From Synechococcus sp. PROS-9-1 (GTDB lineage: Bacteria; Cyanobacteriota; Cyanobacteriia; PCC-6307; Cyanobiaceae): a stretch of 64,000 nucleotides of DNA. The translations under genes were made by a program, and so were the position numbers. Positions 1-64,000 of the stretch are shown piece by piece. The stretch's first letter is position 1; every line of letters starts with the position of its first letter. Below the pieces are notes generated by a model. That model worked only from the letters and a program-made list of their open reading frames with translations. It was not told where the DNA came from and searched no databases. The stretch is from NCBI RefSeq assembly GCF_014279775.1, contig NZ_CP047961.1, forward strand, positions 1,426,001 through 1,490,000, in the 5' to 3' direction.

Positions 1-1583
1 ATGCCACCCAAGGCTGGACCCTGCTGGTGCATGAAGTAGACCAACTCCGAGGCATACCGGAACGGGCCTTGCAGGCTTTGGCTGCCGCCGCCAAAGACGC
101 TGGAGATCTGCATCGCGATGGACAAGATCCCACAGCCTTGGAGGGGCCTTGGCGTCTTGGTCTCGATATGCCCAGATACCTACCCGTCCTGACCCATGCC
201 GACAACCGCAACCTGAGAGAAACCGTTTACCGGGCACAGGTCAGTCGAGCGAGCTCCGGAGAGCTCGACAACACTCCTCTCATCGAGGAGATCCTCGACC
301 TACGGACCCATCAGGCTGCACGCCTTGGCTACCAAAACTGGGCCGAACGAAGCCTGGCCTCAAAAATGGCTGACAACGTACAAGCCGTTGAACAGCTTCT
401 TGAAGAACTTCGCGTTGCAGCCCTGCCCGTCGCGGAACAAGAGATTGATGAACTGAGGGACTGTGCTCGTCATCATGGTGCGACAGAAGCGGATGATTTC
501 AGCCCCTGGGATGTGAGCTACTGGGCGGAGAAACTTCGTCAAGAGCGGTTCAACCTCAATCAAGAGGAGTTGCGTCCATGGTTTCCACTTCCACAAGTAC
601 TAGATGGCCTTTTCCATCTTTGCGAACGCTTGTTCTCCATCCAGATTGAAGCTGCTGATGGCGAAGCACCGATCTGGCATCAGGATGTGCGCTTTTTCAG
701 AGTCAACGATCAAGAAGGCCAACCCCTCGCAGCCTTTTATCTCGATCCCTTCAGCCGACCGGCCAGCAAGCGAGGTGGAGCCTGGATGGATGAATGTCTA
801 AACCGGTCTCGCAATTCTGAGGGTGAGCTCACCCACCCTGTGGCCTATCTGATTTGCAACCAGACCCCACCTGCTGGAGACGTCCCAAGCCTGATGAGTT
901 TCGAAGAGGTGGAGACCCTCTTTCATGAGTTTGGCCATGGGCTTCAACACATGCTCACCACGGTGGAACATCCTCAAGCCGCCGGAATCAACAATGTGGA
1001 ATGGGACGCGGTCGAGCTTCCCAGTCAGTTCATGGAGAATTGGTGCCTTGATCACCAGACCCTGATGGGAATGGCCCGTCATTGGAAAACAGGGGAACCA
1101 TTGCCTGAAGAGGACTACAACAAACTGCGCAACAGCCGCACCTTCATGCAGGGATGCGGAACGCTCCGCCAGGTTCATTTCGCTTTGACCGATTTACGTC
1201 TTCACAGCACTTGGACAACCGAGCTTGGTCAATCCCCTGATGCATTCAGACGCTCGATTGCAAACAACACAACCGTATTGCCACCGATCCCGGAAGATCG
1301 ATTCCTTTGCGCCTTCGGCCATATTTTTGCTGGTGGATACTCCGCTGGTTATTACTCTTACAAGTGGGCAGAGGTCTTAAGCGCCGATGCTTTTGCCGCT
1401 TTCGAGGAAGTTGGACTCGATCGAGAAGCGGACGTACAAGCCACCGGTCAACGCTTCCGCAACACGGTTCTCAGCCTCGGAGGAAGTCAGCGTCCAGCTG
1501 ATGTCTACAAATCCTTCAGGGGTCGAACGGCCAGCACTGATGCATTAATTCGCCATTCTGGACTGGCAGCAGCCGGTCGTTGA
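1..1583 (+). CDS. prlC: M3-family oligopeptidase (oligopeptidase A-like), 5' partial
   Basis: This is a zinc metallopeptidase of the thimet oligopeptidase family, which degrades short cytoplasmic peptides. The zinc motif HEFGH is encoded at about 924-938, and the downstream VELPSQFMENW segment carries the third zinc ligand and is typical of the family. The reading frame is open to the first base of the window (a GTG at 27 is only an internal candidate), and full-length family members are near 700 residues. The N-terminal quarter or so therefore lies upstream of the window. It ends at TGA 1581-1583. The family assignment is secure; the symbol is by similarity. Confidence 0.9.
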   Translation, partial: ATQGWTLLVHEVDQLRGIPERALQALAAAAKDAGDLHRDGQDPTALEGPWRLGLDMPRYLPVLTHADNRNLRETVYRAQVSRASSGELDNTPLIEEILDLRTHQAARLGYQNWAERSLASKMADNVQAVEQLLEELRVAALPVAEQEIDELRDCARHHGATEADDFSPWDVSYWAEKLRQERFNLNQEELRPWFPLPQVLDGLFHLCERLFSIQIEAADGEAPIWHQDVRFFRVNDQEGQPLAAFYLDPFSRPASKRGGAWMDECLNRSRNSEGELTHPVAYLICNQTPPAGDVPSLMSFEEVETLFHEFGHGLQHMLTTVEHPQAAGINNVEWDAVELPSQFMENWCLDHQTLMGMARHWKTGEPLPEEDYNKLRNSRTFMQGCGTLRQVHFALTDLRLHSTWTTELGQSPDAFRRSIANNTTVLPPIPEDRFLCAFGHIFAGGYSAGYYSYKWAEVLSADAFAAFEEVGLDREADVQATGQRFRNTVLSLGGSQRPADVYKSFRGRTASTDALIRHSGLAAAGR

Positions 1584-1808
1584 GCTTGCAGATATGGACC
1601 ATGACCTGCTTGCGCTGAGTTCTAGCTGGACCCCCGCTCAATCCGCTCGATCAGAGCTGCAGTTTGAAGAAAGGGATAAGCCGTAGAGATTGTCTTGCGG
1701 AGCTCCTGAAAGACGTCGCCATGTTTATCGTGACGGCGCCAGGAGCCTGCATCACTGCCGGAACAGTTGAGAGGACCTGAGGAGTCCCCTACTCCTGGAT
1801 GTATTCGC

Positions 1809-2438
1809 TCAATCAACAAGCAGTGATTCGATCAACAGATCGAGCGATTTGGGATGTGACATCAATTGCTGATGCGTCCAGACGGGCACAGCTGTGCTCT
1901 TCCCGATTGGAAGCACGGCTTGCCACCCAGGGCACACCATGAGATCCCAATAGCAGAAGAAGCTCAGGCACTCCACAGCCTGCAACTCGGCGTAATCGCG
2001 ATTCAAGGAGCACAGCAGGGGACTACCGCGCTTCATGTCTGCCAAACCGGCAAACAACCAGCCAGGAAGGCACTGTGCTGTGAACGTTCCCTGGTGAGGG
2101 CTGCCAACACTAATGAACCGATGCGTTCGCTTGGCGCCTCCCAACTCTTGCAGCCAAGTCCGAGCAATCACCCCACCCATTGAAAAGCCAAGAAGGTCAA
2201 TCGGCGTCTTCGGTCCCCAACGTTCTTGAATCAGGCCATCCAGCTGCTGAGCGAGCTTGCGTAACGGAATCGCACCGAATCGATGAGGCAAATGAGGAGA
2301 AAAGACTGAACGATGTTGTCCTTCAAGACGACGCTCCAGGCGAGAGAACAACCGGGGCGTATCGAGAAGGCCGTGCACCAAAACAAGGGGTCGGGTGGCA
2401 GCTTCAGGTTGCATCAAAAACCCTGCTGATCTGACCAA
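1809..2438 (-). CDS. alpha/beta hydrolase, lipase-like
   Basis: A 209-residue alpha/beta hydrolase. An N-terminal VHGLLDTP segment forms the oxyanion-hole region, and LLGFSMGGVIARTW contains the G-x-S-x-G nucleophile elbow near residue 88. A GSPHQGT segment resembles that of triacylglycerol lipase-like and PGAP1-like proteins. The substrate is unknown. Its 5' end overlaps the 3' end of folB by 25 bases, so the true start may be the internal Met at residue 9 (MQPEAATR). It is cotranscribed in the order proA-folB-hydrolase. No signal peptide is visible, so it is probably cytoplasmic. Confidence 0.8.
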   Translation of the reverse strand: MVRSAGFLMQPEAATRPLVLVHGLLDTPRLFSRLERRLEGQHRSVFSPHLPHRFGAIPLRKLAQQLDGLIQERWGPKTPIDLLGFSMGGVIARTWLQELGGAKRTHRFISVGSPHQGTFTAQCLPGWLFAGLADMKRGSPLLCSLNRDYAELQAVECLSFFCYWDLMVCPGWQAVLPIGKSTAVPVWTHQQLMSHPKSLDLLIESLLVD

Positions 2439-2788
2439 TTACGCCGGCGCTCAATGGCAACCGTGCCTGTAAAACCAGGAATAGGAGGGCGGCACTTTTG
2501 CAAGACCAGATGCATTGGCAAGGGGCCATAGAGACGTTCCAACACCTCAAAGACCTCCTCACTGAAACGCTCAATGGTGAGGCAACTCAGCTCACTCACC
2601 AACATTTGAAGCGCCAGCACTGCCAGGCTGTAATCGGCGGTCGCGCTGAGATCATCGGACGTCGCCGATTCACTCAGATCTAAACCCAACGTGATGTCGA
2701 GTTGAAACCATTGGCCATCCCGTCGTTCATGGTCCAGAACTCCAACATGAGCCCAGAGGCGCAGATCATGGATATGAATCAAATCCAC
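2414..2788 (-). CDS. folB: dihydroneopterin aldolase
   Basis: Converts 7,8-dihydroneopterin to 6-hydroxymethyl-7,8-dihydropterin and glycolaldehyde in folate synthesis. At 124 residues it is the normal length. Family features visible are the opening IHDLRLWAHVGVLDHE (family form: ..GxHGVxxxE), the TADYSxxV segment that shapes the pterin pocket, and TIERFSEEV followed later by VLQKCRPPIPG, which contains the catalytic Lys region. It starts 5 bases downstream of the proA stop codon, so the two are probably cotranscribed. Confidence 0.93.
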   Translation of the reverse strand: MDLIHIHDLRLWAHVGVLDHERRDGQWFQLDITLGLDLSESATSDDLSATADYSLAVLALQMLVSELSCLTIERFSEEVFEVLERLYGPLPMHLVLQKCRPPIPGFTGTVAIERRRNWSDQQGF

Positions 2789-2793
2789 GGGAG

Positions 2794-4116
2794 TTACTTC
2801 GTAGCGGTGGGTAGATCGCGATGGCTGAACTGTTCACGCCCCTCAGCAAAATCAGCAGCGATATGCCCCTCACCGCGCAATCGGTAGCGATAGGTCACCA
2901 ATCCTTCCAGCCCTACAGGACCACGCGGCGGCAAGGTCTGGGTGCTAATGCCAACCTCTGCACCAAAGCCGTAGCGAAAGCCATCAGCGAAGCGGGTTGA
3001 GCAGTTGTGATACACACCGGCGCTATCAACTGCCCGCAAGAACCGTTCTGCAGTGCCTTGATTCAGCGTTGCAATGGCCTCGGTATGGCGTGAGCCATAC
3101 CTCCTTATATGTTCGAGGGCTTCGTCGAAATCCTTCACCACTCGTACAGCAAGCACGAGATCTAGATATTCCTGGCTCCAATCATCACTGGTGGCGACCT
3201 GCTCCACCCCTAAGCCTCTACTCGCCTCATCGCCGCGCAAGCACACACCAGCATCTTTGAAGGCTGGAACAGCCTTTTTTAGAAAGGTTGGCGCAATCGT
3301 CTGATGAACCAGGAGCGTCTCAATTGCATTGCAAGCCGCCGGGTATTGGGTCTTGCTATCGATCGCAATGCGCAAAGCCTGCGCACAATCGACCTCCTCA
3401 TCCACATAAAAATGGCAAACACCATCGGCATGGCCAAGGACCGGAATTCGGGTGTTGTCCTGGATGAAACGGACCAGCTCGTTGCTACCCCGAGGAATAA
3501 TCAAGTCCACAAGACCATCGAGCCGGAGCAGAGCCAAGCTCTCCGCTCGGGTTGTTAGTAAATCCAAGGCATCTGCAGACACCGATGTGCCATCGAGGCC
3601 CTCTTTTAACGACTGCATCACAGCGTGATTGGTGCACTTGGCCTCGCTGCCACCCTTCAGGATTGCGCCGTTGCCTGAACGAATCGCCAGTGCCGCGATT
3701 TGGATCACAGCGTCAGGCCTCGCCTCAAAAATCACCCCTAAAACCCCGAGAGGGACCGTGACGCGCTCCAAGACCAAGCCATCGGCAAGCTCGCGATGCA
3801 ACTGCCTGGCACCCAGAGGGTCATCCAGTGCCGACAATTGACGAACGCCATCAATGGCTCCGGCCAGCTTGCCCGCATCCAATTTGAGACGTGCAACCAA
3901 GGCAGGGGCTAAACCATCAGCGGAGGCCTGTGCGAGATCGTCTGCATTTGCGGCAACAATGCGATCAGCATGGGTCTCAAGTGAGGAAGCCATCGACAAA
4001 AGCGCCTGTTGGCGCTGTTGATTTGAGCTCTGTCCCAAGCCAACAGCAGCACGCCGAACCGCTGTAGCCAGGAGCAACAGATCTGCTGATGGTTCGGGCA
4101 CACCCTGACTGGTCAT
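2794..4116 (-). CDS. proA: gamma-glutamyl phosphate reductase
   Basis: Reduces gamma-glutamyl phosphate with NADPH to glutamate semialdehyde, the second step of proline synthesis. The 440-residue protein has the aldehyde-dehydrogenase-like fold. Visible landmarks are [19 protein letters not shown], the cofactor-binding [12 protein letters not shown], and [15 protein letters not shown] with the catalytic Cys, followed by a conserved [22 protein letters not shown]. It is the first gene of the proA-folB-hydrolase group. The glutamate 5-kinase gene proB is not in the window. Confidence 0.96.
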
Positions 4117-4156
4117 CGTCGCGCGCTTGTTCTTTGCTTCATCATCTCGTTTCGCC

Positions 4157-5050
4157 TCACGTCAAGCGTTCGATGGCCAGTCGTGCAGCCCCAAGACGAC
4201 CTGCTCCATTCCCTAGGGCACAAGCTTCAATGCGCAGCCCTTCACGACTCACGGCCTGGACCCGTTGCTGAATTTCCTTGCGCAGCGAAGGAAGGAAATG
4301 AGAGGCAGCTCCAGATATTCCGCCACCAAGCAGAACCATTTCTGGCGTGAACATGTACACCAAAGAGCTGATCCCTACACCGAGTGTGGTCCCGTAACAG
4401 GACCACACAGCTTGCGCGTCGGCATCGCCATTCCCAGCCAAGGCTGCCAACTCAGCCGGATCTCCATCCCACAGTCGCCTCAGCGCCGAAATGTTGGCAA
4501 ATTGCTCAAGGCTGCCGCCATTACCGCTGTTGCAGGAAGGTCCGTTGGGATCGAGACCAATCAGACCCGGTTCAGCCGCGGCCCCGTTGTGACCCGTGAA
4601 TAAACGGCCGGAAAGCATCACGCCTCCGCCCACACCAGTACCAAGAGTGAGCATGACCACATCGGAATAACCCTGCGCCGCCCCCTTCCACGCCTCGCCC
4701 ACCAAGGCACAGTTACCGTCATTGGCCAGGGTGACTCGTCGCTGAAGACGAGGCTCCAACCAATCAGCAAGAGGCACCTCCTCCCAACCAGGCAAGTTGA
4801 TACAAACTCTTGCCACACGCGCCCTCACATCCATCGGACCGGGCAAACCGATCCCAACGAGCAAGGCGCGGTGATCGGGATCCAAAGCTTCAATCGCTTC
4901 GACCAAGGCGATACAAACAGCACCTGGTGTTGCTGGCTGAGGGGTTTGTATCTGCTGCTTCTGAAGAAGAAAGCCGTCTGCTGAGAAACGACCCAGCTTG
5001 ATCGCCGTTCCACCCAAATCAACTCCGATCACTTCCGAGGGATACATCAC
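4157..5050 (-). CDS. ROK-family sugar kinase (glucokinase-like)
   Basis: ROK-family ATP-dependent sugar kinase, 297 residues. The N-terminal phosphate motif is [16 protein letters not shown], the sugar-binding segment [13 protein letters not shown] supplies the catalytic Asp, and [10 protein letters not shown] and LGGGISGA are nucleotide-binding. The usual ROK zinc site is not intact: the E-x-G-H segment reads EPGL, and C-x-C-G-x-x-G-C reads CNSGNGGS. Glucose is the likeliest substrate by family, but this is not proven by the sequence. It lies directly downstream of the large TamB-like gene with no spacer, suggesting a shared transcript. Confidence 0.85.
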
Positions 5051-8000
5051 TTAGAACCGGAAGAAAAGCTGCAGTTGGCTTTGCCAAGTACCTTGGGAAT
5101 CAACAGCCCCAGAAATGCTTAGATTTTGATCTATTTGGTAACTAAGGCTTCCCTGAGGAGGAATATCATTGCGATTAGGTGCAGCTAGAATAGATAAATC
5201 AAAGCGGTCCGTAATGTTCACTCCAAAATCAGTCAAAACTGCCATTTGTGGCGGAACACGACCTGAAACTCGCTCACTATTGTCATCCACTGCAGGCGTG
5301 ACATAAGTGGGATAGAGAGCGAATTGAAGCCTCTGTTGAAAAGCATCGGTGAATGTTCCCAACACCGGTGAAAGCAGAGATTGGCCAAGCACCGCTGCTA
5401 GAGCAGTGCCTGCACCTGCGCCAGAGAGTCCGGCTAACGAGTTACCACCGATTAAGCCAAGCAACTGGGGCTGCGACATTGGAGGCGAGCTTCTTAAACG
5501 AATGCCATTAGAGAGACGATTAGCTGGACCTTCGGCTTGAAGCATCACTTTCACCAAACGCAATTCACCTCCAGCGCCAAGAGTGCCTGTGCCATTGGTA
5601 TCAAAAACGGTTGTGTTTGAAGGATTACTCCCAAAACCAAGGTTGACACTATCTGAGACCCTGGTCTTCATTGCAATATCCATATAAGGGATCAGACCCT
5701 GCGAAGGAGTGAAGACAGCCACATTCGGAGCTTTACGATCCAAATTAAAGTTGCTCGTGAACAGCCAAATACGCCCTGTAAGCAACTGCAATACACCTCT
5801 TAGCTCAATATTTGGATCCAGAGGACCATTAAGAGAGATTGATCCTGCTGTGGTGAAATTGGCTAAATCAGGCAAAGTAGTTAAAGATTTGACTTGGACT
5901 TTCAAATCAGGTCCAAACCGCACCCGAAAGTCGTCAAAAGTAATGAATGGCAAATTGGGTAGAGATGTCTTAAAACTCTTATTTGGATTTTCCTCAACAT
6001 TGGGTCCGAGCGAAACAAGTGGGGCTTTAAAATTCCAATCTTCTTCAAGCAAAGCATTAGCTGAGATGAAAGAGCTGGCAGGATCCACCTGATTGCCCTT
6101 CTTAGCACTATCTGCATTACTGGTTTTTGATCTTCTGAACAGAGATCGGTTCGGAGTAATCGCCCCTTCACTCAACTGAAGATTCCCTTGGAAATCGGGA
6201 CTCACAAGTGCTCCTCTCACGAGAAGATCAGCAGCAACTGCTACATCAGCGGTGGGCACCTTGATTCGAGCCTGCTCAACAGTGATCGCCAGCGGCACCT
6301 CCTCCGGCGCAGGATTAAACAACTTCAGTGCTCCACTGGCCTGAATGGTTCCTGAGCGACCAATTCGCCCCTTAAATTCCTGCACCTCAAGGCGATCGAA
6401 ATCGAACAAAATGGAACTTTTGACCTTGCTAATAATTTGGTTCTGAACAACAAATTCGCCATCATTCATCACGATGAATCCATTGGCCTCAGGGGCCAGA
6501 AGGCTGCCGCCAATTAACAACCTGAGATCAGTATTTCCCTGACTCCAAGCGACCACATCTCTTGACAATCCAGCCAGGAAGTGAAGACCATCACCATGAC
6601 TTTCAACCCTGACATCCAAGGGTCGCTCGGGCGTCAGGGGGACTTGCCCAATCAACGTCAGCGGCTCATCAGCACCCTCTGCCCGCAAAGCCAAATCAAG
6701 CTGCAACGACTCATTAGCAAGCAAAACCTGACCACGATCGAGTGCAATCGGCTCCTGACCCACACGGGCCTCCTCCAGCACCAGCTCCGTCGTCAGTTTT
6801 GGTGACCCCTGACCCAAGCGATAGCTGCCCGAAAGCCCCAAAGCCCCTTGTAAGGCTGGTGGCACAGGTGCCACCAGTGCAAGAAGGCTGAACGGCAAAT
6901 GTGCCAAAGAGAAGCTGCCTTCTCCGGCATGCAGGGGCCCCTTGAGCTCAGCGATGAACGGTTTCACCTGCAGGGCAAGATCTTCGTCTTCACCATCGAT
7001 CCAAAGATGACCTCGCGCGGTGAGATCCACCTCGAGGCGATTAAAACTTGGCCCCTGAACATCAACAACAGCGTCGACTTGACCGCTTAGATCTTCAGGA
7101 TGAAACGCTTTTTTCTCTCTGCGATCACGACGGGCATCCGCTAGTGCCAATTGCGATCCCCTAAGGGCCCTCAACTGACCATCCAGAGATCCACCAAAGG
7201 TGTTGACCAACAAGGTGCCTAGGTCAGTGGCATCGCCCTGATACGGGGGCAGAGCCTGGGTCAGCTGTGGGAGGCTGAGCGCACTGGCTGTTAGCCAGCG
7301 CGCACTCAAGCCACGGGCCTGAAGGTTGGCGTTCAGTCCAGCATTGCGATATCCATCAGCCTCAAAAGTGATCTGCCCGCTATCACGAGGCAACAGCTCG
7401 CCGCTGATGTCATACCGATCATTTTTGTACTTGGCAGTGATCAGAGCTTGGCGCAACTGAATCCCCAGCAATCCCGGTTGCGCAAGCTTCAGATCGGCCG
7501 ACATGCTCCAAGGCCCCAAGCTCAAATCACCCGAACCACTTAAACGGCCATATACCCCTTCCCATCGCGGTTTTGGAGGCAAGACCAACTCAAAACCATC
7601 CACACTCAGGTCTTTTGCTGTCCAGCGGTAAAGGGCAGGGCTACCACTGATCTGAAGCTCACCGTTCCTGCGCTGTAAGCGAAAGCTTTCTGGCAACCAA
7701 TTGTCCCCGATTTGAGCCTCCAAGGAGCCAGGAATCAAAGCTCCAACGGATGCCATCTGGAGCTGACCACCACCACCAGGTCGTCCTTTTAAACGGCCTT
7801 TCCAACGTTCAATAAGGCGAATAGCTCCCGCACGAGGGCTATGGACTTCGATCTGAAGATCAGGCTGCAACGACTGAAGAGGACCACGAACCTCCCCATG
7901 GGCCGCAATCGTGCCGTCCATCGTCGTGCCAAGAAGAGAACCGATCCTGCTGAGCGGATAGGCCCGTAAGCGCACATTGGATTGCAACGCGCCAAACTTC

Positions 8001-9496
8001 AGCCCACCCTTCCCGATTTGAAGGGGCAATACAGCATCTGCATTGAGCTGAGGGCTGCTGAAGCGATTCAGACTCAATAAGCCCTGATCTGAGGACCAAT
8101 CGGCCTGAAGAGACCAACGTTCAAGCAAAGGATTGCTGTCCTGGTGGAGCGCCAACTGAAGTTGAGGCGACAGGCTGGGGCCTAACAGACGCAACTCTCC
8201 ATTGAGAGAGGCTTTGGTCCCCAACAGCTCAGGAATCAAAGGGAGTCCCTTCCAGGCACTCCCCACCAGTTGAAGCTGCTTCGTCTTGATATCCAGTAGC
8301 GGATACAAGGCACCCTGCGCCTTAACCGATACACCTGGAGCCTCTAAAGCCAATGTTTCGAGCCTGGCTTTCCATGCCTTCGGGCGGCGCCCATCTCCAC
8401 GCACCTGCAGATCAATCGCAACGGGTTGATCCAGCACGTTGGCCTCGGGAAATCGCCATCGCCCTGAAAGTTTGAAACGGGGCTGAGACCAGTCACCATC
8501 AAGGCTCAGAGCCAACTGATTGTCCTGATTCAGCTCCTTCAGGGTGGCGCTTAAATCAAAGCGCTGATTCAGATCAAAGCGACCGCCCAAACTGGCCCTA
8601 TAAGGGCCATACCGCCACTGACTGCGGGGAATCGTGAGTCGATCCACATCACAGTGGAGGCGCAGCTGTCGCGATGCAAGCGTGTGCTGAAGCGGCTTAC
8701 CGCTGGCCCTCAAGCCCACGATGGAAAGTCCACCACCACAGCTGGTCTGACCTCGATTCCATTCGAAACTGAGATCACCACCTACTTGGCCCCTCAGTTG
8801 GATGGGCTGCGCCATCGGAAGCAACCCTTGCAAGCGGTCCAGGCGAATCCGCTTCAGACGCGTCGTGAGCAGAAATTCAGGACGATCCCAGTGAGCCCTC
8901 CCTCTCACCTTCACCGAGCCTCGATCGGGGAGACCAATTTGAAAAGCACCATCAGCCCATTTCTCATTGAGACGGAGACGGGTAGCTCCCGCCAAAGAGA
9001 GTTGAAGGTCGGATGGCTCAACACGAATTTGAGCTGGATCGATCAGCCGCACTCGCAGGTCGACTCGATGAAGAAACTCACCGTTTGGCCGAGGGCCTGG
9101 CACCCAAAACTGCCCTTGCTGATTGCGGCTTAGGGAGACGTTGGTCCCTTTCAGTCGGGCTACGACCACCAGCCGCAAATGGCGAATACTGGAGAGAGGA
9201 TCAATCCCCAAGCTGAGTTTCTGGACACGAAGGGTTGAGGCATCCTTCGTTCCAGGAAGAATTTTGATCGGTCCGATCCCAATTCCATCAAGACCAAGAC
9301 CGCGATAAGGGCCGATCTCAATCGGATGCCCAAGTGGTACTGAAAATTGCTGTTCAAGGGAAGGACGCAGGCCATTCACCGCCCGTGCAATTAATCGGTC
9401 AGCAGTGATCCAAACGGCAGCAGCAGCAACAACTGTGAGGCCAAGCCCAGAGATCACCACTCGTGGAGCCATCGCGCTTTTGCCTGTGCTCCCCAT
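5051..9496 (-). CDS. TamB/DUF490-family envelope protein, 1481 residues
   Basis: A very large protein with one N-terminal membrane anchor (about residues 10-30) and a long extension rich in short beta-strands with regularly spaced Gly and Asp. It ends in the conserved C-terminal DUF490 block (GGxLxLxxGxI-type strands at about 1130-1250, then a segment ending in LQLFFRF). By family, TamB/YdbH-type proteins form hydrophobic grooves spanning the periplasm and work in outer-membrane protein insertion or lipid transport with an Omp85 partner. No Omp85 gene is nearby. The ATG at 9496 gives the anchor; the divergent Ycf51 gene begins 64 bases away. Confidence 0.85.
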   Translation of the reverse strand: MGSTGKSAMAPRVVISGLGLTVVAAAAVWITADRLIARAVNGLRPSLEQQFSVPLGHPIEIGPYRGLGLDGIGIGPIKILPGTKDASTLRVQKLSLGIDPLSSIRHLRLVVVARLKGTNVSLSRNQQGQFWVPGPRPNGEFLHRVDLRVRLIDPAQIRVEPSDLQLSLAGATRLRLNEKWADGAFQIGLPDRGSVKVRGRAHWDRPEFLLTTRLKRIRLDRLQGLLPMAQPIQLRGQVGGDLSFEWNRGQTSCGGGLSIVGLRASGKPLQHTLASRQLRLHCDVDRLTIPRSQWRYGPYRASLGGRFDLNQRFDLSATLKELNQDNQLALSLDGDWSQPRFKLSGRWRFPEANVLDQPVAIDLQVRGDGRRPKAWKARLETLALEAPGVSVKAQGALYPLLDIKTKQLQLVGSAWKGLPLIPELLGTKASLNGELRLLGPSLSPQLQLALHQDSNPLLERWSLQADWSSDQGLLSLNRFSSPQLNADAVLPLQIGKGGLKFGALQSNVRLRAYPLSRIGSLLGTTMDGTIAAHGEVRGPLQSLQPDLQIEVHSPRAGAIRLIERWKGRLKGRPGGGGQLQMASVGALIPGSLEAQIGDNWLPESFRLQRRNGELQISGSPALYRWTAKDLSVDGFELVLPPKPRWEGVYGRLSGSGDLSLGPWSMSADLKLAQPGLLGIQLRQALITAKYKNDRYDISGELLPRDSGQITFEADGYRNAGLNANLQARGLSARWLTASALSLPQLTQALPPYQGDATDLGTLLVNTFGGSLDGQLRALRGSQLALADARRDRREKKAFHPEDLSGQVDAVVDVQGPSFNRLEVDLTARGHLWIDGEDEDLALQVKPFIAELKGPLHAGEGSFSLAHLPFSLLALVAPVPPALQGALGLSGSYRLGQGSPKLTTELVLEEARVGQEPIALDRGQVLLANESLQLDLALRAEGADEPLTLIGQVPLTPERPLDVRVESHGDGLHFLAGLSRDVVAWSQGNTDLRLLIGGSLLAPEANGFIVMNDGEFVVQNQIISKVKSSILFDFDRLEVQEFKGRIGRSGTIQASGALKLFNPAPEEVPLAITVEQARIKVPTADVAVAADLLVRGALVSPDFQGNLQLSEGAITPNRSLFRRSKTSNADSAKKGNQVDPASSFISANALLEEDWNFKAPLVSLGPNVEENPNKSFKTSLPNLPFITFDDFRVRFGPDLKVQVKSLTTLPDLANFTTAGSISLNGPLDPNIELRGVLQLLTGRIWLFTSNFNLDRKAPNVAVFTPSQGLIPYMDIAMKTRVSDSVNLGFGSNPSNTTVFDTNGTGTLGAGGELRLVKVMLQAEGPANRLSNGIRLRSSPPMSQPQLLGLIGGNSLAGLSGAGAGTALAAVLGQSLLSPVLGTFTDAFQQRLQFALYPTYVTPAVDDNSERVSGRVPPQMAVLTDFGVNITDRFDLSILAAPNRNDIPPQGSLSYQIDQNLSISGAVDSQGTWQSQLQLFFRF

Positions 9497-9560
9497 TGAT
9501 GAGCGTCATCCCAGCCAAGGTCGACGCAATATAGGGAGGAGATTTGACAGTAACCAGCCC

Positions 9561-10001
9561 ATGCCGCTGCCTGAATTATTGGAGGTATCCAGCAAATGGC
9601 TGGCCTGGAGTGGTCTGGGCCTCTCTGTTCTAACGGTGGTTGCGTTCGTTACCCGTTGGGGACTGCGTTTTCGCCTTGTTGGCGTCAGTAGCTTTACGTT
9701 CTTATTAGCGGTGAGTTGCTGGGCTTTTTCAATTAGTTATTCGCCCCCAGTGCGCGTGGAAGGAGCTCGACAAGTGCCAATTGTGTTTGATAACGGCACC
9801 GATCTTGTGGTGGCACAGGCTTCCAATGATTTTGAACAAGAAGCGATTACACCCACCCTGAACCAGATCGCTGAGAACCTCCGCCCCGGAGGCCGCAGCA
9901 GGGAAGTGCGTGTTCGACTTCGGCAGCTTCAGGCCGTGAGCGAAGGAACCTCAAAACCCGTGGTGCTCGGAGAAACCAAACGAGACTTCAGTCAGGGATG
10001 A
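9561..10001 (+). CDS. ycf51: Ycf51-family (DUF2518) membrane protein
   Basis: A 146-residue member of the Ycf51/DUF2518 family, which is conserved in cyanobacteria and some plastids and whose function is unknown to me. Two hydrophobic segments lie near residues 14-33 and 38-60. They are followed by a soluble domain containing PVRVEGARQVPIVFDNG and ending near the stop. The frame is open upstream to 9405, but that part runs into the divergent TamB gene, so ATG 9561 is the sensible start. The stop overlaps the next gene by 4 bases (ATGA). Confidence 0.88.
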   Translation: MPLPELLEVSSKWLAWSGLGLSVLTVVAFVTRWGLRFRLVGVSSFTFLLAVSCWAFSISYSPPVRVEGARQVPIVFDNGTDLVVAQASNDFEQEAITPTLNQIAENLRPGGRSREVRVRLRQLQAVSEGTSKPVVLGETKRDFSQG

Positions 10002-10402
10002 CCGCAAATGCCCCTCTCCATGCATTGCCGCAGGGTTTTCGCGATGAGCAGCTTGATTTGCAAAAGGCTGGTATTACCAACTGGGGGCAGTTACGCGAGC
10101 TCACAGATCAAAACCTCAGCCGTCTTGTCGCAACTGGGCGTTCCACAGCACGCAATCTCAAACGCCTCCGCGGCATCGCTGAGCTGGTGTGCTGTTTAGA
10201 ACTTGCCCCAGCCGATGCGGCTTTATTGATGCACTCAGGCTTTGCAACGGTCGCATCCATCGCCACCTCCTCCCCGCAGGAGATTACGAACCGCACCGGA
10301 CGCCTGGAACGCCAACTAGGAAGCGGCAGAGCTCCGGTTGTGGATCTTGCGATTGCCAAACACTGGATCCTGCTGGCGAAAGCCAGGCAAACCACGAACT
10401 GA
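9998..10402 (+). CDS. DUF4332-like helix-hairpin-helix protein
   Basis: A 134-residue soluble protein with two helix-hairpin-helix-like segments, each of the form 'L-x-x-x-G-I/F-x-T/N-x-x-x-L'. The first is near residue 22 (LQKAGITNWGQLREL) and the second near residue 80 (LMHSGFATVASIA). This layout matches DUF4332 proteins, which resemble the tandem HhH parts of ribosomal protein S13 and DNA-binding proteins. Its function is unknown. It overlaps ycf51 by 4 bases and so is translationally coupled to it. Confidence 0.75.
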   Translation: MTANAPLHALPQGFRDEQLDLQKAGITNWGQLRELTDQNLSRLVATGRSTARNLKRLRGIAELVCCLELAPADAALLMHSGFATVASIATSSPQEITNRTGRLERQLGSGRAPVVDLAIAKHWILLAKARQTTN

Positions 10403-10454
10403 CCGCTCAAGGCTGCAACCCTGGTCTCACCCCTATGGAATAGCTCTAGTTATT

Positions 10455-10462
10455 AAAGGAGG
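10455..10462 (+). promoter_or_regulatory. strong Shine-Dalgarno AAAGGAGG
   Basis: The octamer AAAGGAGG lies 4 bases before ATG 10467. Near-perfect Shine-Dalgarno sites are uncommon in this window, and this one fixes the start of the small secreted protein over the longer upstream-open frame. Confidence 0.7.
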
Positions 10463-10466
10463 AACC

Positions 10467-10778
10467 ATGCGTCCCCTCCAACAAGCTTTCGTCAAGACTT
10501 GGACTTTGAGCCAACTGACGATTCGATGCTTATCACTCTCGATGTTGATATTCGCTTCAGCAGGGCTCGCTCAATCCAGCCTTTTAGAGAGCGTTAAGCG
10601 AAACCCAGCGGAAGCCAAAGCGCTTTGCCAGTCCTTCAGAGCCATGAACAGCAATGGCCAGTCAGCATTGTCATCTGAAGCCATCAATCAGCTGGCAAGT
10701 CAACGCAACCTGAGCACAACCAATGCAGAAATCTTGGCTACTTACGTGATCGGACTGCATTGCTCGGATGTCCGCTGA
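10467..10778 (+). CDS. small secreted conserved hypothetical protein
   Basis: A 103-residue protein with a signal peptide: a basic N-terminus, a hydrophobic core around residues 17-33 (LSLSMLIFASAGLAQS), and probable cleavage after A-x-A-type residues near 34. The mature part is about 70 residues, alpha-helical in character, with two Cys that could form a disulfide. I recognise no domain. The start is set by a strong Shine-Dalgarno sequence. Its 3' end overlaps the start of the S15-type hydrolase gene by 11 bases. Confidence 0.7.
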   Translation: MRPLQQAFVKTWTLSQLTIRCLSLSMLIFASAGLAQSSLLESVKRNPAEAKALCQSFRAMNSNGQSALSSEAINQLASQRNLSTTNAEILATYVIGLHCSDVR

Positions 10779-12363
10779 TCAGAGGTTCGCTGACGCGACA
10801 TTGATCACCCCTGATGGCGTGTCTTTGGTGTCGCGCATCTGGACCCCACAGGGGGCTGGTCCATGGCCCACCCTGCTAATGAGACAGCCCTACGGACGGG
10901 CGATTGCTTCCACCGTGACCCTCCCCCACCCGCTCTGGTGGACCGACCAAGGATTTGCAATCGTCGTCCAAGATGTTCGCGGACAGGGGAGTTCGGATGG
11001 GACGTTTCAAGGGTTCGGCCAAGAAGCTGTCGATACCGCCGCGACCCTGACTTGGCTGCGCGAGCGGCCCGAATGCAATGGCCGCATTGGCCTTTTTGGA
11101 TTGTCCTATCAAGGGCTAACTCAGCTGCTTGCACCACCGGACTGCCCAGCTCCAGATTGCCTCGCACCAGCCATGTGCGGCTTGGATGAACGGGAGCATT
11201 GGAGTTGCGAAGGAGGCGCTCACTGGTGGCACCTCGGCCTTGGCTGGGGCTTGCAGCTTGCAGCCCTGCAAGCCAAGCGCCGCAACGATCCAGTCGTCTG
11301 GGACGAGATCCACAGCGCTTTGGTCGATGGTCGCTATCTCCACGAAGGAGAAAGGCTCTTGGAGCGACATGACCCCGAGGGAATGGCCTTGCGCTGGTTG
11401 AAACAACCTGCAGATCAGGCCGAAGGCTGGACTCTCCATCGCCCACCAGAAGCCTGGCTCCGCAAACCCATGCTGCTGATCGGCGGCTGGTGGGATCCCC
11501 ATTTGCGAGGTCTCCTCGACCTTCTCAATACGGCCCGATCCAGGGGCGGCAATCCAGAACTTCACATCGGCCCAGCCACCCATCTGCAGTGGTGGCCAGA
11601 AACCAACCAACTTCTGCTGGATTTTTTCAATCAAAATCTCAAAAGTTCCCCGACCCACAGCCAAGACCAGACAGCAGAGATCAGGCTTTGGGATCAAGGC
11701 GATGCCACCTGGTCTCGTCAAAGTGGAAACGAGTGCCCCAGCGCCTGTTGGCATCTGGGCAGCAAAGGGTTGGCTTGCCTTGATCTCAGCGATGGGACAT
11801 TGCTCGATACAGCGATGTCTGGATCTGGAACCTGCGTCATCGTTCATGACCCATGGCGACCCGCACCGGCCGTTGGCGGGCATTTGAGTCCTACGGCTGG
11901 GCCGTGCGACCGGAGGGTGGTTGATCAACGCTCGGACGTAGCCGTCTTTAGCTCCACGCCGCTCCAAACAGCTCTCCAGCTATGCGGTCGCCCGCTCTTG
12001 AAATTAAAGGTGTCTGCAGATCAGCCAGCCTTTGATCTTTGCGCTGCACTTTCAAGACTCCCCGCTGATGGAGAGGAGGTGCAGCAGCTCTCAACAGGTG
12101 TGTTGCGAGTGAGACGGGCCATTGACTCCGAATTCGGCAACATCACACTGGAACTGCAGCCGTTGCTCGTGAGCTTCCAACCTGGAGATCGACTTCGGCT
12201 CTCGCTTGCGGGGGCCTCATGGCCGGCCATTGGTGTCAATCCAGGAGATGGGGAGCAATGCTTTGGCCCAGCCAACAGCGATTGCCGCGTCATCACCCTT
12301 TGCTTACACCTGGATGAGGCGACACTGCAAATGGCGCCACTGCTCGTTCCCCAAGCCGGATGA
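10768..12363 (+). CDS. CocE/NonD-family hydrolase (peptidase S15-like)
   Basis: A 531-residue serine hydrolase of the X-Pro dipeptidyl-peptidase/cocaine-esterase family. The N-terminal alpha/beta hydrolase domain has MRQPYGR, VVQDVRGQGSSDG and the nucleophile elbow GLFGLSYQGLTQ (about residues 108-119). GGWWDPHLRGLLDL and GPATHLQWW supply the probable catalytic Asp and His. The C-terminal half is the family jelly-roll domain. The natural substrate, an ester or acyl-amide, cannot be inferred. There is no signal peptide. Confidence 0.87.
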   Translation: MSADQRFADATLITPDGVSLVSRIWTPQGAGPWPTLLMRQPYGRAIASTVTLPHPLWWTDQGFAIVVQDVRGQGSSDGTFQGFGQEAVDTAATLTWLRERPECNGRIGLFGLSYQGLTQLLAPPDCPAPDCLAPAMCGLDEREHWSCEGGAHWWHLGLGWGLQLAALQAKRRNDPVVWDEIHSALVDGRYLHEGERLLERHDPEGMALRWLKQPADQAEGWTLHRPPEAWLRKPMLLIGGWWDPHLRGLLDLLNTARSRGGNPELHIGPATHLQWWPETNQLLLDFFNQNLKSSPTHSQDQTAEIRLWDQGDATWSRQSGNECPSACWHLGSKGLACLDLSDGTLLDTAMSGSGTCVIVHDPWRPAPAVGGHLSPTAGPCDRRVVDQRSDVAVFSSTPLQTALQLCGRPLLKLKVSADQPAFDLCAALSRLPADGEEVQQLSTGVLRVRRAIDSEFGNITLELQPLLVSFQPGDRLRLSLAGASWPAIGVNPGDGEQCFGPANSDCRVITLCLHLDEATLQMAPLLVPQAG

Positions 12364-12399
12364 ACTCCGGCAAACTAACTCCATTGTTGCCCCACATTC

Positions 12400-13140
12400 A
12401 TGAAGCTCTCTTCCTGCCTTCTGGTCTGCGCTCTCGCGGCACCGATGCTGCAGGCGTTCCCTGTGCCAGAGGCACGAGGAGAACAGCTTTTGGCCCAGGG
12501 AGCGCTGGCCCCACGTACTCCTCTGAGTGCCAGTGAAGCCAGTGAAGCAGCAGATTCATTGTTGACGGCCCTACAAACCCGTAACGCCCAGGCTTTATTT
12601 GATCGCCTATCCACCCCACTGCAAAACGCAACCACCGTTGAAGCCGTGAAGGGGCGCTTAAACCATGCGCATCGCATCCAATCCACGCGTGTTGTGGCGA
12701 TTTATCCAGGAATGGATGACACCACCGTGGATGTGATTGCCCAAACCGACCAGGGAAGCAAGGAGCTGCTTCTCGTTCTTGACGATGAAGGCAAGCTAGT
12801 GGCCTGGAAGTGGCTGGGTGAAACGCTGCCGATCGAGACAACGGCTCTCAAATTTGTTCGCGATCTCAACGCACAACGCTGGATTGCAGCTCGCTACTAC
12901 CTTTCACTTGATTTTCAAAAAGAGATTTCTCCAGAAGATCTAGAGCGCAAGTGGAGCAAATTGAGCCGCGTCCTAGGTGGTGTAAAGCGGATCAAAAACG
13001 CTGTGATTTCCAGCAGAGGAGCCGAACAACAACTCGTTCTGGTCACCATTGAATTTGGAACCGTGACCGACAACTTGTTTGTCATTTTCGATGCTCAAGG
13101 CCGGATCATCAACGTGGACTTCTCAGAGGATCTGGTCTGA
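12400..13140 (+). CDS. DUF3887 domain protein, probably secreted
   Basis: A 246-residue protein with an N-terminal signal peptide (hydrophobic residues 4-20, then PVPEARGEQ). It contains two NTF2-like halves of the DUF3887 type: about residues 45-130 (ADSLLTALQTRNAQALFDRL) and about 150-246 (FVRDLNAQRWIAARYYLS). DUF3887 is found in secreted bacterial proteins of unknown role. It is independent of the flanking genes: 36 bases separate it from the hydrolase and 81 from glgB. Confidence 0.75.
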   Translation: MKLSSCLLVCALAAPMLQAFPVPEARGEQLLAQGALAPRTPLSASEASEAADSLLTALQTRNAQALFDRLSTPLQNATTVEAVKGRLNHAHRIQSTRVVAIYPGMDDTTVDVIAQTDQGSKELLLVLDDEGKLVAWKWLGETLPIETTALKFVRDLNAQRWIAARYYLSLDFQKEISPEDLERKWSKLSRVLGGVKRIKNAVISSRGAEQQLVLVTIEFGTVTDNLFVIFDAQGRIINVDFSEDLV

Positions 13141-13171
13141 TCCCAAAAACTCGGGGGAATCCATGCAGCCA

Positions 13172-13188
13172 AGGCGGGTTTTCCGCCT
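13172..13188 (+). other. small perfect hairpin upstream of glgB
   Basis: AGGCGG-GTTTT-CCGCCT, a 6-bp stem with a 5-base loop, sits 33 bases before the glgB ATG in the DUF3887-glgB gap. No T-run follows, so it is not a canonical terminator. It may shape the 5' leader of glgB mRNA. Confidence 0.35.
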
Positions 13189-13221
13189 AAGCTCCCGGCC
13201 TAACGAAGTCCATTCCCCTGC

Positions 13222-15519
13222 ATGACCGGCGCTGTTCTCGACTGGATGGTTCAGGACAGCCAGAGGCTGGCTGAATGCCGACACGATCATCCCTTTTCTC
13301 TTCTTGGGCCCCAACAGCTGGAGTCGGGCCAATGGATTGTTAGGGCTTGGGTTCCAGAAGCTGAAACCGTTGAGTTGATCCTCGATGGCGAACGCCTATC
13401 GATGCAGACTCCTCATCATCCATGGGTTTTTGAAGCCAAATGTTCAAGGGATCCAGGGCATAACTACAAATTGAAGATCCGCCGAGGCGGGCTCGAGCAC
13501 GAGCAATTCGATCCTTGGGCCTTTCGGCATGAGTGGATGGGCGAGATGGATCGCCATCTGTTTGCAGAAGGCAATCACCATCACATTTGGCGTCGGATGG
13601 GGGCCCACCAATGCCAACAAGGTGGCATTCAAGGTGTGATGTTCTGCCTGTGGGCACCGAACGCCCTCACCGTCAGCGTCATCGGAAATCTCAACTCATG
13701 GGATGGCCGCTATCACCCCATGCAGCAAAGGCTGGGCGGCATTTGGGAATTGTTCGTTCCCGAGCTTGAGGAAGGACATTTCTACAAATACGAAATCCGC
13801 ACCCAAGACGGCCACTGCTATCAGAAGGCTGACCCCTACGGCTTCCAGCATGAAGTCAGGCCTGATACCAGCTCCATCGTTAGTCATCTCGATGGATTTC
13901 AGTGGAATGATGACGCCTGGATCAGCGGCCGAGATAGACGCAACCCTCTCGATCAGCCGATCTCGGTCTACGAGATGCACCTTGGCAGCTGGATTCACGC
14001 CTCAGCTGACGATCCATTCATCGAAGCCGATGGAACTCCACGCCCACCGGTGCCTGCCGCTGATCTAAAGCCAGGTGCCCGCTTGCTCACCTATCCCGAG
14101 CTTGCCGATCGTCTGATTCCTTACATCAAAGAGCAAGGGTTCAGCCACATCGAATTGATGCCAATCACAGAGCATCCTTTCGATGGGTCATGGGGATACC
14201 AAGTCACTGGTTGGTATGCACCCACAAGCCGCTACGGCACTCCCGACGAATTTCGCGCCTTCGTGGATCGCTGCCACGCCGAGGGCATCGGGGTGATCAT
14301 CGATTGGGTGCCTGGTCACTTCCCCAAAGACAGTCATGGGCTTGCCTTCTTCGATGGCTGCCACCTGTACGAACATGCCGACCCACGGATTGGCGAGCAC
14401 AAGGAATGGGGGACGCTGATCTTCAACTACAGCCGGAATGAGGTTCGAAATTTCCTGGTTGCCAATCTCGTCTTCTGGTTTGACCAGTTCCACATCGATG
14501 GCATCCGGGTTGATGCCGTGGCATCGATGCTTTACCGAGATTATTTGCGACCCGATGGTGAGTGGTTAGCCAACGAACAAGGGGGCAGAGAAAACACCGA
14601 AGCCGTCCGCTTCCTGCAACAAGCCAATCACGTTCTGTTCGAGCATTTCCCAGGTGCTCTTTCTATCGCTGAAGAATCCACCACCTGGCCCATGGTGACC
14701 CAGCCCACAGAGAATGGCGGACTTGGCTTCAATCTCAAATGGAACATGGGATGGATGCACGACATGCTCGATTACTTCGAGCTGGATCCGTGGTTCCGCC
14801 AGTTTCATCAAAACAACATCACGTTTTCGATCTGGTACACGTACACCGAAAACTTCATGCTTGCCCTGAGTCACGACGAAGTCGTGCATGGAAAGAGCCA
14901 TCTCCTTCACAAGATGCCAGGAGATGACTGGCAGAAGTACGCCAATACACGTGCCTTATTGGCCTACATGTGGACCCATCCAGGCAAGAAAACGATCTTC
15001 ATGGGTATGGAGTTCGGCCAACGTTCTGAATGGAACGTTTGGGGAGATTTGCAGTGGGATTTGCTGAACTTCGAGCCGCACGCGGGTGTTCATCGCATGG
15101 TGAAAGAACTCAATGCGCTCTACAAGCAAGAGCCTGCTCTCTGGAAAGACGACTTTGATCAGTACGGCTTTCAGTGGATCGACTGCAATGACAATCGCCA
15201 TTCCGTGATTAGCTTCATGCGCCGAGAAAGCACAAGTGGCTCTTGGTTAATCGTCGTGGCCAACTTCACACCCCAAAGCCATTCCCATTACAAGGTGGGA
15301 GTTCCTATCTCTGGCTTCTACGAAGAAATCTTCAATACCGATGCTGCTAAATACGGTGGCAGCAACCTTGGAAATCTTGGTGGGAAGAGAAGCGATGAAT
15401 GGGGGATCCATGGCTACGAAAACTCCTTGGATCTCTGCCTGCCACCTCTCAGCGTGATGGTGTTTAAGCACGATGCCAAGAAAAGTTTGGCTGAAGCCAG
15501 CAAAAAAGGGAGTGATTAG
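13222..15519 (+). CDS. glgB: 1,4-alpha-glucan branching enzyme
   Basis: Introduces alpha-1,6 branches into glycogen, the carbon store of cyanobacteria. The 765-residue GH13 protein has the two-part N-terminus typical of long GlgB (a first beta-sandwich, then CBM48 around residues 125-225). The (beta/alpha)8 barrel follows, with [24 protein letters not shown] (nucleophile Asp), [10 protein letters not shown] (acid-base Glu) and [11 protein letters not shown] (stabilising Asp). A C-terminal beta-domain ends the protein. No other glg gene is adjacent. Confidence 0.97.
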
Positions 15520-15615
15520 GTTCAGGTGATGTGACAAAACTGGCCGAATCGCCGAAAAGCAAAGCGATTTGGTCAGTTTCGTCAGGTAGGTTGCCGCCTG
15601 GATCTTCACGCATTC

Positions 15616-16671
15616 ATGAGCGACACCCTGCCCCTACTGCTCCGTGCCGCCCGCGGAGAATCGGTAGAGCGTCCTCCTGTCTGGATGATGCGTCAGGCAG
15701 GGCGCTACATGAAGGTCTATCGCGACCTTCGCGATCGCCACCCCAGCTTCCGAGAACGATCTGAAAACCCTGATCTCTCTTACGAGATCTCGATGCAGCC
15801 TTTCAAGGCCTTTCAGCCTGATGGAGTCATTCTGTTCTCAGACATCCTGACCCCTCTACCTGGCATGGGGATTGAGTTCGACATTGTTGAAAGCAAAGGC
15901 CCTCAAATTGGTGATCCGATCCGGAGCCTCAGTCAAGTTGAAGCGCTTAGACCTCTTCAGCCTGAAGAGAGCATGCCTTTTGTGGGCGAAGTCCTTGGAC
16001 GCCTCCGCAGCAGTGTTGGAAATCAGGCTGCCGTCCTTGGCTTTGTAGGCGCACCCTGGACCCTGGCGGCGTATGTGGTGGAAGGGAAAAGCAGCAAGAA
16101 TTATGCCGTCATTAAAAAGATGGCCTTTCAGGAGCCAGAACTCCTGCACAAACTCCTCGATCACTTCGCGACTTCGATTGCCACCTACCTGCGTTATCAA
16201 ATTGATTCCGGAGCGCAGGTCGTACAAATGTTTGACTCTTGGGCAGGACAGCTCAGCCCAGCCGATTACGACACCTTTGCTGCTCCGTATCAGAAAAAAG
16301 TTGTCGATCTCGTCAAACAAACGCATCCCGACACCCCGTTCATCCTTTACATCTCTGGAAGCGCAGGGGTTTTAGAACGAATGGGTCGCACAGGTGTCGA
16401 CATCATTTCACTGGATTGGACGGTGGACATGGCTGAGGGACTCGCCCGCCTTCCCGACCACATCGGAGTGCAAGGCAATGTCGATCCAGGATTGCTGTTT
16501 GGCACACCTGAGGCCATTCGCGATCGCATCGATGATTGCGTGCGTAAGGCCCGTGGTCGCCGCCACATCCTGAATCTGGGCCATGGAATTTTGCCTGGCA
16601 CTCCTGAGGAGAACGGCCGCGCTTTCTTTGAAGCTGGCAAGACTGTGATGGATCGTATCGGGAGAGGCTGA
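15616..16671 (+). CDS. hemE: uroporphyrinogen decarboxylase
   Basis: Decarboxylates the four acetate side chains of uroporphyrinogen III to give coproporphyrinogen III, on the route to haem and chlorophyll. It is 351 residues, normal length. Key segments are [10 protein letters not shown] with the substrate-binding Arg, [11 protein letters not shown] with the catalytic Asp, [16 protein letters not shown], and [14 protein letters not shown] near the C-terminus. The TGA stop is followed directly by the TTG start of the next gene, so the two are probably translationally coupled. Confidence 0.97.
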
Positions 16672-17673
16672 TTGATCCCGGCACCCGCTCGAATCCTGAT
16701 TACCGGCGCAAGTGGTTGCGTCGGCCAATACACAGCGGCTTGGCTACTGGAACATTCCGATGCCGAGTTACTGCTTTGGCTGCGTGACCCAGCCAAACTT
16801 TCGGCGATCTCAGCGGATCAACCACGTGTCCGACTGTTAGTGGGAGATCTGCGTGAAACAGATCGTTTTGCCAGCGAACTCTCCTCCGTGACCCGGGTGA
16901 TTCATACGGCTACCGCATGGGGAGATCCTGAGCGTGCCCATCAAGTGAATGTTGTGGCCGTCAAGAGGATGCTGGCCCTTCTGAATCCAGCAGTCATTGA
17001 ACAGATCATCTATTTCTCCACCGCCAGCATTCTCGATCGTTCCTTGCAGCCGCTTCAAGAAGCACTGGCCTACGGCACCGAATACATCCAAACCAAAGCC
17101 CAATGCTTAAGGGAGCTTGAGCAACACCCCCTAGCTGAACGCATTGTTGCGGTATTTCCAACATTGGTCTTCGGCGGAAGGGTGGATGGGACAAGTCCCT
17201 TCCCAACCAGTTACCTCACGGAAGGCCTAGCGGAAGCAAGCAAATGGTTGTGGCTCGCTCGCTGGCTAAGAGCCGATGCCAGCTTTCATTTCATCCATGC
17301 GGCTGACATTGCAGCAATCTGCGGAATCCTGGCGACCACGCCTCATCAGCCCAATCCGGAACCTGGCCAAGGACCAGTCCGCAGAATAGTGATGGGGCAA
17401 CCATGGATCAGCGTGAACGATGCAGTTGCCACGCTTTGTCGCTGGAGAGGTGTGTCGCGAACTCCTGGGATACCCCTTTGGAGCTGGCTAATTGAAGGGC
17501 TGATCAAAATCCTTCCAATCGAAATCAACGCATGGGATCGGTTTTCAATTCACCAGCGTCACTTCGTTCATGATCCCGTCACCCAGCCTGAACGCTTCGG
17601 TGGTCGAAGCTTTGGGCCAGATCTTGAAACAGTTCTGATCGATTCAGGGCTTCCACATCGTGGAAACGTCTGA
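16672..17673 (+). CDS. NAD(P)-dependent epimerase/dehydratase-like protein (extended SDR)
   Basis: A 333-residue extended short-chain dehydrogenase. The Rossmann motif ILITGASGCVGQYTA (G-x-x-G-x-x-G) is at residues 7-21. VIHTATAW is the conserved strand-4 segment, and YIQTK provides the Y-x-x-x-K pair with the catalytic Ser-rich FSTASILD upstream. The substrate is unknown. TTG is the first usable start and abuts the hemE stop. Placement next to hemE could hint at tetrapyrrole or chlorophyll work, but this is inference only. Confidence 0.8.
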   Translation: MIPAPARILITGASGCVGQYTAAWLLEHSDAELLLWLRDPAKLSAISADQPRVRLLVGDLRETDRFASELSSVTRVIHTATAWGDPERAHQVNVVAVKRMLALLNPAVIEQIIYFSTASILDRSLQPLQEALAYGTEYIQTKAQCLRELEQHPLAERIVAVFPTLVFGGRVDGTSPFPTSYLTEGLAEASKWLWLARWLRADASFHFIHAADIAAICGILATTPHQPNPEPGQGPVRRIVMGQPWISVNDAVATLCRWRGVSRTPGIPLWSWLIEGLIKILPIEINAWDRFSIHQRHFVHDPVTQPERFGGRSFGPDLETVLIDSGLPHRGNV

Positions 17674-17707
17674 ACAGCGTTAAAGTGGCAGAAGTGTATA
17701 TGAGCTC

Positions 17708-18067
17708 ATGATCAGCCGTTTGCGTTCTCTCCTTTCAGCCGCGATTGCTTTCGCTCTCGTTCTAGGGCTTGCCGTTGGTACAGCCAATGCTGCAACTGTT
17801 GAAGTGAAGCTCGGTACAGATTCCGGAATGCTGGCTTTCGAGCCAAACACTCTCAACATCAAAGCTGGTGACACCGTCAAATTCGTCAACAACAAGCTGG
17901 CGCCTCACAACGCCGTGTTTGATGGCCATGATGAACTCAGCCACAGCGATCTAGCCTTTGCTCCTGGCGAATCCTGGGAAGAGACCTTCACCGAAGCCGG
18001 AACTTTTGACTTCTACTGCGAGCCCCACCGTGGCGCTGGCATGGTCGGCAAAGTTATCGTTGAGTGA
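17708..18067 (+). CDS. petE: plastocyanin
   Basis: Soluble thylakoid-lumen copper protein carrying electrons from cytochrome b6f to photosystem I. The 119-residue precursor has a signal peptide ending in VGTANA near residue 27. The cupredoxin fold shows the copper ligands: His in APHNAVF, and Cys, His and Met in [12 protein letters not shown] stem-loop with a T-run follows the gene, and the cytochrome c6 gene petJ starts 112 bases later on the same strand. This places the two interchangeable carriers side by side. Confidence 0.97.
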
Positions 18068-18091
18068 TCTTTAGATCAGCAGTTGAACACA

Positions 18092-18135
18092 AGTCCGGCG
18101 AGCGTTTTAACAGATGCCCACCGGACTCTTTTTTT
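18092..18135 (+). terminator. rho-independent terminator after petE
   Basis: AGTCCGG (18092-18098) pairs perfectly with CCGGACT (18121-18127) across a 22-base loop and is followed by C and seven T residues (18129-18135). It lies 24 bases after the petE stop and ends 44 bases before the petJ start. It should separate petE from petJ transcription, wholly or partly. Confidence 0.7.
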
Positions 18136-18179
18136 GGGTTCCGAAATGGATAGGGTTTGAGAAAGCAAAGCTGGTGGTG

Positions 18180-18548
18180 ATGCCCAAGTCCATTTCCGTG
18201 TTCGCATTGGTGCTCAGCATCAGCCTCAATCTGTTGGGAGTTTCAGCTGCATTTGCGGCCAGCACTCCTGCCGTTGACCTCGAACATGGAGGCCAGCTCT
18301 TTTCTGCGAATTGTGCGGCATGTCATATGGGTGGTGGCAACGTGATCAGTGCATCCAGAACGTTGAGTCAAAGCGATCTGCAAGCTCATCTCAATGAGTA
18401 CGGCGACGATCACATTGAAGCCATCGAGCACCAAATTGAAAATGGAAAAAATGCGATGCCCTCGTTTGTAGGAAAGTTGAGCGAGCAAGATATTATTGAT
18501 GTAGCCGCCTACGTAGAACTGAAGGCTGAGAAAGGCTGGCAGCGATGA
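18180..18548 (+). CDS. petJ: cytochrome c6
   Basis: Haem-containing lumenal electron carrier, the alternative to plastocyanin. The haem site is NCAACHMGGGN. The axial Met is in NAMPSFVGKLSEQDI, and the C-terminus VAAYVELKAEKGW is typical of c6. ATG 18180 gives a 122-residue precursor with a clean signal peptide (SVFALVLSISLNLLGVSAAFAAS). The frame extends to 18114, but that part overlaps the petE terminator and was rejected. The stop overlaps the Nif11 gene start by 4 bases (ATGA). Confidence 0.95.
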   Translation: MPKSISVFALVLSISLNLLGVSAAFAASTPAVDLEHGGQLFSANCAACHMGGGNVISASRTLSQSDLQAHLNEYGDDHIEAIEHQIENGKNAMPSFVGKLSEQDIIDVAAYVELKAEKGWQR

Positions 18549-18748
18549 GCCGAGAGGGTTGGAAAGACTTCTTGCATGCTGCAGAACGAAGTCCGGCTCT
18601 TCAGCGTGAGCTCAACGGCTGTAGCGAAACAAAAGACATCGTTGAGCTTGGCAAGCGCCTTGGCTTTTCATTGTGCCTAGACGACCTCAACCAAGATGCT
18701 CAAGCCGAAACCATCAGCAAGTGGTTCGAGCAAAGCACCATCCAATAA
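18545..18748 (+). CDS. Nif11-domain small protein
   Basis: A 67-residue protein consisting almost entirely of a Nif11 domain: WKDFLHAAERSPALQRELNGC, then a small loop, then IVELGKRLGFSLCLDDL. Nif11 domains are known as leader regions of ribosomal peptide precursors in marine picocyanobacteria, but many free Nif11 proteins have no peptide-maturation partner. There is no Gly-Gly cleavage motif or Cys-rich core here, so this is a stand-alone domain rather than an obvious lanthipeptide precursor. It overlaps petJ by 4 bases and is probably cotranslated with it. Confidence 0.8.
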   Translation: MSREGWKDFLHAAERSPALQRELNGCSETKDIVELGKRLGFSLCLDDLNQDAQAETISKWFEQSTIQ

Positions 18749-18837
18749 CCAGACAAACCTCCAGATCACGAGGTACAAATCTCACCATTAGCGTGGAGCA
18801 TCTGTAGGGACGTCAGGCGTTGATCAAAGCGAATGCA

Positions 18838-19068
18838 ATGACCAGCGAACAATTGGATCGGGTCATTGAGATGGCATGGGAAGACCGCACACCGTTTGAA
18901 GCCATTGAATATCAGTTCGGTCTCATGGAGAAAGATGTGATCAGCTTGATGCGCCAGACATTAAAACCAGGATCCTTCCGCAGCTGGCGTCAACGTGTCT
19001 CTGGCCGCAAAACGAAGCATGCGGCCACGAGCAATGCCGAACGCTTCAGAGCAGCATGTCACCACTAG
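18838..19068 (+). CDS. TIGR03643/DUF2805-family small protein
   Basis: A 76-residue protein matching the DUF2805 pattern: DRVIEMAWEDRTPFEAIEYQFG, then EKDVISLMRQTLKPGSFRSWRQRV. The first half resembles a helix-turn-helix and the C-terminus is basic, so nucleic-acid binding is possible but unproven. ATG 18838 is preferred; an in-frame TTG at 18820 would add six residues. Confidence 0.8.
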   Translation: MTSEQLDRVIEMAWEDRTPFEAIEYQFGLMEKDVISLMRQTLKPGSFRSWRQRVSGRKTKHAATSNAERFRAACHH

Positions 19069-19082
19069 GCAATATCAAGAAA

Positions 19083-19298
19083 TTAATCGTCAGATGGGTT
19101 GCTTGAGCGACTCTCAATTTTGGCATCAGCCCAACGCGAGAAAAAATAAACAGCAATAAACATCGGCAAGTAAGCAATCCACATGTTGTCAAGCTCCAGT
19201 CCGCTGTTGTTAATGAGAACCAAGCCTCCATAGCCAACGACAAAGTAAATACCAGCCCGGCGAAGAGCCCCAACTTGTTTAGGATTCATCGAATTCAA
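19083..19298 (-). CDS. small membrane protein, hypothetical
   Basis: A 71-residue protein with two hydrophobic segments, about residues 15-30 (AGIYFVVGYGGLVLIN) and 38-54 (MWIAYLPMFIAVYFFSRW), and a charged C-terminal tail. I recognise no family. Composition and layout suggest a real small inner-membrane or thylakoid protein. It lies tail-to-tail with the DUF2805 gene. Confidence 0.55.
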   Translation of the reverse strand: MNSMNPKQVGALRRAGIYFVVGYGGLVLINNSGLELDNMWIAYLPMFIAVYFFSRWADAKIESRSSNPSDD

Positions 19299-19339
19299 TA
19301 ATCTTTTCCTTAGGCTAATAGCTCACTCAACCAAGAGCA

Positions 19340-19573
19340 TCATCTTCTATACAACTGATACGTTCTTGAATGATCTGATTCACTTACCAAGAACAGCATC
19401 ATGTACCAGACAAGGATGACGATCAACACACGGAACGTCTTAAAAAGGGTTGAAGCGTCAACAGCCGCTGCATTGGCACAGCCGACAACGTAATATGGAG
19501 ATTGGAGATTTGGGGCAAGCATGAAGGAGACTTTCGGAGCCTTCTCTTCAGACTTGTTGAGCTTAGGGGACAT
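19340..19573 (-). CDS. small hypothetical protein with one C-terminal membrane segment
   Basis: A 77-residue protein if started at ATG 19573 (MSPKLNKSEEKAPK); a TTG at 19603 would add ten residues. One membrane segment lies near the C-terminus (FRVLIVILVWYMMLFLVS) after a Cys-containing stretch (VVGCANAAAVDAS). No family is recognised. It lies upstream of and parallel to the 71-residue membrane protein gene. A 16-base perfect palindrome sits 44 bases upstream of its start. Confidence 0.45.
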   Translation of the reverse strand: MSPKLNKSEEKAPKVSFMLAPNLQSPYYVVGCANAAAVDASTLFKTFRVLIVILVWYMMLFLVSESDHSRTYQLYRR

Positions 19574-19617
19574 GAGTCCCGGGTATACCATCAGGATCAA
19601 CAAAGACCCTAATCAAT

Positions 19618-19633
19618 AACATTGCACAATGTT
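19618..19633. promoter_or_regulatory. 16-base perfect palindrome, candidate operator
   Basis: AACATTG-CA-CAATGTT reads the same on both strands. It lies in a 289-base AT-rich region between the divergent genes at 19340-19573 and 19863-20162, nearer the former. A dimeric-regulator site is plausible; no known consensus was matched. Confidence 0.4.
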
Positions 19634-19862
19634 CCTACAGATAGCAGCATCAAATGATCATTGCTACAAGAAATAATTTAATACAACTCAATTCAAGGTC
19701 AAGACAAGGCACATCAATCTCATACAGTGATTTCCTGTACCGCAAATATCAAACTTTTAAACAAGTAGCGGTAGACACATGGAAGAATCAAGACCGAATG
19801 ACACGGTCTTTACCTAAGCAATGATTGACTAAGGTTGAGTTAGTGATACCAGAGCGAGAGAG

Positions 19863-20162
19863 ATGGCTGACATCAGCAACCGCCCAAGCCCAAGCGAAAT
19901 GACCTATTCCCAGGCCTGGGAGGAGTATCAAAACAATGGCGAGACCTGGCGAACCGAGCACGATGAAGCCCTACAGCAAGTGCGCTTAGAAATGCCTGAG
20001 GCTGGCTCAGGCGCACTTGTGGAAGCGGGACTGATCATGGCATCCCGCCCAATTGGTCAACGCCAAGAAGCGCTAAGCAGATGGCACGAATTTTTCGCAA
20101 GCGACAAACAGGCAAATGCTTTGAATGGTTATCCATCTGGTCACCCCAAATCAAGGACTTGA
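19863..20162 (+). CDS. hypothetical protein, 99 residues
   Basis: A soluble, acidic, Gln/Glu-rich protein with a helical character (SEMTYSQAWEEYQNNGETWRTEHDEAL). No family is recognised. ATG 19863 follows a purine-rich GAGCGAGAGAG stretch that may serve as ribosome-binding site. An inverted repeat follows the stop. Confidence 0.5.
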   Translation: MADISNRPSPSEMTYSQAWEEYQNNGETWRTEHDEALQQVRLEMPEAGSGALVEAGLIMASRPIGQRQEALSRWHEFFASDKQANALNGYPSGHPKSRT

Positions 20163-20173
20163 AGACAGAAACA

Positions 20174-20200
20174 TCTCTTTGATCAAAAAAACCAAAGAGA
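20174..20200 (+). terminator. possible stem-loop after the 19863 gene
   Basis: TCTCTTTG (20174-20181) and CAAAGAGA (20193-20200) are perfect inverted repeats with an 11-base A-rich loop, starting 12 bases after the stop codon. No T-run follows, so termination is uncertain. Confidence 0.35.
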
Positions 20201-20457
20201 AGCAATTGCCAGCTTTAAGCATCTCTACACCAACAAATCAATACAGCTCAATCATTGAGTTTCCAATAACTCTATTTTTCCAAAAATTCTATTCACATTT
20301 ATAATGTAAAAGCTGAGATCACTCCTTAGGTTTGGGTACGAACAACGCAATGCCACAAACCATTGATTCACGGTTATGGACATTGGAATGCATGCCGGAT
20401 GTTGGTAACGCGTCATTCGTTGAGACAACTCCATTCAGTTCTTAAAGGGAGTTGAAA
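20201..20457. other. intergenic region without a convincing gene
   Basis: With the stem-loop before it, 295 bases separate the ends of two convergent genes. A 60-residue frame on the minus strand (20252-20434) has no recognisable domain and no clear ribosome-binding site, and I do not call it. Confidence 0.5.
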
Positions 20458-20655
20458 TCAGCTGCGAACTGCCTCCAACAACGCAAGATAAAGATCCTCG
20501 TCAATCTCACGGACATCGTATTCCGTAGGCATGGCGCCATGGAGATGTTCGTGCACCACTGTCCAGCACTTGCGTTCCACATCACTGAGTTGGGCTCCGT
20601 ACAGGGCATGAACACGCTCCACTAGAGCTGTCAGCAGAGCTGGATCAGTTGCCAT
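20458..20655 (-). CDS. small conserved-looking hypothetical protein
   Basis: A 65-residue acidic helical protein (LVERVHALYGAQLSDVERKCWTVVHEHLHG). No domain is recognised. Its regular amphipathic helices and sensible length favour a real gene. It is divergent from clpB, whose start is 158 bases away. Confidence 0.55.
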   Translation of the reverse strand: MATDPALLTALVERVHALYGAQLSDVERKCWTVVHEHLHGAMPTEYDVREIDEDLYLALLEAVRS

Positions 20656-20813
20656 CCTTATGTCCCACTTATCGAGAAGAGTCGGCTGACCCTACAAGTG
20701 CAGGTCGGTAAGCCGCAGACTGGCGCAAAGTCCGACAGATCTGGATCGGTTCTCCGCTCTACAAAGACAAAAGATCCACATACGGTTTCAATCATTAATA
20801 CGTAGACAGAAGC

Positions 20814-23405
20814 ATGCAACCGACAGCTGAACAGTTCACCGAAAAAGCCTGGGCCGCGATCATGGCCGCCCAGCAGCTGGCCCAGAACCGCCGGCATCAA
20901 CAGCTTGAAAGTGAGCACCTGTTGAGGGCTTTGTTGGACCAAGAAGGCTTGGCGGGGCGAATCCTCGACAAGGCAGGGGTTTCGACACCAGCGCTCCAAA
21001 CGGCTGTAGACACTTATCTCAGTCAGCAGCCATCACTCACCAACGCCCCTGACTCGGTGTTTCTAGGTAAGGACCTCAATGGCTTGCTCGATCGGGCTGA
21101 AACGCTGAAACAAAGTTATGGCGATAGCTTTATTTCGATTGAGCATCTACTGCTGGCCCTCGCAGACGATGGCCGCTGTGGCCGTCAACTTCTCAGCCAA
21201 GCTGGAACCGATACCTCACGTTTAAAAACCGCTATTAATGCCGTGCGAGGCAGTCAGAAAGTGACCGACCAAAACCCCGAGGGGACCTACGAATCTCTCG
21301 AAAAATACGGTCGCGATCTCACCAGCGCTGCCCGCGACGGCAAACTCGATCCCGTGATCGGTCGCGATGAAGAAATCAGGCGAACGATTCAAATTCTCAG
21401 CCGTCGCACCAAAAACAATCCTGTCCTGATTGGTGAACCAGGGGTGGGCAAGACAGCCATTGTGGAAGGGCTAGCCCAACGCATCGTGAATGGGGATGTG
21501 CCTCAGGCACTGCAAAATCGTCAGCTGATTGCCCTTGATATGGGAGCGCTAATCGCTGGAGCCAAATATCGCGGGGAATTCGAGGAACGCCTTAAAGCCG
21601 TGCTCAAGGAAGTCACCAACTCCGAGGGACAAATTGTCTTGTTCATCGATGAAATCCACACCGTGGTGGGTGCAGGTGCCACCGGGGGCGCCATGGACGC
21701 CAGCAACCTGTTGAAGCCCATGCTTGCGCGAGGTGAACTGCGCTGCATCGGAGCCACCACCCTTGATGAGCACCGGCAACACATTGAGAAAGACCCTGCA
21801 CTCGAGCGTCGCTTTCAGCAAGTGCTGGTCGATCAACCCACCGTCGAAGACACCATTTCAATTTTGCGTGGACTGAAAGAGCGCTACGAGGTGCACCACG
21901 GGGTCCGCATTGCTGACAGCGCCCTTGTCGCAGCAGCTGTTTTGAGTAGTCGATACATCGCCGATCGCTTCCTTCCAGACAAAGCGATCGACCTTGTCGA
22001 TGAATCAGCCGCCAGGCTCAAGATGGAAATCACCTCCAAACCAGAAGAGATCGACGAGATCGATCGCAAAATCCTGCAGCTGGAAATGGAAAAGCTCTCG
22101 CTAGGACGCGAGTCTGATGCGGCCAGTCAAGAGAGACTGCAGCGATTGGAACGAGAACTTGCCGACTTATCTGAACAGCAAAGCACTCTTAATGCTCAAT
22201 GGCAGCAAGAAAAAGGTGCCATTGATGAGCTCTCTGCTCTAAAGGAAGAGATCGAACGCGTGCAGCTACAGGTTGAACAAGCCAAGCGGAGTTATGACCT
22301 CAACAAGGCTGCAGAGTTGGAATACGGAACGCTCGCTGGACTCCAAAAGCAACTGCAAGCCCAGGAACAAGCCTTGGCAGAAACCGATGACACTGCCGAA
22401 AAATCACTGCTCAGAGAGGAGGTCAGCGAAGACGACATCGCTGAGGTGATTGCGAAGTGGACAGGAATTCCCGTTGCCAAGCTTGTGCAATCCGAAATGG
22501 AAAAACTACTCAAACTCGAAGACCAACTCCATGAACGTGTGGTGGGACAACACCAAGCAGTCACGGCAGTAGCCGACGCCATTCAGCGATCCAGAGCTGG
22601 TCTTAGCGATCCAAATCAACCCATCGCCAGTTTTTTATTTTTAGGCCCCACCGGAGTGGGTAAAACAGAGCTTTCGAAAGCCTTGGCGGCCCAACTGTTT
22701 GATAGCGAAGACGCCTTGGTTCGCATCGACATGTCGGAGTACATGGAGAAACACACGGTGAGCCGATTGATCGGAGCACCTCCCGGATATGTGGGATATG
22801 AAGCTGGAGGACAGCTCACAGAAGCTGTGCGGCGCAGACCCTACGCAGTGATCTTGTTCGATGAAGTCGAAAAAGCTCATCCGGATGTCTTCAATGTGAT
22901 GCTCCAAATCCTGGATGATGGTCGCGTCACCGACGGCCAAGGCCGCACTGTTGATTTCACCAATGCAGTGCTAATTCTTACGAGCAACATCGGCAGTCAA
23001 TCCATCCTCGACTTAGGAGGTGATGACAACCAACATCAAGAGATGGAGAATCGGGTGAATGAAGCGCTACGCAGCCACTTCCGCCCAGAATTCCTAAATA
23101 GAATCGACGACACCATCATTTTCCACAGTCTTCGTCGCGATGAATTGCGCCAAATCGTTGCTCTACAAGTGGAACGGTTACGACAACGCCTCAACGAGCG
23201 CAAGCTGGAACTCAACATCAGCGAAGAGGCCACCGACTGGTTAGCCAATGCCGGCTATGACCCCGTTTATGGAGCGAGGCCCCTCAAACGAGCCATTCAG
23301 CGCGAGCTGGAAACACCCATTGCCAAAGCAATCCTCGCCGGTGCTTATGAGGAAGGCAGCAGCGTTCAAATCCAAGTCAAAGAAAAACGCCTAAGCCTGC
23401 TCTAA
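20814..23405 (+). CDS. clpB: ATP-dependent disaggregase ClpB
   Basis: Hexameric AAA+ chaperone that rescues aggregated proteins together with DnaK. The 863-residue protein has the full layout: N-terminal Clp repeats (residues 1-150), first ATPase with Walker A GEPGVGKT and Walker B LFIDEIH, a coiled-coil middle domain (about 400-520), and second ATPase with GPTGVGKT and [11 protein letters not shown]. The C-terminal domain contains the sensor-2 segment [11 protein letters not shown]. Cyanobacteria usually carry more than one clpB; this resembles the standard heat-shock type. No CIRCE operator was seen upstream. Confidence 0.97.
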
Positions 23406-23546
23406 AAGCACGCTCAAATCAGGAAAGGCGATCCTAAGAATTCGGAATAGCAAAGATTAAACTTAAACATCCTGAATCTTGTGGCCCTTTTAATGAATTA
23501 ATTAATAATGAATTCACGATCAATACTATTCAAGCAATGAGAGGTA

Positions 23547-24050
23547 TTAGATCGCAGTAGAAGCAGAGTTCTCCGAGTTCGAAGATTCAAACCACTCGGG
23601 TACTGAAGAATATGTTGCTTCATTATTAACATTTTCTCTTGCTTCTACTTTCCAACAGCAAGTTCGGCCAAGGTCACGTTCGTTCAGGAGTTCATTGGCC
23701 CAGTTCCACAATAATTGTGCTGTATTTTCCATTCCTACATTTTTCATCACCCGAAGGTCTAGGGCTCCCTGCGCATGCAGAGATCGCCACTGTTCCAGCA
23801 AAGGATCATCTTGGTTGACCAAAAAAGTGTGATCAAACTGATCTCTCAACTGCTTCTCTAAGGGACGCAAGCTTGAGAAATCCACCACAAAGCCACAAAT
23901 ATCCAGCTCTTTGGCGGCAAACCAAAACGTGAAGCTGCGGCTGTAGCCATGGACGAAATGACAATGTCCGGAGTGTTGCCACTGCCTATGACAGCAGGGA
24001 TACCCCTCGAAATGCTTGCTGCAGGTGAAGCCGGCGGGAGGCAGAAACAT
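23547..24050 (-). CDS. 6-pyruvoyltetrahydropterin synthase/QueD-family protein, HGY variant
   Basis: A 167-residue pterin-synthase-fold protein. Standard QueD has an HGH pair binding zinc. Here the block reads CHFVHGYSRSF, so the second His is Tyr, while extra Cys and His residues (CCHRQW, GHCH) lie just before it. Downstream are the conserved VVDFSSLRPLEKQL and FDHTFLVNQDDP segments. I recall the same layout (FRQW...HC...HGY) in a group of marine bacterial and phage homologues. The reaction could be 7-deazaguanine or pterin synthesis, but the changed site leaves this open. It is divergent from hisIE. The C-terminal tail is rich in Ser and Asn. Confidence 0.75.
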   Translation of the reverse strand: MFLPPAGFTCSKHFEGYPCCHRQWQHSGHCHFVHGYSRSFTFWFAAKELDICGFVVDFSSLRPLEKQLRDQFDHTFLVNQDDPLLEQWRSLHAQGALDLRVMKNVGMENTAQLLWNWANELLNERDLGRTCCWKVEARENVNNEATYSSVPEWFESSNSENSASTAI

Positions 24051-24117
24051 CAGCTCGAATGAGGGAGCACACTGCGGGAGAATTGACCTTGTCTACATCT
24101 ACATGCACCGAGGCCCG

Positions 24118-24786
24118 ATGCCAGCCGCTGATGTCGCCTTCATTGACGAACTCCGCTTCAATGACAAGGGGCTAATTCCTGCGATCGCTCAAGACTGGCT
24201 AGACGGAGCCATCCTCATGCAGGCCTGGATGAATCGTGCAGCACTGGAACTCACAATGAGTACTGGTGAAGTGCACTACTGGAGCCGGTCTCGACAAGAG
24301 ATGTGGCATAAGGGAGCGACCAGTGGTCACATCCAACGCCTCAAGGGCCTTCGCTACGACTGCGACGCTGATGTGCTGCTCCTCACGATCGAACAAGCCG
24401 GCGATGTGGCCTGTCACACAGGAGCACGCAGCTGTTTTTATGACGATGGTCCAGTACCTAGCCAAGGAGGACCCGAGGCAGCACCCCCACCAGCCGATGC
24501 CTGCACCGAATTGATGCGAGTAATTGAAGATCGGCGGAACTACCCAGATGAAGGGAGTTACACCAATCGATTGCTTGAAGGGGGTGACAATCGAATTCTC
24601 AAAAAAATCGGCGAAGAAAGCGCAGAATTTGTGATGGCATGCAAAGACAACAACGCCAACGAAATCGCAGGTGAAGCGGCTGATTTAATTTTTCACCTCC
24701 AGGTGGCTCTAGCCCATCACAACGTCAGCTGGAGGGATGTCCAAGCCGTTCTGGCCAGCCGCCGGGGAGCGCCCAGGCGTTCCTAG
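24118..24786 (+). CDS. hisI: bifunctional phosphoribosyl-AMP cyclohydrolase / phosphoribosyl-ATP diphosphatase
   Basis: Catalyses steps 2 and 3 of histidine synthesis. The N-terminal HisI domain (residues 1-125) has WMNRAALELT, the VHYWSRSRQEMWHKGATSGH active site, and the zinc Cys residues in DCDAD and HTGARSC. The C-terminal HisE domain (about 135-222) shows NYPDEGSYTNRLLE, KKIGEESAEFVMACK and GEAADLIFHLQV. ATG 24118 is chosen over upstream frame extension; ATG 24103 would add five residues. Its stop overlaps the convergent metalloprotease gene by 4 bases. Confidence 0.95.
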   Translation: MPAADVAFIDELRFNDKGLIPAIAQDWLDGAILMQAWMNRAALELTMSTGEVHYWSRSRQEMWHKGATSGHIQRLKGLRYDCDADVLLLTIEQAGDVACHTGARSCFYDDGPVPSQGGPEAAPPPADACTELMRVIEDRRNYPDEGSYTNRLLEGGDNRILKKIGEESAEFVMACKDNNANEIAGEAADLIFHLQVALAHHNVSWRDVQAVLASRRGAPRRS

Positions 24787-25421
24787 GGCCTCGGAGGCAA
24801 AGGCAAACCAAATCGACTCGGCTGCTGTCGCATCCACTCCAGGGTGAGCTGATCACGGGGAGACAACTTCAACACCGGGGAGGCTCCTTGGACAGGTGCC
24901 ATCGCATCACTCGGCACCAAGCTATGGGCCCACAGTCCGAACGCATGCCCTAACTCATGAAGCGCTGTGGCCTGTTGAGACTCAGATCTCAACTCAGGTG
25001 ACACCATCACAGTGACTAGGGGCTCAAGACGCCACACCCCCTGCCGTTGCACCTCCAACACCTGAAGCACGCTTCTGCCATTGCTTGCTCGCCATCCATC
25101 AGCCAGACGTCGCCGGGGCGGCCTGCGACGTTCCACTCGGACATGAGCCCGCTCAGGATCGTCAACCCGGACAATCGGCAAAACAGCAGACCACTCATCG
25201 AGAGCACGATCAACAGCGCCGAACCATCGCCTTTCCCAGCGATTGGGCTCAGCGCTTTCGGCTGGCTGAACCCAGACGCACCAGCGCGGCAAAACAGGGA
25301 ATCCAGATGAGCTAATCGCCAATCTGGAGCCATACCCAGGCGCATTGGTCAGATCACTACGTCGCAACGAATCGGGCCTGATCTGCTGAGCCTGAACTGG
25401 AGGACAGGGGTCAACTTGCAT
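24783..25421 (-). CDS. matrixin-like zinc metalloprotease
   Basis: A 212-residue protein whose C-terminal half carries the metzincin site HELGHAFGLWAHS (H-E-x-x-H-x-x-G-x-x-H), followed by SDAMAP, which fits the Met-turn. This indicates a zinc peptidase of the M10/matrixin type. The middle is Arg-rich (RRRPPRRRLADGW). The ATG at 25421 is preceded two codons earlier by an in-frame stop, so the N-terminus is fixed, and it has no signal peptide. Secretion, if any, must use another route. Its substrate is unknown. Confidence 0.8.
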   Translation of the reverse strand: MQVDPCPPVQAQQIRPDSLRRSDLTNAPGYGSRLAISSSGFPVLPRWCVWVQPAESAEPNRWERRWFGAVDRALDEWSAVLPIVRVDDPERAHVRVERRRPPRRRLADGWRASNGRSVLQVLEVQRQGVWRLEPLVTVMVSPELRSESQQATALHELGHAFGLWAHSLVPSDAMAPVQGASPVLKLSPRDQLTLEWMRQQPSRFGLPLPPRP

Positions 25422-25429
25422 GCTTTACA

Positions 25430-25921
25430 TCACGACGCCGGCAGTCCGACACCACGAGCCATCAGTGTTGCCAACAAAGGCACCAGAGCAAATCCCACCA
25501 GCTCAATGTTGACAATCCAGCCCAAGCGGGTAGCAAGCGCCTCAGACACCTTGGGGAGTTCTCCCTTGCGCAAAGGAATCGCCCAGAGGATGTAAGTCAC
25601 TGTGGGATATAACGACAAAGCACCCACGGATAGGTACAGACCGATCTTCCACCAGAACAAGGGATTGGTCGTGTAGAACTCGCTGCCTTGCCCGAAATAC
25701 AGGACACGAAAAATGCCACTAATCAGCAGTGCTAAAGCGGCGATCCCGTAGATGACGTCGGTGATCACCATCGCCGTGGCTGCCCGACGATCGGGGTCTG
25801 GACGCAATAAGCGACGCTCCACGACGAGAGCGGCAAAACAAAGCATGAAACTTAGATAGTGCACATAGGCCACACCAGCGCTTTTGGCGATTTCTGGAGT
25901 CAGCAAAGTGGCCAGCTGCAT
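25430..25921 (-). CDS. DUF2214-family membrane protein
   Basis: A 163-residue protein from ATG 25921 (MQLATLLTPEIAKSAGVAY). It has four membrane segments: around residues 14-30, 50-70, 88-108 and 132-155. Conserved DUF2214 features are YVHYLSFMLCFAALVVERRLL and GIFRVLYFGQGSEFY with charged residues inside the membrane region. Function unknown. The frame is open to 26014 but that part looks non-coding. It is 8 bases upstream of the metalloprotease gene and probably cotranscribed. Confidence 0.85.
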   Translation of the reverse strand: MQLATLLTPEIAKSAGVAYVHYLSFMLCFAALVVERRLLRPDPDRRAATAMVITDVIYGIAALALLISGIFRVLYFGQGSEFYTTNPLFWWKIGLYLSVGALSLYPTVTYILWAIPLRKGELPKVSEALATRLGWIVNIELVGFALVPLLATLMARGVGLPAS

Positions 25922-26146
25922 AACAAATGATTCAGTGGGGCTGACCGTAGCTGCTGGCTTGCCACTCGCGCTGGGGTAAGGACCACCTGCAGGCCTCTGA
26001 CCAGCGCGCAACAAAAAGAAATCAGGAGCAATAATGAAAAACGATAAAAAGATGAATTAAGGTATAAATATAAATTCCGCAGTCTTTATTACGCAATCTG
26101 GATAGAAAGACTTTCGCCCTAAGTTCAAGAAAATCAGGAGTCACAG

Positions 26147-27073
26147 ATGGTGAGTTCTCTGAGTGCTTTTCTCGGCGAAATAGGTCGGCATCAACTGTTG
26201 ACGCCTGAGCAGGAATTAACCCTGGGCCGCAAGGTGCAGGCCATGGCAACTCTCACCGGGCGCTGCACGATGGCAGGTGGAGAAGGAGATGCATGCGTTT
26301 ACAACGACGAAGAGAAACGCACAATTAAGCGAGGAGAAAAGGCAAAAAATCAAATGATTACGGCCAATTTAAGGCTGGTTGTCAATCTTGCAAAGCGTTA
26401 TCAAGGCAAGGGACTTGATCTTCTTGACCTCATCCAAGAGGGCACTCTCGGACTGACCAGAGCTGTTGAAAAATACGATCCCACCCGAGGCCATCGTTTT
26501 TCTACCTACGCCTATTGGTGGATTCGTCAAGGTTTGAACCGCGCCCTCTCTACGCAAAGCAGAACGATTCGTATCCCTGTAAATGTCAATGAAAAACTGA
26601 CGAAATTACGTGCTGCCAAAGCGCGTCTCATGCAAAGCAATGGACTTGCCCCATCCGCGGAGCTATTGGCCGAAAGCATGAAGCTGCCGATCAGCGAAGT
26701 CGAGGACTTGTTGGGCTGTGAACTTCGCAGTGTCACGGTGAGCCTTCAGGGTGTGGTGAAGTCGAAATCCGATCCATCGGAATTGGTGGATGTGCTGCCA
26801 AGCGACGAAATCCCACCGATGGAGCGAGCTGAAATTGCTGAGCGCACAGACTCCGCCTGGAAGCTGCTCGACAATTCGAACCTGACTCCAAAAGAGAGAA
26901 CCATCGTCATGCTTCGGTTTGGGCTTGATGGAAGCCACGAGTGGCGCACCCTTGCCGAAGTTGCTCGACAGATGAATTGCAGCAGAGAATATTGCCGCCA
27001 GGTGGTGCAAAGGGCATTGCGCAAACTGCGTAAAACCAGCATCCAACATGGTTTAGTGGAACCCGCCTACTAA
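26147..27073 (+). CDS. group 2 RNA polymerase sigma factor (sigma-70 family)
   Basis: A 308-residue non-essential-type sigma factor. It has a short region 1.2 (LSAFLGEIGRHQLLTPEQE), the core region 2 (MITANLRLVVNLAKRY, DLIQEGTLGLTRAVEKYDPTRG, FSTYAYWWIRQGLNRAL), region 3, and region 4 (LTPKERTIVMLRFGLDGS, then EVARQMNCSREYCRQVVQRALRKLR). Region 1.1 is missing, as in group 2 sigmas that redirect polymerase in stress or light responses. An insert of about 25 residues (GRCTMAGGEGDACVYNDEEK) lies between regions 1.2 and 2.1. No anti-sigma gene is next to it. Confidence 0.93.
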   Translation: MVSSLSAFLGEIGRHQLLTPEQELTLGRKVQAMATLTGRCTMAGGEGDACVYNDEEKRTIKRGEKAKNQMITANLRLVVNLAKRYQGKGLDLLDLIQEGTLGLTRAVEKYDPTRGHRFSTYAYWWIRQGLNRALSTQSRTIRIPVNVNEKLTKLRAAKARLMQSNGLAPSAELLAESMKLPISEVEDLLGCELRSVTVSLQGVVKSKSDPSELVDVLPSDEIPPMERAEIAERTDSAWKLLDNSNLTPKERTIVMLRFGLDGSHEWRTLAEVARQMNCSREYCRQVVQRALRKLRKTSIQHGLVEPAY

Positions 27074-27131
27074 GAATCCAGCGAATTAAGTGATAGTGGA
27101 GGCGCCTTGACTGCTCAACGCTGCATCATTC

Positions 27132-27506
27132 ATGACTGATGCCTCTTCTGGCACCGATTCCGTTTTTGAAGCTGACGTGATCGACAGCTCCGTCATTGAT
27201 GAGGGAGCTTTTCAACGGTTGCTCAGGCGCGCGGGAAGAACGATTGCGGCTCCAGCCCTCGAAGCCCTTGAGATGGTGCTGGATCAGGCCACTCCTCCTC
27301 AAGCCAGGCTCACCATGCTGGCAGGGCTGACCTACCTGCTCATACCAACCGACCTCATTCCCGACTTTCTTCCTGTCGCAGGGTTTAGCGATGACCTTGT
27401 TGCCTTGACAGCTGTGATCGGTTTATGCAGTAAACACATCACACCAGAAATCCGTCTACGGGCACAACGCAGACTGGATCGATGGTTTCCCCTCGGACGC
27501 TCATGA
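27132..27506 (+). CDS. YkvA-family (DUF1232) protein
   Basis: A 124-residue protein with the DUF1232 core: LTMLAGLTYLLIPTDLIPDFLPVAGFSDDLVALTAVIGL. Here an IPTDLIPDF-type loop connects two hydrophobic helices. Function unknown; probably membrane-associated. It overlaps the next gene by 4 bases (ATGA). Confidence 0.85.
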   Translation: MTDASSGTDSVFEADVIDSSVIDEGAFQRLLRRAGRTIAAPALEALEMVLDQATPPQARLTMLAGLTYLLIPTDLIPDFLPVAGFSDDLVALTAVIGLCSKHITPEIRLRAQRRLDRWFPLGRS

Positions 27507-27832
27507 ATCCCTGGTCTCCCGACGTTGAGGAAGAACTGGCCTTAGTTCTGAAGGATTGGCTGAAACAGCAGGGCCGAACCCAAGCCGATCTTCGCCGTAG
27601 CCTCCGAGCGACTTCAACTCGCATGCCCGCTCTGATGCAAGTGCTTGAAATGGAGCATCGCCTCGGAGGGCTCCCCCGTGTCGCAGCGAAGCTCTGCAGC
27701 ATCGAAGCCGATTGGATCAACAATGCCCCAGCCCATGCCAGCGCCTCCGCAGGAGACTTAACGACAGACACTGATCCATTTGGCCAACTCGATCTCCTTC
27801 TGCGCGAAATCCGCGACGATCGCGGCAACTAA
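27503..27832 (+). CDS. conserved hypothetical protein, 109 residues
   Basis: A soluble helical protein (EEELALVLKDWLKQQGRTQADLRRSLRA) whose middle resembles a short helix-turn-helix, but no family is assigned. ATG 27503 overlaps the DUF1232 stop, which supports translational coupling. The frame before it belongs to the upstream gene. Confidence 0.65.
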   Translation: MNPWSPDVEEELALVLKDWLKQQGRTQADLRRSLRATSTRMPALMQVLEMEHRLGGLPRVAAKLCSIEADWINNAPAHASASAGDLTTDTDPFGQLDLLLREIRDDRGN

Positions 27833-27872
27833 ACGAGATCACAGGCAAAGTAGTACCAGATGCCTTGCTGCC

Positions 27873-28130
27873 TTGCGTTTATCCGCTTCCCTCGTCTTCA
27901 GCGTCGGACTCATGGCTGGTGCTGGTCTTTGTGTTGTTGCGCCCCAGATTGCGCAGGCTCAAACTGAAACATGGTTACTAGGTCCCAATAGCCGTTCAGG
28001 GCAGGGCAGCACTGTGGTTCCAACTGATTGCGTGACGGGAGACGACGGTTCGATCACCTGTGATACCAAGATCGAAAACCCAGCAGGTACGACCCCTGCC
28101 AAGCCTTACTACAACCCATTCACCAACTGA
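27873..28130 (+). CDS. small secreted hypothetical protein
   Basis: The frame encodes a signal peptide (LRLSASLVFSVGLMAGAGLCVVAPQIAQAQ) followed by about 55 residues with a Cys pair (PTDCVTGDDGSITCDTK) and a Pro/Asn-rich end (TPAKPYYNPFTN). The start is uncertain: TTG 27873 gives the full signal peptide, while ATG 27912 gives a shortened one. No family is recognised. psiE starts 6 bases after its stop. Confidence 0.6.
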   Translation: MRLSASLVFSVGLMAGAGLCVVAPQIAQAQTETWLLGPNSRSGQGSTVVPTDCVTGDDGSITCDTKIENPAGTTPAKPYYNPFTN

Positions 28131-28136
28131 TCAGCC

Positions 28137-28709
28137 GTGCCTCAGGCCCGTCGCAAGCGTCGAACTTTCCTACTGCTCGTTGACTCCGCAGAGCAACAAG
28201 TAGCCAAGCTGCTCACGGTCATCACAGCCGTGGTGATTGTGGCGGCCCTGACTCAACTCACCATCCGAGTCAGCCTTGCGCTGATTGACACCGATAGCAA
28301 TTCCTATTGGCTCGGTGATGGGCTCATCAAAATTCTTGGAGATCTGCTAACCGTCCTGATTGCCCTGGAAGTCCTTCAGAACGTCACCAGCTACCTCAGG
28401 AAACATGTCATCCAGATTGAACTCGTTCTGGTAACAGCTCTAACGGCTGTTGCCAGAAAAGTGATTGTTTTACCTGCAGGATCGGAAAACAAACCGCAAC
28501 TCCTTATAGGGCTTGGTATTGCTTCGATTGCCCTTGCTGGCTCCTACTGGCTCGTCAAACGCTCAACCCCTCTTGATTCAGCGGCAAGACAGGAGGAGTG
28601 GAGTTCACAGGCCAATACAGAGCGAGCCATAGCGTCCCAGGATGCGGATCTGTCCTCACCAGGCGGTGGCGACGATGGGCTGGAATCAAGAGCTGATCAC
28701 CCACGCTGA
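28137..28709 (+). CDS. PsiE-family membrane protein
   Basis: A 190-residue protein with the PsiE-type four-helix core at residues about 22-140 (LLTVITAVVIVAALTQLTI, GDLLTVLIALEVLQNVTSYL, VTALTAVARKVIVL, LLIGLGIASIALAGSYWLV). PsiE is named from phosphate starvation in E. coli, but the role here is unknown. It starts with GTG. The last 45 or so residues are hydrophilic and encoded entirely opposite the Nif11-cupin gene, with a 155-base tail-to-tail overlap, so this tail may be an extension after loss of an earlier stop codon. Confidence 0.8.
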   Translation: MPQARRKRRTFLLLVDSAEQQVAKLLTVITAVVIVAALTQLTIRVSLALIDTDSNSYWLGDGLIKILGDLLTVLIALEVLQNVTSYLRKHVIQIELVLVTALTAVARKVIVLPAGSENKPQLLIGLGIASIALAGSYWLVKRSTPLDSAARQEEWSSQANTERAIASQDADLSSPGGGDDGLESRADHPR

Positions 28710-29127
28710 GATCGAGCCATTCATCGGGATCCTTGAATTGCAATCTGGCACTGCCACGCATCAGGGTCAGCCACTCGTTTTCAGCCTGGTCGTACCAGAA
28801 CCCTTCGGGGCTGGAAGCCGCGCACGACTCGATCCGCATCAACCGCCAATCAGGACCTTGGCAAAGCATCCGCTCTTGCTCCTCTCCAGGATCTAAATCC
28901 TGCCCAAGAAACAAGTTGTTAGAAGGCCTATCAAGGGCTGCCCCCTCTCCATCCCCCCATCGTCGAGCGATCTCAAACCCCCAGGAACGGGCAAGTTTCA
29001 CCACTGAGTTGTGATCGTCACAAGCAGCGAGCTGCCGACGTCGCTCAGGATGCTCGTGAAGTGACTGAACCAAGCCATTCAGATGATTCACCTTCTGCAG
29101 GAATCGCTGAAGATCCTTTTCGGCCAA
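28555..29127 (-). CDS. Nif11-domain / cupin-domain fusion protein
   Basis: A 190-residue protein. Residues 1-55 form a Nif11-like domain (DLQRFLQKVNHLNGLVQSLHE, VVKLARSWGFEIARRW). Residues about 100-175 form a cupin barrel (GFWYDQAENEWLTLMRGSARL, then VGDQLLIPAHRRHRL). The cupin metal motifs are incomplete: ENEW replaces H-x-H, while PAHRRH retains His. Start is TTG 29127; an in-frame stop lies five codons upstream. Nif11 normally acts as a peptide leader, so its fusion to a folded cupin suggests another role, perhaps protein binding. It overlaps psiE convergently by 155 bases. Confidence 0.8.
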   Translation of the reverse strand: MAEKDLQRFLQKVNHLNGLVQSLHEHPERRRQLAACDDHNSVVKLARSWGFEIARRWGDGEGAALDRPSNNLFLGQDLDPGEEQERMLCQGPDWRLMRIESCAASSPEGFWYDQAENEWLTLMRGSARLQFKDPDEWLDLSVGDQLLIPAHRRHRLVRTDPHPGTLWLALYWPVNSTPPVLPLNQEGLSV

Positions 29128-29229
29128 CTGGAACGTCCATCAATTCTCTAATCCTGCCAACAATCGAGACAAGCATCAGCATGCCGCCAAACAAGGCAGC
29201 AAACTATTGCTCTACCACCCTCTGTGAGC

Positions 29230-29556
29230 ATGATTCGACTCCTCTCATCAATCCTGCTTGCCGTGATGCTCTTGTGGCCGTCAACAGCACTTGCCGTTGA
29301 GTCTGGAGCCTCGTTATTTCAAAACAATTGCGCGAGCTGCCACCCCAATGGCGAAAACATTATTCGTCGAGGCCGCACACTGAAGATCAAAGCTTTGACA
29401 AAGCGTGGACTCGATAGCAGTGAGGCCATCGCGCAAGTCGCCCGAGCAGGAATCGGACAAATGAGTGGTTACGCCGATGCCCTTGGTGAGGGAGGGGATG
29501 TGATTGTGGCCGAATGGGTTTGGCAACAAGCTCAAAATGCCTGGACCCAGGGATAA
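29230..29556 (+). CDS. c6-type cytochrome, second copy
   Basis: A 108-residue precursor with signal peptide (LLSSILLAVMLLWPSTALAVE) and one haem site, NCASCHPNGEN. This is followed by a probable axial Met in IGQMSGYADAL and an aromatic C-terminus (WVWQQAQNAW). It differs from petJ in the loop around the axial ligand, consistent with a c6-like paralogue whose partner is unknown. ATG 29230 is chosen over GTG 29224. The 3' end overlaps the convergent YciI-like gene by 25 bases. Confidence 0.85.
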   Translation: MIRLLSSILLAVMLLWPSTALAVESGASLFQNNCASCHPNGENIIRRGRTLKIKALTKRGLDSSEAIAQVARAGIGQMSGYADALGEGGDVIVAEWVWQQAQNAWTQG

Positions 29557-29801
29557 ACATCCAACTGAGTCCAAATCCCTTCACGCCAATACACGTCTTG
29601 TTCAAGCAGAGCACAAACGCTTGCTTTACTGTCTGATTCAAAAATCGCAAACACGTGCGTGCTGCCTTCTGTAGGGCCCAGCGTGATTAATATTCCCTGT
29701 TCTTTGAGCTCACGCAGTCCAGCAAGATGCTCATCGCGAAAAGGCTCACGCTTTTGAAGTGCGCCATCACAATATGTTCCCCAAAGAACAAAACGTGCCA
29801 T
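29532..29801 (-). CDS. YciI-like protein
   Basis: An 89-residue ferredoxin-like alpha-beta protein of the YCII family: MARFVLWGTYC, REPFRDEHLAGLRELKEQG, and VYWREGIWTQLDVYPW. Members are small putative enzymes or dimeric binding proteins. The expected His (DEHL) and other conserved positions are present. ATG 29801 matches the family N-terminus, so the upstream in-frame part is not used. Confidence 0.82.
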   Translation of the reverse strand: MARFVLWGTYCDGALQKREPFRDEHLAGLRELKEQGILITLGPTEGSTHVFAIFESDSKASVCALLEQDVYWREGIWTQLDVYPWVQAF

Positions 29802-29953
29802 TGGTCCATCCCTCTTTAAGTATTTTGTTAGCGATAGAATGGCATCTTTTAGGTGCACAAACTACTTGTATTCATTGAATCGTTATTGACGATTTCCTTA
29901 AGGAGCCTTCGATTCGATCCCGTTGCAACAACAGCATCTATCCGCTAGCCAGA

Positions 29954-30760
29954 TCATCCAGCAGCCTCCCTCAGTTGCCGGCAAAACTCTCCCGCTTCTA
30001 GTGCAGCATTCCCTGGCGATGCAGCAGCAATTCGTTTAACCAAAGCACTGCCAACAATTGCACCATCAGCCCCCCACTGTTTCACTTGCAAAACTTGTTC
30101 AGGACCAGAAATCCCAAACCCAACAGCCACCGGACCGCTGTTACAGGCCTTTAAATCGCTGACCAAAGTCGCTACTCGATCCTGGAGCTTGACGCGCTCT
30201 CCGGTCACACCGGTCACACTCACCAAATACGTGAACCCACGACTGGATTGAGCAATCCTCTTCATGCGATTTTGTGGTGTTGTTGGTGCAACGAGTAAGA
30301 CCAAATCCAATCCAAACCTTGCAGCCAAAGGCGACAATCTCTCTGCTTCCTCTAAAGGAAGATCAGGCACCACTAAGCCTGCAGCACCAGCAGCAGCAGC
30401 TTCCTTAAAGAAGCGCTCCGGTCCTCGATTGAGGAGCGGGTTGGTGTATGTAAACAGAATCACAGGCATGCTGAGCTGATCTTTCAAGCCAGCCAACATC
30501 TCGATCACTTTCGCTGGCGTGGTCTTTTGCGCCAAGGCCCGAAAGGCAGCAGCCTGAATCACAGGCCCATCAGCCAATGGATCCGTGTAGGGGATGCCAA
30601 GCTCCACAATGTCAGCGCCATTGGCTTGAAGGCTCAGGAGCACTTCAGCGGTTGCACTTAGATCTGGATCCCCTGCCATCAGAAATGGCATCAATGCCAT
30701 GCGTTGTTCCTGAGCCGTTCGGGAGAAAACCGCTTCAATCCTGGAAAGTTGTTCCGTCAC
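29954..30760 (-). CDS. trpA: tryptophan synthase alpha subunit
   Basis: Cleaves indole-3-glycerol phosphate to indole, which is channelled to TrpB. It is 268 residues, standard length. Diagnostic segments are [35 protein letters not shown] with the catalytic acidic residues, [11 protein letters not shown], and [11 protein letters not shown] with the phosphate-binding loop. It is the last gene of the ndhL-DUF3007-trpA operon, 28 bases after the DUF3007 gene. Confidence 0.97.
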
Positions 30761-30788
30761 AGAAAGCAGAGGGTCTGATTAACGGAGC

Positions 30789-31136
30789 CTACGGTTCTGT
30801 GGTCTGTTCCGATTCAGACTCATCCAAATTGAGAGAGGCGAGCAGGGCTTGCTGCTCATCCGGACTTAAAGCATCAAAACGAGCCTGAAGCTGATCGGTT
30901 GTGAGTTGGTCGTACTCCTTTCTATAGCGGCGTCGCTGCTGCATGTACGTCATCTGCCCCGTCACCACCCTGAACAGGTAGGAGCCTGTCCAGCCCACGA
31001 CAATTACCACCAACACGGCCTCAGCAGCGATTCCCGCTGAAAACCCCTCAAATCCTGCGGCCTTAAACAGCCAAAAACCAACACCCCCAGCGAGTAAAAG
31101 ACCTAGACCAAGCTTGAGAACACCGGCACGCGTCAA
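30789..31136 (-). CDS. DUF3007-family membrane protein
   Basis: A 115-residue protein with two membrane helices (about residues 6-25 and 35-55). A GQMTYMQQRRRYRKEYDQL segment follows, and the acidic tail is typical of DUF3007. The family is restricted mainly to cyanobacteria. It lies between ndhL (3-base spacing) and trpA. The association with ndhL suggests a role with the NDH-1 complex or thylakoid, but this is inference. Confidence 0.85.
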   Translation of the reverse strand: MTRAGVLKLGLGLLLAGGVGFWLFKAAGFEGFSAGIAAEAVLVVIVVGWTGSYLFRVVTGQMTYMQQRRRYRKEYDQLTTDQLQARFDALSPDEQQALLASLNLDESESEQTTEP

Positions 31137-31139
31137 GGA

Positions 31140-31391
31140 CTAAACCTCCCCTTGACCGCTGAGGCGGAGATTAAGGAATGGTGCGAACACAATCATTCCT
31201 GGGAAGAAGAAGAAAACCAGCCCATACACAGAGAAGCGCTCAATTTTCCCCATGACGTGCCAACGCCAATTCATCCAAAAGAAGAGTGCGAGTGGCATGA
31301 CTACTAAGTAGAGGCCACCCAAAGCGGCATAGCCACCGATTACAAGCAGCGTGTCTAAGGAGACCGAAGACAGGAGATTCTCGATGGACAC
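31140..31391 (-). CDS. ndhL: NAD(P)H-quinone oxidoreductase subunit L
   Basis: Small membrane subunit specific to photosynthetic NDH-1, needed for cyclic electron flow and CO2 uptake. The 83-residue protein has three hydrophobic stretches and the conserved [21 protein letters not shown] segment, where the Trp and Arg positions are typical. It starts with GTG. First gene of the operon with DUF3007 and trpA. Confidence 0.93.
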
Positions 31392-31445
31392 AGAAGACGA
31401 CCTGGTTGGGGTGAATCTAAGATGTCGGAGCGAGCCATGGCACGC

Positions 31446-31531
31446 GGGGGCGTGGCGGAATCGGTAGACGCACGCGACTTAAAATCGTTTGGGCAGAAAT
31501 GTCTGTGGGGGTTCAAGTCCCCCCGCCCCCA
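31446..31531 (+). tRNA. trnL-UAA: tRNA-Leu(UAA), without intron
   Basis: The acceptor stem pairs GGGGGCG (31446-31452) with CGCCCCC (31524-31530), with discriminator A at 31531. The T-arm is GGGGG-TTCAAGT-CCCCC. The anticodon loop CTTAAAA (31478-31484) holds anticodon TAA at 31480-31482, and there is a long type II variable arm. The 3' CCA is not encoded. The gene is continuous at the anticodon, where many cyanobacteria have a group I intron. Confidence 0.93.
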
Positions 31532-31665
31532 TCAGTCAAGACGTGGTCTAAACAGATCACAAATTCCAGAAATACGAGCTGAAAACAGAAGGGGGCCTGA
31601 TATCCCAGATTCAATTCAATGTGTCTTCGAGGTGCTTAAGAGGTGTTGAACTTGATGCAGATTCC

Positions 31666-32748
31666 CTAAGCCCGATCCATCAAGTCAACAGACCAAGCCA
31701 AAGACTCACCGGCATGAAACAAAACAGGCGCTTCTCCTGAGTCCAATTCTTCTAAACCGCCTGGAGGAAGAGTGAGCTGCTGGGGCACGATCTGCGTCTG
31801 ACGCACCAACGCAATGGTGTCAGTGTTTAAGGGCAAACCGTAGAAGCGCGGACCAAATTCACTTGCAAAAGCCTCCAAGCGATCCAGAGCACCCTCCTGT
31901 TCGAACACAGCGGCATAGCTCTCAATGGCGTGCATGGCGTTGAAAATCCCGGCACAACCGCAAGCAGACTCTTTACCCGAGCGGAGATGGGGGGCTGAAT
32001 CCGTCCCGAGGAAGAAGCAAGGAAGGCCGCTCGTCGCCGCCTTCACCAAAGCGCGACGGTGACATTCTCTCTTGACTACAGGAAGACAGTAAAAATCGCT
32101 TTTCAAGCCACCCACAAACATCGCATTGCGGTTGAGATGGAGGTGATGGGGCGTAATTGTGGCCGCCAAACGTTGGTCTCCATTGGCCACGTAATCCACA
32201 GCTTGCTCTGTGGTGATGTGCTCTAAAACAATCCGCAATCCAGGGTGACGCTCACGCAAAGGGATGAGATGGCGTTCGATAAAAACCGCCTCCCGATCAA
32301 ACACATCCACGTCTGGATCGGTGACTTCTCCATGGATCAGCAAGGGCATATCGATCGCCTCCATCCTTTCCAGCAAAGGCGCAATCAAAACCAGATCGCT
32401 CACACCATCCGCTGAATTGGTTGTTGCATTGGCTGGATAGAGCTTCGCTGCTGCAAACACCCCCTCAACAAAACCTCTCTCCAACTCATTTGGATCAAGG
32501 TCATCCGTCAGATACGCAGTCATCAACGGTGTAAAAACCAAGCCCTCGCTCAGCGCGTCCTCGATCCTCTTGCGATACCTTCGAGCCGCTCCAACGGTGG
32601 TAATAGGGGGGCGAAGATTCGGCATCACAACCGCTCTTCCAAACACTCTGGCCGTTGCAAACAGCACCGCTTCCAACATGGGTCCATCTCGGAGATGGAC
32701 ATGCCAGTCATCCGGACGACGCATGACCAGACGATCCGCGAAGCTCAT
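31666..32748 (-). CDS. pyrC: dihydroorotase
   Basis: Closes carbamoyl aspartate to dihydroorotate in pyrimidine synthesis. The 360-residue class II enzyme has the first zinc motif [13 protein letters not shown], the carbamylated Lys segment [15 protein letters not shown], the His segments LIHGE and LEHITT, and the catalytic Asp in FLGTDSAPH. The ATG follows the bicA stop codon immediately (TAG-ATG), so the two are almost surely cotranscribed. Confidence 0.96.
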
Positions 32749-34425
32749 CTAAGAAGATATCTCCTGAAGCGCAGGCAATTGATTCACTGCATTCAGCAAC
32801 ACCTCATAGCGATTTGCGCTGACATGATTCTCAGGAAGAAGGGCTAGCAACTTAAGTTTCTCCAAACGCTTACGAGTTGCGCCTGGCAAGACCACCACAT
32901 AAACCGAACGTCCCACCTCGACAGCCTCCTTAATCGCATTCTCAAGCGCTAGTGAGGCAGTCACTCCAAGGTGAGAGACTTCGCTGAGATCAAACAAAAC
33001 AGCTTCACAGGCATCAATCGCGTTGTGCTCACGATTGATGGTTTTAGCAACACCAAAAATCATTGGACCGGTGAGCTGAAAGAGCAACAATCGCCCAGAA
33101 GCTCGATCGAGCAGTGCTTGTTCTACAAGCGGAAGAGTCACATCATCATCGGTCGTACTAATCGTCTTCACGCCCTTGGACTGAAGGGCCGTCATGCGTT
33201 CAATCGTTAAAACATTGGCAACAAAAACTCCAATAAAGACCGCCCAAATCAGATCAACAAGAACCGTGAGTCCAATCACTCCATAGGTGATGCATGCCGC
33301 CTTCATCGATAGATGATGAGCACGCATTAAAAAACTCCAGTCGATAATGTCAAATCCAACCTTGAGAGCAATACCTGCAAGCACAGCTAAGGGAATGCGC
33401 GAAGCCAAAGGTGCTGCCACCAAAATGACAAGCATCAAGATGATCGCTCTAACAATTCCTGAAAGAGCAGAACGGCCACCTGCCTGAATATTGACAACCG
33501 TTCCCATCGTGGCGCCGGCGCCTGGCAAGCCACCAAACAAACCAGACACCAAATTCCCCAAGCCCTGTCCTATTAATTCTTTATTAGAATTGTGTTCCGT
33601 CCTCGTCAGACTGTCTGCCACAACAGAAGTAAGCAGGGCATCAATGCAACCGAGCATGCCCAACACAGCTCCGTTCACCACCATTAATCGAAGCAAATCC
33701 GGGGTGATTGCTGAAAAGGTAGGGGGCTGAAAACTAGGGAAATCAGCTGAAAACTCTGGAATTCGGCTCAATCCCGCATTCGCAAATACTGTAAGTGAAA
33801 GGATTGTTCCCACAACAAGAGCGAGAAGTTGGGGAGGGCAAAAACGCTTCCAGTTTTCAGGGGTAAACCAAAGGATTAGCAAGGTAATCAGAGCTAATAA
33901 AAACTCCAGTGGTTGTGCGCCCGAAATCAATTGAGGAAGACTGGTTAGCGTCCCGATCACACCACCAGTTGGACTGCTCTGTCCCAAAAATGGGGCCAAC
34001 TGAAGAATGACCAGAATCACACCAATGCCAGACATAAAGCCTGAAATCACGGTGTAAGGCATCATCGTGATGTATCTGCCTAATCGACACAGCCCAAACA
34101 GGATTTGGAAAAGGCCTGCGAGCATTACCACCATGAAAGCCAGAGCCAACGCTGTCGCTCGGTCTGGGATTTGGCTGGTGAAATTGAGAATCACCGCAGT
34201 GAACACCACCGTCATCGGACCAGTGGGCTCAGAGATCAGCGTGGATGTCCCGCCAAACAGTGCCGCCACCAGGCCAATAATCACAGCACCCCACAGCCCT
34301 GCTGCCGCACCAGCACCAGAAGCCACTCCAAAAGCCAGCGCCATTGGAAGTGCAACCACAGCTGCGGTTAGCCCACCAAAGGCATCACCCCGGATGTTGC
34401 GGGTGCTGATGTGATTCAGGAGCAC
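32749..34425 (-). CDS. bicA: SulP-family sodium-dependent bicarbonate transporter BicA
   Basis: Plasma-membrane Na+-dependent HCO3- importer feeding the carboxysome. The 558-residue protein has a transmembrane domain (about residues 10-400) and a C-terminal STAS domain (about 430-550, with LFQLTGPMIFGVAKTI and VLFDLSEVSHLGVTA). From memory it closely resembles the characterised BicA of Synechococcus PCC 7002, including IRGDAFGGLTAAVVALPMA, LISEPTGPMTVV and LGCIDALLTSVVADSLT. It starts with GTG. It is divergent from the cation antiporter and directly followed by pyrC. Other SulP anions cannot be excluded by sequence alone. Confidence 0.9.
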   Translation of the reverse strand: MLLNHISTRNIRGDAFGGLTAAVVALPMALAFGVASGAGAAAGLWGAVIIGLVAALFGGTSTLISEPTGPMTVVFTAVILNFTSQIPDRATALALAFMVVMLAGLFQILFGLCRLGRYITMMPYTVISGFMSGIGVILVILQLAPFLGQSSPTGGVIGTLTSLPQLISGAQPLEFLLALITLLILWFTPENWKRFCPPQLLALVVGTILSLTVFANAGLSRIPEFSADFPSFQPPTFSAITPDLLRLMVVNGAVLGMLGCIDALLTSVVADSLTRTEHNSNKELIGQGLGNLVSGLFGGLPGAGATMGTVVNIQAGGRSALSGIVRAIILMLVILVAAPLASRIPLAVLAGIALKVGFDIIDWSFLMRAHHLSMKAACITYGVIGLTVLVDLIWAVFIGVFVANVLTIERMTALQSKGVKTISTTDDDVTLPLVEQALLDRASGRLLLFQLTGPMIFGVAKTINREHNAIDACEAVLFDLSEVSHLGVTASLALENAIKEAVEVGRSVYVVVLPGATRKRLEKLKLLALLPENHVSANRYEVLLNAVNQLPALQEISS

Positions 34426-34522
34426 CAGAGTCTCGTCCTTGAAGTTGAATGATGCTAAGCCTCTTCACAGAGAAGTCCGTTGAGGCTGGCAAGGAAAATG
34501 GTCTCTAAACAGCACGGAGTCG

Positions 34523-35620
34523 ATGCCTGACTTTCTGATCTCTACCCTCGAACTCTTGGTGGGAATCGGACTCCTCTTTGGAGGTGGAGAGTTATTCGTA
34601 GAAGGTGCGGTAATTCTCGCCGTCATCCTCGGCGTCCCTCAGCTGGTGATTGGCCTGACAGTGGTTTCGCTTGGCACCAGCGCGCCAGAATTTTTTGTAA
34701 GCATCAGTTCGGTGTTGAAAGGGGCTGATGCGCTCGCCGTCAGCAACGTGGTGGGAAGCAACATTTTCAATGTGTTGGTCGTGCTCGGCTGCAGCGCCCT
34801 CGTTCTTCCCCTGAGAGTGGAAAGCCGCTTAGTGAGAAGGGATGTCCCCCTTCTGCTCGCCGTGTCGGCTGCTGCTTGGGGGATGGCATCTGCGGGACGC
34901 GTGACCTGGCAATCAGGTGTTGCTCTGTTGCTGGCTCTTGTCATCAACACCGTCTGGGAAATCCGAACCGCACGGGAGGAACCAGAGGAGATGGAGCCTG
35001 CCGAACCAGAGATCGACTTGGGAACCGCCAAACAGGGCTGGATCAAAGCAACGATTCGACTGTTGGTTGGCATCGTTGTTCTTGGCTTCGGCGCCCAACT
35101 TCTTGTTAAAGGAGCCAGCGCCGTTGCCTTAAACCTCGGTGTGAGTGAGGCAGTGATCGGACTCACGATTGTTTCGGCTGGCACCTCCATGCCTGAGTTA
35201 ATTACCTCGCTGGTCGCCGCATTGCGAGGGAGAACCGATCTCGCCATCGGCAACGTTGTGGGTAGCTGTCTCTTAAATCTTCTTCTCGTCCTTGCTGGGG
35301 GTGCCTTGGCGGCAGGAGCAAGAGGTCTGAATGTCACGCCGGATTTAATCCATGACGACATGCCTGTGATGATTCTGACCAGCCTGGCTTGCCTGCCAAT
35401 CTTCTGGACCAAAGGTCGAATCAGCAGACTTGAGGGTGGCTTGCTGGTGGCTTTATACGTTCTGTACATCACTGACAACGTTCTTCCCCGCACTGGGCTG
35501 TCGTCTTGGTCAGACGAATTCCGTCTCATCATGGTTTGCGTTGTGCTGCCAGCCGTTGTTGTGCTCATCACGGTGCAAGCAGCTCGCTACTGGAGACAGC
35601 TCAAACGAAAGGGCGCATAA
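34523..35620 (+). CDS. sodium/calcium exchanger family protein
   Basis: A 365-residue cation antiporter of the CaCA superfamily (YrbG-like). It has two repeated halves of about five helices. Each carries the alpha-repeat: VSLGTSAPEFFVSISSVL with SNVVGSNIFNVL in the first half, and VSAGTSMPELITSLVAAL with GNVVGSCLLNLLL in the second. The central loop is acidic (EEPEEMEPAEPEIDLG). It probably extrudes Ca2+ or Na+. Its position divergent from bicA could link it to sodium balance for bicarbonate uptake, but that is inference. Confidence 0.88.
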   Translation: MPDFLISTLELLVGIGLLFGGGELFVEGAVILAVILGVPQLVIGLTVVSLGTSAPEFFVSISSVLKGADALAVSNVVGSNIFNVLVVLGCSALVLPLRVESRLVRRDVPLLLAVSAAAWGMASAGRVTWQSGVALLLALVINTVWEIRTAREEPEEMEPAEPEIDLGTAKQGWIKATIRLLVGIVVLGFGAQLLVKGASAVALNLGVSEAVIGLTIVSAGTSMPELITSLVAALRGRTDLAIGNVVGSCLLNLLLVLAGGALAAGARGLNVTPDLIHDDMPVMILTSLACLPIFWTKGRISRLEGGLLVALYVLYITDNVLPRTGLSSWSDEFRLIMVCVVLPAVVVLITVQAARYWRQLKRKGA

Positions 35621-35661
35621 AGCACAACAAGGACTTCTAGTTCTCTTGCTTAATGGAGGGA

Positions 35662-37023
35662 TCAGGCCATCGTCACAAACTCCTCTGAAACCGTGGGGTG
35701 CAAGGCCATCGTGCGATCGAAATCGGCCTTGGTCGCCCCCATCCCCACGGCGATAGCAGCCATCTGGATAATTTCTGCCGCATGCTCGCCAACCATGTGA
35801 CATCCGAGCACCTTCCCGCTGCTCACCTCCAAGACCAGCTTCAACAAGCAACGGGGACCGTGTTTAGGCAAAGCCTGAGCCATGGAGCGAAAACGCGCGC
35901 GATGAACCACAACCTGATCCGCACCGAGCTTGGCGATCGCCTCCTCCTCCGATAAGCCAACTGTGGCTAGCTCCGGCTGACTGAACACAGCACTTGCCAC
36001 CAAGTTGTGATTCACCTGCCGAGGAGTCCTTCCAAAAACACTATCTGCAAAGGCACGCCCCTCATCCACGGCGACGGGGGTCAAGCAAATGCGATCCGTC
36101 ACGTCTCCGACCGCAAAAACATGGGGAAGATTGGTGACTTGATCGGCATCAACTGGGATCCGATGCCCCTCGACCGCCACGCCAGCAGCTTCGAGACCCA
36201 GGCCTGAAAGAAATGGTTGACGCCCCGTCGCCAACAGGACCCCGCCACAGGGCAGACGATCCCCGCTCTTGGTCACGACAGTTAAATCGTTTGATTGACC
36301 CTCAATCGCAGCAAGGCCTTGTCCAAAGCGCAGGTCGATGCCCTTGTCCTGCATACCCTCCTGCACCACTCCTGAAAGTTCGCGATCAAACCCTCGCAAA
36401 AGCTGTTCGCCACGCACCAATTGGGTCACCCCAACACCAAGGCCTCGCAGGATGCCAGCAAATTCACAAGCAATGAATCCAGCTCCCACAACCACAACTT
36501 GGTCCGGAAAACGCTCCTGCAAAAACATGTCATCGCTGACCCAAGCAAGCTCAGCCCCTGGAACATTCGGCCGAAAAGGGCGCCCACCCACTGAAATCAT
36601 CACCCGCTTGGCCTGCAGCACCTGATCGATCTCGCCCTCGCGCGCCCTGGACACACCAATGCGATGAGGGTCAAGAAAACGCCCCCAACCTGTGATCAGC
36701 TCCACACCAGCTTTGGCTAAAAACTCGATGTGAAGTGCATTTAAGCGATCCACCTCATGCCGAACATTGCGCAAAAGCACAGACGTATCAAACGTTGCCC
36801 CCTCAACACTCACGCCATAACTGGACGCACCCTCGAGTTGTTCTGAAAGAAGAGAGCCGTACACAAGCAGCTTTTTCGGCACGCAACCACGAATCACGCA
36901 GGTACCGCCCACGCGATCTCCCTCCACAATCGCCACCTTGGCTCCATAACGGACAGCACGTTTGGCTGCAGCCAAACCTCCAGACCCAGCACCCAGGACC
37001 ACAAGATCAAAGCTTTGTTCCAT
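35662..37023 (-). CDS. gor: glutathione-disulfide reductase
   Basis: FAD enzyme that reduces glutathione disulfide with NADPH. It is 453 residues from ATG 37023. The FAD motif is VVLGAGSGGLAAAKRA, the redox-active disulfide is GGTCVIRGCVPKK, and NADPH binding is at VVVGAGFIACEFAGIL. AVGDVTDRICLTPVA binds FAD, and the C-terminal active-site His is in ALHPTVSEEF. The upstream in-frame stretch to 37092 lacks family similarity and was left out. Confidence 0.95.
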   Translation of the reverse strand: MEQSFDLVVLGAGSGGLAAAKRAVRYGAKVAIVEGDRVGGTCVIRGCVPKKLLVYGSLLSEQLEGASSYGVSVEGATFDTSVLLRNVRHEVDRLNALHIEFLAKAGVELITGWGRFLDPHRIGVSRAREGEIDQVLQAKRVMISVGGRPFRPNVPGAELAWVSDDMFLQERFPDQVVVVGAGFIACEFAGILRGLGVGVTQLVRGEQLLRGFDRELSGVVQEGMQDKGIDLRFGQGLAAIEGQSNDLTVVTKSGDRLPCGGVLLATGRQPFLSGLGLEAAGVAVEGHRIPVDADQVTNLPHVFAVGDVTDRICLTPVAVDEGRAFADSVFGRTPRQVNHNLVASAVFSQPELATVGLSEEEAIAKLGADQVVVHRARFRSMAQALPKHGPRCLLKLVLEVSSGKVLGCHMVGEHAAEIIQMAAIAVGMGATKADFDRTMALHPTVSEEFVTMA

Positions 37024-37142
37024 GGAGTTCACTGTTTTCTCACATCTTGCCCGCAGCCTTCGGTACACGAACACACCAACAAGCAGAGCCAAGTCAGCTC
37101 AGGAGTGATCAGCAAGTCAATTCACAACACAATCTCGGCATA

Positions 37143-37826
37143 GTGGATGAATGCAGCATTGAGATCTGCCCTCTGCATCTTCCTGAATACGCCCGAATAC
37201 CAGATCACACCAAAGGGTTCAAGCTTTTTGAGGTGGCCGTTGCTGAACTGCAACCCACACAGATGTGTGTGGGGATGGCTGAGGTATGGAACCGGCAACG
37301 CGATTTCCGTGAGGAAAGTCCCGAAGAACGACGTCGGTATCTCAATCGCAAGCCAGTTCCTTTGGTACGTAATCAGCTTGGACAGCTTTGGATGGTGGAT
37401 CGTCATCACCGCCTCCGAGCCTTGTTCGAAATGGTTCCAACGATCACGACGTATGGCTATGTGATCGACGAGCTAACGAGTAACACCAGGGAGGAGGCGC
37501 TCCAAGCCCTACACAACAAGGGGTGGCTCTACCTTCACGACGGCAGAGGCAATGGCCCATGGCCAGCGAAAGACCTTCCCGCCACATTGCTTGGCCTCCA
37601 GGATGATCCTTACCGCAGCCTGGTTTGGAAACTGAAGCAGGAGGGAGTGATCAAGCCACAGCCCTTAATTCCTTATCACGAGTTCCGTTGGGGGCTCTGG
37701 TTGCGAACTCGGCCCATGCCTCCGTTCAGCTCAAAACATTTGGATCCAGCTCTGCCTGCAGCGCGCAGACTGGCTCGCTCATCAGCTGCATCCCACCTAG
37801 CCGGATGGAAAGGCGTTGATGCCTAA
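37143..37826 (+). CDS. ParB-like nuclease-domain protein
   Basis: About 227 residues from GTG 37143; the frame is open much farther upstream, so the start is uncertain. It resembles the putative ParB-like nuclease family (ParBc_2 type): [46 protein letters not shown], then [15 protein letters not shown]. In this fold the DxHHR segment is the conserved core. There is no ParA partner and no DNA-binding domain of chromosomal ParB, so a partition role is unlikely. It is convergent with dnaA, with a 4-base overlap. Confidence 0.7.
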
Positions 37827-39220
37827 CGCCGACGGCGAGAGTCAATTTGCAACAGATCCTTCACCCTTTGAACCTGACTAGCGAGTTGAGGGTCTGTCGC
37901 CAACTTCTTTTCCACTTGTTCAATGGCATAAATCACAGTGGTGTGATCCTTACCTCCAAAGGTGTCGCCGATTCTCGGCAAGCTCAAATCTGTGCCTTTC
38001 CGCATCAAGAACATCCCCACCTGACGCGCCTGACTCACCGCCCGACGCCGGCTGCTGCTTCGCATATCATCCGCCGTGACGTCGAACACCTCAGAGACCT
38101 TTTCAATCACTTGCTGCGGTGTGACGTCAACACCCTGGCCGCTGGGATCGAGCATCGGCGCCACCGATTCAACGGTCATTGGGATTCCTGTGATCGAGGA
38201 AAACGCAACAGCCCGAGTAAGCGCTCCCTCTAGCTCGCGAATGTTGGAGGTGAAGCGGCCAGAAATGTATTGGATTAGATCCCGAGGGAGAGCAACGCGT
38301 TCTTGCTCAGCTTTTTTCTGAAGAATCGCCATTCGAGTTTCCAGATCAGGGGCCTGGATATCCGCGATTAATCCCATCGAGAAGCGAGAGATTAAGCGCT
38401 CCTGAAGCCGAGGGATTTGGCTGGGTGGCCTATCACTCGCTATCACGATCTGTCGCCCTGCATCGTGCAAAGCGTTGAAGGTATGAAAAAACTCTTCCTG
38501 GGTGTATTCCTTCCCTTCGATGAATTGAATGTCATCAATCAAGATGAGATCCGCAGCCCGATAACGGTCTCTAAAAGCCTGCATGCCGTCCTTACGAATG
38601 GCAGTGATCAGATCATTGGTAAACGTTTCAGTCGACACATAAAACACGCGCGCTTCAGGATCAATCTCCAGGCGGTAGTGCCCGATCGCCTGCATGAGAT
38701 GGGTTTTCCCTAGGCCCACTCCTCCACAGATGAAAAGCGGATTGAATTCACGACCTGGGGCCTCGGCTACTGCCAAAGCAGCCGCATGCGCCATCCGGCT
38801 ATTAGGTCCCACCACAAAACGATTGAACACATAGCGCATGTTCAAGCCGGGGAGCCGCCGAGGAGCACTGCTCGACGGGGCAGCCAATGCAGCCCCCGTT
38901 GAGGCCAACGCCTGCTGGCTGGAAGGCGACACCCGCACCTCGGGAGCCGACCCAGCCGCCGGCTCTTCATCGTCTTGAGCGAGCACGATCACCTCGATCG
39001 GATGACCAGTGATCTCCTGCGCCACTTCAGCAATGGTGCTGACGTAGTTCTTGCGCAGCCAATTGCTGGCGAATCGATTGGGAGCCTGCAGGGTGAGCCT
39101 TCGATCCTGGAAGGAGCTACACCGCGCAGGACGAATCCACGTTTCAAAGGTGGGCTTGCTGAGGTTGCTCTGAAGAGCGTGCTGCACCTTGTTCCAGAGC
39201 TCACTGCCCGTCAGCACCAC
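37823..39220 (-). CDS. dnaA: chromosomal replication initiator protein DnaA
   Basis: Binds DnaA boxes and opens the origin. The 465-residue protein has the N-terminal helicase-interaction domain ([25 protein letters not shown]), a variable linker, the AAA+ domain ([47 protein letters not shown]), and the C-terminal DNA-binding domain ([26 protein letters not shown]). No dnaN neighbour and no cluster of DnaA boxes was seen, so the gene is probably not at oriC, as is common in cyanobacteria. Confidence 0.97.
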
Positions 39221-39306
39221 ATCTCACCTTCTGCGAATGCCGAATCTACGCGCCTTATGCCAAGTAACCCGTCTTTAATGAGACCAGTTTCAACACGTTT
39301 CCGTGC

Positions 39307-40464
39307 ATGGCAGCTGCCGTTTCACGCAACCTGGCACGATCCCTGCCCTGGATCGGGATCGGATTAGTCAGCTTGACCATGGGAGGGTGTGGAGCGTCTT
39401 TGAGGCAACGTCTTGGTTTAGAGCCAGAAGCAAAGGCACCCGCAACCCTGCCCGAAGTGAGTGATGGGCCTCGTTCGGCCCCTCTGCAACCCGGCCGCAA
39501 CGTCATCGTTCAAGCCGTTGAAAGGGTTGGTCCGTCGGTCGTACGCATCGACACCGTGAAACGAGTATCAAATCCACTGGGCAACCTGTTTGGAAGTGGG
39601 CCAACCACCCAAAAACAAGCCGGTCAAGGTTCAGGATTCATTACACGCTCTGACGGCCTGATCTTCACGAACGCGCACGTGGTGGAAGGCGCAGACAAAG
39701 TGGCCATTACCTTGCCCGACGGTCGCAGCTTCAGTGGACGCGTTCTTGGCGGCGACCCTTTGACGGATGTAGCCGTGGTGCGAGTGGTCGCTGAAAAGTT
39801 ACCCGTCGCACCCCTTGGAAACTCAAACGACTTGAAACCCGGTGAATGGGCCATTGCGATCGGCAATCCGCTTGGGCTCAATAACACGGTCACCGCCGGC
39901 ATCATCAGCGCTGTGGATCGAACCAATGCCGTAGGTGAAGGTCAGCGTGTCCCCTACATCCAAACCGACGCTGCTGTGAATCCAGGAAACAGCGGTGGTC
40001 CCCTCATTAACGCCGCCGGTCAAGTGATCGGCATCAACACAGCGATTCGCCAGGCACCTGGCGCAGGACTGAGTTTTGCCATCCCGATCAACTTGGCCAA
40101 GCGCATTGCCCAACAAATCATCAGCACTGGTCAGGCCTCCCACCCCTTTATTGGCGTACGACTGCAGAGCCTGACGCCCCAGTTGGCCAAGGAAATCAAC
40201 GCTACGAGCAAGCTTTGCACCGTGCCCGAGCTCAACGGCGTGCTCGTGATTGAAGTGGTGGAGGACAGCCCCGCAGACAAGGCTGGTATTCAGCCTTGTG
40301 ACTTGATCCGCAACGTGAATGGCTCCGCCGTCAACGACCCCTCTGAAGTGCAGCTGACCGTTGACCGAGGACAGGTGGGTCAGGTGATGCCGCTGATTGT
40401 GGAACGAGCTGGAGAACAGCAAACCCTGGATGTCATACCAGAGGAGCTACCACGCCAAAGATGA
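39307..40464 (+). CDS. HtrA/Deg-type serine protease with PDZ domain
   Basis: Periplasmic or thylakoid-side quality-control protease. The 385-residue protein has an N-terminal hydrophobic segment ending in GGCGAS, which resembles a lipobox. The trypsin-like domain carries His (IFTNAHVVEGAD), Asp (GDPLTDVAVVRV) and Ser (NPGNSGGPLIN). A PDZ domain follows at about residues 285-375 (GVLVIEVVEDSPADKAGIQPCD). It overlaps the next gene by 4 bases (ATGA). Confidence 0.93.
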   Translation: MAAAVSRNLARSLPWIGIGLVSLTMGGCGASLRQRLGLEPEAKAPATLPEVSDGPRSAPLQPGRNVIVQAVERVGPSVVRIDTVKRVSNPLGNLFGSGPTTQKQAGQGSGFITRSDGLIFTNAHVVEGADKVAITLPDGRSFSGRVLGGDPLTDVAVVRVVAEKLPVAPLGNSNDLKPGEWAIAIGNPLGLNNTVTAGIISAVDRTNAVGEGQRVPYIQTDAAVNPGNSGGPLINAAGQVIGINTAIRQAPGAGLSFAIPINLAKRIAQQIISTGQASHPFIGVRLQSLTPQLAKEINATSKLCTVPELNGVLVIEVVEDSPADKAGIQPCDLIRNVNGSAVNDPSEVQLTVDRGQVGQVMPLIVERAGEQQTLDVIPEELPRQR

Positions 40465-41099
40465 GTGAATCACCCATCCCAACACTCGTTGTGATGGCTC
40501 GCTGGCCAGCTAGCGGTCGCTGCAAGAGTCGCCTGGCCGTCGACATCGGAAGCGAGCAGGCGGCCATCATTCAGCAACGCCTCACCGCCCATACCTTTGC
40601 TGTTGCTGAAGCACTCAACGAGCAGGGTGACGTGGAAGTACAGGTGGCGATAAGCGGAGTGACTCTGCGCTCAGCCCAACGTTCGCTGATCGCCTTACCG
40701 CCCTGCACCCTCGTGGATCAGGGGCGGGGATCGCTTGGGGCTCGCATGCTCCGCCAGATTCATCGTGCGCGCTTGAGGCAGCGCAACATGCCTGTGATCG
40801 TGATCGGAACCGATCTTGCCGATCTTTGCCAAAACGATCTGCGCCACGCGATCCAAAGCCTGCAACACCAACCCTTGGTGCTTGGCCCCTCCTCAGACGG
40901 TGGGTATTGGTTATTGGGGCTGGGTCCTTCCTTAACGCAGAATCAGCTCGATGCACTGTTTGATGCCGTGCCATGGGGAAGCAACAAGGTCTTTGACATC
41001 ACTTGCGCTCGCGCTCGCGTGCTGGGGCTCACCCCCCATCAGCTCAGCAGGAAAAACGACATTGATTGTCTTGCTGATCTCCGTTCATGGCAGCGATGA
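40461..41099 (+). CDS. TIGR04282-family glycosyltransferase
   Basis: A 212-residue nucleotidyl/glycosyltransferase-like protein (DUF2064). It has VMARWPASGRCKSRLAVDIG at the N-terminus, VIVIGTDLADLCQNDL, and LGPSSDGGYWLLGL. These proteins are annotated in arsenosugar gene sets, where this family pairs with TIGR04283 proteins. The pairing is seen here: the next gene overlaps by 13 bases. No arsM or radical-SAM arsenosugar gene is in the window, so the actual product is not established. Confidence 0.82.
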   Translation: MSESPIPTLVVMARWPASGRCKSRLAVDIGSEQAAIIQQRLTAHTFAVAEALNEQGDVEVQVAISGVTLRSAQRSLIALPPCTLVDQGRGSLGARMLRQIHRARLRQRNMPVIVIGTDLADLCQNDLRHAIQSLQHQPLVLGPSSDGGYWLLGLGPSLTQNQLDALFDAVPWGSNKVFDITCARARVLGLTPHQLSRKNDIDCLADLRSWQR

Positions 41100-41851
41100 G
41101 CGCTGACACCCCCATGCTCAGCGTGGTGATTCCCTGCCTGAATGAGGCGGAGCGTCTTCCGCTTCTCCTCGCCGACCTGCAGCGCTGGCCTCTCCCGATC
41201 GAGATCACGGTTGTGGATGGTGGCAGCAACGATCACAGCCATCGCATCAGCGCTCTCGCTGGTGGTCGCTTCATCACGAAGCAACCACCTGGGCGGGGTA
41301 GGCAACTTGCTGCAGGTGCCCAGCACTCCATCCAGCAAACCCAAGGCGAATGGCTTCTTTTTCTCCATGCCGATAGCCGTCTGCAAAGCCACTGGGGAAG
41401 CAGCGTGCTGCGTCGGATTCAGCATCCTGATGCGCAACGATTCGCATGGTTTTTTGACTTGCGCATTCAGCCCAGCACTCCAGCCCGACGTCTGTTGGAA
41501 GGGGTGATCGCTCTTCGTAGCCGCTGGTGCCAACAACCCTACGGAGATCAGGGACTCCTGCTCCATCGGTCCCTCTATGAGCGCAGTGGTGGCTATGCAC
41601 CCTTGCCATTAATGGAGGATCTCGACCTCGTGCAACGACTCGGGCAACTCACACGCCTTCATGCCCTTGGCCTGGCGATCACCACCGATGGCCGTCGCTG
41701 GCAGCGGGGGGGCGTGCTGCGCCGCAGCCTTGAGAACGCCAGATTGCGACATCGCTGGCGATGTGGGGAATCTCCAGCACGCTTGGCAGCGGACTACTAC
41801 GGAAAGCCCTTTTCAACAATTCAATTGGAATACCAAAAGCCACAACGATGA
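41087..41851 (+). CDS. TIGR04283-family GT2 glycosyltransferase
   Basis: A 254-residue family 2 glycosyltransferase. The start motif is LSVVIPCLNEAERLPLLLADL, followed by TVVDGGSNDHS and then WLLFLHADSRL (D-x-D type metal site). A C-terminal part has RSRWCQQPYGDQGLLLHRSLYE. It pairs with the TIGR04282 gene, which it overlaps. The start could be ATG 41087 or 41096. The 3' end overlaps the convergent acetyltransferase gene by 31 bases. Confidence 0.85.
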   Translation: MAAMSADTPMLSVVIPCLNEAERLPLLLADLQRWPLPIEITVVDGGSNDHSHRISALAGGRFITKQPPGRGRQLAAGAQHSIQQTQGEWLLFLHADSRLQSHWGSSVLRRIQHPDAQRFAWFFDLRIQPSTPARRLLEGVIALRSRWCQQPYGDQGLLLHRSLYERSGGYAPLPLMEDLDLVQRLGQLTRLHALGLAITTDGRRWQRGGVLRRSLENARLRHRWRCGESPARLAADYYGKPFSTIQLEYQKPQR

Positions 41852-42291
41852 CCATTGGGCTCTAAGTCCCAGCCAAGACGGTCATAAAAGGGCAGCACCC
41901 CGGGATCGGCGAAGAGCGTGGCGCGCTCTGTTCCCATCTCTTTCAGAGCATCGAGGATGTAATCCATCAACTGACGCCCAAGCCCAGCGCCTTGATACAG
42001 GGGGTGAACGGCCACATCCCAAATCGTGGCTTCAAGAACTCCATCTCCAGTGCAGCGTGCAAAACCCACCAAGCGTGGAATGCGTGGGTCATGGCGCCAT
42101 AACCCCACTCTGAGCAAGCTGTTGTCGAGGGCCTTACGAACGCGCCGAACCGGCCTGCGACTCCAGCCCACAGCCTCTAAAAGCTGTTCCAGCTCAACTA
42201 AATCCATCGGACGAGACTGGCTAATCACCAGGATGAGCTGGGTATTAGATGTTTCACAGATCCGAGCCTCTTTCCCATAGGAATGAACCAA
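41821..42291 (-). CDS. GNAT-family N-acetyltransferase
   Basis: Acetyl-CoA-dependent acetyltransferase. The core shows LVGFARCTGDGVLEATIWDVAVHPLYQGAGLGRQLMDYI, with the Q-x-x-G-x-G/A coenzyme A loop, then FYDRLGWDLEPNGHRCGFWY at the end. The start is unclear. TTG 42291 retains a beta-strand (TQLILVISQSRPMDLVELEQLL) that belongs to the fold, while ATG 42207 would remove it. The substrate is unknown. Confidence 0.82.
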   Translation of the reverse strand: MVHSYGKEARICETSNTQLILVISQSRPMDLVELEQLLEAVGWSRRPVRRVRKALDNSLLRVGLWRHDPRIPRLVGFARCTGDGVLEATIWDVAVHPLYQGAGLGRQLMDYILDALKEMGTERATLFADPGVLPFYDRLGWDLEPNGHRCGFWYSN

Positions 42292-42360
42292 AATCTGTGG
42301 GGTGAGAGAGGAAGTGCTAGTCACCCTGTCCTGCGACGATGCCTTAATCCTGACGCACCG

Positions 42361-43107
42361 ATGACCTCTGATCTGCTGCTGATCGCCGTACACGGTTGGA
42401 TGCTCAGCCGAAAGGTCTGGGCACCGTTTGAACAAAGCTGGACCCGCTTAGCCCCCTCCATTCCTTTGTGGTGTCCTGATTTACCAGGATTTGGACTGGA
42501 GTCTCGCCCCACCCAGCTTCGACCAACCTTGGCGTCCTACGGGAAGTGGCTTGCCGAGCACATTCACGCTCAAGCCAAGGGTCGCCAAGTGGTGTTGATG
42601 GGGCACTCCCTGGGAGGAAGCATCGCCCTACATGCAGAAGATTGTCTGCGTCGACAGTGGGATCAGCCGCTCTCGGGCCTTGTGATGTTGGCGGCCGGAG
42701 GTGGGATCTACCAACCCAGACCGTTTCGACGACTCAGGTTTGGGGGGCAATTGATTCTGAAACTGCGTCCTACACCACTTCCAGGGCCCATCGGAAAGTT
42801 GGGGCCATTTCAAGCTGAACAGCGTGCAGCACTTGGGCTTCTGGTGAACAGCACGACCCGAGGGGCTGTCAAACAGATACCAAACCTGGTGGCAGGTTTG
42901 AAGGCAGAAAACCTATGGATTAGCGGTGAACAGGACCGCGTGATGGAACCCGGCTATGTGCAACACCTTGCCGAATACAGCGACAAACACTGCCTGAAAG
43001 AACTCCCACAGTGCGGACATCTGGCCATGCAGAGCCATCCCGACCTATTGGCACAAACCATCCAGAATTGGCTCATCGATCAAAGCCTGGCGAGTCCTCG
43101 TTCCTGA
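42361..43107 (+). CDS. alpha/beta hydrolase (BioH-like)
   Basis: A 248-residue esterase-type hydrolase. It has AVHGWMLSRKVWAPFEQSW near the start, CPDLPGFGLESRP, the nucleophile elbow VLMGHSLGGSIALH (Ser about residue 84), and the catalytic His in LPQCGHLAMQSHP. The layout resembles BioH-type carboxylesterases, but no biotin gene is near. ATG 42361 fits the family; an in-frame ATG at 42283 would add 26 residues. It is convergent with the ABC exporter gene, overlapping by 28 bases. Confidence 0.82.
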   Translation: MTSDLLLIAVHGWMLSRKVWAPFEQSWTRLAPSIPLWCPDLPGFGLESRPTQLRPTLASYGKWLAEHIHAQAKGRQVVLMGHSLGGSIALHAEDCLRRQWDQPLSGLVMLAAGGGIYQPRPFRRLRFGGQLILKLRPTPLPGPIGKLGPFQAEQRAALGLLVNSTTRGAVKQIPNLVAGLKAENLWISGEQDRVMEPGYVQHLAEYSDKHCLKELPQCGHLAMQSHPDLLAQTIQNWLIDQSLASPRS

Positions 43108-44906
43108 AGATCGGCAAGTTCGGCGTACAAGCCGCCACTGGCACGCAACTGAAGATGGGTGCCCTCCTCGATCAGTCTCCCTCGGCGAAGCACCAAAATC
43201 CGATCAGCAGCCTCAACAGTGGCTAGACGGTGGGCAATCACCACTGCGGTGCGGCGGTTGAGGAGACGATCTAAGTCCCGCTGCAATGTGGCTTCCGTGG
43301 AAGGGTCCATAAATGCAGTGGCTTCATCCATCACCAGGACCGTTGGATTTCGAATCGCCACCCTGGCCACGGCAAGCAGCTGCCTTTCCCCAGAGCTGAG
43401 ATTCCCTCCCCGCTCTCTCAATTCCGTGTCCAAGCCTTCGGGCAGTCGACCTAACAGGGGATCAAGGCCGAGATCACGGCAAACCTCCTGCAGTTTCTGG
43501 TCATCGAGGGGCCGATCCAAACGCAAGTTGTCAGCCACTGTTCCACTGAAGAGAAAGGTGTCTTGAAGCACCACGCCCAGCTGTCGTCGCAGCTCTTGCA
43601 AAGGCAAGCTGCGGATGTCTTGGCCATCAAGGAGGATTCGTCCCCGCTGGGGCTCATACAACCGACAAAGCAGCCGAATCACCGTGGTCTTGCCAGATCC
43701 GGTGGGTCCCACAAGTGCAACATGCTCACCAGGTGCGATCCGAAAACTGAGATCGCGAAGAATCGGTTCATCTTTTCGGTAGGCAAAGTCCACCTCGTCA
43801 AAGATCACTTCACCTCGGGGTTGTGAAGATGAAGCGTTCTGGAGAACCGTCGAACCAACCGTGGAACCAAGCGTGGCTCCATGGTCAACAATCTCGAGAG
43901 GTTCCTCCAGAAGCTCTCCGATCCGTTCCACGGCGGTGAGTCCTCCCTGGATCTGCGTAAACCGCTCAGCCATTTGGCGCAGAGGGTCAAACAGGCGCTG
44001 TGAGTAGAGGATGAAGGTTGTGAGCGTTCCAAGTCCCATCGCTCCTGCCATCACCATCCAGCCACCGAGAGCAAGAACCAGGGCAACGGCGCCTAAAGAC
44101 ACCCACTCCAAAAAGGCAGAGATACTGCTGTCAAAAAAGATCGTGCCGTTCACTGCACTTCGATACGCCAAACCGGTTCTCTGAAACCGATCTCCATTGA
44201 CGGTTTCACGGCGAAACATCTGAACAACCTCAAGGCCCTGGAGGTTCTCCTGAAAATCAGCATTGAGTTGAGAAAGCTCCTCTCTCACTCGATAGTTGGC
44301 TTTGCGATAGCGCCTCTGAAGCCAAATAATCACAAGGGTTACCGGCACTTGAGTCACCAGCAACAACAAACCCAAACGCCACTCGATCAACAGCATCGAA
44401 ACTGCAATGACCAGCAGGCTGACGAGATCACCGAGCACACCAACGGCACCGCTTCCAAACACCTCAGCCAGTGCATCCACATCGCTAGTGAGGCGAGTCA
44501 GGAGCTTGCCCACGGGCATGCGGTCATGAAACCGCAGAGACAAATTGATCGCGTGGGCAAACAAATCCTTGCGGATTCGAGCGGTGAGCCGCTGGCCGAC
44601 GGCTTGAATATTGAACGACTGGACCCCCTGAAGAGCCAAGCGCACCAGAACCGATCCCAACAACATCAGGATGATCAGTCGGATCGCAACCGTGCTGTCG
44701 AGACCCTGAAAGAGAGGAATCACCGATTCGTTGGCGGCCCCGCCGACACGCCGCAGAACAGCAATCGCCTGCCCGACCAGCAGCGGTTGAATCGCGCCGG
44801 CAAGAGCAACAGGAATGAGCAGCACCAACGTGAGCGTGAGTCGTCGTCGATCTCGACCCAAGTAACGGCCAAGCCGCTTGACCCGCTGAAAATCCGAACC
44901 AGCCAT
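43080..44906 (-). CDS. ABC-type exporter, fused permease and ATPase
   Basis: A 608-residue half-transporter of the MsbA/multidrug type. It has six membrane helices in residues about 20-310, then the ATPase with Walker A LVGPTGSGKTTVIRLL, Q-loop VVLQDTFLFSGTVADNL, signature LSSGERQLLAVAR, Walker B VLVMDEATAFMD and the switch His in VVIAHRLAT. It exports lipids or drugs by family; the substrate is not known. The ATG overlaps the hisG stop by one base (TGATG). Confidence 0.93.
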   Translation of the reverse strand: MAGSDFQRVKRLGRYLGRDRRRLTLTLVLLIPVALAGAIQPLLVGQAIAVLRRVGGAANESVIPLFQGLDSTVAIRLIILMLLGSVLVRLALQGVQSFNIQAVGQRLTARIRKDLFAHAINLSLRFHDRMPVGKLLTRLTSDVDALAEVFGSGAVGVLGDLVSLLVIAVSMLLIEWRLGLLLLVTQVPVTLVIIWLQRRYRKANYRVREELSQLNADFQENLQGLEVVQMFRRETVNGDRFQRTGLAYRSAVNGTIFFDSSISAFLEWVSLGAVALVLALGGWMVMAGAMGLGTLTTFILYSQRLFDPLRQMAERFTQIQGGLTAVERIGELLEEPLEIVDHGATLGSTVGSTVLQNASSSQPRGEVIFDEVDFAYRKDEPILRDLSFRIAPGEHVALVGPTGSGKTTVIRLLCRLYEPQRGRILLDGQDIRSLPLQELRRQLGVVLQDTFLFSGTVADNLRLDRPLDDQKLQEVCRDLGLDPLLGRLPEGLDTELRERGGNLSSGERQLLAVARVAIRNPTVLVMDEATAFMDPSTEATLQRDLDRLLNRRTAVVIAHRLATVEAADRILVLRRGRLIEEGTHLQLRASGGLYAELADLQERGLARL

Positions 44907-45559
44907 CAGCTGGCCACCTTGGACGCTGGTGTTGTGGACCGCATCGCTTCAACGATCTGGCGCAGATCGCCTTGATCAAGGCGCAGTGACAGCGGGTGAC
45001 CCACCAGACGAGCCGTGGTGTGGAACAGATCTTCGATCGCAACTAAACCGTTATCGCGGAGCGTCCTGCCCGTAGCCACCAAATCAACAATCGCCTCAGC
45101 GATCCCGGTGATCGGACCAAGCTCCACCGAACCAGTGAGGTGGACAAGTTCCACAGGCAAATCGATGGCATCGAAGTGGTCGCGCGCACACCGGGTGAAC
45201 TTGCTTGCCACTCGGCAATGGGGAGGAAGATCCGTCGCCCGTTGATATCCGCTGCTGGCCTTCACAGCCACTGCCATACGGCACCCACCAAAGCCCAGGT
45301 CCACCAACTGCGCGACAGGCATCCGGTGCTCCCGCAAAACGTCGTAACCAACCACTCCAAGCTGCGCTTGCCCATACGCCACGTAGACGGGAACATCGCC
45401 GTTCCTCACGAGCAAAGCTCTGGCTCGTCCACACGCTGATGGAACCATCAGTTGCCTGTTATCGGGGTCGAGAACTGCAGAAAAGTCAAGCCCGGCCGCC
45501 GCAAAGCGGGCTACTGAATCTTTCAGAAGCGCTCCCTTGGCTAGGGCAACAGTGATCAT
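44906..45559 (-). CDS. hisG: ATP phosphoribosyltransferase, short form
   Basis: First enzyme of histidine synthesis. At 217 residues it is the short HisG form, which by family knowledge needs the HisZ regulatory subunit; no hisZ is in the window. Visible motifs are [15 protein letters not shown], the [21 protein letters not shown] segment, and the PRPP-binding [19 protein letters not shown]. It is translationally coupled to the downstream ABC exporter gene. Confidence 0.95.
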
Positions 45560-45588
45560 GGAATCAAGCGTTGAGCAGAACTTTAACG

Positions 45589-46353
45589 ATGGCGATGGCC
45601 TCCACGATTGATGGCATCCACCCAGTTGCTGTCCTCAACGACAACATCATCTGGGTTTGGGTGCATGGCGATCAGGCCATCGTCATCGATCCTGCCGTCG
45701 CTGAACCCATCATCGACTGGCTGGAGAGGCGTGGACTGCAGCTCGTTGCAGTGCTTCAGACCCATCACCATTCCGACCATATCGGCGGCACCCCTGGACT
45801 TCTTCAACGTTGGTCATCCGCTGAAGTCGTGGCCGCTGCAGACGACCAAGAGCGCATCCCATTTCAAACGCTGTCCGTCCGCGACGGCGACGAAATTGAG
45901 CTTCTCGGCAGACCCGTGAGGGTTCTGGATGTGCGTGCCCATACACGAGCTCACATTGCTTACTGGTTGCCACAGGGAGCGGCCTCAAGCTCTCTCACCA
46001 GTGTGTTGTTCTGCGGCGACACCATGTTCAGCGGCGGATGTGGACGACTTTTTGAGGGAACACCTGCAGACATGCACCGCGCCCTGCAAAGGCTGGGATC
46101 ACTGCCGCCAGAGACCCTGGTTTGCTGCGCTCACGAATACACCGAGGGAAATCTTCGCTGGGCCGCGCAACAGGTGCCTGACGACGCCCTCATCACAAAC
46201 CGACTGCAGGAGGTTCAGGCAAAACGGCGGTCAGGTTCCCTGACCCTTCCCAGCAGCATTGCCGAGGAGTGGCGCTCCAATTTGTTTTTACGGGCTACCA
46301 GCTCCGAACAATTGGGCCGTCTGCGTCAACACAAAGATCACTGGAAAGGCTGA
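45589..46353 (+). CDS. gloB: hydroxyacylglutathione hydrolase (glyoxalase II)
   Basis: Hydrolyses S-lactoylglutathione in methylglyoxal removal. The 254-residue metallo-beta-lactamase-fold protein has the motif [10 protein letters not shown]-type site, here [11 protein letters not shown]. Further ligands are in [26 protein letters not shown] and [13 protein letters not shown] 45589 is chosen; an in-frame TTG at 45571 adds six residues. It is divergent from hisG. Confidence 0.94.
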
Positions 46354-46358
46354 TCACA

Positions 46359-47435
46359 TCAATTCAAGACTTGAAGCGATAGGCATTGAGGATGGAGCAG
46401 AACCTCACTGTTTTGCTGCAAAGAAAGCCTGCAGCGCAATCCCCTCTCATGGTCTTCAGCAAGAGGCCTGATCAGACGCAACTGCTGATCTCCGATCTGA
46501 ATGCGATAGAGCCAGGAGCGACCCAAAAATTCCCGCCCCATCACATAGGCATCACCTGCAGGATCGGGTTCCAAATCGATCAATGCTGGATCAACTAACA
46601 CTGTGGCGTCATCTGGAAGCACCATCGACCGCTGCCCTTCTGGAATCTCCAGATCACCAAGCAAACATCGCAACAACGACGTCGATCCGTCCCTCCAAAT
46701 AGGGAGCACATTGCGTTGAAGCACAAACCGCCCCACAAAGGGCGTTGCCGGGACCTCCACGAGCTCACGGGGCGTAGCGCATTGATGAAGCTGACCGTCG
46801 CGCAGGATTGCAACCCGCCCGCAGATGGCAAGAGCCTCCTCCGGGTCGTGGGTCACCAGCAAACCGCTGGCCCCACAAGCACTAAGCACTCCGGGTAGCT
46901 CACTGCGCAACCGCAAACGCACTTCAACATCAAGATTGGAGAAGGGTTCGTCCAACAACAAAACAGAAGGTGCCGGCGCGAGAGCCCTTGCGAGAGCCAA
47001 ACGCTGTCGTTGCCCCCCCGACAATTCATGCGGGTAGCGTCCCTTCAGTTCTGTCAGTCCCAAAAGTTCGAGCAGCCAAGACGCGCGGCTGGTGTCCTGT
47101 CCGCGACGAAGTCCAAAGCATGTGTTCTCCCAAGCGTTGAGATGGGGAAAGAGGGCATAGTCCTGAAAGACCATGCCCACGCCGCGGCGCTCAGGAGCAA
47201 GGCGCAAGCTCGACGACGCGACGTCATTGCCATGCAGTCGAACAACGCCCTGGCTGGGATGTTCAAAACCAGCAATTAAGCGCAAAAGCGTGGTTTTTCC
47301 GCAGCCGGATGGCCCAAGCAAACCCACAAGCTCGCCCGTCTTCAGCTGAAGATTGATGTCTTTCAAAGTCCAAGCTTCATCTGGGCCGCCGTAGCGGTGC
47401 CAGAGACCATCAAGCTCAACCGGCCACGACTCCAT
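46359..47435 (-). CDS. ABC transporter ATPase, iron(III)/FbpC-like
   Basis: A 358-residue ATPase with Walker A LLGPSGCGKTTLLRLIAG, Q-loop MVFQDYALFPHL, signature ELSGGQRQRLALARAL, Walker B VLLLDEPFSNLD and switch His LVTHDPEEAL. A C-terminal regulatory domain of about 110 residues (TOBE-like) follows. This matches the FbpC/FutC and PotA group of importer ATPases. No permease or binding protein gene is adjacent, so it is an orphan subunit. ATG 47435 is chosen over the longer open frame, which runs into ridA. Confidence 0.88.
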   Translation of the reverse strand: MESWPVELDGLWHRYGGPDEAWTLKDINLQLKTGELVGLLGPSGCGKTTLLRLIAGFEHPSQGVVRLHGNDVASSSLRLAPERRGVGMVFQDYALFPHLNAWENTCFGLRRGQDTSRASWLLELLGLTELKGRYPHELSGGQRQRLALARALAPAPSVLLLDEPFSNLDVEVRLRLRSELPGVLSACGASGLLVTHDPEEALAICGRVAILRDGQLHQCATPRELVEVPATPFVGRFVLQRNVLPIWRDGSTSLLRCLLGDLEIPEGQRSMVLPDDATVLVDPALIDLEPDPAGDAYVMGREFLGRSWLYRIQIGDQQLRLIRPLAEDHERGLRCRLSLQQNSEVLLHPQCLSLQVLN

Positions 47436-47478
47436 CAACACGGAACGCGAAAATGATGTTTCATTCTGAGCCGTGACC

Positions 47479-47877
47479 ATGTCATCCACCCCACTTAAGG
47501 CTGTGATCACCCAAGAGGCACCAGCTCCGGTGGGGCCATACAACCAGGCTGTGATCGCCGGTGGTTGGCTGTATTGCTCCGGACAAATTCCGCTTGATCC
47601 TGCGACTGGAACGATGGTGGGGGAAGGAAATGTGGAGGCTGAGACCCGACAAGTGCTGCGCAACTTAAAGGCTGTTCTCCAAGAGGCTGGCACCGACCCC
47701 TCAAAAGTCGTGCGCACCACCGTGTTCCTCGTGGATCTCGGTGACTTTCAAGCCGTGAATGCCATCTATGCCGAGATGTTTGGTGAGGGAGTTAGCCCTG
47801 CCAGAGCTTGCGTTCAGGTTGCAGCCTTGCCCAAAGGTTCAAAGGTAGAAATTGATTGCATTGCCTGGCTCAACTAA
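47479..47877 (+). CDS. ridA: RidA-family enamine/imine deaminase
   Basis: Hydrolyses reactive enamine and imine intermediates made by PLP enzymes. The 132-residue protein shows APVGPYNQAVIAGGWLYCSGQIPLDP, NLKAVLQEAGTDPSKVVRTTVFL and the C-terminal ARACVQVAALPKGSKVEIDCIA, with the substrate-binding Arg. ATG 47479 is chosen over GTG 47473. It is followed by a strong stem-loop. Confidence 0.94.
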   Translation: MSSTPLKAVITQEAPAPVGPYNQAVIAGGWLYCSGQIPLDPATGTMVGEGNVEAETRQVLRNLKAVLQEAGTDPSKVVRTTVFLVDLGDFQAVNAIYAEMFGEGVSPARACVQVAALPKGSKVEIDCIAWLN

Positions 47878-47886
47878 GGATGGAAT

Positions 47887-47922
47887 GGGTCCCCCTCCAG
47901 AGGGGGGGCCCGCGGTTTCTTA
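47887..47922 (+). terminator. GC-rich stem-loop after ridA
   Basis: GGGTCCCCCTC and GAGGGGGGGCCC form a long GC stem with one wobble and a bulge, starting 10 bases after the ridA stop. CGCGGTTTCTT follows. The T-tract is short, but the stem is strong enough for probable termination before the DUF3136 gene. Confidence 0.6.
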
Positions 47923-47947
47923 GGTTGAGACGATGCTGAGAGAACCT

Positions 47948-48175
47948 ATGGCCCAAGCCAAGCTGACCATTGGCGAACTCGAAGCGGGCTACCCCCTGTA
48001 CTGCAAAGCGTTACGCAGACTTCTCAAAGAAGGTCGAAGCATCAAGGACATTGAACGAACCGTGTGCTGGGGACACCTGGAAACATTGAATCGCTGCCTT
48101 CCAGGTCGCTACAAAGCACCGTCCTATTTGCTTGCATTAATTAAGAGAGATCTGGATCAACCCAAGCACTTATGA
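47948..48175 (+). CDS. DUF3136-family small protein
   Basis: A 75-residue protein matching the DUF3136 pattern: AKLTIGELEAGYPLYCKALRRL, then SIKDIERTVCWGHLETLNRCLPGRYKAPSYL. Three Cys and conserved Trp-Gly-His positions are present. The family is limited to cyanobacteria and has no known function. ATG 47948 matches the family start. It is convergent with cbbX, with its stop one base from the cbbX stop. Confidence 0.85.
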   Translation: MAQAKLTIGELEAGYPLYCKALRRLLKEGRSIKDIERTVCWGHLETLNRCLPGRYKAPSYLLALIKRDLDQPKHL

Positions 48176-48176
48176 C

Positions 48177-49100
48177 TTAAGGAGAATGCAAATTCTTTGT
48201 CAAAGGCTGAGAAGGATCGCGACCTTCAATCTCACCCTGAAACACACGACTCGCCAAGACATCTTCAGCTTCGATGGTGGTCAGATCATCACGACTGAGA
48301 GATTGATCGAGGCGCGAAAATAATCGATTCGCTTGACGGAGTCTCAGACGATCAAGAGCATTTCGAATCGAACGAGCATTCGCAAAAAATGGTAGCTTTC
48401 GCCTCCTCTTGATGTAACGACAGAAGGCGTCATGCGCTGAGTCACTGAAGTGGTAGTCCTGCTGATTCAGCAGGAGAAGAGCAATCGCCAAGAGTTCCTC
48501 TTCGCTGTAATCAGGAAAATCAATATGATGAGCAACACGTGAGGAAAGGCCGGGATTGGATTGATAGAAACTGGCCATTCGATCCTTATAGCCAGCAAAT
48601 ATCACCACAAAATCTGATCGTTGATGCTCCATATCTTGCAAGAGTATTTCAATCGCTTCGGCACCATAATCACGTTCATTATCAGATTTATAGAGATAAT
48701 AGGCTTCATCAATGAATAGAACGCCACCCAAAGCACGCTTAATCATCTCACGCGTTTTGGGCGCAGTATGCCCAACATATTGACCCACTAGATCATCACG
48801 AGTCACGGTGACAACATGCCCCTTTCGCAAATAGCCAAGCCGATGAAGAATTTGCGAAATTCGTTTGGCAACTGTGGTCTTCCCCGTGCCTGGCCTGCCG
48901 GTAAACGACATATGCAAACCGGGAGCAGTGCTTTGCAAATCCAACTGTTGGCGAGCTCGATCCACCAACAGCAAAGCCGCAATTTCACGAATGCGCGTCT
49001 TCACTGGCAGCAAGCCAATTAACTCCTGGTCAAGCTGCTCAAGAACCTCCCCAACCCCTGAATCGGCATAAGCAGCCGCCAGGTCAACAGAAGAGGGCAT
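48177..49100 (-). CDS. cbbX: RuBisCO activase CbbX
   Basis: AAA+ ATPase that remodels inhibited red-type/form I RuBisCO and releases bound sugar phosphates. The 307-residue protein has Walker [17 protein letters not shown], Walker [12 protein letters not shown] and the pore-loop segment [14 protein letters not shown]. The sensor region is [11 protein letters not shown], followed by the ARNAIDxxxxRQANR-type helix (here [16 protein letters not shown]). ATG 49100 is preferred over 49148. It overlaps the acRAF-like gene by 17 bases and ends the carbon-fixation island. Confidence 0.93.
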
Positions 49101-49335
49101 CAATCTCTGAAGCGAAGCAACGATCATCATCGCTGAGCTGACTGTCATTGCCTTCAGCTTCTGGACGAAGAGTGATATTCACATAGGTTTTACCAAAACT
49201 AATATCAGGAAATCTCTGTTTCGCTTCGCTGAAATCCCCAAGCCGATCAAGGAAGTCACGCGTAGCGCTGTAGCTTTCAAACTCAAATCGTCGCTCAAGA
49301 CAAACTGGCCTTTTGCGCTCATGCCATTGGTCCAT
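49084..49335 (-). CDS. acRAF-like RuBisCO assembly factor (pterin-carbinolamine-dehydratase fold)
   Basis: An 83-residue protein with the PCD-like fold: [46 protein letters not shown]. The usual PCD catalytic His residues (HHP motif) are missing, replaced by RFPDISF. This is the pattern of the carboxysome-linked homologue acRAF, a chaperone for form IA RuBisCO assembly. Position next to cbbX and downstream of the cso genes supports this. The tail is acidic. An alternative is a true dehydratase, which is unlikely. Confidence 0.82.
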
Positions 49336-49629
49336 AAAACCATCCTCTCATCACCTACAAACCTAGTAGAGAGCGGTCCGATAACCTAACAAATAAATCT
49401 TAAAGCTCAACTTACATCTGACAGGAAAATTAAAAATCAATCATCTCAACCAAAAGAGGATTGAAGTCAAAAACCCAGATCATCATCGGCTTGATAACAG
49501 CAAAACAGATGCGTATGTTCCAGCGAGGCTAAATTTTTCAGTAAAAAGCAAAAGGAGACTCAAAGACTTAAAAAAAGAATCTCCTTCATTCAGAAGATGT
49601 TCAAAACAGGCTATTTTCTACAGCAAGGA
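49336..49629. other. AT-rich gap between chpX and the acRAF-like gene
   Basis: 294 bases without a gene. It should hold the end of the long cso-ndh transcript and a promoter for acRAF-cbbX. A stem-loop at 49552-49586 is listed separately. No small ORF with a credible start was found. Confidence 0.55.
49552..49586 (-). terminator. probable terminator downstream of chpX
   Basis: Read on the minus strand, AAGGAGA and TCTCCTT pair perfectly over a 21-base T-rich loop, followed by the T-rich TTGCTTTTTAC. It lies 44 bases after the chpX stop and probably ends the cso-ndh transcript. Confidence 0.5.
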
Positions 49630-50772
49630 TTAGAGAAGAGCTCCTCGCTGACATCCCATCAACCGCTCAGACCATGATTCAGCATAAGCACGATTGGCTT
49701 GTTGCTGATCAGCATCTGTCGTATCAAGGGGATGAGGCATGGTGCCTGAGATCGCACCATTCGTGACACAAAACATCGATTTTTGAAAACTGATGCAGAT
49801 CTGAACATGAACATCATGCATGCCCCTGCCATGCGACATGTACCAATCACTGAGCTCTTCTGGAAGATTTCGGTACATATCTTGCATGCACAAACTTGGA
49901 GGAATTCCCGCTCCCATACTCGGGATTGGATCTGCATACAGAGCTCCATACTTAAAATCGCCGATATCAGCTGAAATTTGTCGCGCCTGAGCGTTGTAAG
50001 ACACGGTTCCCAGGAAGGGCATTCCCCTAAAAAAGACAGCCTCCACGTAGGGCACAGCCACATCAACCAGAAATGTCAGTCCAGCCTCTGGTGGTAAAAC
50101 CCATACGTCTTCGTTTCCAACCGTGACTTTGTAAGTCATCGGATTTCCAGCAGCAGCAACTAAACCATCTCTGATGTGATGAACAGCATCATTAACAGAC
50201 TCAATTTCACCGTTGCGATATCGGCGAGAAAGGTCAAGGAACAGGTCGCTCATCACCCGCCAAAACAGACCAAGGGCATAAATGGTGGCCATCGATCGGA
50301 TCGCCTCAGGAGCAAAACCTGGATAAAGCCGATGCACCAATGCCAACAAGGGATCCCTGCGACTACGCAACGCAATGATCTTCTGACAGGTCTCCAGAAA
50401 AGGCTCTGAATCGAAATAAGCATCCATTCCGCCAGTGCCATGCCAAAACATTGCCTTTTGGCAATATTCGGCATACTCAAAGTTGATACGATCGCCACGA
50501 AGGTGCTGCCATAAGCGCTCAAAACTGAACCCCTCGTGAAAGAATCGCATCACTGGAAATGGATTCAGTAGTTGGGTTTCACCCTGATTCACCAAGTTGC
50601 GGCTATAAGCATCAAGAACGATCCCGTAGCTATCGAGAACATTGACAATCTGCAGAAGATGATCAGGCGTATCGGCCAATAAAGGTTGATCAGAAAGCAA
50701 ACGACGAATCAGCTCTTCACGATCAGGGAGGGTTGGAATCGTTGGGACATCAGTGATCTCGGTAGCAGTCAT
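49630..50772 (-). CDS. chpX: CO2 hydration protein ChpX/CupB
   Basis: A 380-residue protein that works with NdhD4 and NdhF4 in the NDH-1 complex that converts CO2 to bicarbonate at the thylakoid. It matches the Chp/Cup family: VNVLDSYGIVLDAYSRNLVNQ, NPFPVMRFFHEG, WHGTGGMDAYFD and the long central DLFLDLSRRYRNGEI segment. Pairing with ndhF4-ndhD4 points to the ChpX (CupB) type, associated with constitutive CO2 uptake. It overlaps ndhD by 4 bases. Confidence 0.93.
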   Translation of the reverse strand: MTATEITDVPTIPTLPDREELIRRLLSDQPLLADTPDHLLQIVNVLDSYGIVLDAYSRNLVNQGETQLLNPFPVMRFFHEGFSFERLWQHLRGDRINFEYAEYCQKAMFWHGTGGMDAYFDSEPFLETCQKIIALRSRRDPLLALVHRLYPGFAPEAIRSMATIYALGLFWRVMSDLFLDLSRRYRNGEIESVNDAVHHIRDGLVAAAGNPMTYKVTVGNEDVWVLPPEAGLTFLVDVAVPYVEAVFFRGMPFLGTVSYNAQARQISADIGDFKYGALYADPIPSMGAGIPPSLCMQDMYRNLPEELSDWYMSHGRGMHDVHVQICISFQKSMFCVTNGAISGTMPHPLDTTDADQQQANRAYAESWSERLMGCQRGALL

Positions 50773-52277
50773 GAAAGTCCTCCTGTGATGGGTAAGAGCG
50801 CTAATTCGCTGAGACCGGTTGTGGCCGCCTGACTCATCCCGACCAAAAGATCCGGAGCAAGACCCAGGAGCAGCACAATGAAGGAAAGTGCAATCGCCGG
50901 AAGCTGCTCATGGAGCGGCACTACGGAAAGAATGATGGGATTAGAGACTTGGCCTGCAGCAATGGCCAAGCGTCCAAAGAAGGCTCGGTTCACCAGCAAC
51001 AAGAAATACACAGCGGTCAAACCTGACCCCACCATGCAAAGCAAAGTGGCAATGGGAAAGGGCTGAAGGCTTCCCCTGAAGACGAGAAATTCAGAGATAA
51101 AACCTGCCATACCCGGGATTCCGGCACTTGCCATCACACCCACAATCATCAGGGTTCCGGTGAGGGGTAAGCCGCGCTGAGGATTAAGGAGTCCGCGTAA
51201 AACATTCAGATCTCTTGTGCCTGTTCGTTCATAGACAACACCTACAGCGAGGAAAAGGATCGCTGAAATCAAACCGTGACTCACCATTTGGAATAGTGCA
51301 CCGATCAAACCAAGTGGCGTTGCAGCGGCAGCAGCGAGCAAGACATATCCCATATGCCCAACAGAGCTGTAAGCCACCATCCGCTTCATGTCCGATTGAG
51401 CAATTGCAGCTAAGGAGCCATACAGGACAGAAATCGCTGCCCAGAGAGCCAACCATGGGGCCGCAACCTCCCATGCCTCAGGAAAGAGACCAAGACAAAA
51501 TCGCAATAACCCATAGGTCCCAAGCTTGAGGAGAACCCCTGCCAAAAGAACCGACACTGGAGTCGAGGCTTCCGTATGAGCATCAGGAAGCCAGGTGTGA
51601 AACGGAAAGAGAGGGATCTTGATCCCAAAGCCGATCAATAGTGCCCCCATCAGCAACAGCTGTGAGGTGAGACCCATCTCTCCCGACAAGATCGGGCGAA
51701 TACCAAAATCAACGCTTCCTGTGACAAGCGCAATCCCGAGGAATGCACCCAGAATCAAAACTCCAGACACTGCGGTAACAATCAGGAATTTGGTGGAGGC
51801 ATAGGCTCTATTGGCACCACCCCAGATCGCAATCAAGAGCCAAAGCGGGATGAGTTCAAGCTCATAGAACAGGAAAAAGAGCAAAAGATTTTGAGCCAAA
51901 AAGGCTCCATTCACCGCTCCGCTGATGATTAACAAAAGCGCGAAATAAATTCTTGGTCGATTCTCGATCTTTCGCGATGCCACTGCTGCAACGAGACAGA
52001 GCACAGCATTCATCAAAACAAGCGGAAGAGAGATGCCATCGACCGCTAGGGAATAGTCAAGTCCAACACTGGGAAGCCAAGGCAAATGTTCCTGAAGCTG
52101 CAAGGCAGGGTTGCTCGGATCAAACCAAAAGAGCACCGCGAAACTTGCAATGCATTGAACCGAAAGAATCACCAGGGTGAGGCGTCTGAGTTGAGCTGGA
52201 GTCGATCCCTCAGGCCAAAGGGACAATAAAAGAGCCCCTAAGAAAGGAATGATCAGTAGCAGAGTGAGAATCATCAT
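50769..52277 (-). CDS. ndhD: NAD(P)H-quinone oxidoreductase subunit D4
   Basis: A 502-residue proton-pumping membrane subunit of the NuoM/NdhD family with about 14 helices. Conserved features are FYELELIPLWLLIAIWGG (key Glu), PLFPFHTWLPDAHTEASTPVSVLLAGVLLKLGTYG, and SDMKRMVAYSSVGHMGYVLLA. Its place between ndhF and chpX marks it as the specialised D4 type of CO2-uptake NDH-1. It is separated from ndhF by 4 bases. Confidence 0.95.
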   Translation of the reverse strand: MMILTLLLIIPFLGALLLSLWPEGSTPAQLRRLTLVILSVQCIASFAVLFWFDPSNPALQLQEHLPWLPSVGLDYSLAVDGISLPLVLMNAVLCLVAAVASRKIENRPRIYFALLLIISGAVNGAFLAQNLLLFFLFYELELIPLWLLIAIWGGANRAYASTKFLIVTAVSGVLILGAFLGIALVTGSVDFGIRPILSGEMGLTSQLLLMGALLIGFGIKIPLFPFHTWLPDAHTEASTPVSVLLAGVLLKLGTYGLLRFCLGLFPEAWEVAAPWLALWAAISVLYGSLAAIAQSDMKRMVAYSSVGHMGYVLLAAAAATPLGLIGALFQMVSHGLISAILFLAVGVVYERTGTRDLNVLRGLLNPQRGLPLTGTLMIVGVMASAGIPGMAGFISEFLVFRGSLQPFPIATLLCMVGSGLTAVYFLLLVNRAFFGRLAIAAGQVSNPIILSVVPLHEQLPAIALSFIVLLLGLAPDLLVGMSQAATTGLSELALLPITGGLS

Positions 52278-52281
52278 TAAT

Positions 52282-54126
52282 TCAGTTCAGCCACCAGCTC
52301 AGGGATGACAAAAGCAACACGATGGCCGCGATAACGGTTAACAAATAGCTTTGACTTCGACCACTAATGCTCAACTTCAGGCCTTCAGCACTCTGAAGTG
52401 AGAATCGAGCAAGTCCATGGAGTAATCCATCCACAACATTTCGATCAAAGCTATAAGCAAGCTTCGAGAATAAGGCCACTACATTAACGATCGTCAAGCG
52501 ATAAAACCTTTCTGTATAGAAATCATTTTCAAGAAGGTCCTGGAACCAGCGCAGCACGGGATTGAGAGATCGAGACCAGGCTTTATTGAGGGGGATCAAA
52601 GCTCCTACCAACAAACCGATCAGTCCGCTCCCCACTACGACACCAGCAGCCCACAGAGGGAACGCAAGCAAACCATCCAGAGACTCCAGACGAATCAACA
52701 AGAGCGGAGTTAAGACAACGATGACGGCAAGAGACACCATCGGGAAGGCCATCTGCCAGTTCACCTCTGCAGCTCGACGCGTCTTTGTCAAAGAGCGACC
52801 AAGAAAAACCTGGCGGTAAATCCTGGTGAGGTTTAGGGCCGTTAGCGCATTGGTGAGAAGGAAAACTGGTACAAAAATCACTGACCGAGCTCCCACCAGC
52901 TCAACGGCCTGCGCCAGGCAAAGGAATCCCCCTAGGGGGAGAAGGCCCACAAGCCCAGCACTCCCCACCAAATAAGAACCAGTGGTGGCAGGCATTCTCC
53001 CACCAAGGCCACCAAGCTCAGTGATGTCCTGACAATTAGTGGAAGCGATCACGCCACCCACACTCATCGAAAGCAGTGCCTTCGAGACCGCGTGGGCGAA
53101 CAGGAGTAGCAGGGCCAGTACGGGCACCTGCAAAGAAATAGCGATAAAAACAAGCCCTAGATAGGCCGTTGTCGAATACGACAGCGTGCGTTTGATATCC
53201 ACCTGCGCGATCGAAACCAGTGACCCGCCAATCGCACTAATCGTTCCAATCACCTGGAGAACAACGAGCGTGACGGGCGCGTTCTGCAGCAGAGGCATCA
53301 CCTTGAGCAAAACAAGGGCACCACAGGTCACAACCACAGAGTTACGAAGAATCGAGGCTGGATTAGGACCTTCCATGGCTTCATCAAGCCAGAGATGCAT
53401 CGGGAATTGGGCGCACTTACCTGTAGGTCCAGCAATCAGTCCTAAACCGAGCAATGTCGCCGCCAGTGGACTGATTGTTTCTGTGGCAGACCAGGCATAA
53501 AGGTCGTCAAAGCTGGTCACACCCGACCACGTTGCTAGGGCAACCATTCCCATCAAGAGCATCACATCACCAACGCGCTTGGTGAGGAATGCATCCCTTG
53601 CCGCAGTTACCACGAGAGGTTGGGCGTACCAAAAACCCACCAAGAGATAGGTCGAAAGCGTGAGCATTTCCAGCAGGAAATAGCTCTGAAACAAGGAGTC
53701 GCTCAAAACAACCCCCGACATCGCCCCCTCGAAGAAGCCAAGCAATGCGAAGAACCTGGCTAAGGCCCACTCCTTATCGAGATAACCAAGGGAATACAAC
53801 TGAGAGAAAAAACTCAAACCCGTGATCAGCTCAAGAGCAGACACATTGGTGAGAGAGAGGCTGAAGCTGATCTCAAGATTGAGATCAGCCACATTCAGCC
53901 AAGGGAACGTCAGAAGGGTTGGTCCACCTGCCATGACATCGCGGAGCACAAGGCTTCCATGGATGAAAGCAAGCAATGTGAGCAGGATGTTGAGATAGGC
54001 CGCAGGACGATGAGAATCTCGCCGGAAGACACCCAGTGCCCAAGGCAATGAAATCAACATCCCGGAGAACCCGTAGAGCGGGATCAACCAGGCGGTTTGC
54101 AGAGGCAGCGTTGCAGCTGAGATCAA
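52282..54126 (-). CDS. ndhF: NAD(P)H-quinone oxidoreductase subunit F4
   Basis: A 614-residue antiporter-like membrane subunit of the NuoL/NdhF family. It has GPTGKCAQFPMHLWLDEAMEGPNPASILRNSVVV (family TKSAQxPxHxWLPDAMEGPTPVSAL) and SIAQVDIKRTLSYSTTAYLGLVF, plus the C-terminal lateral helix region. The Leu-Asp-Glu change in the LPDAM motif and the linkage to chpX agree with the F4 type. It starts 79 bases after csoS1E. Confidence 0.95.
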   Translation of the reverse strand: MISAATLPLQTAWLIPLYGFSGMLISLPWALGVFRRDSHRPAAYLNILLTLLAFIHGSLVLRDVMAGGPTLLTFPWLNVADLNLEISFSLSLTNVSALELITGLSFFSQLYSLGYLDKEWALARFFALLGFFEGAMSGVVLSDSLFQSYFLLEMLTLSTYLLVGFWYAQPLVVTAARDAFLTKRVGDVMLLMGMVALATWSGVTSFDDLYAWSATETISPLAATLLGLGLIAGPTGKCAQFPMHLWLDEAMEGPNPASILRNSVVVTCGALVLLKVMPLLQNAPVTLVVLQVIGTISAIGGSLVSIAQVDIKRTLSYSTTAYLGLVFIAISLQVPVLALLLLFAHAVSKALLSMSVGGVIASTNCQDITELGGLGGRMPATTGSYLVGSAGLVGLLPLGGFLCLAQAVELVGARSVIFVPVFLLTNALTALNLTRIYRQVFLGRSLTKTRRAAEVNWQMAFPMVSLAVIVVLTPLLLIRLESLDGLLAFPLWAAGVVVGSGLIGLLVGALIPLNKAWSRSLNPVLRWFQDLLENDFYTERFYRLTIVNVVALFSKLAYSFDRNVVDGLLHGLARFSLQSAEGLKLSISGRSQSYLLTVIAAIVLLLSSLSWWLN

Positions 54127-54205
54127 GAGAAACGGGGCGTTTGCGCCGTTGAGAGGAATGTTGGGCCGGAAATCTAAACCGAGTTAGACAGCGGTGACGG
54201 TTGAC

Positions 54206-54751
54206 TCACATCCTCCGCGTCACATTCGTGCAGGAGAGGGCTGGCTCCACTTCATCGTGAGGACGAGCAATGATGTGAGCAGCCACAAGTCCATCTCCAA
54301 CCCGTTCACAGGCATCAGCGCCTGCGCGCACGGCAGCATTCACCGCTCCGGTCTCGCCACGGACCATCACCGTGACGTATCCACCGCCAACGTATTCACG
54401 ACTGATCAGCTGCACTTCGGCAGCTTTCGTCATTGCATCGGCGGCCTCAATTGCAGGCACCATGCCTCGGGTCTCAATCATGCCAAGGGCAATACCAAAC
54501 GCACGCTTCGGAGTAGGGCTCGCAGAAGCCTGAAGGGAGGATCCTTTTCCACTGCCTCCGCTCGTAGGTGTTCCTCGCGAAGCGCTGCGAGAAGGGGATC
54601 TCGTCGCAGGAGCAGATGCGCTCGCGACAGGCTTCACATCAACAGTTGCCTTTGCTGCCGCTGAGGTAGAGGTAGCCGCTTTGGTAGCAGGTGTTGATGC
54701 AGCGGAGTCTGCGCTGGAACGACGACGGGGTGAAGGAGAAGGAGTGGCCAT
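54206..54751 (-). CDS. csoS1E: extended carboxysome shell protein, CsoS1E-like
   Basis: A 181-residue BMC-domain protein. Residues 85-181 form a single BMC hexamer domain. In the 86 residues from IALGMIETRG to EVEPAL it differs from the csoS1 product of this window at only 6 positions. Residues 1-84 are a low-complexity extension rich in Ser, Ala, Thr and Lys/Arg, with no repeat of the CsoS2 type clearly present. This matches CsoS1E proteins of some marine picocyanobacteria. It lies 46 bases after csoS4B and 79 before ndhF. Confidence 0.9.
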   Translation of the reverse strand: MATPSPSPRRRSSADSAASTPATKAATSTSAAAKATVDVKPVASASAPATRSPSRSASRGTPTSGGSGKGSSLQASASPTPKRAFGIALGMIETRGMVPAIEAADAMTKAAEVQLISREYVGGGYVTVMVRGETGAVNAAVRAGADACERVGDGLVAAHIIARPHDEVEPALSCTNVTRRM

Positions 54752-54797
54752 TGGATGGATTGGGTTGAGGTGGGACGGAGAGCGAAACGTGAATTAG

Positions 54798-55049
54798 TTA
54801 TCCATCTGGCATCCAGTGGTCGATGATTCCACCGATGGTGAGGTCTGTGAGCACAGTGTTGTCGGGACAGGCATGGCGTGCGGCAGAACCACTAGCGGTA
54901 AACACCCAGTTGCCTTCTCGAGCGCCAACGGGATCCACGGCAACGAGTTTTTTACCCTTGTTGTTTTCAAGAATTCGCAGGTGCATATGGTCCAAACCGC
55001 CGACGCGGTAAGTACAGATCAGAGTCCCCATCACCTGCATAATTTCCAT
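54798..55049 (-). CDS. csoS4B: carboxysome vertex protein CsoS4B
   Basis: An 83-residue pentameric BMV protein that caps shell vertices. It has MEIMQVMGTLICTYRVGGLDHMHLRIL, KLVAVDPVGAREGNWVF and TIGGIIDHW. ATG 55049 overlaps the csoS4A stop by one base (TAATG) and matches the family start; the longer frame to 55103 is inside csoS4A. Confidence 0.94.
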   Translation of the reverse strand: MEIMQVMGTLICTYRVGGLDHMHLRILENNKGKKLVAVDPVGAREGNWVFTASGSAARHACPDNTVLTDLTIGGIIDHWMPDG

Positions 55050-55333
55050 TAGCTCTTCGCCTCGTTCGCTGTAGACGATGGATTCGGTGGGTCTGGATCC
55101 CAATGGTCAATGATCCCAACAATTGTGAGATCGCTGGGATAAGACTTACTGCCTGCAGCTTCCCTAGCTGCAGAGCTACTAACACAAATCACCCAATCAC
55201 CTGGCTTCGCGCCAACAGCATCGACTGCAACCTTTTGGGTGCTGCCGTCTAGAACAACCTGAAGGTGCTTGTGTTCGAAATCAGGAATGCGATTGGTAGA
55301 AACCAGTGGCTTGATGACCTTGACGATAAGCAT
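55049..55333 (-). CDS. csoS4A: carboxysome vertex protein CsoS4A
   Basis: A 94-residue pentameric vertex protein: MLIVKVIKPLVSTNRIPDFEHKHLQVVLD, then VAVDAVGAKPGDWVICVSSSAAREAAG and LTIVGIIDHWD. It is closely packed with csoSCA (2-base gap) and csoS4B (1-base overlap). Confidence 0.95.
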   Translation of the reverse strand: MLIVKVIKPLVSTNRIPDFEHKHLQVVLDGSTQKVAVDAVGAKPGDWVICVSSSAAREAAGSKSYPSDLTIVGIIDHWDPDPPNPSSTANEAKS

Positions 55334-55335
55334 GA

Positions 55336-57078
55336 TCAGTGAGCCTCCTGAACTTCAGGATCGAGTGTGGACCCTACAATTTCTGCAGGAGAGGTTTGAC
55401 TTCGATCTCGGATAGTTAAACAGGTATGGAGTAAACCATCACGAACCAGTTCTGAGTATCGATTTGAAATTGCCGAATCAACTCTCTGACAATCTGAAAT
55501 AGCTCGTTCACGCGCACCAGGAACGGAACTGGAATAATCAAAACGGATCACAACGGGAATAGGCAGATCACGAGAAACATTTAAGCCTTTGAAAATTTTT
55601 ACACCAACATCTAAATCTGGTGCACCCTCTTCGACGGTGTCCAAGTGAGCAAAATATGTGAGGTTGCGTAAATGGACTTCTTTGAAACCAATGCCGACAC
55701 CAATAAAACGTTCTGCATGGCCCGCATCTGGATACGAACCACCATGAAGCTCAGTCACGTAATCAATCTGAGAAATATTGTTAGCGATTAAACGAGTAAG
55801 CAAGGACACCATTCCCGAGTCCATCGCTCCTGGCGCACCAGATTCAATAGCTTCAGCGATCTGGATCAATGCCTGATCAGGAGACATCGTTGAAGTTACC
55901 GCGTAAAGATCTTGAGCAGACACCCATCGATCTAACTGAGTTGAACTGTCGCTTGCGGGTGGATGAACCCTGATCGCATCGGTATCGGTATCGAGTCCAA
56001 TCAACAGCAAGTCAACGGATGCACCACAACAAAAGCTGTTTTCAACAGCTTGACGGAAGTCAAGAAGCCGCTGATATCCGGCAGAGGCCGCCAATTTGTC
56101 GTCACTTCCGTGGGCAGCGCAGCCTTGATGACTGGGATCCAAGGAGCTGAAGTGATAGGTCACAACCTTGAGATAACGGGTGTCTTGGCTGGCAGCGTTA
56201 GGGATGGACTCGAGATAACGCCGGTGTTCAGTCTTGACCCATCGGTTAACCGTATTTTCAACGTCAAACATGGCTCCAGCATGGGAGCGGCGACGCACTG
56301 AGCTGAACGGAATGCGTAGGGCATAAGCAATGGAATGAGCTAGCCGACCATCCGCACAAGGGGTTACATCAAGGAGATGGAAACCGCAATCAAGCAGAAA
56401 GTGCTCAAAAATGTTTGCCGCTTCACTGCCTGAAGAGGCAGCGAGAGGATCGTTCTGAAAAAAGGAATCACTAAAGACACGGTGCGACTCAAAAACACAC
56501 CACGCATAGAGCGCTCTCATGTCCAAAGGACGAACCCAGGCACGCTCAAGAATGTGCTTAGGAAGGTCAAAGCCAAGTTCCCGACGCGCTAAAAGCTGTG
56601 CCTGATCAATAAAGTCAGCGTGATGTTGCAGCGCTGAAATCTTTTGAAGGAGAGGAACGATCCTTTCAAAGCGCCCTTTAACTTCCAGTTCGTAGGCCTG
56701 CAAATGCTCATTAGCAACCGGATCCGTTAAGGGATGCCGGCGATTAGAGACCAGACGGTTGGCTGAAGAAACAGTCCTTGACGACTTTTGATCGCGACGA
56801 ACCCAGCCAGGTTGTTGAGGTACTGAACGCCTGCTGTCTTGGCTTGTTCTGACACGACCGGCGCCGAGCGTGCCTTGAGCCAAGACAGCTCCCTTACCCG
56901 ATGTCGTGAGCGCTCTTCGTCTTTCAAGAGAGGCTGCGCGGGCCGAAAGCGGATTGGGATCAGCTTGCGTGAGTTCAGAGAAAGCCGAAGACTCCGCTCT
57001 CTCTTCTTGCAGCTGACGTCGCGTCGGAGCGGAGGGGGACAGAGGTCGCCCGCCGCGGGAAGGCACAGAGCGGACCAT
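55336..57078 (-). CDS. csoSCA: carboxysomal carbonic anhydrase CsoSCA
   Basis: Dehydrates bicarbonate to CO2 inside the carboxysome. The 580-residue protein has a disordered N-terminus (1-120), a helical domain, the catalytic domain and a C-terminal non-catalytic repeat. Probable zinc ligands are Cys241 (PCADGRLAH), His309 (YHFSS) and Cys320 (HQGCAAHG), with spacing close to the known enzyme. Residues 45-85 contain LERRRALTTSGK and GRVR, very like the first N-repeat of CsoS2 here. It is 7 bases downstream of csoS2. Confidence 0.95.
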   Translation of the reverse strand: MVRSVPSRGGRPLSPSAPTRRQLQEERAESSAFSELTQADPNPLSARAASLERRRALTTSGKGAVLAQGTLGAGRVRTSQDSRRSVPQQPGWVRRDQKSSRTVSSANRLVSNRRHPLTDPVANEHLQAYELEVKGRFERIVPLLQKISALQHHADFIDQAQLLARRELGFDLPKHILERAWVRPLDMRALYAWCVFESHRVFSDSFFQNDPLAASSGSEAANIFEHFLLDCGFHLLDVTPCADGRLAHSIAYALRIPFSSVRRRSHAGAMFDVENTVNRWVKTEHRRYLESIPNAASQDTRYLKVVTYHFSSLDPSHQGCAAHGSDDKLAASAGYQRLLDFRQAVENSFCCGASVDLLLIGLDTDTDAIRVHPPASDSSTQLDRWVSAQDLYAVTSTMSPDQALIQIAEAIESGAPGAMDSGMVSLLTRLIANNISQIDYVTELHGGSYPDAGHAERFIGVGIGFKEVHLRNLTYFAHLDTVEEGAPDLDVGVKIFKGLNVSRDLPIPVVIRFDYSSSVPGARERAISDCQRVDSAISNRYSELVRDGLLHTCLTIRDRSQTSPAEIVGSTLDPEVQEAH

Positions 57079-57085
57079 CAGTTGA

Positions 57086-59434
57086 TCAGCCCCGTGCTCC
57101 GCCTGAGACGGTAATCAGTGAACCCTTAGAGGTATTTCCACTGGAACCCGTTACGCGACTTTCAGGCCATTCAGACTGCTCGTTGCGCTTTCGTTCGAAG
57201 GGGGGCATGGCTGCCATCGCGCCAGAGCGACTTGGATTCCGACGACGAGCCGAGACTCCTTCGGTCCCTGTTACGTGTTCACCACGATCCCAGTCATCAC
57301 CAGTGACTTTGGTGGACGAACCTTCACCGGTGACCCGAGAAGCAGGTTCTTGAGCCGCGACTTCAACCTCAGGGGTGGTGGGTTGAAATTGACGTTGGCC
57401 TTGTCGTTGGCTGTGAAGCTCCTGAAATTCGCGATTATCGAATCGGAATTGTTCCGTGCCGGTGATTTTGCCACCGGCCAAATCAAAAGGGCCTGTAATA
57501 CGGCTGCTGTCTTCGTAAGCGGTACCAGTAACGCCTTTGCTGGTCTCACGCTGTTGCTGTGCAGCACGGGCAGGAGAAACCACGCTGAATCGAGTCCAAC
57601 TCGACCCTTCTGGTGATTGCCCATGCGTATCTGTTCCTTGGGGTGCCTCAGCACCACAAGCTGCTGAGAGCTGATCGGAACCGATATAAGGCGTACCGGT
57701 CACAGTTTCACAAGCGCCGCGTTCGCCGCCTGTCATCACTCCTCCAATACCTGGTTGCAGGCCTGTCATCGGGGAGGAAGGTGTACCGGGGCGGACGGGA
57801 GTCCGTTCGCGAATCGCCTGAACGGCTGAGTTACCGCAGTAATTGCCGGCTTGCTCGAGACCTGCGTAGGGCGTTCCTGTTACTGCTTTGCAGCTTCCGG
57901 GCTCATCACCCGTGACCTTTTCGGAACGCCCTGTACGCGTGCCGCTAACAACTTGATTCCGATTGGTGACGCTGAATCCAACCTTGGCAGCTTCTGGATC
58001 GGGCTTCGCTCCGCAAAATGAATTGACCTGTTCTGAACTGATGTATTGATCACCAGTCACTCGATGACAGGATCCGAATTCATCTCCAGTGACATTTGAG
58101 GAACGGCCAACCATCGTGCCGGTCACGCCTGTTCCAGAAAGGGTTTCAGACAGACCAACCTTGGTGGCTGGGCGTCCTTCGGGCAGAGGCTCAGATCCAA
58201 GATATTGATCACCCGTCAGGCTGCGGTTTGCGCCGGCCTCGTTACCAGTGACATTGGAGGCCTGGCCAACCATGACACCACTAATGGGCCTGCCCTGTTG
58301 GCTTTGGCTGTGGCCAACTTTGCGAGGCGAGGGATTCATGCCTCCGCAATAAGCAGCGCTTTGGTTCGCCGAAATGTATTCAGTACCTGTAACGCTTTTG
58401 CAGGTGCCGGGCTCATCCCCAGTCACTTTCTCCGAACGACCAACCTCGTTGCCTGTGACCCGATTGCCATGGCTGGTGGCAGACACACGAACCTTGGCGG
58501 GTGTTGTTGGCGTTGGAGCGCTCTGACAGAAAGTCTGAAAGACCTCTGCACCGAGATATTCAGTACCCGTAATCGATCGACAAGTGCTGGCTTCGTTGCC
58601 CGTCGTCTTGACGGAGCGATTCGCCTGAGTGCCAGTCACAGTCTGGCCTCCAGTGGTCTCTGACTCACCCACCTTCCAGTGAGCATCAGCGGAAGCGGCT
58701 TGCTTGGATCCGTTCCGATTCGGGCCAGTTGGACGTGTGACTCCAGCGCTTTGCTTGCTACGAGCTCCGGACTTCGCACGAAGCTCACGCACTTGCTGAG
58801 CCAGCTCTCGACTGGTGAGGTCAGGATTCGCCTGACGGGCCACTGCAGCAGCGCTTGTAGGTTGTTTACCAGCTGTTTTCCCGTGTTTAGACATCGCATC
58901 ACGACGAGCTAAAACGAGTGCACGGCTCGGATTATCAATGGCACGACGCTTTGGAGCTTTGCTGCGGCGGGAGGGATTTTTGGTTGAAAGATCGACAGAT
59001 ACCGCCTGACGACTCAAGCGCGTTGGCGGTTCAGCTGCAGGGACTGGTGTGGATGTCGTTGTCGATGTATTACGAGCGACCTCAGCTCGATTTCTATCTT
59101 TGGTTGTATCTGCTGATTTCCCACGGCGTGAAAGGGCCTCTCGGCGAGCCAGAACGAGCTCGCGGCTTGGTTGGCTAACGGGTTTCACCCGAGAACGATG
59201 GGACCCTGAAGAAGAGCTCAGTGTTTGATGTCTTGGTCGCTCTGAAGCGACGGGGGTTGCGGCTTGTGAAGGGGCTGCCGCAATTGGATCTGCGTTGGTG
59301 CGCGTCTTACGGGCATCGTCGGCCGACCGAACGCGATTCGCACCTGCTGAAACAGCAACGGATGCCTTTTTGCCAGCAGTGGTGAGAGCCTTACGGCGCT
59401 CGAGTGCTAGTTCGCGACTAGAGAGTCTTGCCAT
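57086..59434 (-). CDS. csoS2: carboxysome assembly scaffold CsoS2
   Basis: Intrinsically disordered 782-residue organiser that binds RuBisCO and shell. Four N-repeats (residues about 4-24, 89-109, 168-188, 206-227) carry the SRELxLxRRxAL...GK pattern; the fourth is degenerate. Six middle repeats (starting about 253, 315, 372, 425, 484 and 552) carry paired VTG motifs and most have two Cys. The third lacks both Cys. The C-terminal region (about 610-782) has further VTG elements and ends with LITVSGGARG. Confidence 0.96.
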   Translation of the reverse strand: MARLSSRELALERRKALTTAGKKASVAVSAGANRVRSADDARKTRTNADPIAAAPSQAATPVASERPRHQTLSSSSGSHRSRVKPVSQPSRELVLARREALSRRGKSADTTKDRNRAEVARNTSTTTSTPVPAAEPPTRLSRQAVSVDLSTKNPSRRSKAPKRRAIDNPSRALVLARRDAMSKHGKTAGKQPTSAAAVARQANPDLTSRELAQQVRELRAKSGARSKQSAGVTRPTGPNRNGSKQAASADAHWKVGESETTGGQTVTGTQANRSVKTTGNEASTCRSITGTEYLGAEVFQTFCQSAPTPTTPAKVRVSATSHGNRVTGNEVGRSEKVTGDEPGTCKSVTGTEYISANQSAAYCGGMNPSPRKVGHSQSQQGRPISGVMVGQASNVTGNEAGANRSLTGDQYLGSEPLPEGRPATKVGLSETLSGTGVTGTMVGRSSNVTGDEFGSCHRVTGDQYISSEQVNSFCGAKPDPEAAKVGFSVTNRNQVVSGTRTGRSEKVTGDEPGSCKAVTGTPYAGLEQAGNYCGNSAVQAIRERTPVRPGTPSSPMTGLQPGIGGVMTGGERGACETVTGTPYIGSDQLSAACGAEAPQGTDTHGQSPEGSSWTRFSVVSPARAAQQQRETSKGVTGTAYEDSSRITGPFDLAGGKITGTEQFRFDNREFQELHSQRQGQRQFQPTTPEVEVAAQEPASRVTGEGSSTKVTGDDWDRGEHVTGTEGVSARRRNPSRSGAMAAMPPFERKRNEQSEWPESRVTGSSGNTSKGSLITVSGGARG

Positions 59435-59463
59435 GTCCGCCCGAGAATGTCGTCGTGAGTTGA

Positions 59464-59478
59464 AGGGAACAAGTCCCT
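59464..59478 (-). other. small hairpin before csoS2
   Basis: AGGGA-ACAAG-TCCCT, a perfect 5-bp stem with a 5-base loop, 29 bases upstream of the csoS2 start. It is weak alone but sits next to a stronger hairpin. Confidence 0.35.
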
Positions 59479-59490
59479 ACAGGAATTGTT

Positions 59491-59513
59491 GAGCCCTGAT
59501 CTAGTCAGGGCTC
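59491..59513 (-). other. perfect 9-bp hairpin between cbbS and csoS2
   Basis: GAGCCCTGA (59491-59499) and TCAGGGCTC (59505-59513) flank a 5-base loop, 21 bases after the cbbS stop. On the minus strand no T-run follows, so it is more likely a processing or 3'-end stabilising structure for cbbLS mRNA, or a leaky terminator. Confidence 0.55.
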
Positions 59514-59533
59514 GAAATCGTGAAGCCGAAGGA

Positions 59534-59875
59534 TCAACGTCCTTCGAAAACCACGAAGCAGGAACCTTGGCCCTGGGTGTAGGCGTCGTAGCCAACGATG
59601 CGAACGTGATGGTCGGGGTATGCACGATGGCAAGCCTCGAGTTCACTCACAACAACGTTGAGGTCCTTCTCACCGAAGAAGGGGAGCTTCCAATAGGACC
59701 AGTAAGTGGCCATGGAATTGGAAGGGTGGACGTGCTCAACGAGCGGGCTCCAACCTTGGGCAATGATGTAGGCGATCTGGTCATAGATCTCGTCCTGAGT
59801 CATCGGCGGAAGGAAGCCGAATGTCTCCAGGGTGGCGACTGTTTGGTAGTCACCCACGGTGCTCTGAAAAGGCAT
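59534..59875 (-). CDS. cbbS: RuBisCO small subunit, form IA
   Basis: A 113-residue small subunit of ribulose bisphosphate carboxylase. Landmarks are TLETFGFLPPMTQDEIYDQIAYIIAQGW, WSYWKLPFFGE and CHRAYPDHHVRIVGYDAYTQGQGSCFVVF. ATG 59875 matches the usual MPFQSTVG start; GTG 59884 adds three residues. It lies 101 bases after cbbL with hairpins in between. Confidence 0.96.
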   Translation of the reverse strand: MPFQSTVGDYQTVATLETFGFLPPMTQDEIYDQIAYIIAQGWSPLVEHVHPSNSMATYWSYWKLPFFGEKDLNVVVSELEACHRAYPDHHVRIVGYDAYTQGQGSCFVVFEGR

Positions 59876-59888
59876 GGGGATCACGCTT

Positions 59889-59924
59889 AAAAAAATGGTT
59901 TGGCCGGATCAAATTTTTCCGGCC
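59889..59924 (-). terminator. terminator-like hairpin between cbbL and cbbS
   Basis: On the minus strand GGCCGG and CCGGCC (59919-59924 and 59902-59907) pair perfectly over an 11-base A/T loop, followed 6 bases later by seven T residues (59895-59889). This is the form of an intrinsic terminator, placed 14 bases before the cbbS start. It may act as an attenuator or RNA-processing block. Confidence 0.5.
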
Positions 59925-59949
59925 GGAGTCATATCGAGGTTCGGTTAAA

Positions 59950-59966
59950 GGGTGAACAAGTCACCC
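59950..59966 (-). other. hairpin immediately after cbbL
   Basis: GGGTGA-ACAAG-TCACCC, a perfect 6-bp stem, lies 10 bases downstream of the cbbL stop. With the second hairpin at 59889-59924 it fills most of the cbbL-cbbS gap. It may stabilise the cbbL 3' end. Confidence 0.45.
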
Positions 59967-59976
59967 CTTGCACCGA

Positions 59977-61389
59977 TCACTGAACGTCGAGCTTGTCGAC
60001 GGTGTCGAACTCAAACTTGATCTCCTTCCAGGTCTCGAGAGCGATGGCCAGCTCAGGGCTGTGCTTACCGGCTTCCATAAGGATGTCGCGGCTTTCTTTC
60101 TCGATCTCACGACCAGCGTTGCGTGCCTTAACGCAGGCCTCGAGGGCCACACGGTTGGCAGCAGCACCAGCTGCGGAGCCCCAGGGGTGACCGTGGGTAC
60201 CACCACCGAACTGAAGGACGGAGTCGTCTCCGAAGATGGCAACCAGTGCTGGCATGTGCCATACGTGGATACCGCCGGAAGCAACGGCGAACACACCAGG
60301 CATGGAACCCCAGTCCTGATCGAAGAAGTTGCCGCGGCTGCGATCTTCAGGAACGAAGGATTCGCGCAGTTGGTCGATATAGCCGAGGGTGGTCTGACGA
60401 TCACCTTCCAACTTGCCGACCACGGTGCCGGTGTGGAGTTGGTCACCACCTGACAAACGCAAACACTTGGCGAGTACGCGGAAGTGAATGCCGTGCTTGG
60501 GATGACGGTCAATCACAGCGTGCATCGCACGGTGAATGTGGAGCAGCATGCCGTTCTTACGACACCACTTCGACAAACCGGTGTTGGCTGTGAAGCCACC
60601 AGTGATGAAGTCGTGCATGATGATCGGCTGGTTGAGTTCTTTAGCGAACTCAGCGCGCTCGTACATCTCTTCGGGGGTGTTAGCAGTCACGTTGAGGTAG
60701 TGACCCTTGCGCTCGCCCGTTTCCTGTTCAGCAATCTTGATAGCTTCCGCAACGAACTCGAAGCGGTTCTGCCAGCGCTGGAAAGGCTGAGAGTTGATGT
60801 TCTCGTCGTCTTTGGTGAAGTCCAGACCGCCGCGAAGGCACTCATAGACAACACGGCCATAGTTCTTACCGCTCAAGCCAAGCTTTGGCTTGATGGTGCA
60901 ACCCAGAAGAGGGCGGCCGTACTTGTTCATCCGGTCACGCTCAACGGCAATACCGTTTGGCGGGCCTGCGCAGCACTTGATGAACGCAATCGGGAAGCGA
61001 ATATCTTCCAGACGCAGGTGGCGCAGAGCTTTGAATCCGAACACGTTGCCGACCAGAGAGGTCAGAACGTTGGTGATTGAACCCTCTTCGAACAGGTCGA
61101 GGGGATAAGCGATGAAGGCATAGAACGCCTCCTTGTCACCAGGAACGTCTTCGATGCGGTAGCAACGCCCTTTGTAGAAGTCGAGGTCGGTGAGGAGCTC
61201 GGACCACACAGTGGACCAGGTACCAGTTGAAGATTCAGCGGCAACAGCAGCTGCAACTTCTTCTTTAGGAACACCTTCTTGGCCGGTGCATTTAAAGCAT
61301 GCCAGCAGGTCGGTGTCTAGGGGAACGTAATCAGGAGTCCAGTAAGTGTCTCTGTACTCCTTGACGCCAGCGTCGTACTTCTTGCTCAT
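59977..61389 (-). CDS. cbbL: RuBisCO large subunit, form IA
   Basis: Carboxylates ribulose 1,5-bisphosphate. The 470-residue subunit has [15 protein letters not shown] (catalytic Lys), [17 protein letters not shown] (carbamylated Lys with Asp and Glu metal ligands), the loop-6 region and [15 protein letters not shown]. The short N-terminus and cso context define form IA. The start codon is 67 bases after the csoS1 stop. Confidence 0.98.
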
Positions 61390-61428
61390 GGATTAATCCG
61401 TTAAGTCGGGTAGGGAAATGAGAGGCTC

Positions 61429-61445
61429 AACCCCATCAGGGGGTT
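61429..61445 (-). other. hairpin between csoS1 and cbbL
   Basis: AACCCC and GGGGTT form a 6-bp stem with a 5-base loop, 11 bases after the csoS1 stop and 39 before cbbL. No T-run follows on the minus strand. It is a plausible processing or stability element in the csoS1-cbbL transcript. Confidence 0.4.
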
Positions 61446-61456
61446 AACAGCTGATC

Positions 61457-61768
61457 TCAGTCCTTCTGTCCGAGGAAGTTGCCGTTGCCAAGTGCTGGCT
61501 CAACTTCGCGATGAGGGCGAGCAATGATGTGCGCCGCTACGAGGCCGTCGCCGACACGTTCGCAAGCGTCTGCACCTGCACGCACTGCCGCGTTCACTGC
61601 ACCAGTTTCGCCACGCACCAAAACGGTGACGTAGCCACCGCCGACAAATTCACGACCAATCAGGCGCACTTCAGCAGCCTTGGTCATTGCATCAGCTGCT
61701 TCGATCGCTGGGACCAGGCCGCGTGTCTCGATCATGCCGAGAGCGATACCCATGGTTTCGTTAGCCAT
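61457..61768 (-). CDS. csoS1: carboxysome shell hexamer protein CsoS1
   Basis: A 103-residue BMC-domain protein, the main facet tile of the alpha-carboxysome shell. It contains IALGMIETRGLVPAIEAADAM, GGGYVTVLVRGETGAVNAAV (pore loop region) and VGDGLVAAHIIARPHREVEPAL. It is the first gene of the long minus-strand carbon-fixation operon, so its upstream region carries the main promoter. Confidence 0.97.
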   Translation of the reverse strand: MANETMGIALGMIETRGLVPAIEAADAMTKAAEVRLIGREFVGGGYVTVLVRGETGAVNAAVRAGADACERVGDGLVAAHIIARPHREVEPALGNGNFLGQKD

Positions 61769-61787
61769 TGCCTACCGAGTAAGGGGG

Positions 61788-61798
61788 GTGGAATGTTC
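61788..61798 (+). repeat. direct repeat GTGGAATGTTC, copy 1
   Basis: GTGGAATGTTC followed by GCCCAG, 19 bases upstream of the csoS1 start. Copy 2 is at 62019-62029 in the same orientation, followed by AACCCAG. The spacing between starts is 231 bases. Confidence 0.6.
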
Positions 61799-61895
61799 GC
61801 CCAGGACATTGGTCTGCCAGAGGGCAACTCGTCAAGCGGTTTGGGCTCTTTTCAAGATCATTGTCCATACTGAACCTCATAAGCATTACTGATCA

Positions 61896-61966
61896 CCCTT
61901 GCCCGCACTGATCTGAAGCCCTGTGCGGGTTCGGGTGAGCACACCAACACAAGCGGTGGGCAAGGG
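61896..61966. repeat. overlapping inverted repeats upstream of the cso operon
   Basis: CCCTTGCCC (61896-61904) is inverted exactly as GGGCAAGGG (61958-61966). Within this, CCCGCAC (61902-61908) is inverted as GTGCGGG (61923-61929). The two stems share bases 61902-61904 and so could be mutually exclusive folds. Confidence 0.6.
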
Positions 61967-62018
61967 AGGTCAAACCCCATATCTTTTCCCTCGAAGCAAA
62001 GTTTTTCGCGCAAGCGGA

Positions 62019-62029
62019 GTGGAATGTTC
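62019..62029 (+). repeat. direct repeat GTGGAATGTTC, copy 2
   Basis: Second copy, followed by AACCCAG, 57 bases before the ATG 62087 candidate start of rdgB. See copy 1 at 61788-61798. Confidence 0.6.
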
Positions 62030-62110
62030 AACCCAGCTGAGCTTCATTTTCGAATCTGATCGATATTTTTACCCTTACCCCACACAATGGGACTCACTCG
62101 ACCCCCTTCA

Positions 62111-62689
62111 GTGCTCACACTGACGATTGCTAGCGGCAATCCAAGCAAAGTTGCTGAAATTGAGGCGATGCTCGGGCCTCTCCCACTCATGGTGGTGCGC
62201 CAACCTTCAGAGCTCGATGTTGAAGAGACTGGTACGTCCTATCTCGAAAACGCTCTGCTCAAGGCTTCTGCCGCCGCACAACTCACAGGGACCTGGTCTC
62301 TGGCAGATGATTCCGGGCTAGAGGTTGATGCCCTTAATGGGGCTCCTGGCCTCTACACAGCACGCCTCGCGCCCACGGACGACGAAAAGATCTCCAAGTT
62401 GCTGCGGTCCATGGCTGATCAGCCTTATCGCAGCGCTCGTTTCCGCAGCGCCATGGTGCTTTGTTCCCCAGATGGAACCTCGATTGAAAGCTCGGAAGGG
62501 ATTTGTTGGGGTGAACTACTCAAATCTGCTGCCTACCCAGGTGGTGGCCTGGAGTCACTCTTCTGGCTTCGCGAAACACGATGCAGCTACGGCGAAATGA
62601 CAGCGGCTCAACTCAGTCGGCTTGGCAGCCGCGGAAAAGCAGCCAGAGAAATGGCTCCTCGCTTACGTCAGCAATTAGGTGTTCGTTGA
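62111..62689 (+). CDS. rdgB: non-canonical purine NTP diphosphatase (HAM1/RdgB)
   Basis: Hydrolyses ITP, dITP and XTP to monophosphates, cleaning the nucleotide pool. It is 192 residues from GTG 62111; ATG 62087 would add eight. The N-terminal motif is IASGNPSKVAEIEAML. Others are SLADDSGLEVDALNGAPGLYTAR, then GICWGELL and the C-terminal RLGSRGKAAREM. Its position between csoS1 and csoS1D is typical of marine picocyanobacteria as I recall them. Confidence 0.95.
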   Translation: MLTLTIASGNPSKVAEIEAMLGPLPLMVVRQPSELDVEETGTSYLENALLKASAAAQLTGTWSLADDSGLEVDALNGAPGLYTARLAPTDDEKISKLLRSMADQPYRSARFRSAMVLCSPDGTSIESSEGICWGELLKSAAYPGGGLESLFWLRETRCSYGEMTAAQLSRLGSRGKAAREMAPRLRQQLGVR

Positions 62690-62731
62690 GCACCACTTCG
62701 ATCGTGAAAGTGGATCAGCCGGCTAACCCCT

Positions 62732-63517
62732 TCACCTTGCCGAACAATTGCGATTGATCGTTTCAATCGCGCGCATCGCCGCAGCCGCAGCCTCTTCAAC
62801 ATCACCTTCTCTCCCCGCAAGGGTGAGACGTCCAAACGCCCCAACCGCTTTCACATCCACCAACGTGATGTTCGAGGACTTTTCAGCTTCATTCGCAGCA
62901 ATCAAAACGTAGCCAGCAGGCTCTGTTTCGAGAATGAACATGCTCATTCCTGCTTCGATCATCGATCCCCTGCGGTTCAAACGATTGATGAGGACGGCAT
63001 GATCAGGGGTGATGGCACGAATCACTTCTGTCCAACTGACATCGGCAGGTGTTCGTCGTTCAATCGCACTGCCAATCGCTTCAAGGACCACATCACCAGA
63101 GTGGATCACCGTGCTCTGGTCTCGGTGATAGAGAGCCATGGAGCCAAAGGCACGCTCAACCACCATTTGGCCAAGACGCACATTGCTGGCCTTGAGAGCA
63201 ATATCTGTGACTCGATGCACCGCCATCCCTGGGGAGACTTCCATCCAGAGACAGGCATCACCTGGGATCGGCAAAAAACCCTGACTCACCGTGCCCATAT
63301 AGGCAGCGAGTTGGGGTTGAAGAGAGTCGAGAAAGACATAAGTGCGCAGCTCAATGGACTGCACATGGCTGTTTTGTCTCAACAGCCGTGGGGATTCGCT
63401 GTCGGTGGTGACAACACAGCTAGCTCCACTCGCCGAGGTATGCACCTCAGTTCCGGTGACGAGAGCGCTTCCGCCTACTCGCCGCTCCCGGGCATCGAAG
63501 CTGGCGAAGCGATTCAT
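62732..63517 (-). CDS. csoS1D: carboxysome shell trimer protein CsoS1D
   Basis: A 261-residue tandem-BMC shell protein. An N-terminal extension (residues 1-50) precedes two related BMC domains, about 55-150 and 155-261. The second ends with ALINR-type and [26 protein letters not shown]. By family, CsoS1D trimers stack and have a gated large pore for metabolites such as ribulose bisphosphate. It is transcribed towards rdgB and convergent with it, separate from the main cso operon. Confidence 0.93.
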
Positions 63518-63613
63518 TGCGGCGATGTTACCGGAAGGAAGCTCACAAAATGCGTCTCACGACTTGCATCAACCAACGGAACCGATACCGTCCGCGCAAA
63601 TCGGGAGTGCAGC

Positions 63614-64000
63614 ATGGCAGCCAATCAAACCCATAGCCCAGAAACAACCTCCTTGAGTTCTGAGCTCAGCGCCGAGCAAGCTCTGGGAATGATCGGAATG
63701 GGCTTAATGCAAAAGCTCAATCAGGAAGGCCCCGGTCGTTGGATTTGGAGCGATGCTGAGGATGGTGGTGCTGCCAATCTTGTTGAGCTGCGCCAGAGAC
63801 TCGAACTGACATCTCTTGCGATTAAGACAGGGGCTCCGTTGAGTACGGCGGAAGTTACCCAATTGATTGGGATCCGACCAGGTTCGGAACAAGTTGAAAG
63901 AGGAGGCGTTCGCGCCACACGTTTGAGCAGAAACGTGTGGCGTCTAACCCAAATCGGCATGGATTCATCTCAGTCAACAAGTGGATTCGGAGACGATCGT
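63614..64000 (+). CDS. hypothetical protein next to csoS1D, 3' partial
   Basis: The frame from ATG 63614 stays open for 129 codons to the window end. It begins with a Ser/Thr-rich stretch, then a helix (LSAEQALGMIGMGLMQKLNQ), GPGRWIWSDAEDGG, and a region resembling a small winged helix (LSTAEVTQLIGIRPGSEQVERGGVRATRLSRNVWRLTQ). No family is recognised. It is divergent from csoS1D, 96 bases away. Confidence 0.6.
   Translation, partial: MAANQTHSPETTSLSSELSAEQALGMIGMGLMQKLNQEGPGRWIWSDAEDGGAANLVELRQRLELTSLAIKTGAPLSTAEVTQLIGIRPGSEQVERGGVRATRLSRNVWRLTQIGMDSSQSTSGFGDDR

Follow-up and report, generated by a model that had tools for sequence, protein, structure and literature searches.

To our knowledge, no consensus motif by which the carboxysomal carbonic anhydrase CsoSCA binds Rubisco has been found, and the loading of CsoSCA into cyanobacterial α-carboxysomes is unsettled. 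The window analysed here, 64,000 nucleotides of the 2.27-Mb genome of Synechococcus sp. PROS-9-1, raises the question of whether CsoSCA obtained a Rubisco-binding repeat from the adjacent scaffold gene csoS2. All of the genes and elements described below lie on the minus strand. The csoSCA gene (55336..57078) encodes a β-carbonic anhydrase of 580 residues. Residues 114–580 form the folded enzyme and are homologous to CsoSCAs of solved structure, with residues 114–572 matching that from Cyanobium (8thm, E 1.6e-214) and residues 113–570 that from Halothiobacillus neapolitanus (2fgy, E 1.6e-128). Residues 1–113 constitute a disordered tail, with an AlphaFold2 pLDDT below 50 across most of residues 1–111. 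The putative source of the repeat, csoS2 (57086..59434, 782 residues), ends 7 bases before the start of csoSCA. Upstream are cbbS (59534..59884) and cbbL (59977..61389), encoding the small and large subunits of Rubisco, of which the latter is the presumed binding partner.

The CsoSCA tail and the first repeat of CsoS2

The initial annotation placed a near-copy of the first CsoS2 repeat, N1, at positions 56824-56946, corresponding to CsoSCA residues 45–85, and both of its segments are located there. The N1-like core RAASLERRRALTTSGK (residues 47–62, 56893..56940) exactly fits RxxxxxRRxxxxxxGK, the Rubisco-binding consensus of CsoS2 (PMC10614612), which 44 of 47 marine Synechococcus tails contain. 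Its counterpart in CsoS2 is the N1 core RELALERRKALTTAGK (residues 7–22, 59369..59416). The match extends past the core, as had been claimed, into a second block, GRVRTSQDSRR in CsoSCA (residues 74–84, 56827..56859) and NRVRSADDARK in CsoS2 (residues 33–43, 59306..59338). The core and second block of CsoSCA are separated by 11 residues, not by 14 as originally counted, and those of CsoS2 by 10, and therefore the spacing agrees better than was claimed.

A BLASTP comparison of the complete proteins aligned CsoSCA residues 44–85 with CsoS2 residues 4–44 (22 of 42 positions identical, E 5e-7). The Smith-Waterman score of the CsoSCA tail was 97, which was reached by none of 5000 composition-preserving shuffles (maximum 91), and the score of the downstream block alone was reached by 6 of 5000. 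When whole genomes were searched with CsoSCA, 11 yielded matches, including that of PROS-9-1, and the csoS2 N1 repeat ranked second in each of them. Within the PROS-9-1 genome, the only matches of a joint repeat model at E < 0.06 were CsoSCA and the CsoS2 repeats N1, N2, and N3, and the next match covered 15 residues of a 37-residue frame holding a stop codon. These comparisons confirm that the resemblance is real and stronger than first claimed.

The repeat in CsoSCA is specifically of the N1 type. Only CsoS2 sequences of Prochlorococcus and of the Cyanobium type were used to build profiles of N1, N2, and N3, with marine Synechococcus excluded, and the tails were classed as marine Synechococcus, Prochlorococcus, or Cyanobium type from record titles and the tree. 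The median scores of 47 marine Synechococcus tails were 36.1 bits for N1, 10.1 for N2, and 7.4 for N3, corresponding to a preference for N1 of about 26 bits. CsoSCA of PROS-9-1 scored 37.4, 8.1, and 6.0 bits, respectively; its comparison repeats in CsoS2 have the cores RELVLARREALSRRGK (N2, residues 91–106, 59117..59164) and RALVLARRDAMSKHGK (N3, residues 171–186, 58877..58924). The top N1 score among shuffled tails of all groups was 13.1 bits, and the maximum across 65 Prochlorococcus tails (one of them, L163, of uncertain placement) and 27 Cyanobium-type tails was 3.4 bits. A profile of the downstream part of N1 gave 15.2 bits on CsoSCA of PROS-9-1, above the 11.1 bits of the best shuffle; its median over 44 tails was 5.8 bits, a value attained by 0.5% of shuffles, while the downstream-part profiles of N2 and N3 yielded no match in CsoSCA tails. 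Residues R34, R36, and D40 of this N1 block are invariant in 32 cyanobacterial CsoS2 sequences, and Halothiobacillus CsoS2 has a weaker form of the block after its second repeat. The signature of the CsoSCA repeat is mixed, since its TT[S/A]GK end has the marine Synechococcus N1 form and the alanine two positions after the first arginine is Cyanobium N1-like.

Distribution of the repeat and selection on it

The joint repeat model was run against 400 genomes of the family and matched 353. Of the matching genomes, 28 belong to genus g1 and 32 to genus g12, the groups that contain the named marine Synechococcus. Two matches, in CsoS2 and CsoSCA, were present in 25 and 31 of these, respectively (56 of 60 together), whereas none of the other 293 matching genomes of the family had the copy in CsoSCA. 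Two of the exceptions (G184, G196) lack the repeat, a third (G177) lacks the core and keeps the second block as GGRVRSAGDQR, and the fourth (G316) has a single match, located in a frame of csoSCA length. The non-carrier tails within the clade are deletions: L164 and L165 are without the block, and L167 is without the core. Three candidates for CsoSCA copies outside marine Synechococcus were rejected. The matches in G142 and G333 involve short contig fragments, and both matches in G396 belong to one frame of csoS2 length with an internal N1 duplication. The latter genome, of genus g25, has two N1-like matches (L213, L215; contig 16:16547-16846) approximately 190 bases apart, which represent a tandem duplication of N1.

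According to Blikstad et al. 2023 (PMC10614612), the CsoS2 motif had been seen in "a handful" of CsoSCA sequences, which were attributed to Prochlorococcus, and its evolutionary relationship to CsoS2 had been suggested. CsoSCA of PROS-9-1 has the same motif; in the present sample, the motif is near-universal in marine Synechococcus and extends into the N1-specific second block. The repeat is present in none of the 65 Prochlorococcus tails sampled (one of uncertain placement). Our literature search found no description of the spread of the repeat, its N1 identity, its second block, or selection on it. The motif itself was known before; added here are its distribution across the clade, how far the match extends, and the selection and natural losses.

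Other motifs of the tails also vary. Six Cyanobium-type tails (L162, L171, L176, L180, L183, L125) contain RGTRAR[A/V]A in place of the N1-like repeat, and this is possibly an alternative Rubisco-binding motif. In one tail (L166, from G278), NGRPQAPSRRQLRQNQDRS is present twice, on either side of the N1-like repeat, and the sequence VGK is common to ALATVGK of this CsoSCA and ALTIVGK of its own N1. GPTAPRK apparently occurs twice in the Prochlorococcus tail L097, which again points to the duplication of motifs within tails.

Selection was evaluated as pN/pS over 44 non-redundant motif-bearing tails, in all of which the match to N1 is kept and which had been picked for the motif; most segments had a pS of approximately 0.7, with lower values for residues 1–12 (0.33) and PSAPTRRQL (0.59). 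The ratio was 0.21 for the core, 0.43 for the second block, and 0.18 for the folded enzyme, in comparison with 0.89 and 0.65 for the linkers. The core is thus under purifying selection like that on the folded enzyme. Choosing motif-bearing sequences does not account for the conservation, because the non-carriers of the clade are deletions and not substituted forms. Residues R47, R53, R54, A56, L57, G61, K62, A64, R75, and R77 are invariant, and selection keeps mainly the residues by which the CsoS2 consensus contacts Rubisco. PGWVRR (residues 90–95, 56794..56811), which follows the repeat, is also conserved (0.25 for the QPGWVRR stretch) and persists as QPAWVRR in tails that have no repeat.

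Within the tail, conservation is highest in PSAPTRRQL (residues 15–23, 57010..57036; pN/pS 0.12), which is found both with and without the repeat. Its first seven residues, PSAPTRR (15–21), are one substitution away from PTAPx[R/K]R, named as a general motif of cyanobacterial CsoSCA tails (PMC10614612). In Cyanobium, CsoSCA binds the Rubisco of the same organism (PMC10154267), and the Cyanobium-type CsoSCAs examined have no N1-like repeat, so the repeat is unnecessary for binding in general. It is therefore conceivable that PSAPTRRQL is the main Rubisco anchor in marine Synechococcus, as in other α-cyanobacteria, and that the N1-like repeat is auxiliary or raises the valency. We regard this as a possibility of some substance but not as the leading one, since selection on the N1-like core is nearly at the level of the folded enzyme, and no binding by PTAPx[R/K]R is reported in the literature consulted. 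Such an anchor could coexist with a copied N1, and the difference from the explanation that we favour is one of emphasis.

Origin of the repeat and its binding partner

We consider it likely, with a probability of roughly 0.7, that N1 was transferred once, in the distant past, from csoS2 into csoSCA and that this copy, apart from losses in a few lineages, now anchors the anhydrase to Rubisco. The initial annotation had suggested duplication from csoS2 into csoSCA, and the protein comparisons bear this out, while nothing in the DNA points to recent copying. The preference for N1, the downstream block absent from N2 and N3, the confinement to one clade, and the position in the adjacent gene together make homology to N1 well supported, and this homology argues for duplication from csoS2 over the independent invention of a short motif. 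At the DNA level, the two 156-base segments align no better than expected. The codon identity between the CsoSCA repeat and N1 is 30.5% within strains, compared with 31.3% in permuted pairs and 33.7% expected from codon usage. The absence of a signal at synonymous sites indicates that any copying took place long ago. Ongoing gene conversion was rejected, because the within-strain identity does not exceed that of permuted pairs and the S or A preceding GK in one gene does not follow that in the other. N1 codons are 61% alike among strains compared with 32% for the codons of the CsoSCA repeat, which suggests an additional nucleotide-level constraint near the start of csoS2.

The same codon identities would be expected if the tail had evolved its Rubisco-binding motif by convergence, independently and under selection by Rubisco, without any copying of csoS2. 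Short disordered motifs turn over fast, and plasticity of the motif has been argued for (PMC10614612). However, synonymous sites are saturated, and the codon test is therefore unable to exclude an old copy. Moreover, the match runs with equivalent spacing beyond the contact consensus into a block specific to N1, and both the 26-bit preference and the lineage-specific TT[S/A]GK end point to N1 itself. Convergence is thus an unlikely origin of the repeat.

Under the favoured descent from N1, the simplest history suggested by the sequences would be one gain and two losses of the CsoSCA repeat. The free tree of the CsoSCA core divided marine Synechococcus into two groups and needed four changes of the repeat trait. 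This division was rejected, as a tree holding all marine Synechococcus, and with them the carriers, as one clade was not rejected (p-AU 0.65) and fits 8 log units better than the tree from the free search. Alternatively, the gain may have preceded the split from Prochlorococcus and been followed by loss there. CsoSCA of PROS-9-1 groups with the named marine Synechococcus. The genome is filed in genus g1, yet its CsoSCA core clusters with g12 sequences (support 96), possibly owing to recombination of the locus or an error of the tree.

The Rubisco site bound in Halothiobacillus is conserved in PROS-9-1. CbbL residues D99, S345, F346, and G362 and CbbS residues D94 and Y96 are kept, and Y72 of CbbL is replaced by phenylalanine. 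Phe72 is found in all 125 α-cyanobacterial CbbL sequences compared, including that of PROS-9-1, and Y96 in all 134 CbbS sequences compared. Variation between tyrosine and phenylalanine at CbbL position 72 has been mentioned (PMC10154267), and Tyr72 has been termed conserved in α-carboxysomal Rubisco (PMC10614612), in contrast to the phenylalanine throughout the α-cyanobacterial sequences. Beside the site, the CbbS residue equivalent to S99 of H. neapolitanus is glycine in 9 of 45 marine Synechococcus, including PROS-9-1, and serine in nearly all other sequences. Phe72 permits cation–π stacking and lacks the hydroxyl that is hydrogen-bonded by R23 of H. neapolitanus CsoSCA, and would therefore suit a CsoS2-like binding mode. 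AlphaFold2 predicts a helix in CsoS2 residues 6–19 (pLDDT ~75) and, with low confidence, in CsoSCA residues 46–59 (pLDDT ~40), which are equivalent after alignment.

The copied module might instead chiefly bind another partner of N1, a shell protein or CsoS2 itself, and so place CsoSCA at the shell. Peptide arrays of MIT9313 CsoS2 gave signals for CsoS1 and CsoS1D in the N region besides Rubisco (PMC4499774), CsoSCA is reported to contact the shell in H. neapolitanus and is able to enter minishells via shell proteins (PMC12646314), and the second block has no known role. Nevertheless, R47, R53, R54, G61, and K62, all invariant, are residues of the published Rubisco-binding consensus, and with the Rubisco site also conserved, a different main partner is quite improbable. 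That two disordered segments rich in arginine, alanine, serine, and threonine are alike merely by chance can be dismissed, given the shuffles and the retention of the match across the 44 sequences.

Proposed role of the repeat in CsoSCA

The CsoSCA repeat resembles the CsoS2 N-repeats (N* peptide, PDB 6UEW) in its core consensus, its N1-specific downstream block, the conserved Rubisco site, and a helix predicted, albeit with low confidence, at the equivalent residues. It differs from them in being present as one copy per chain in the tail of an enzyme, compared with three or four in the scaffold, and in that its binding is predicted. In H. neapolitanus, CsoSCA enters condensates of Rubisco and CsoS2 and competes with CsoS2 for a single site on Rubisco; the CsoSCA peptide PRLDLIEQA binds the site in a different mode and is blocked by CsoS2 (PMC10614612). 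That peptide (PDB 7SMK) is likewise part of the disordered tail of the enzyme, and an overlapping Rubisco site is expected for the N1-like repeat. However, its sequence is unrelated and is absent from the CsoSCA tail of PROS-9-1, and it is buried and held by hydrogen bonds, including that from R23 to the hydroxyl of Y72, which is absent in the α-cyanobacteria compared.

Based on these comparisons, a mechanism can be proposed. In an ancestor of marine Synechococcus, csoSCA would have received, in the 5' part that encodes its tail, a copy of approximately 40 codons from the 5' end of the adjacent csoS2, which specify N1 and its downstream block, and selection has retained the copy since. The most probable structure of the repeat is a short helix, which would occupy the groove where two CbbL subunits meet one CbbS subunit. 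CsoSCA would be tethered to Rubisco in the mode of CsoS2, with arginines stacked on aromatic residues and salt bridges. The CsoSCAs of Cyanobium and Halothiobacillus are hexamers (PMC11086599, PMC12646314), and by homology, the particle would have six copies of the repeat. CsoSCA may therefore act as a six-handled, low-abundance cross-linker that joins the Rubisco–CsoS2 condensate at the sites of the scaffold. We infer that the repeat binds Rubisco and competes with the scaffold in marine Synechococcus; such competition has been published for Halothiobacillus only, where the peptide is different. PSAPTRRQL is probably a second, older anchor. We tentatively propose, as a less secure extension, that the N1 core and the RVRxxxDxR block, together about 40 residues, constitute a transferable cargo tag of cyanobacterial α-carboxysomes that passed, in one lineage, from the scaffold to the enzyme, and that its second half makes an undescribed conserved contact.

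The strong preservation of an old N1 copy in the CsoSCA tail means that enzyme and scaffold probably grip Rubisco by the same kind of handle, shared by descent. An abundant ocean lineage thereby offers a specific candidate peptide together with a natural series of deletions, comprising tails with the repeat, without its core, and without the whole repeat. If the proposed mechanism is true, the relative strength and number of the handles could set the anhydrase content of each carboxysome, and the module would be a ready cargo tag for engineered carboxysomes.
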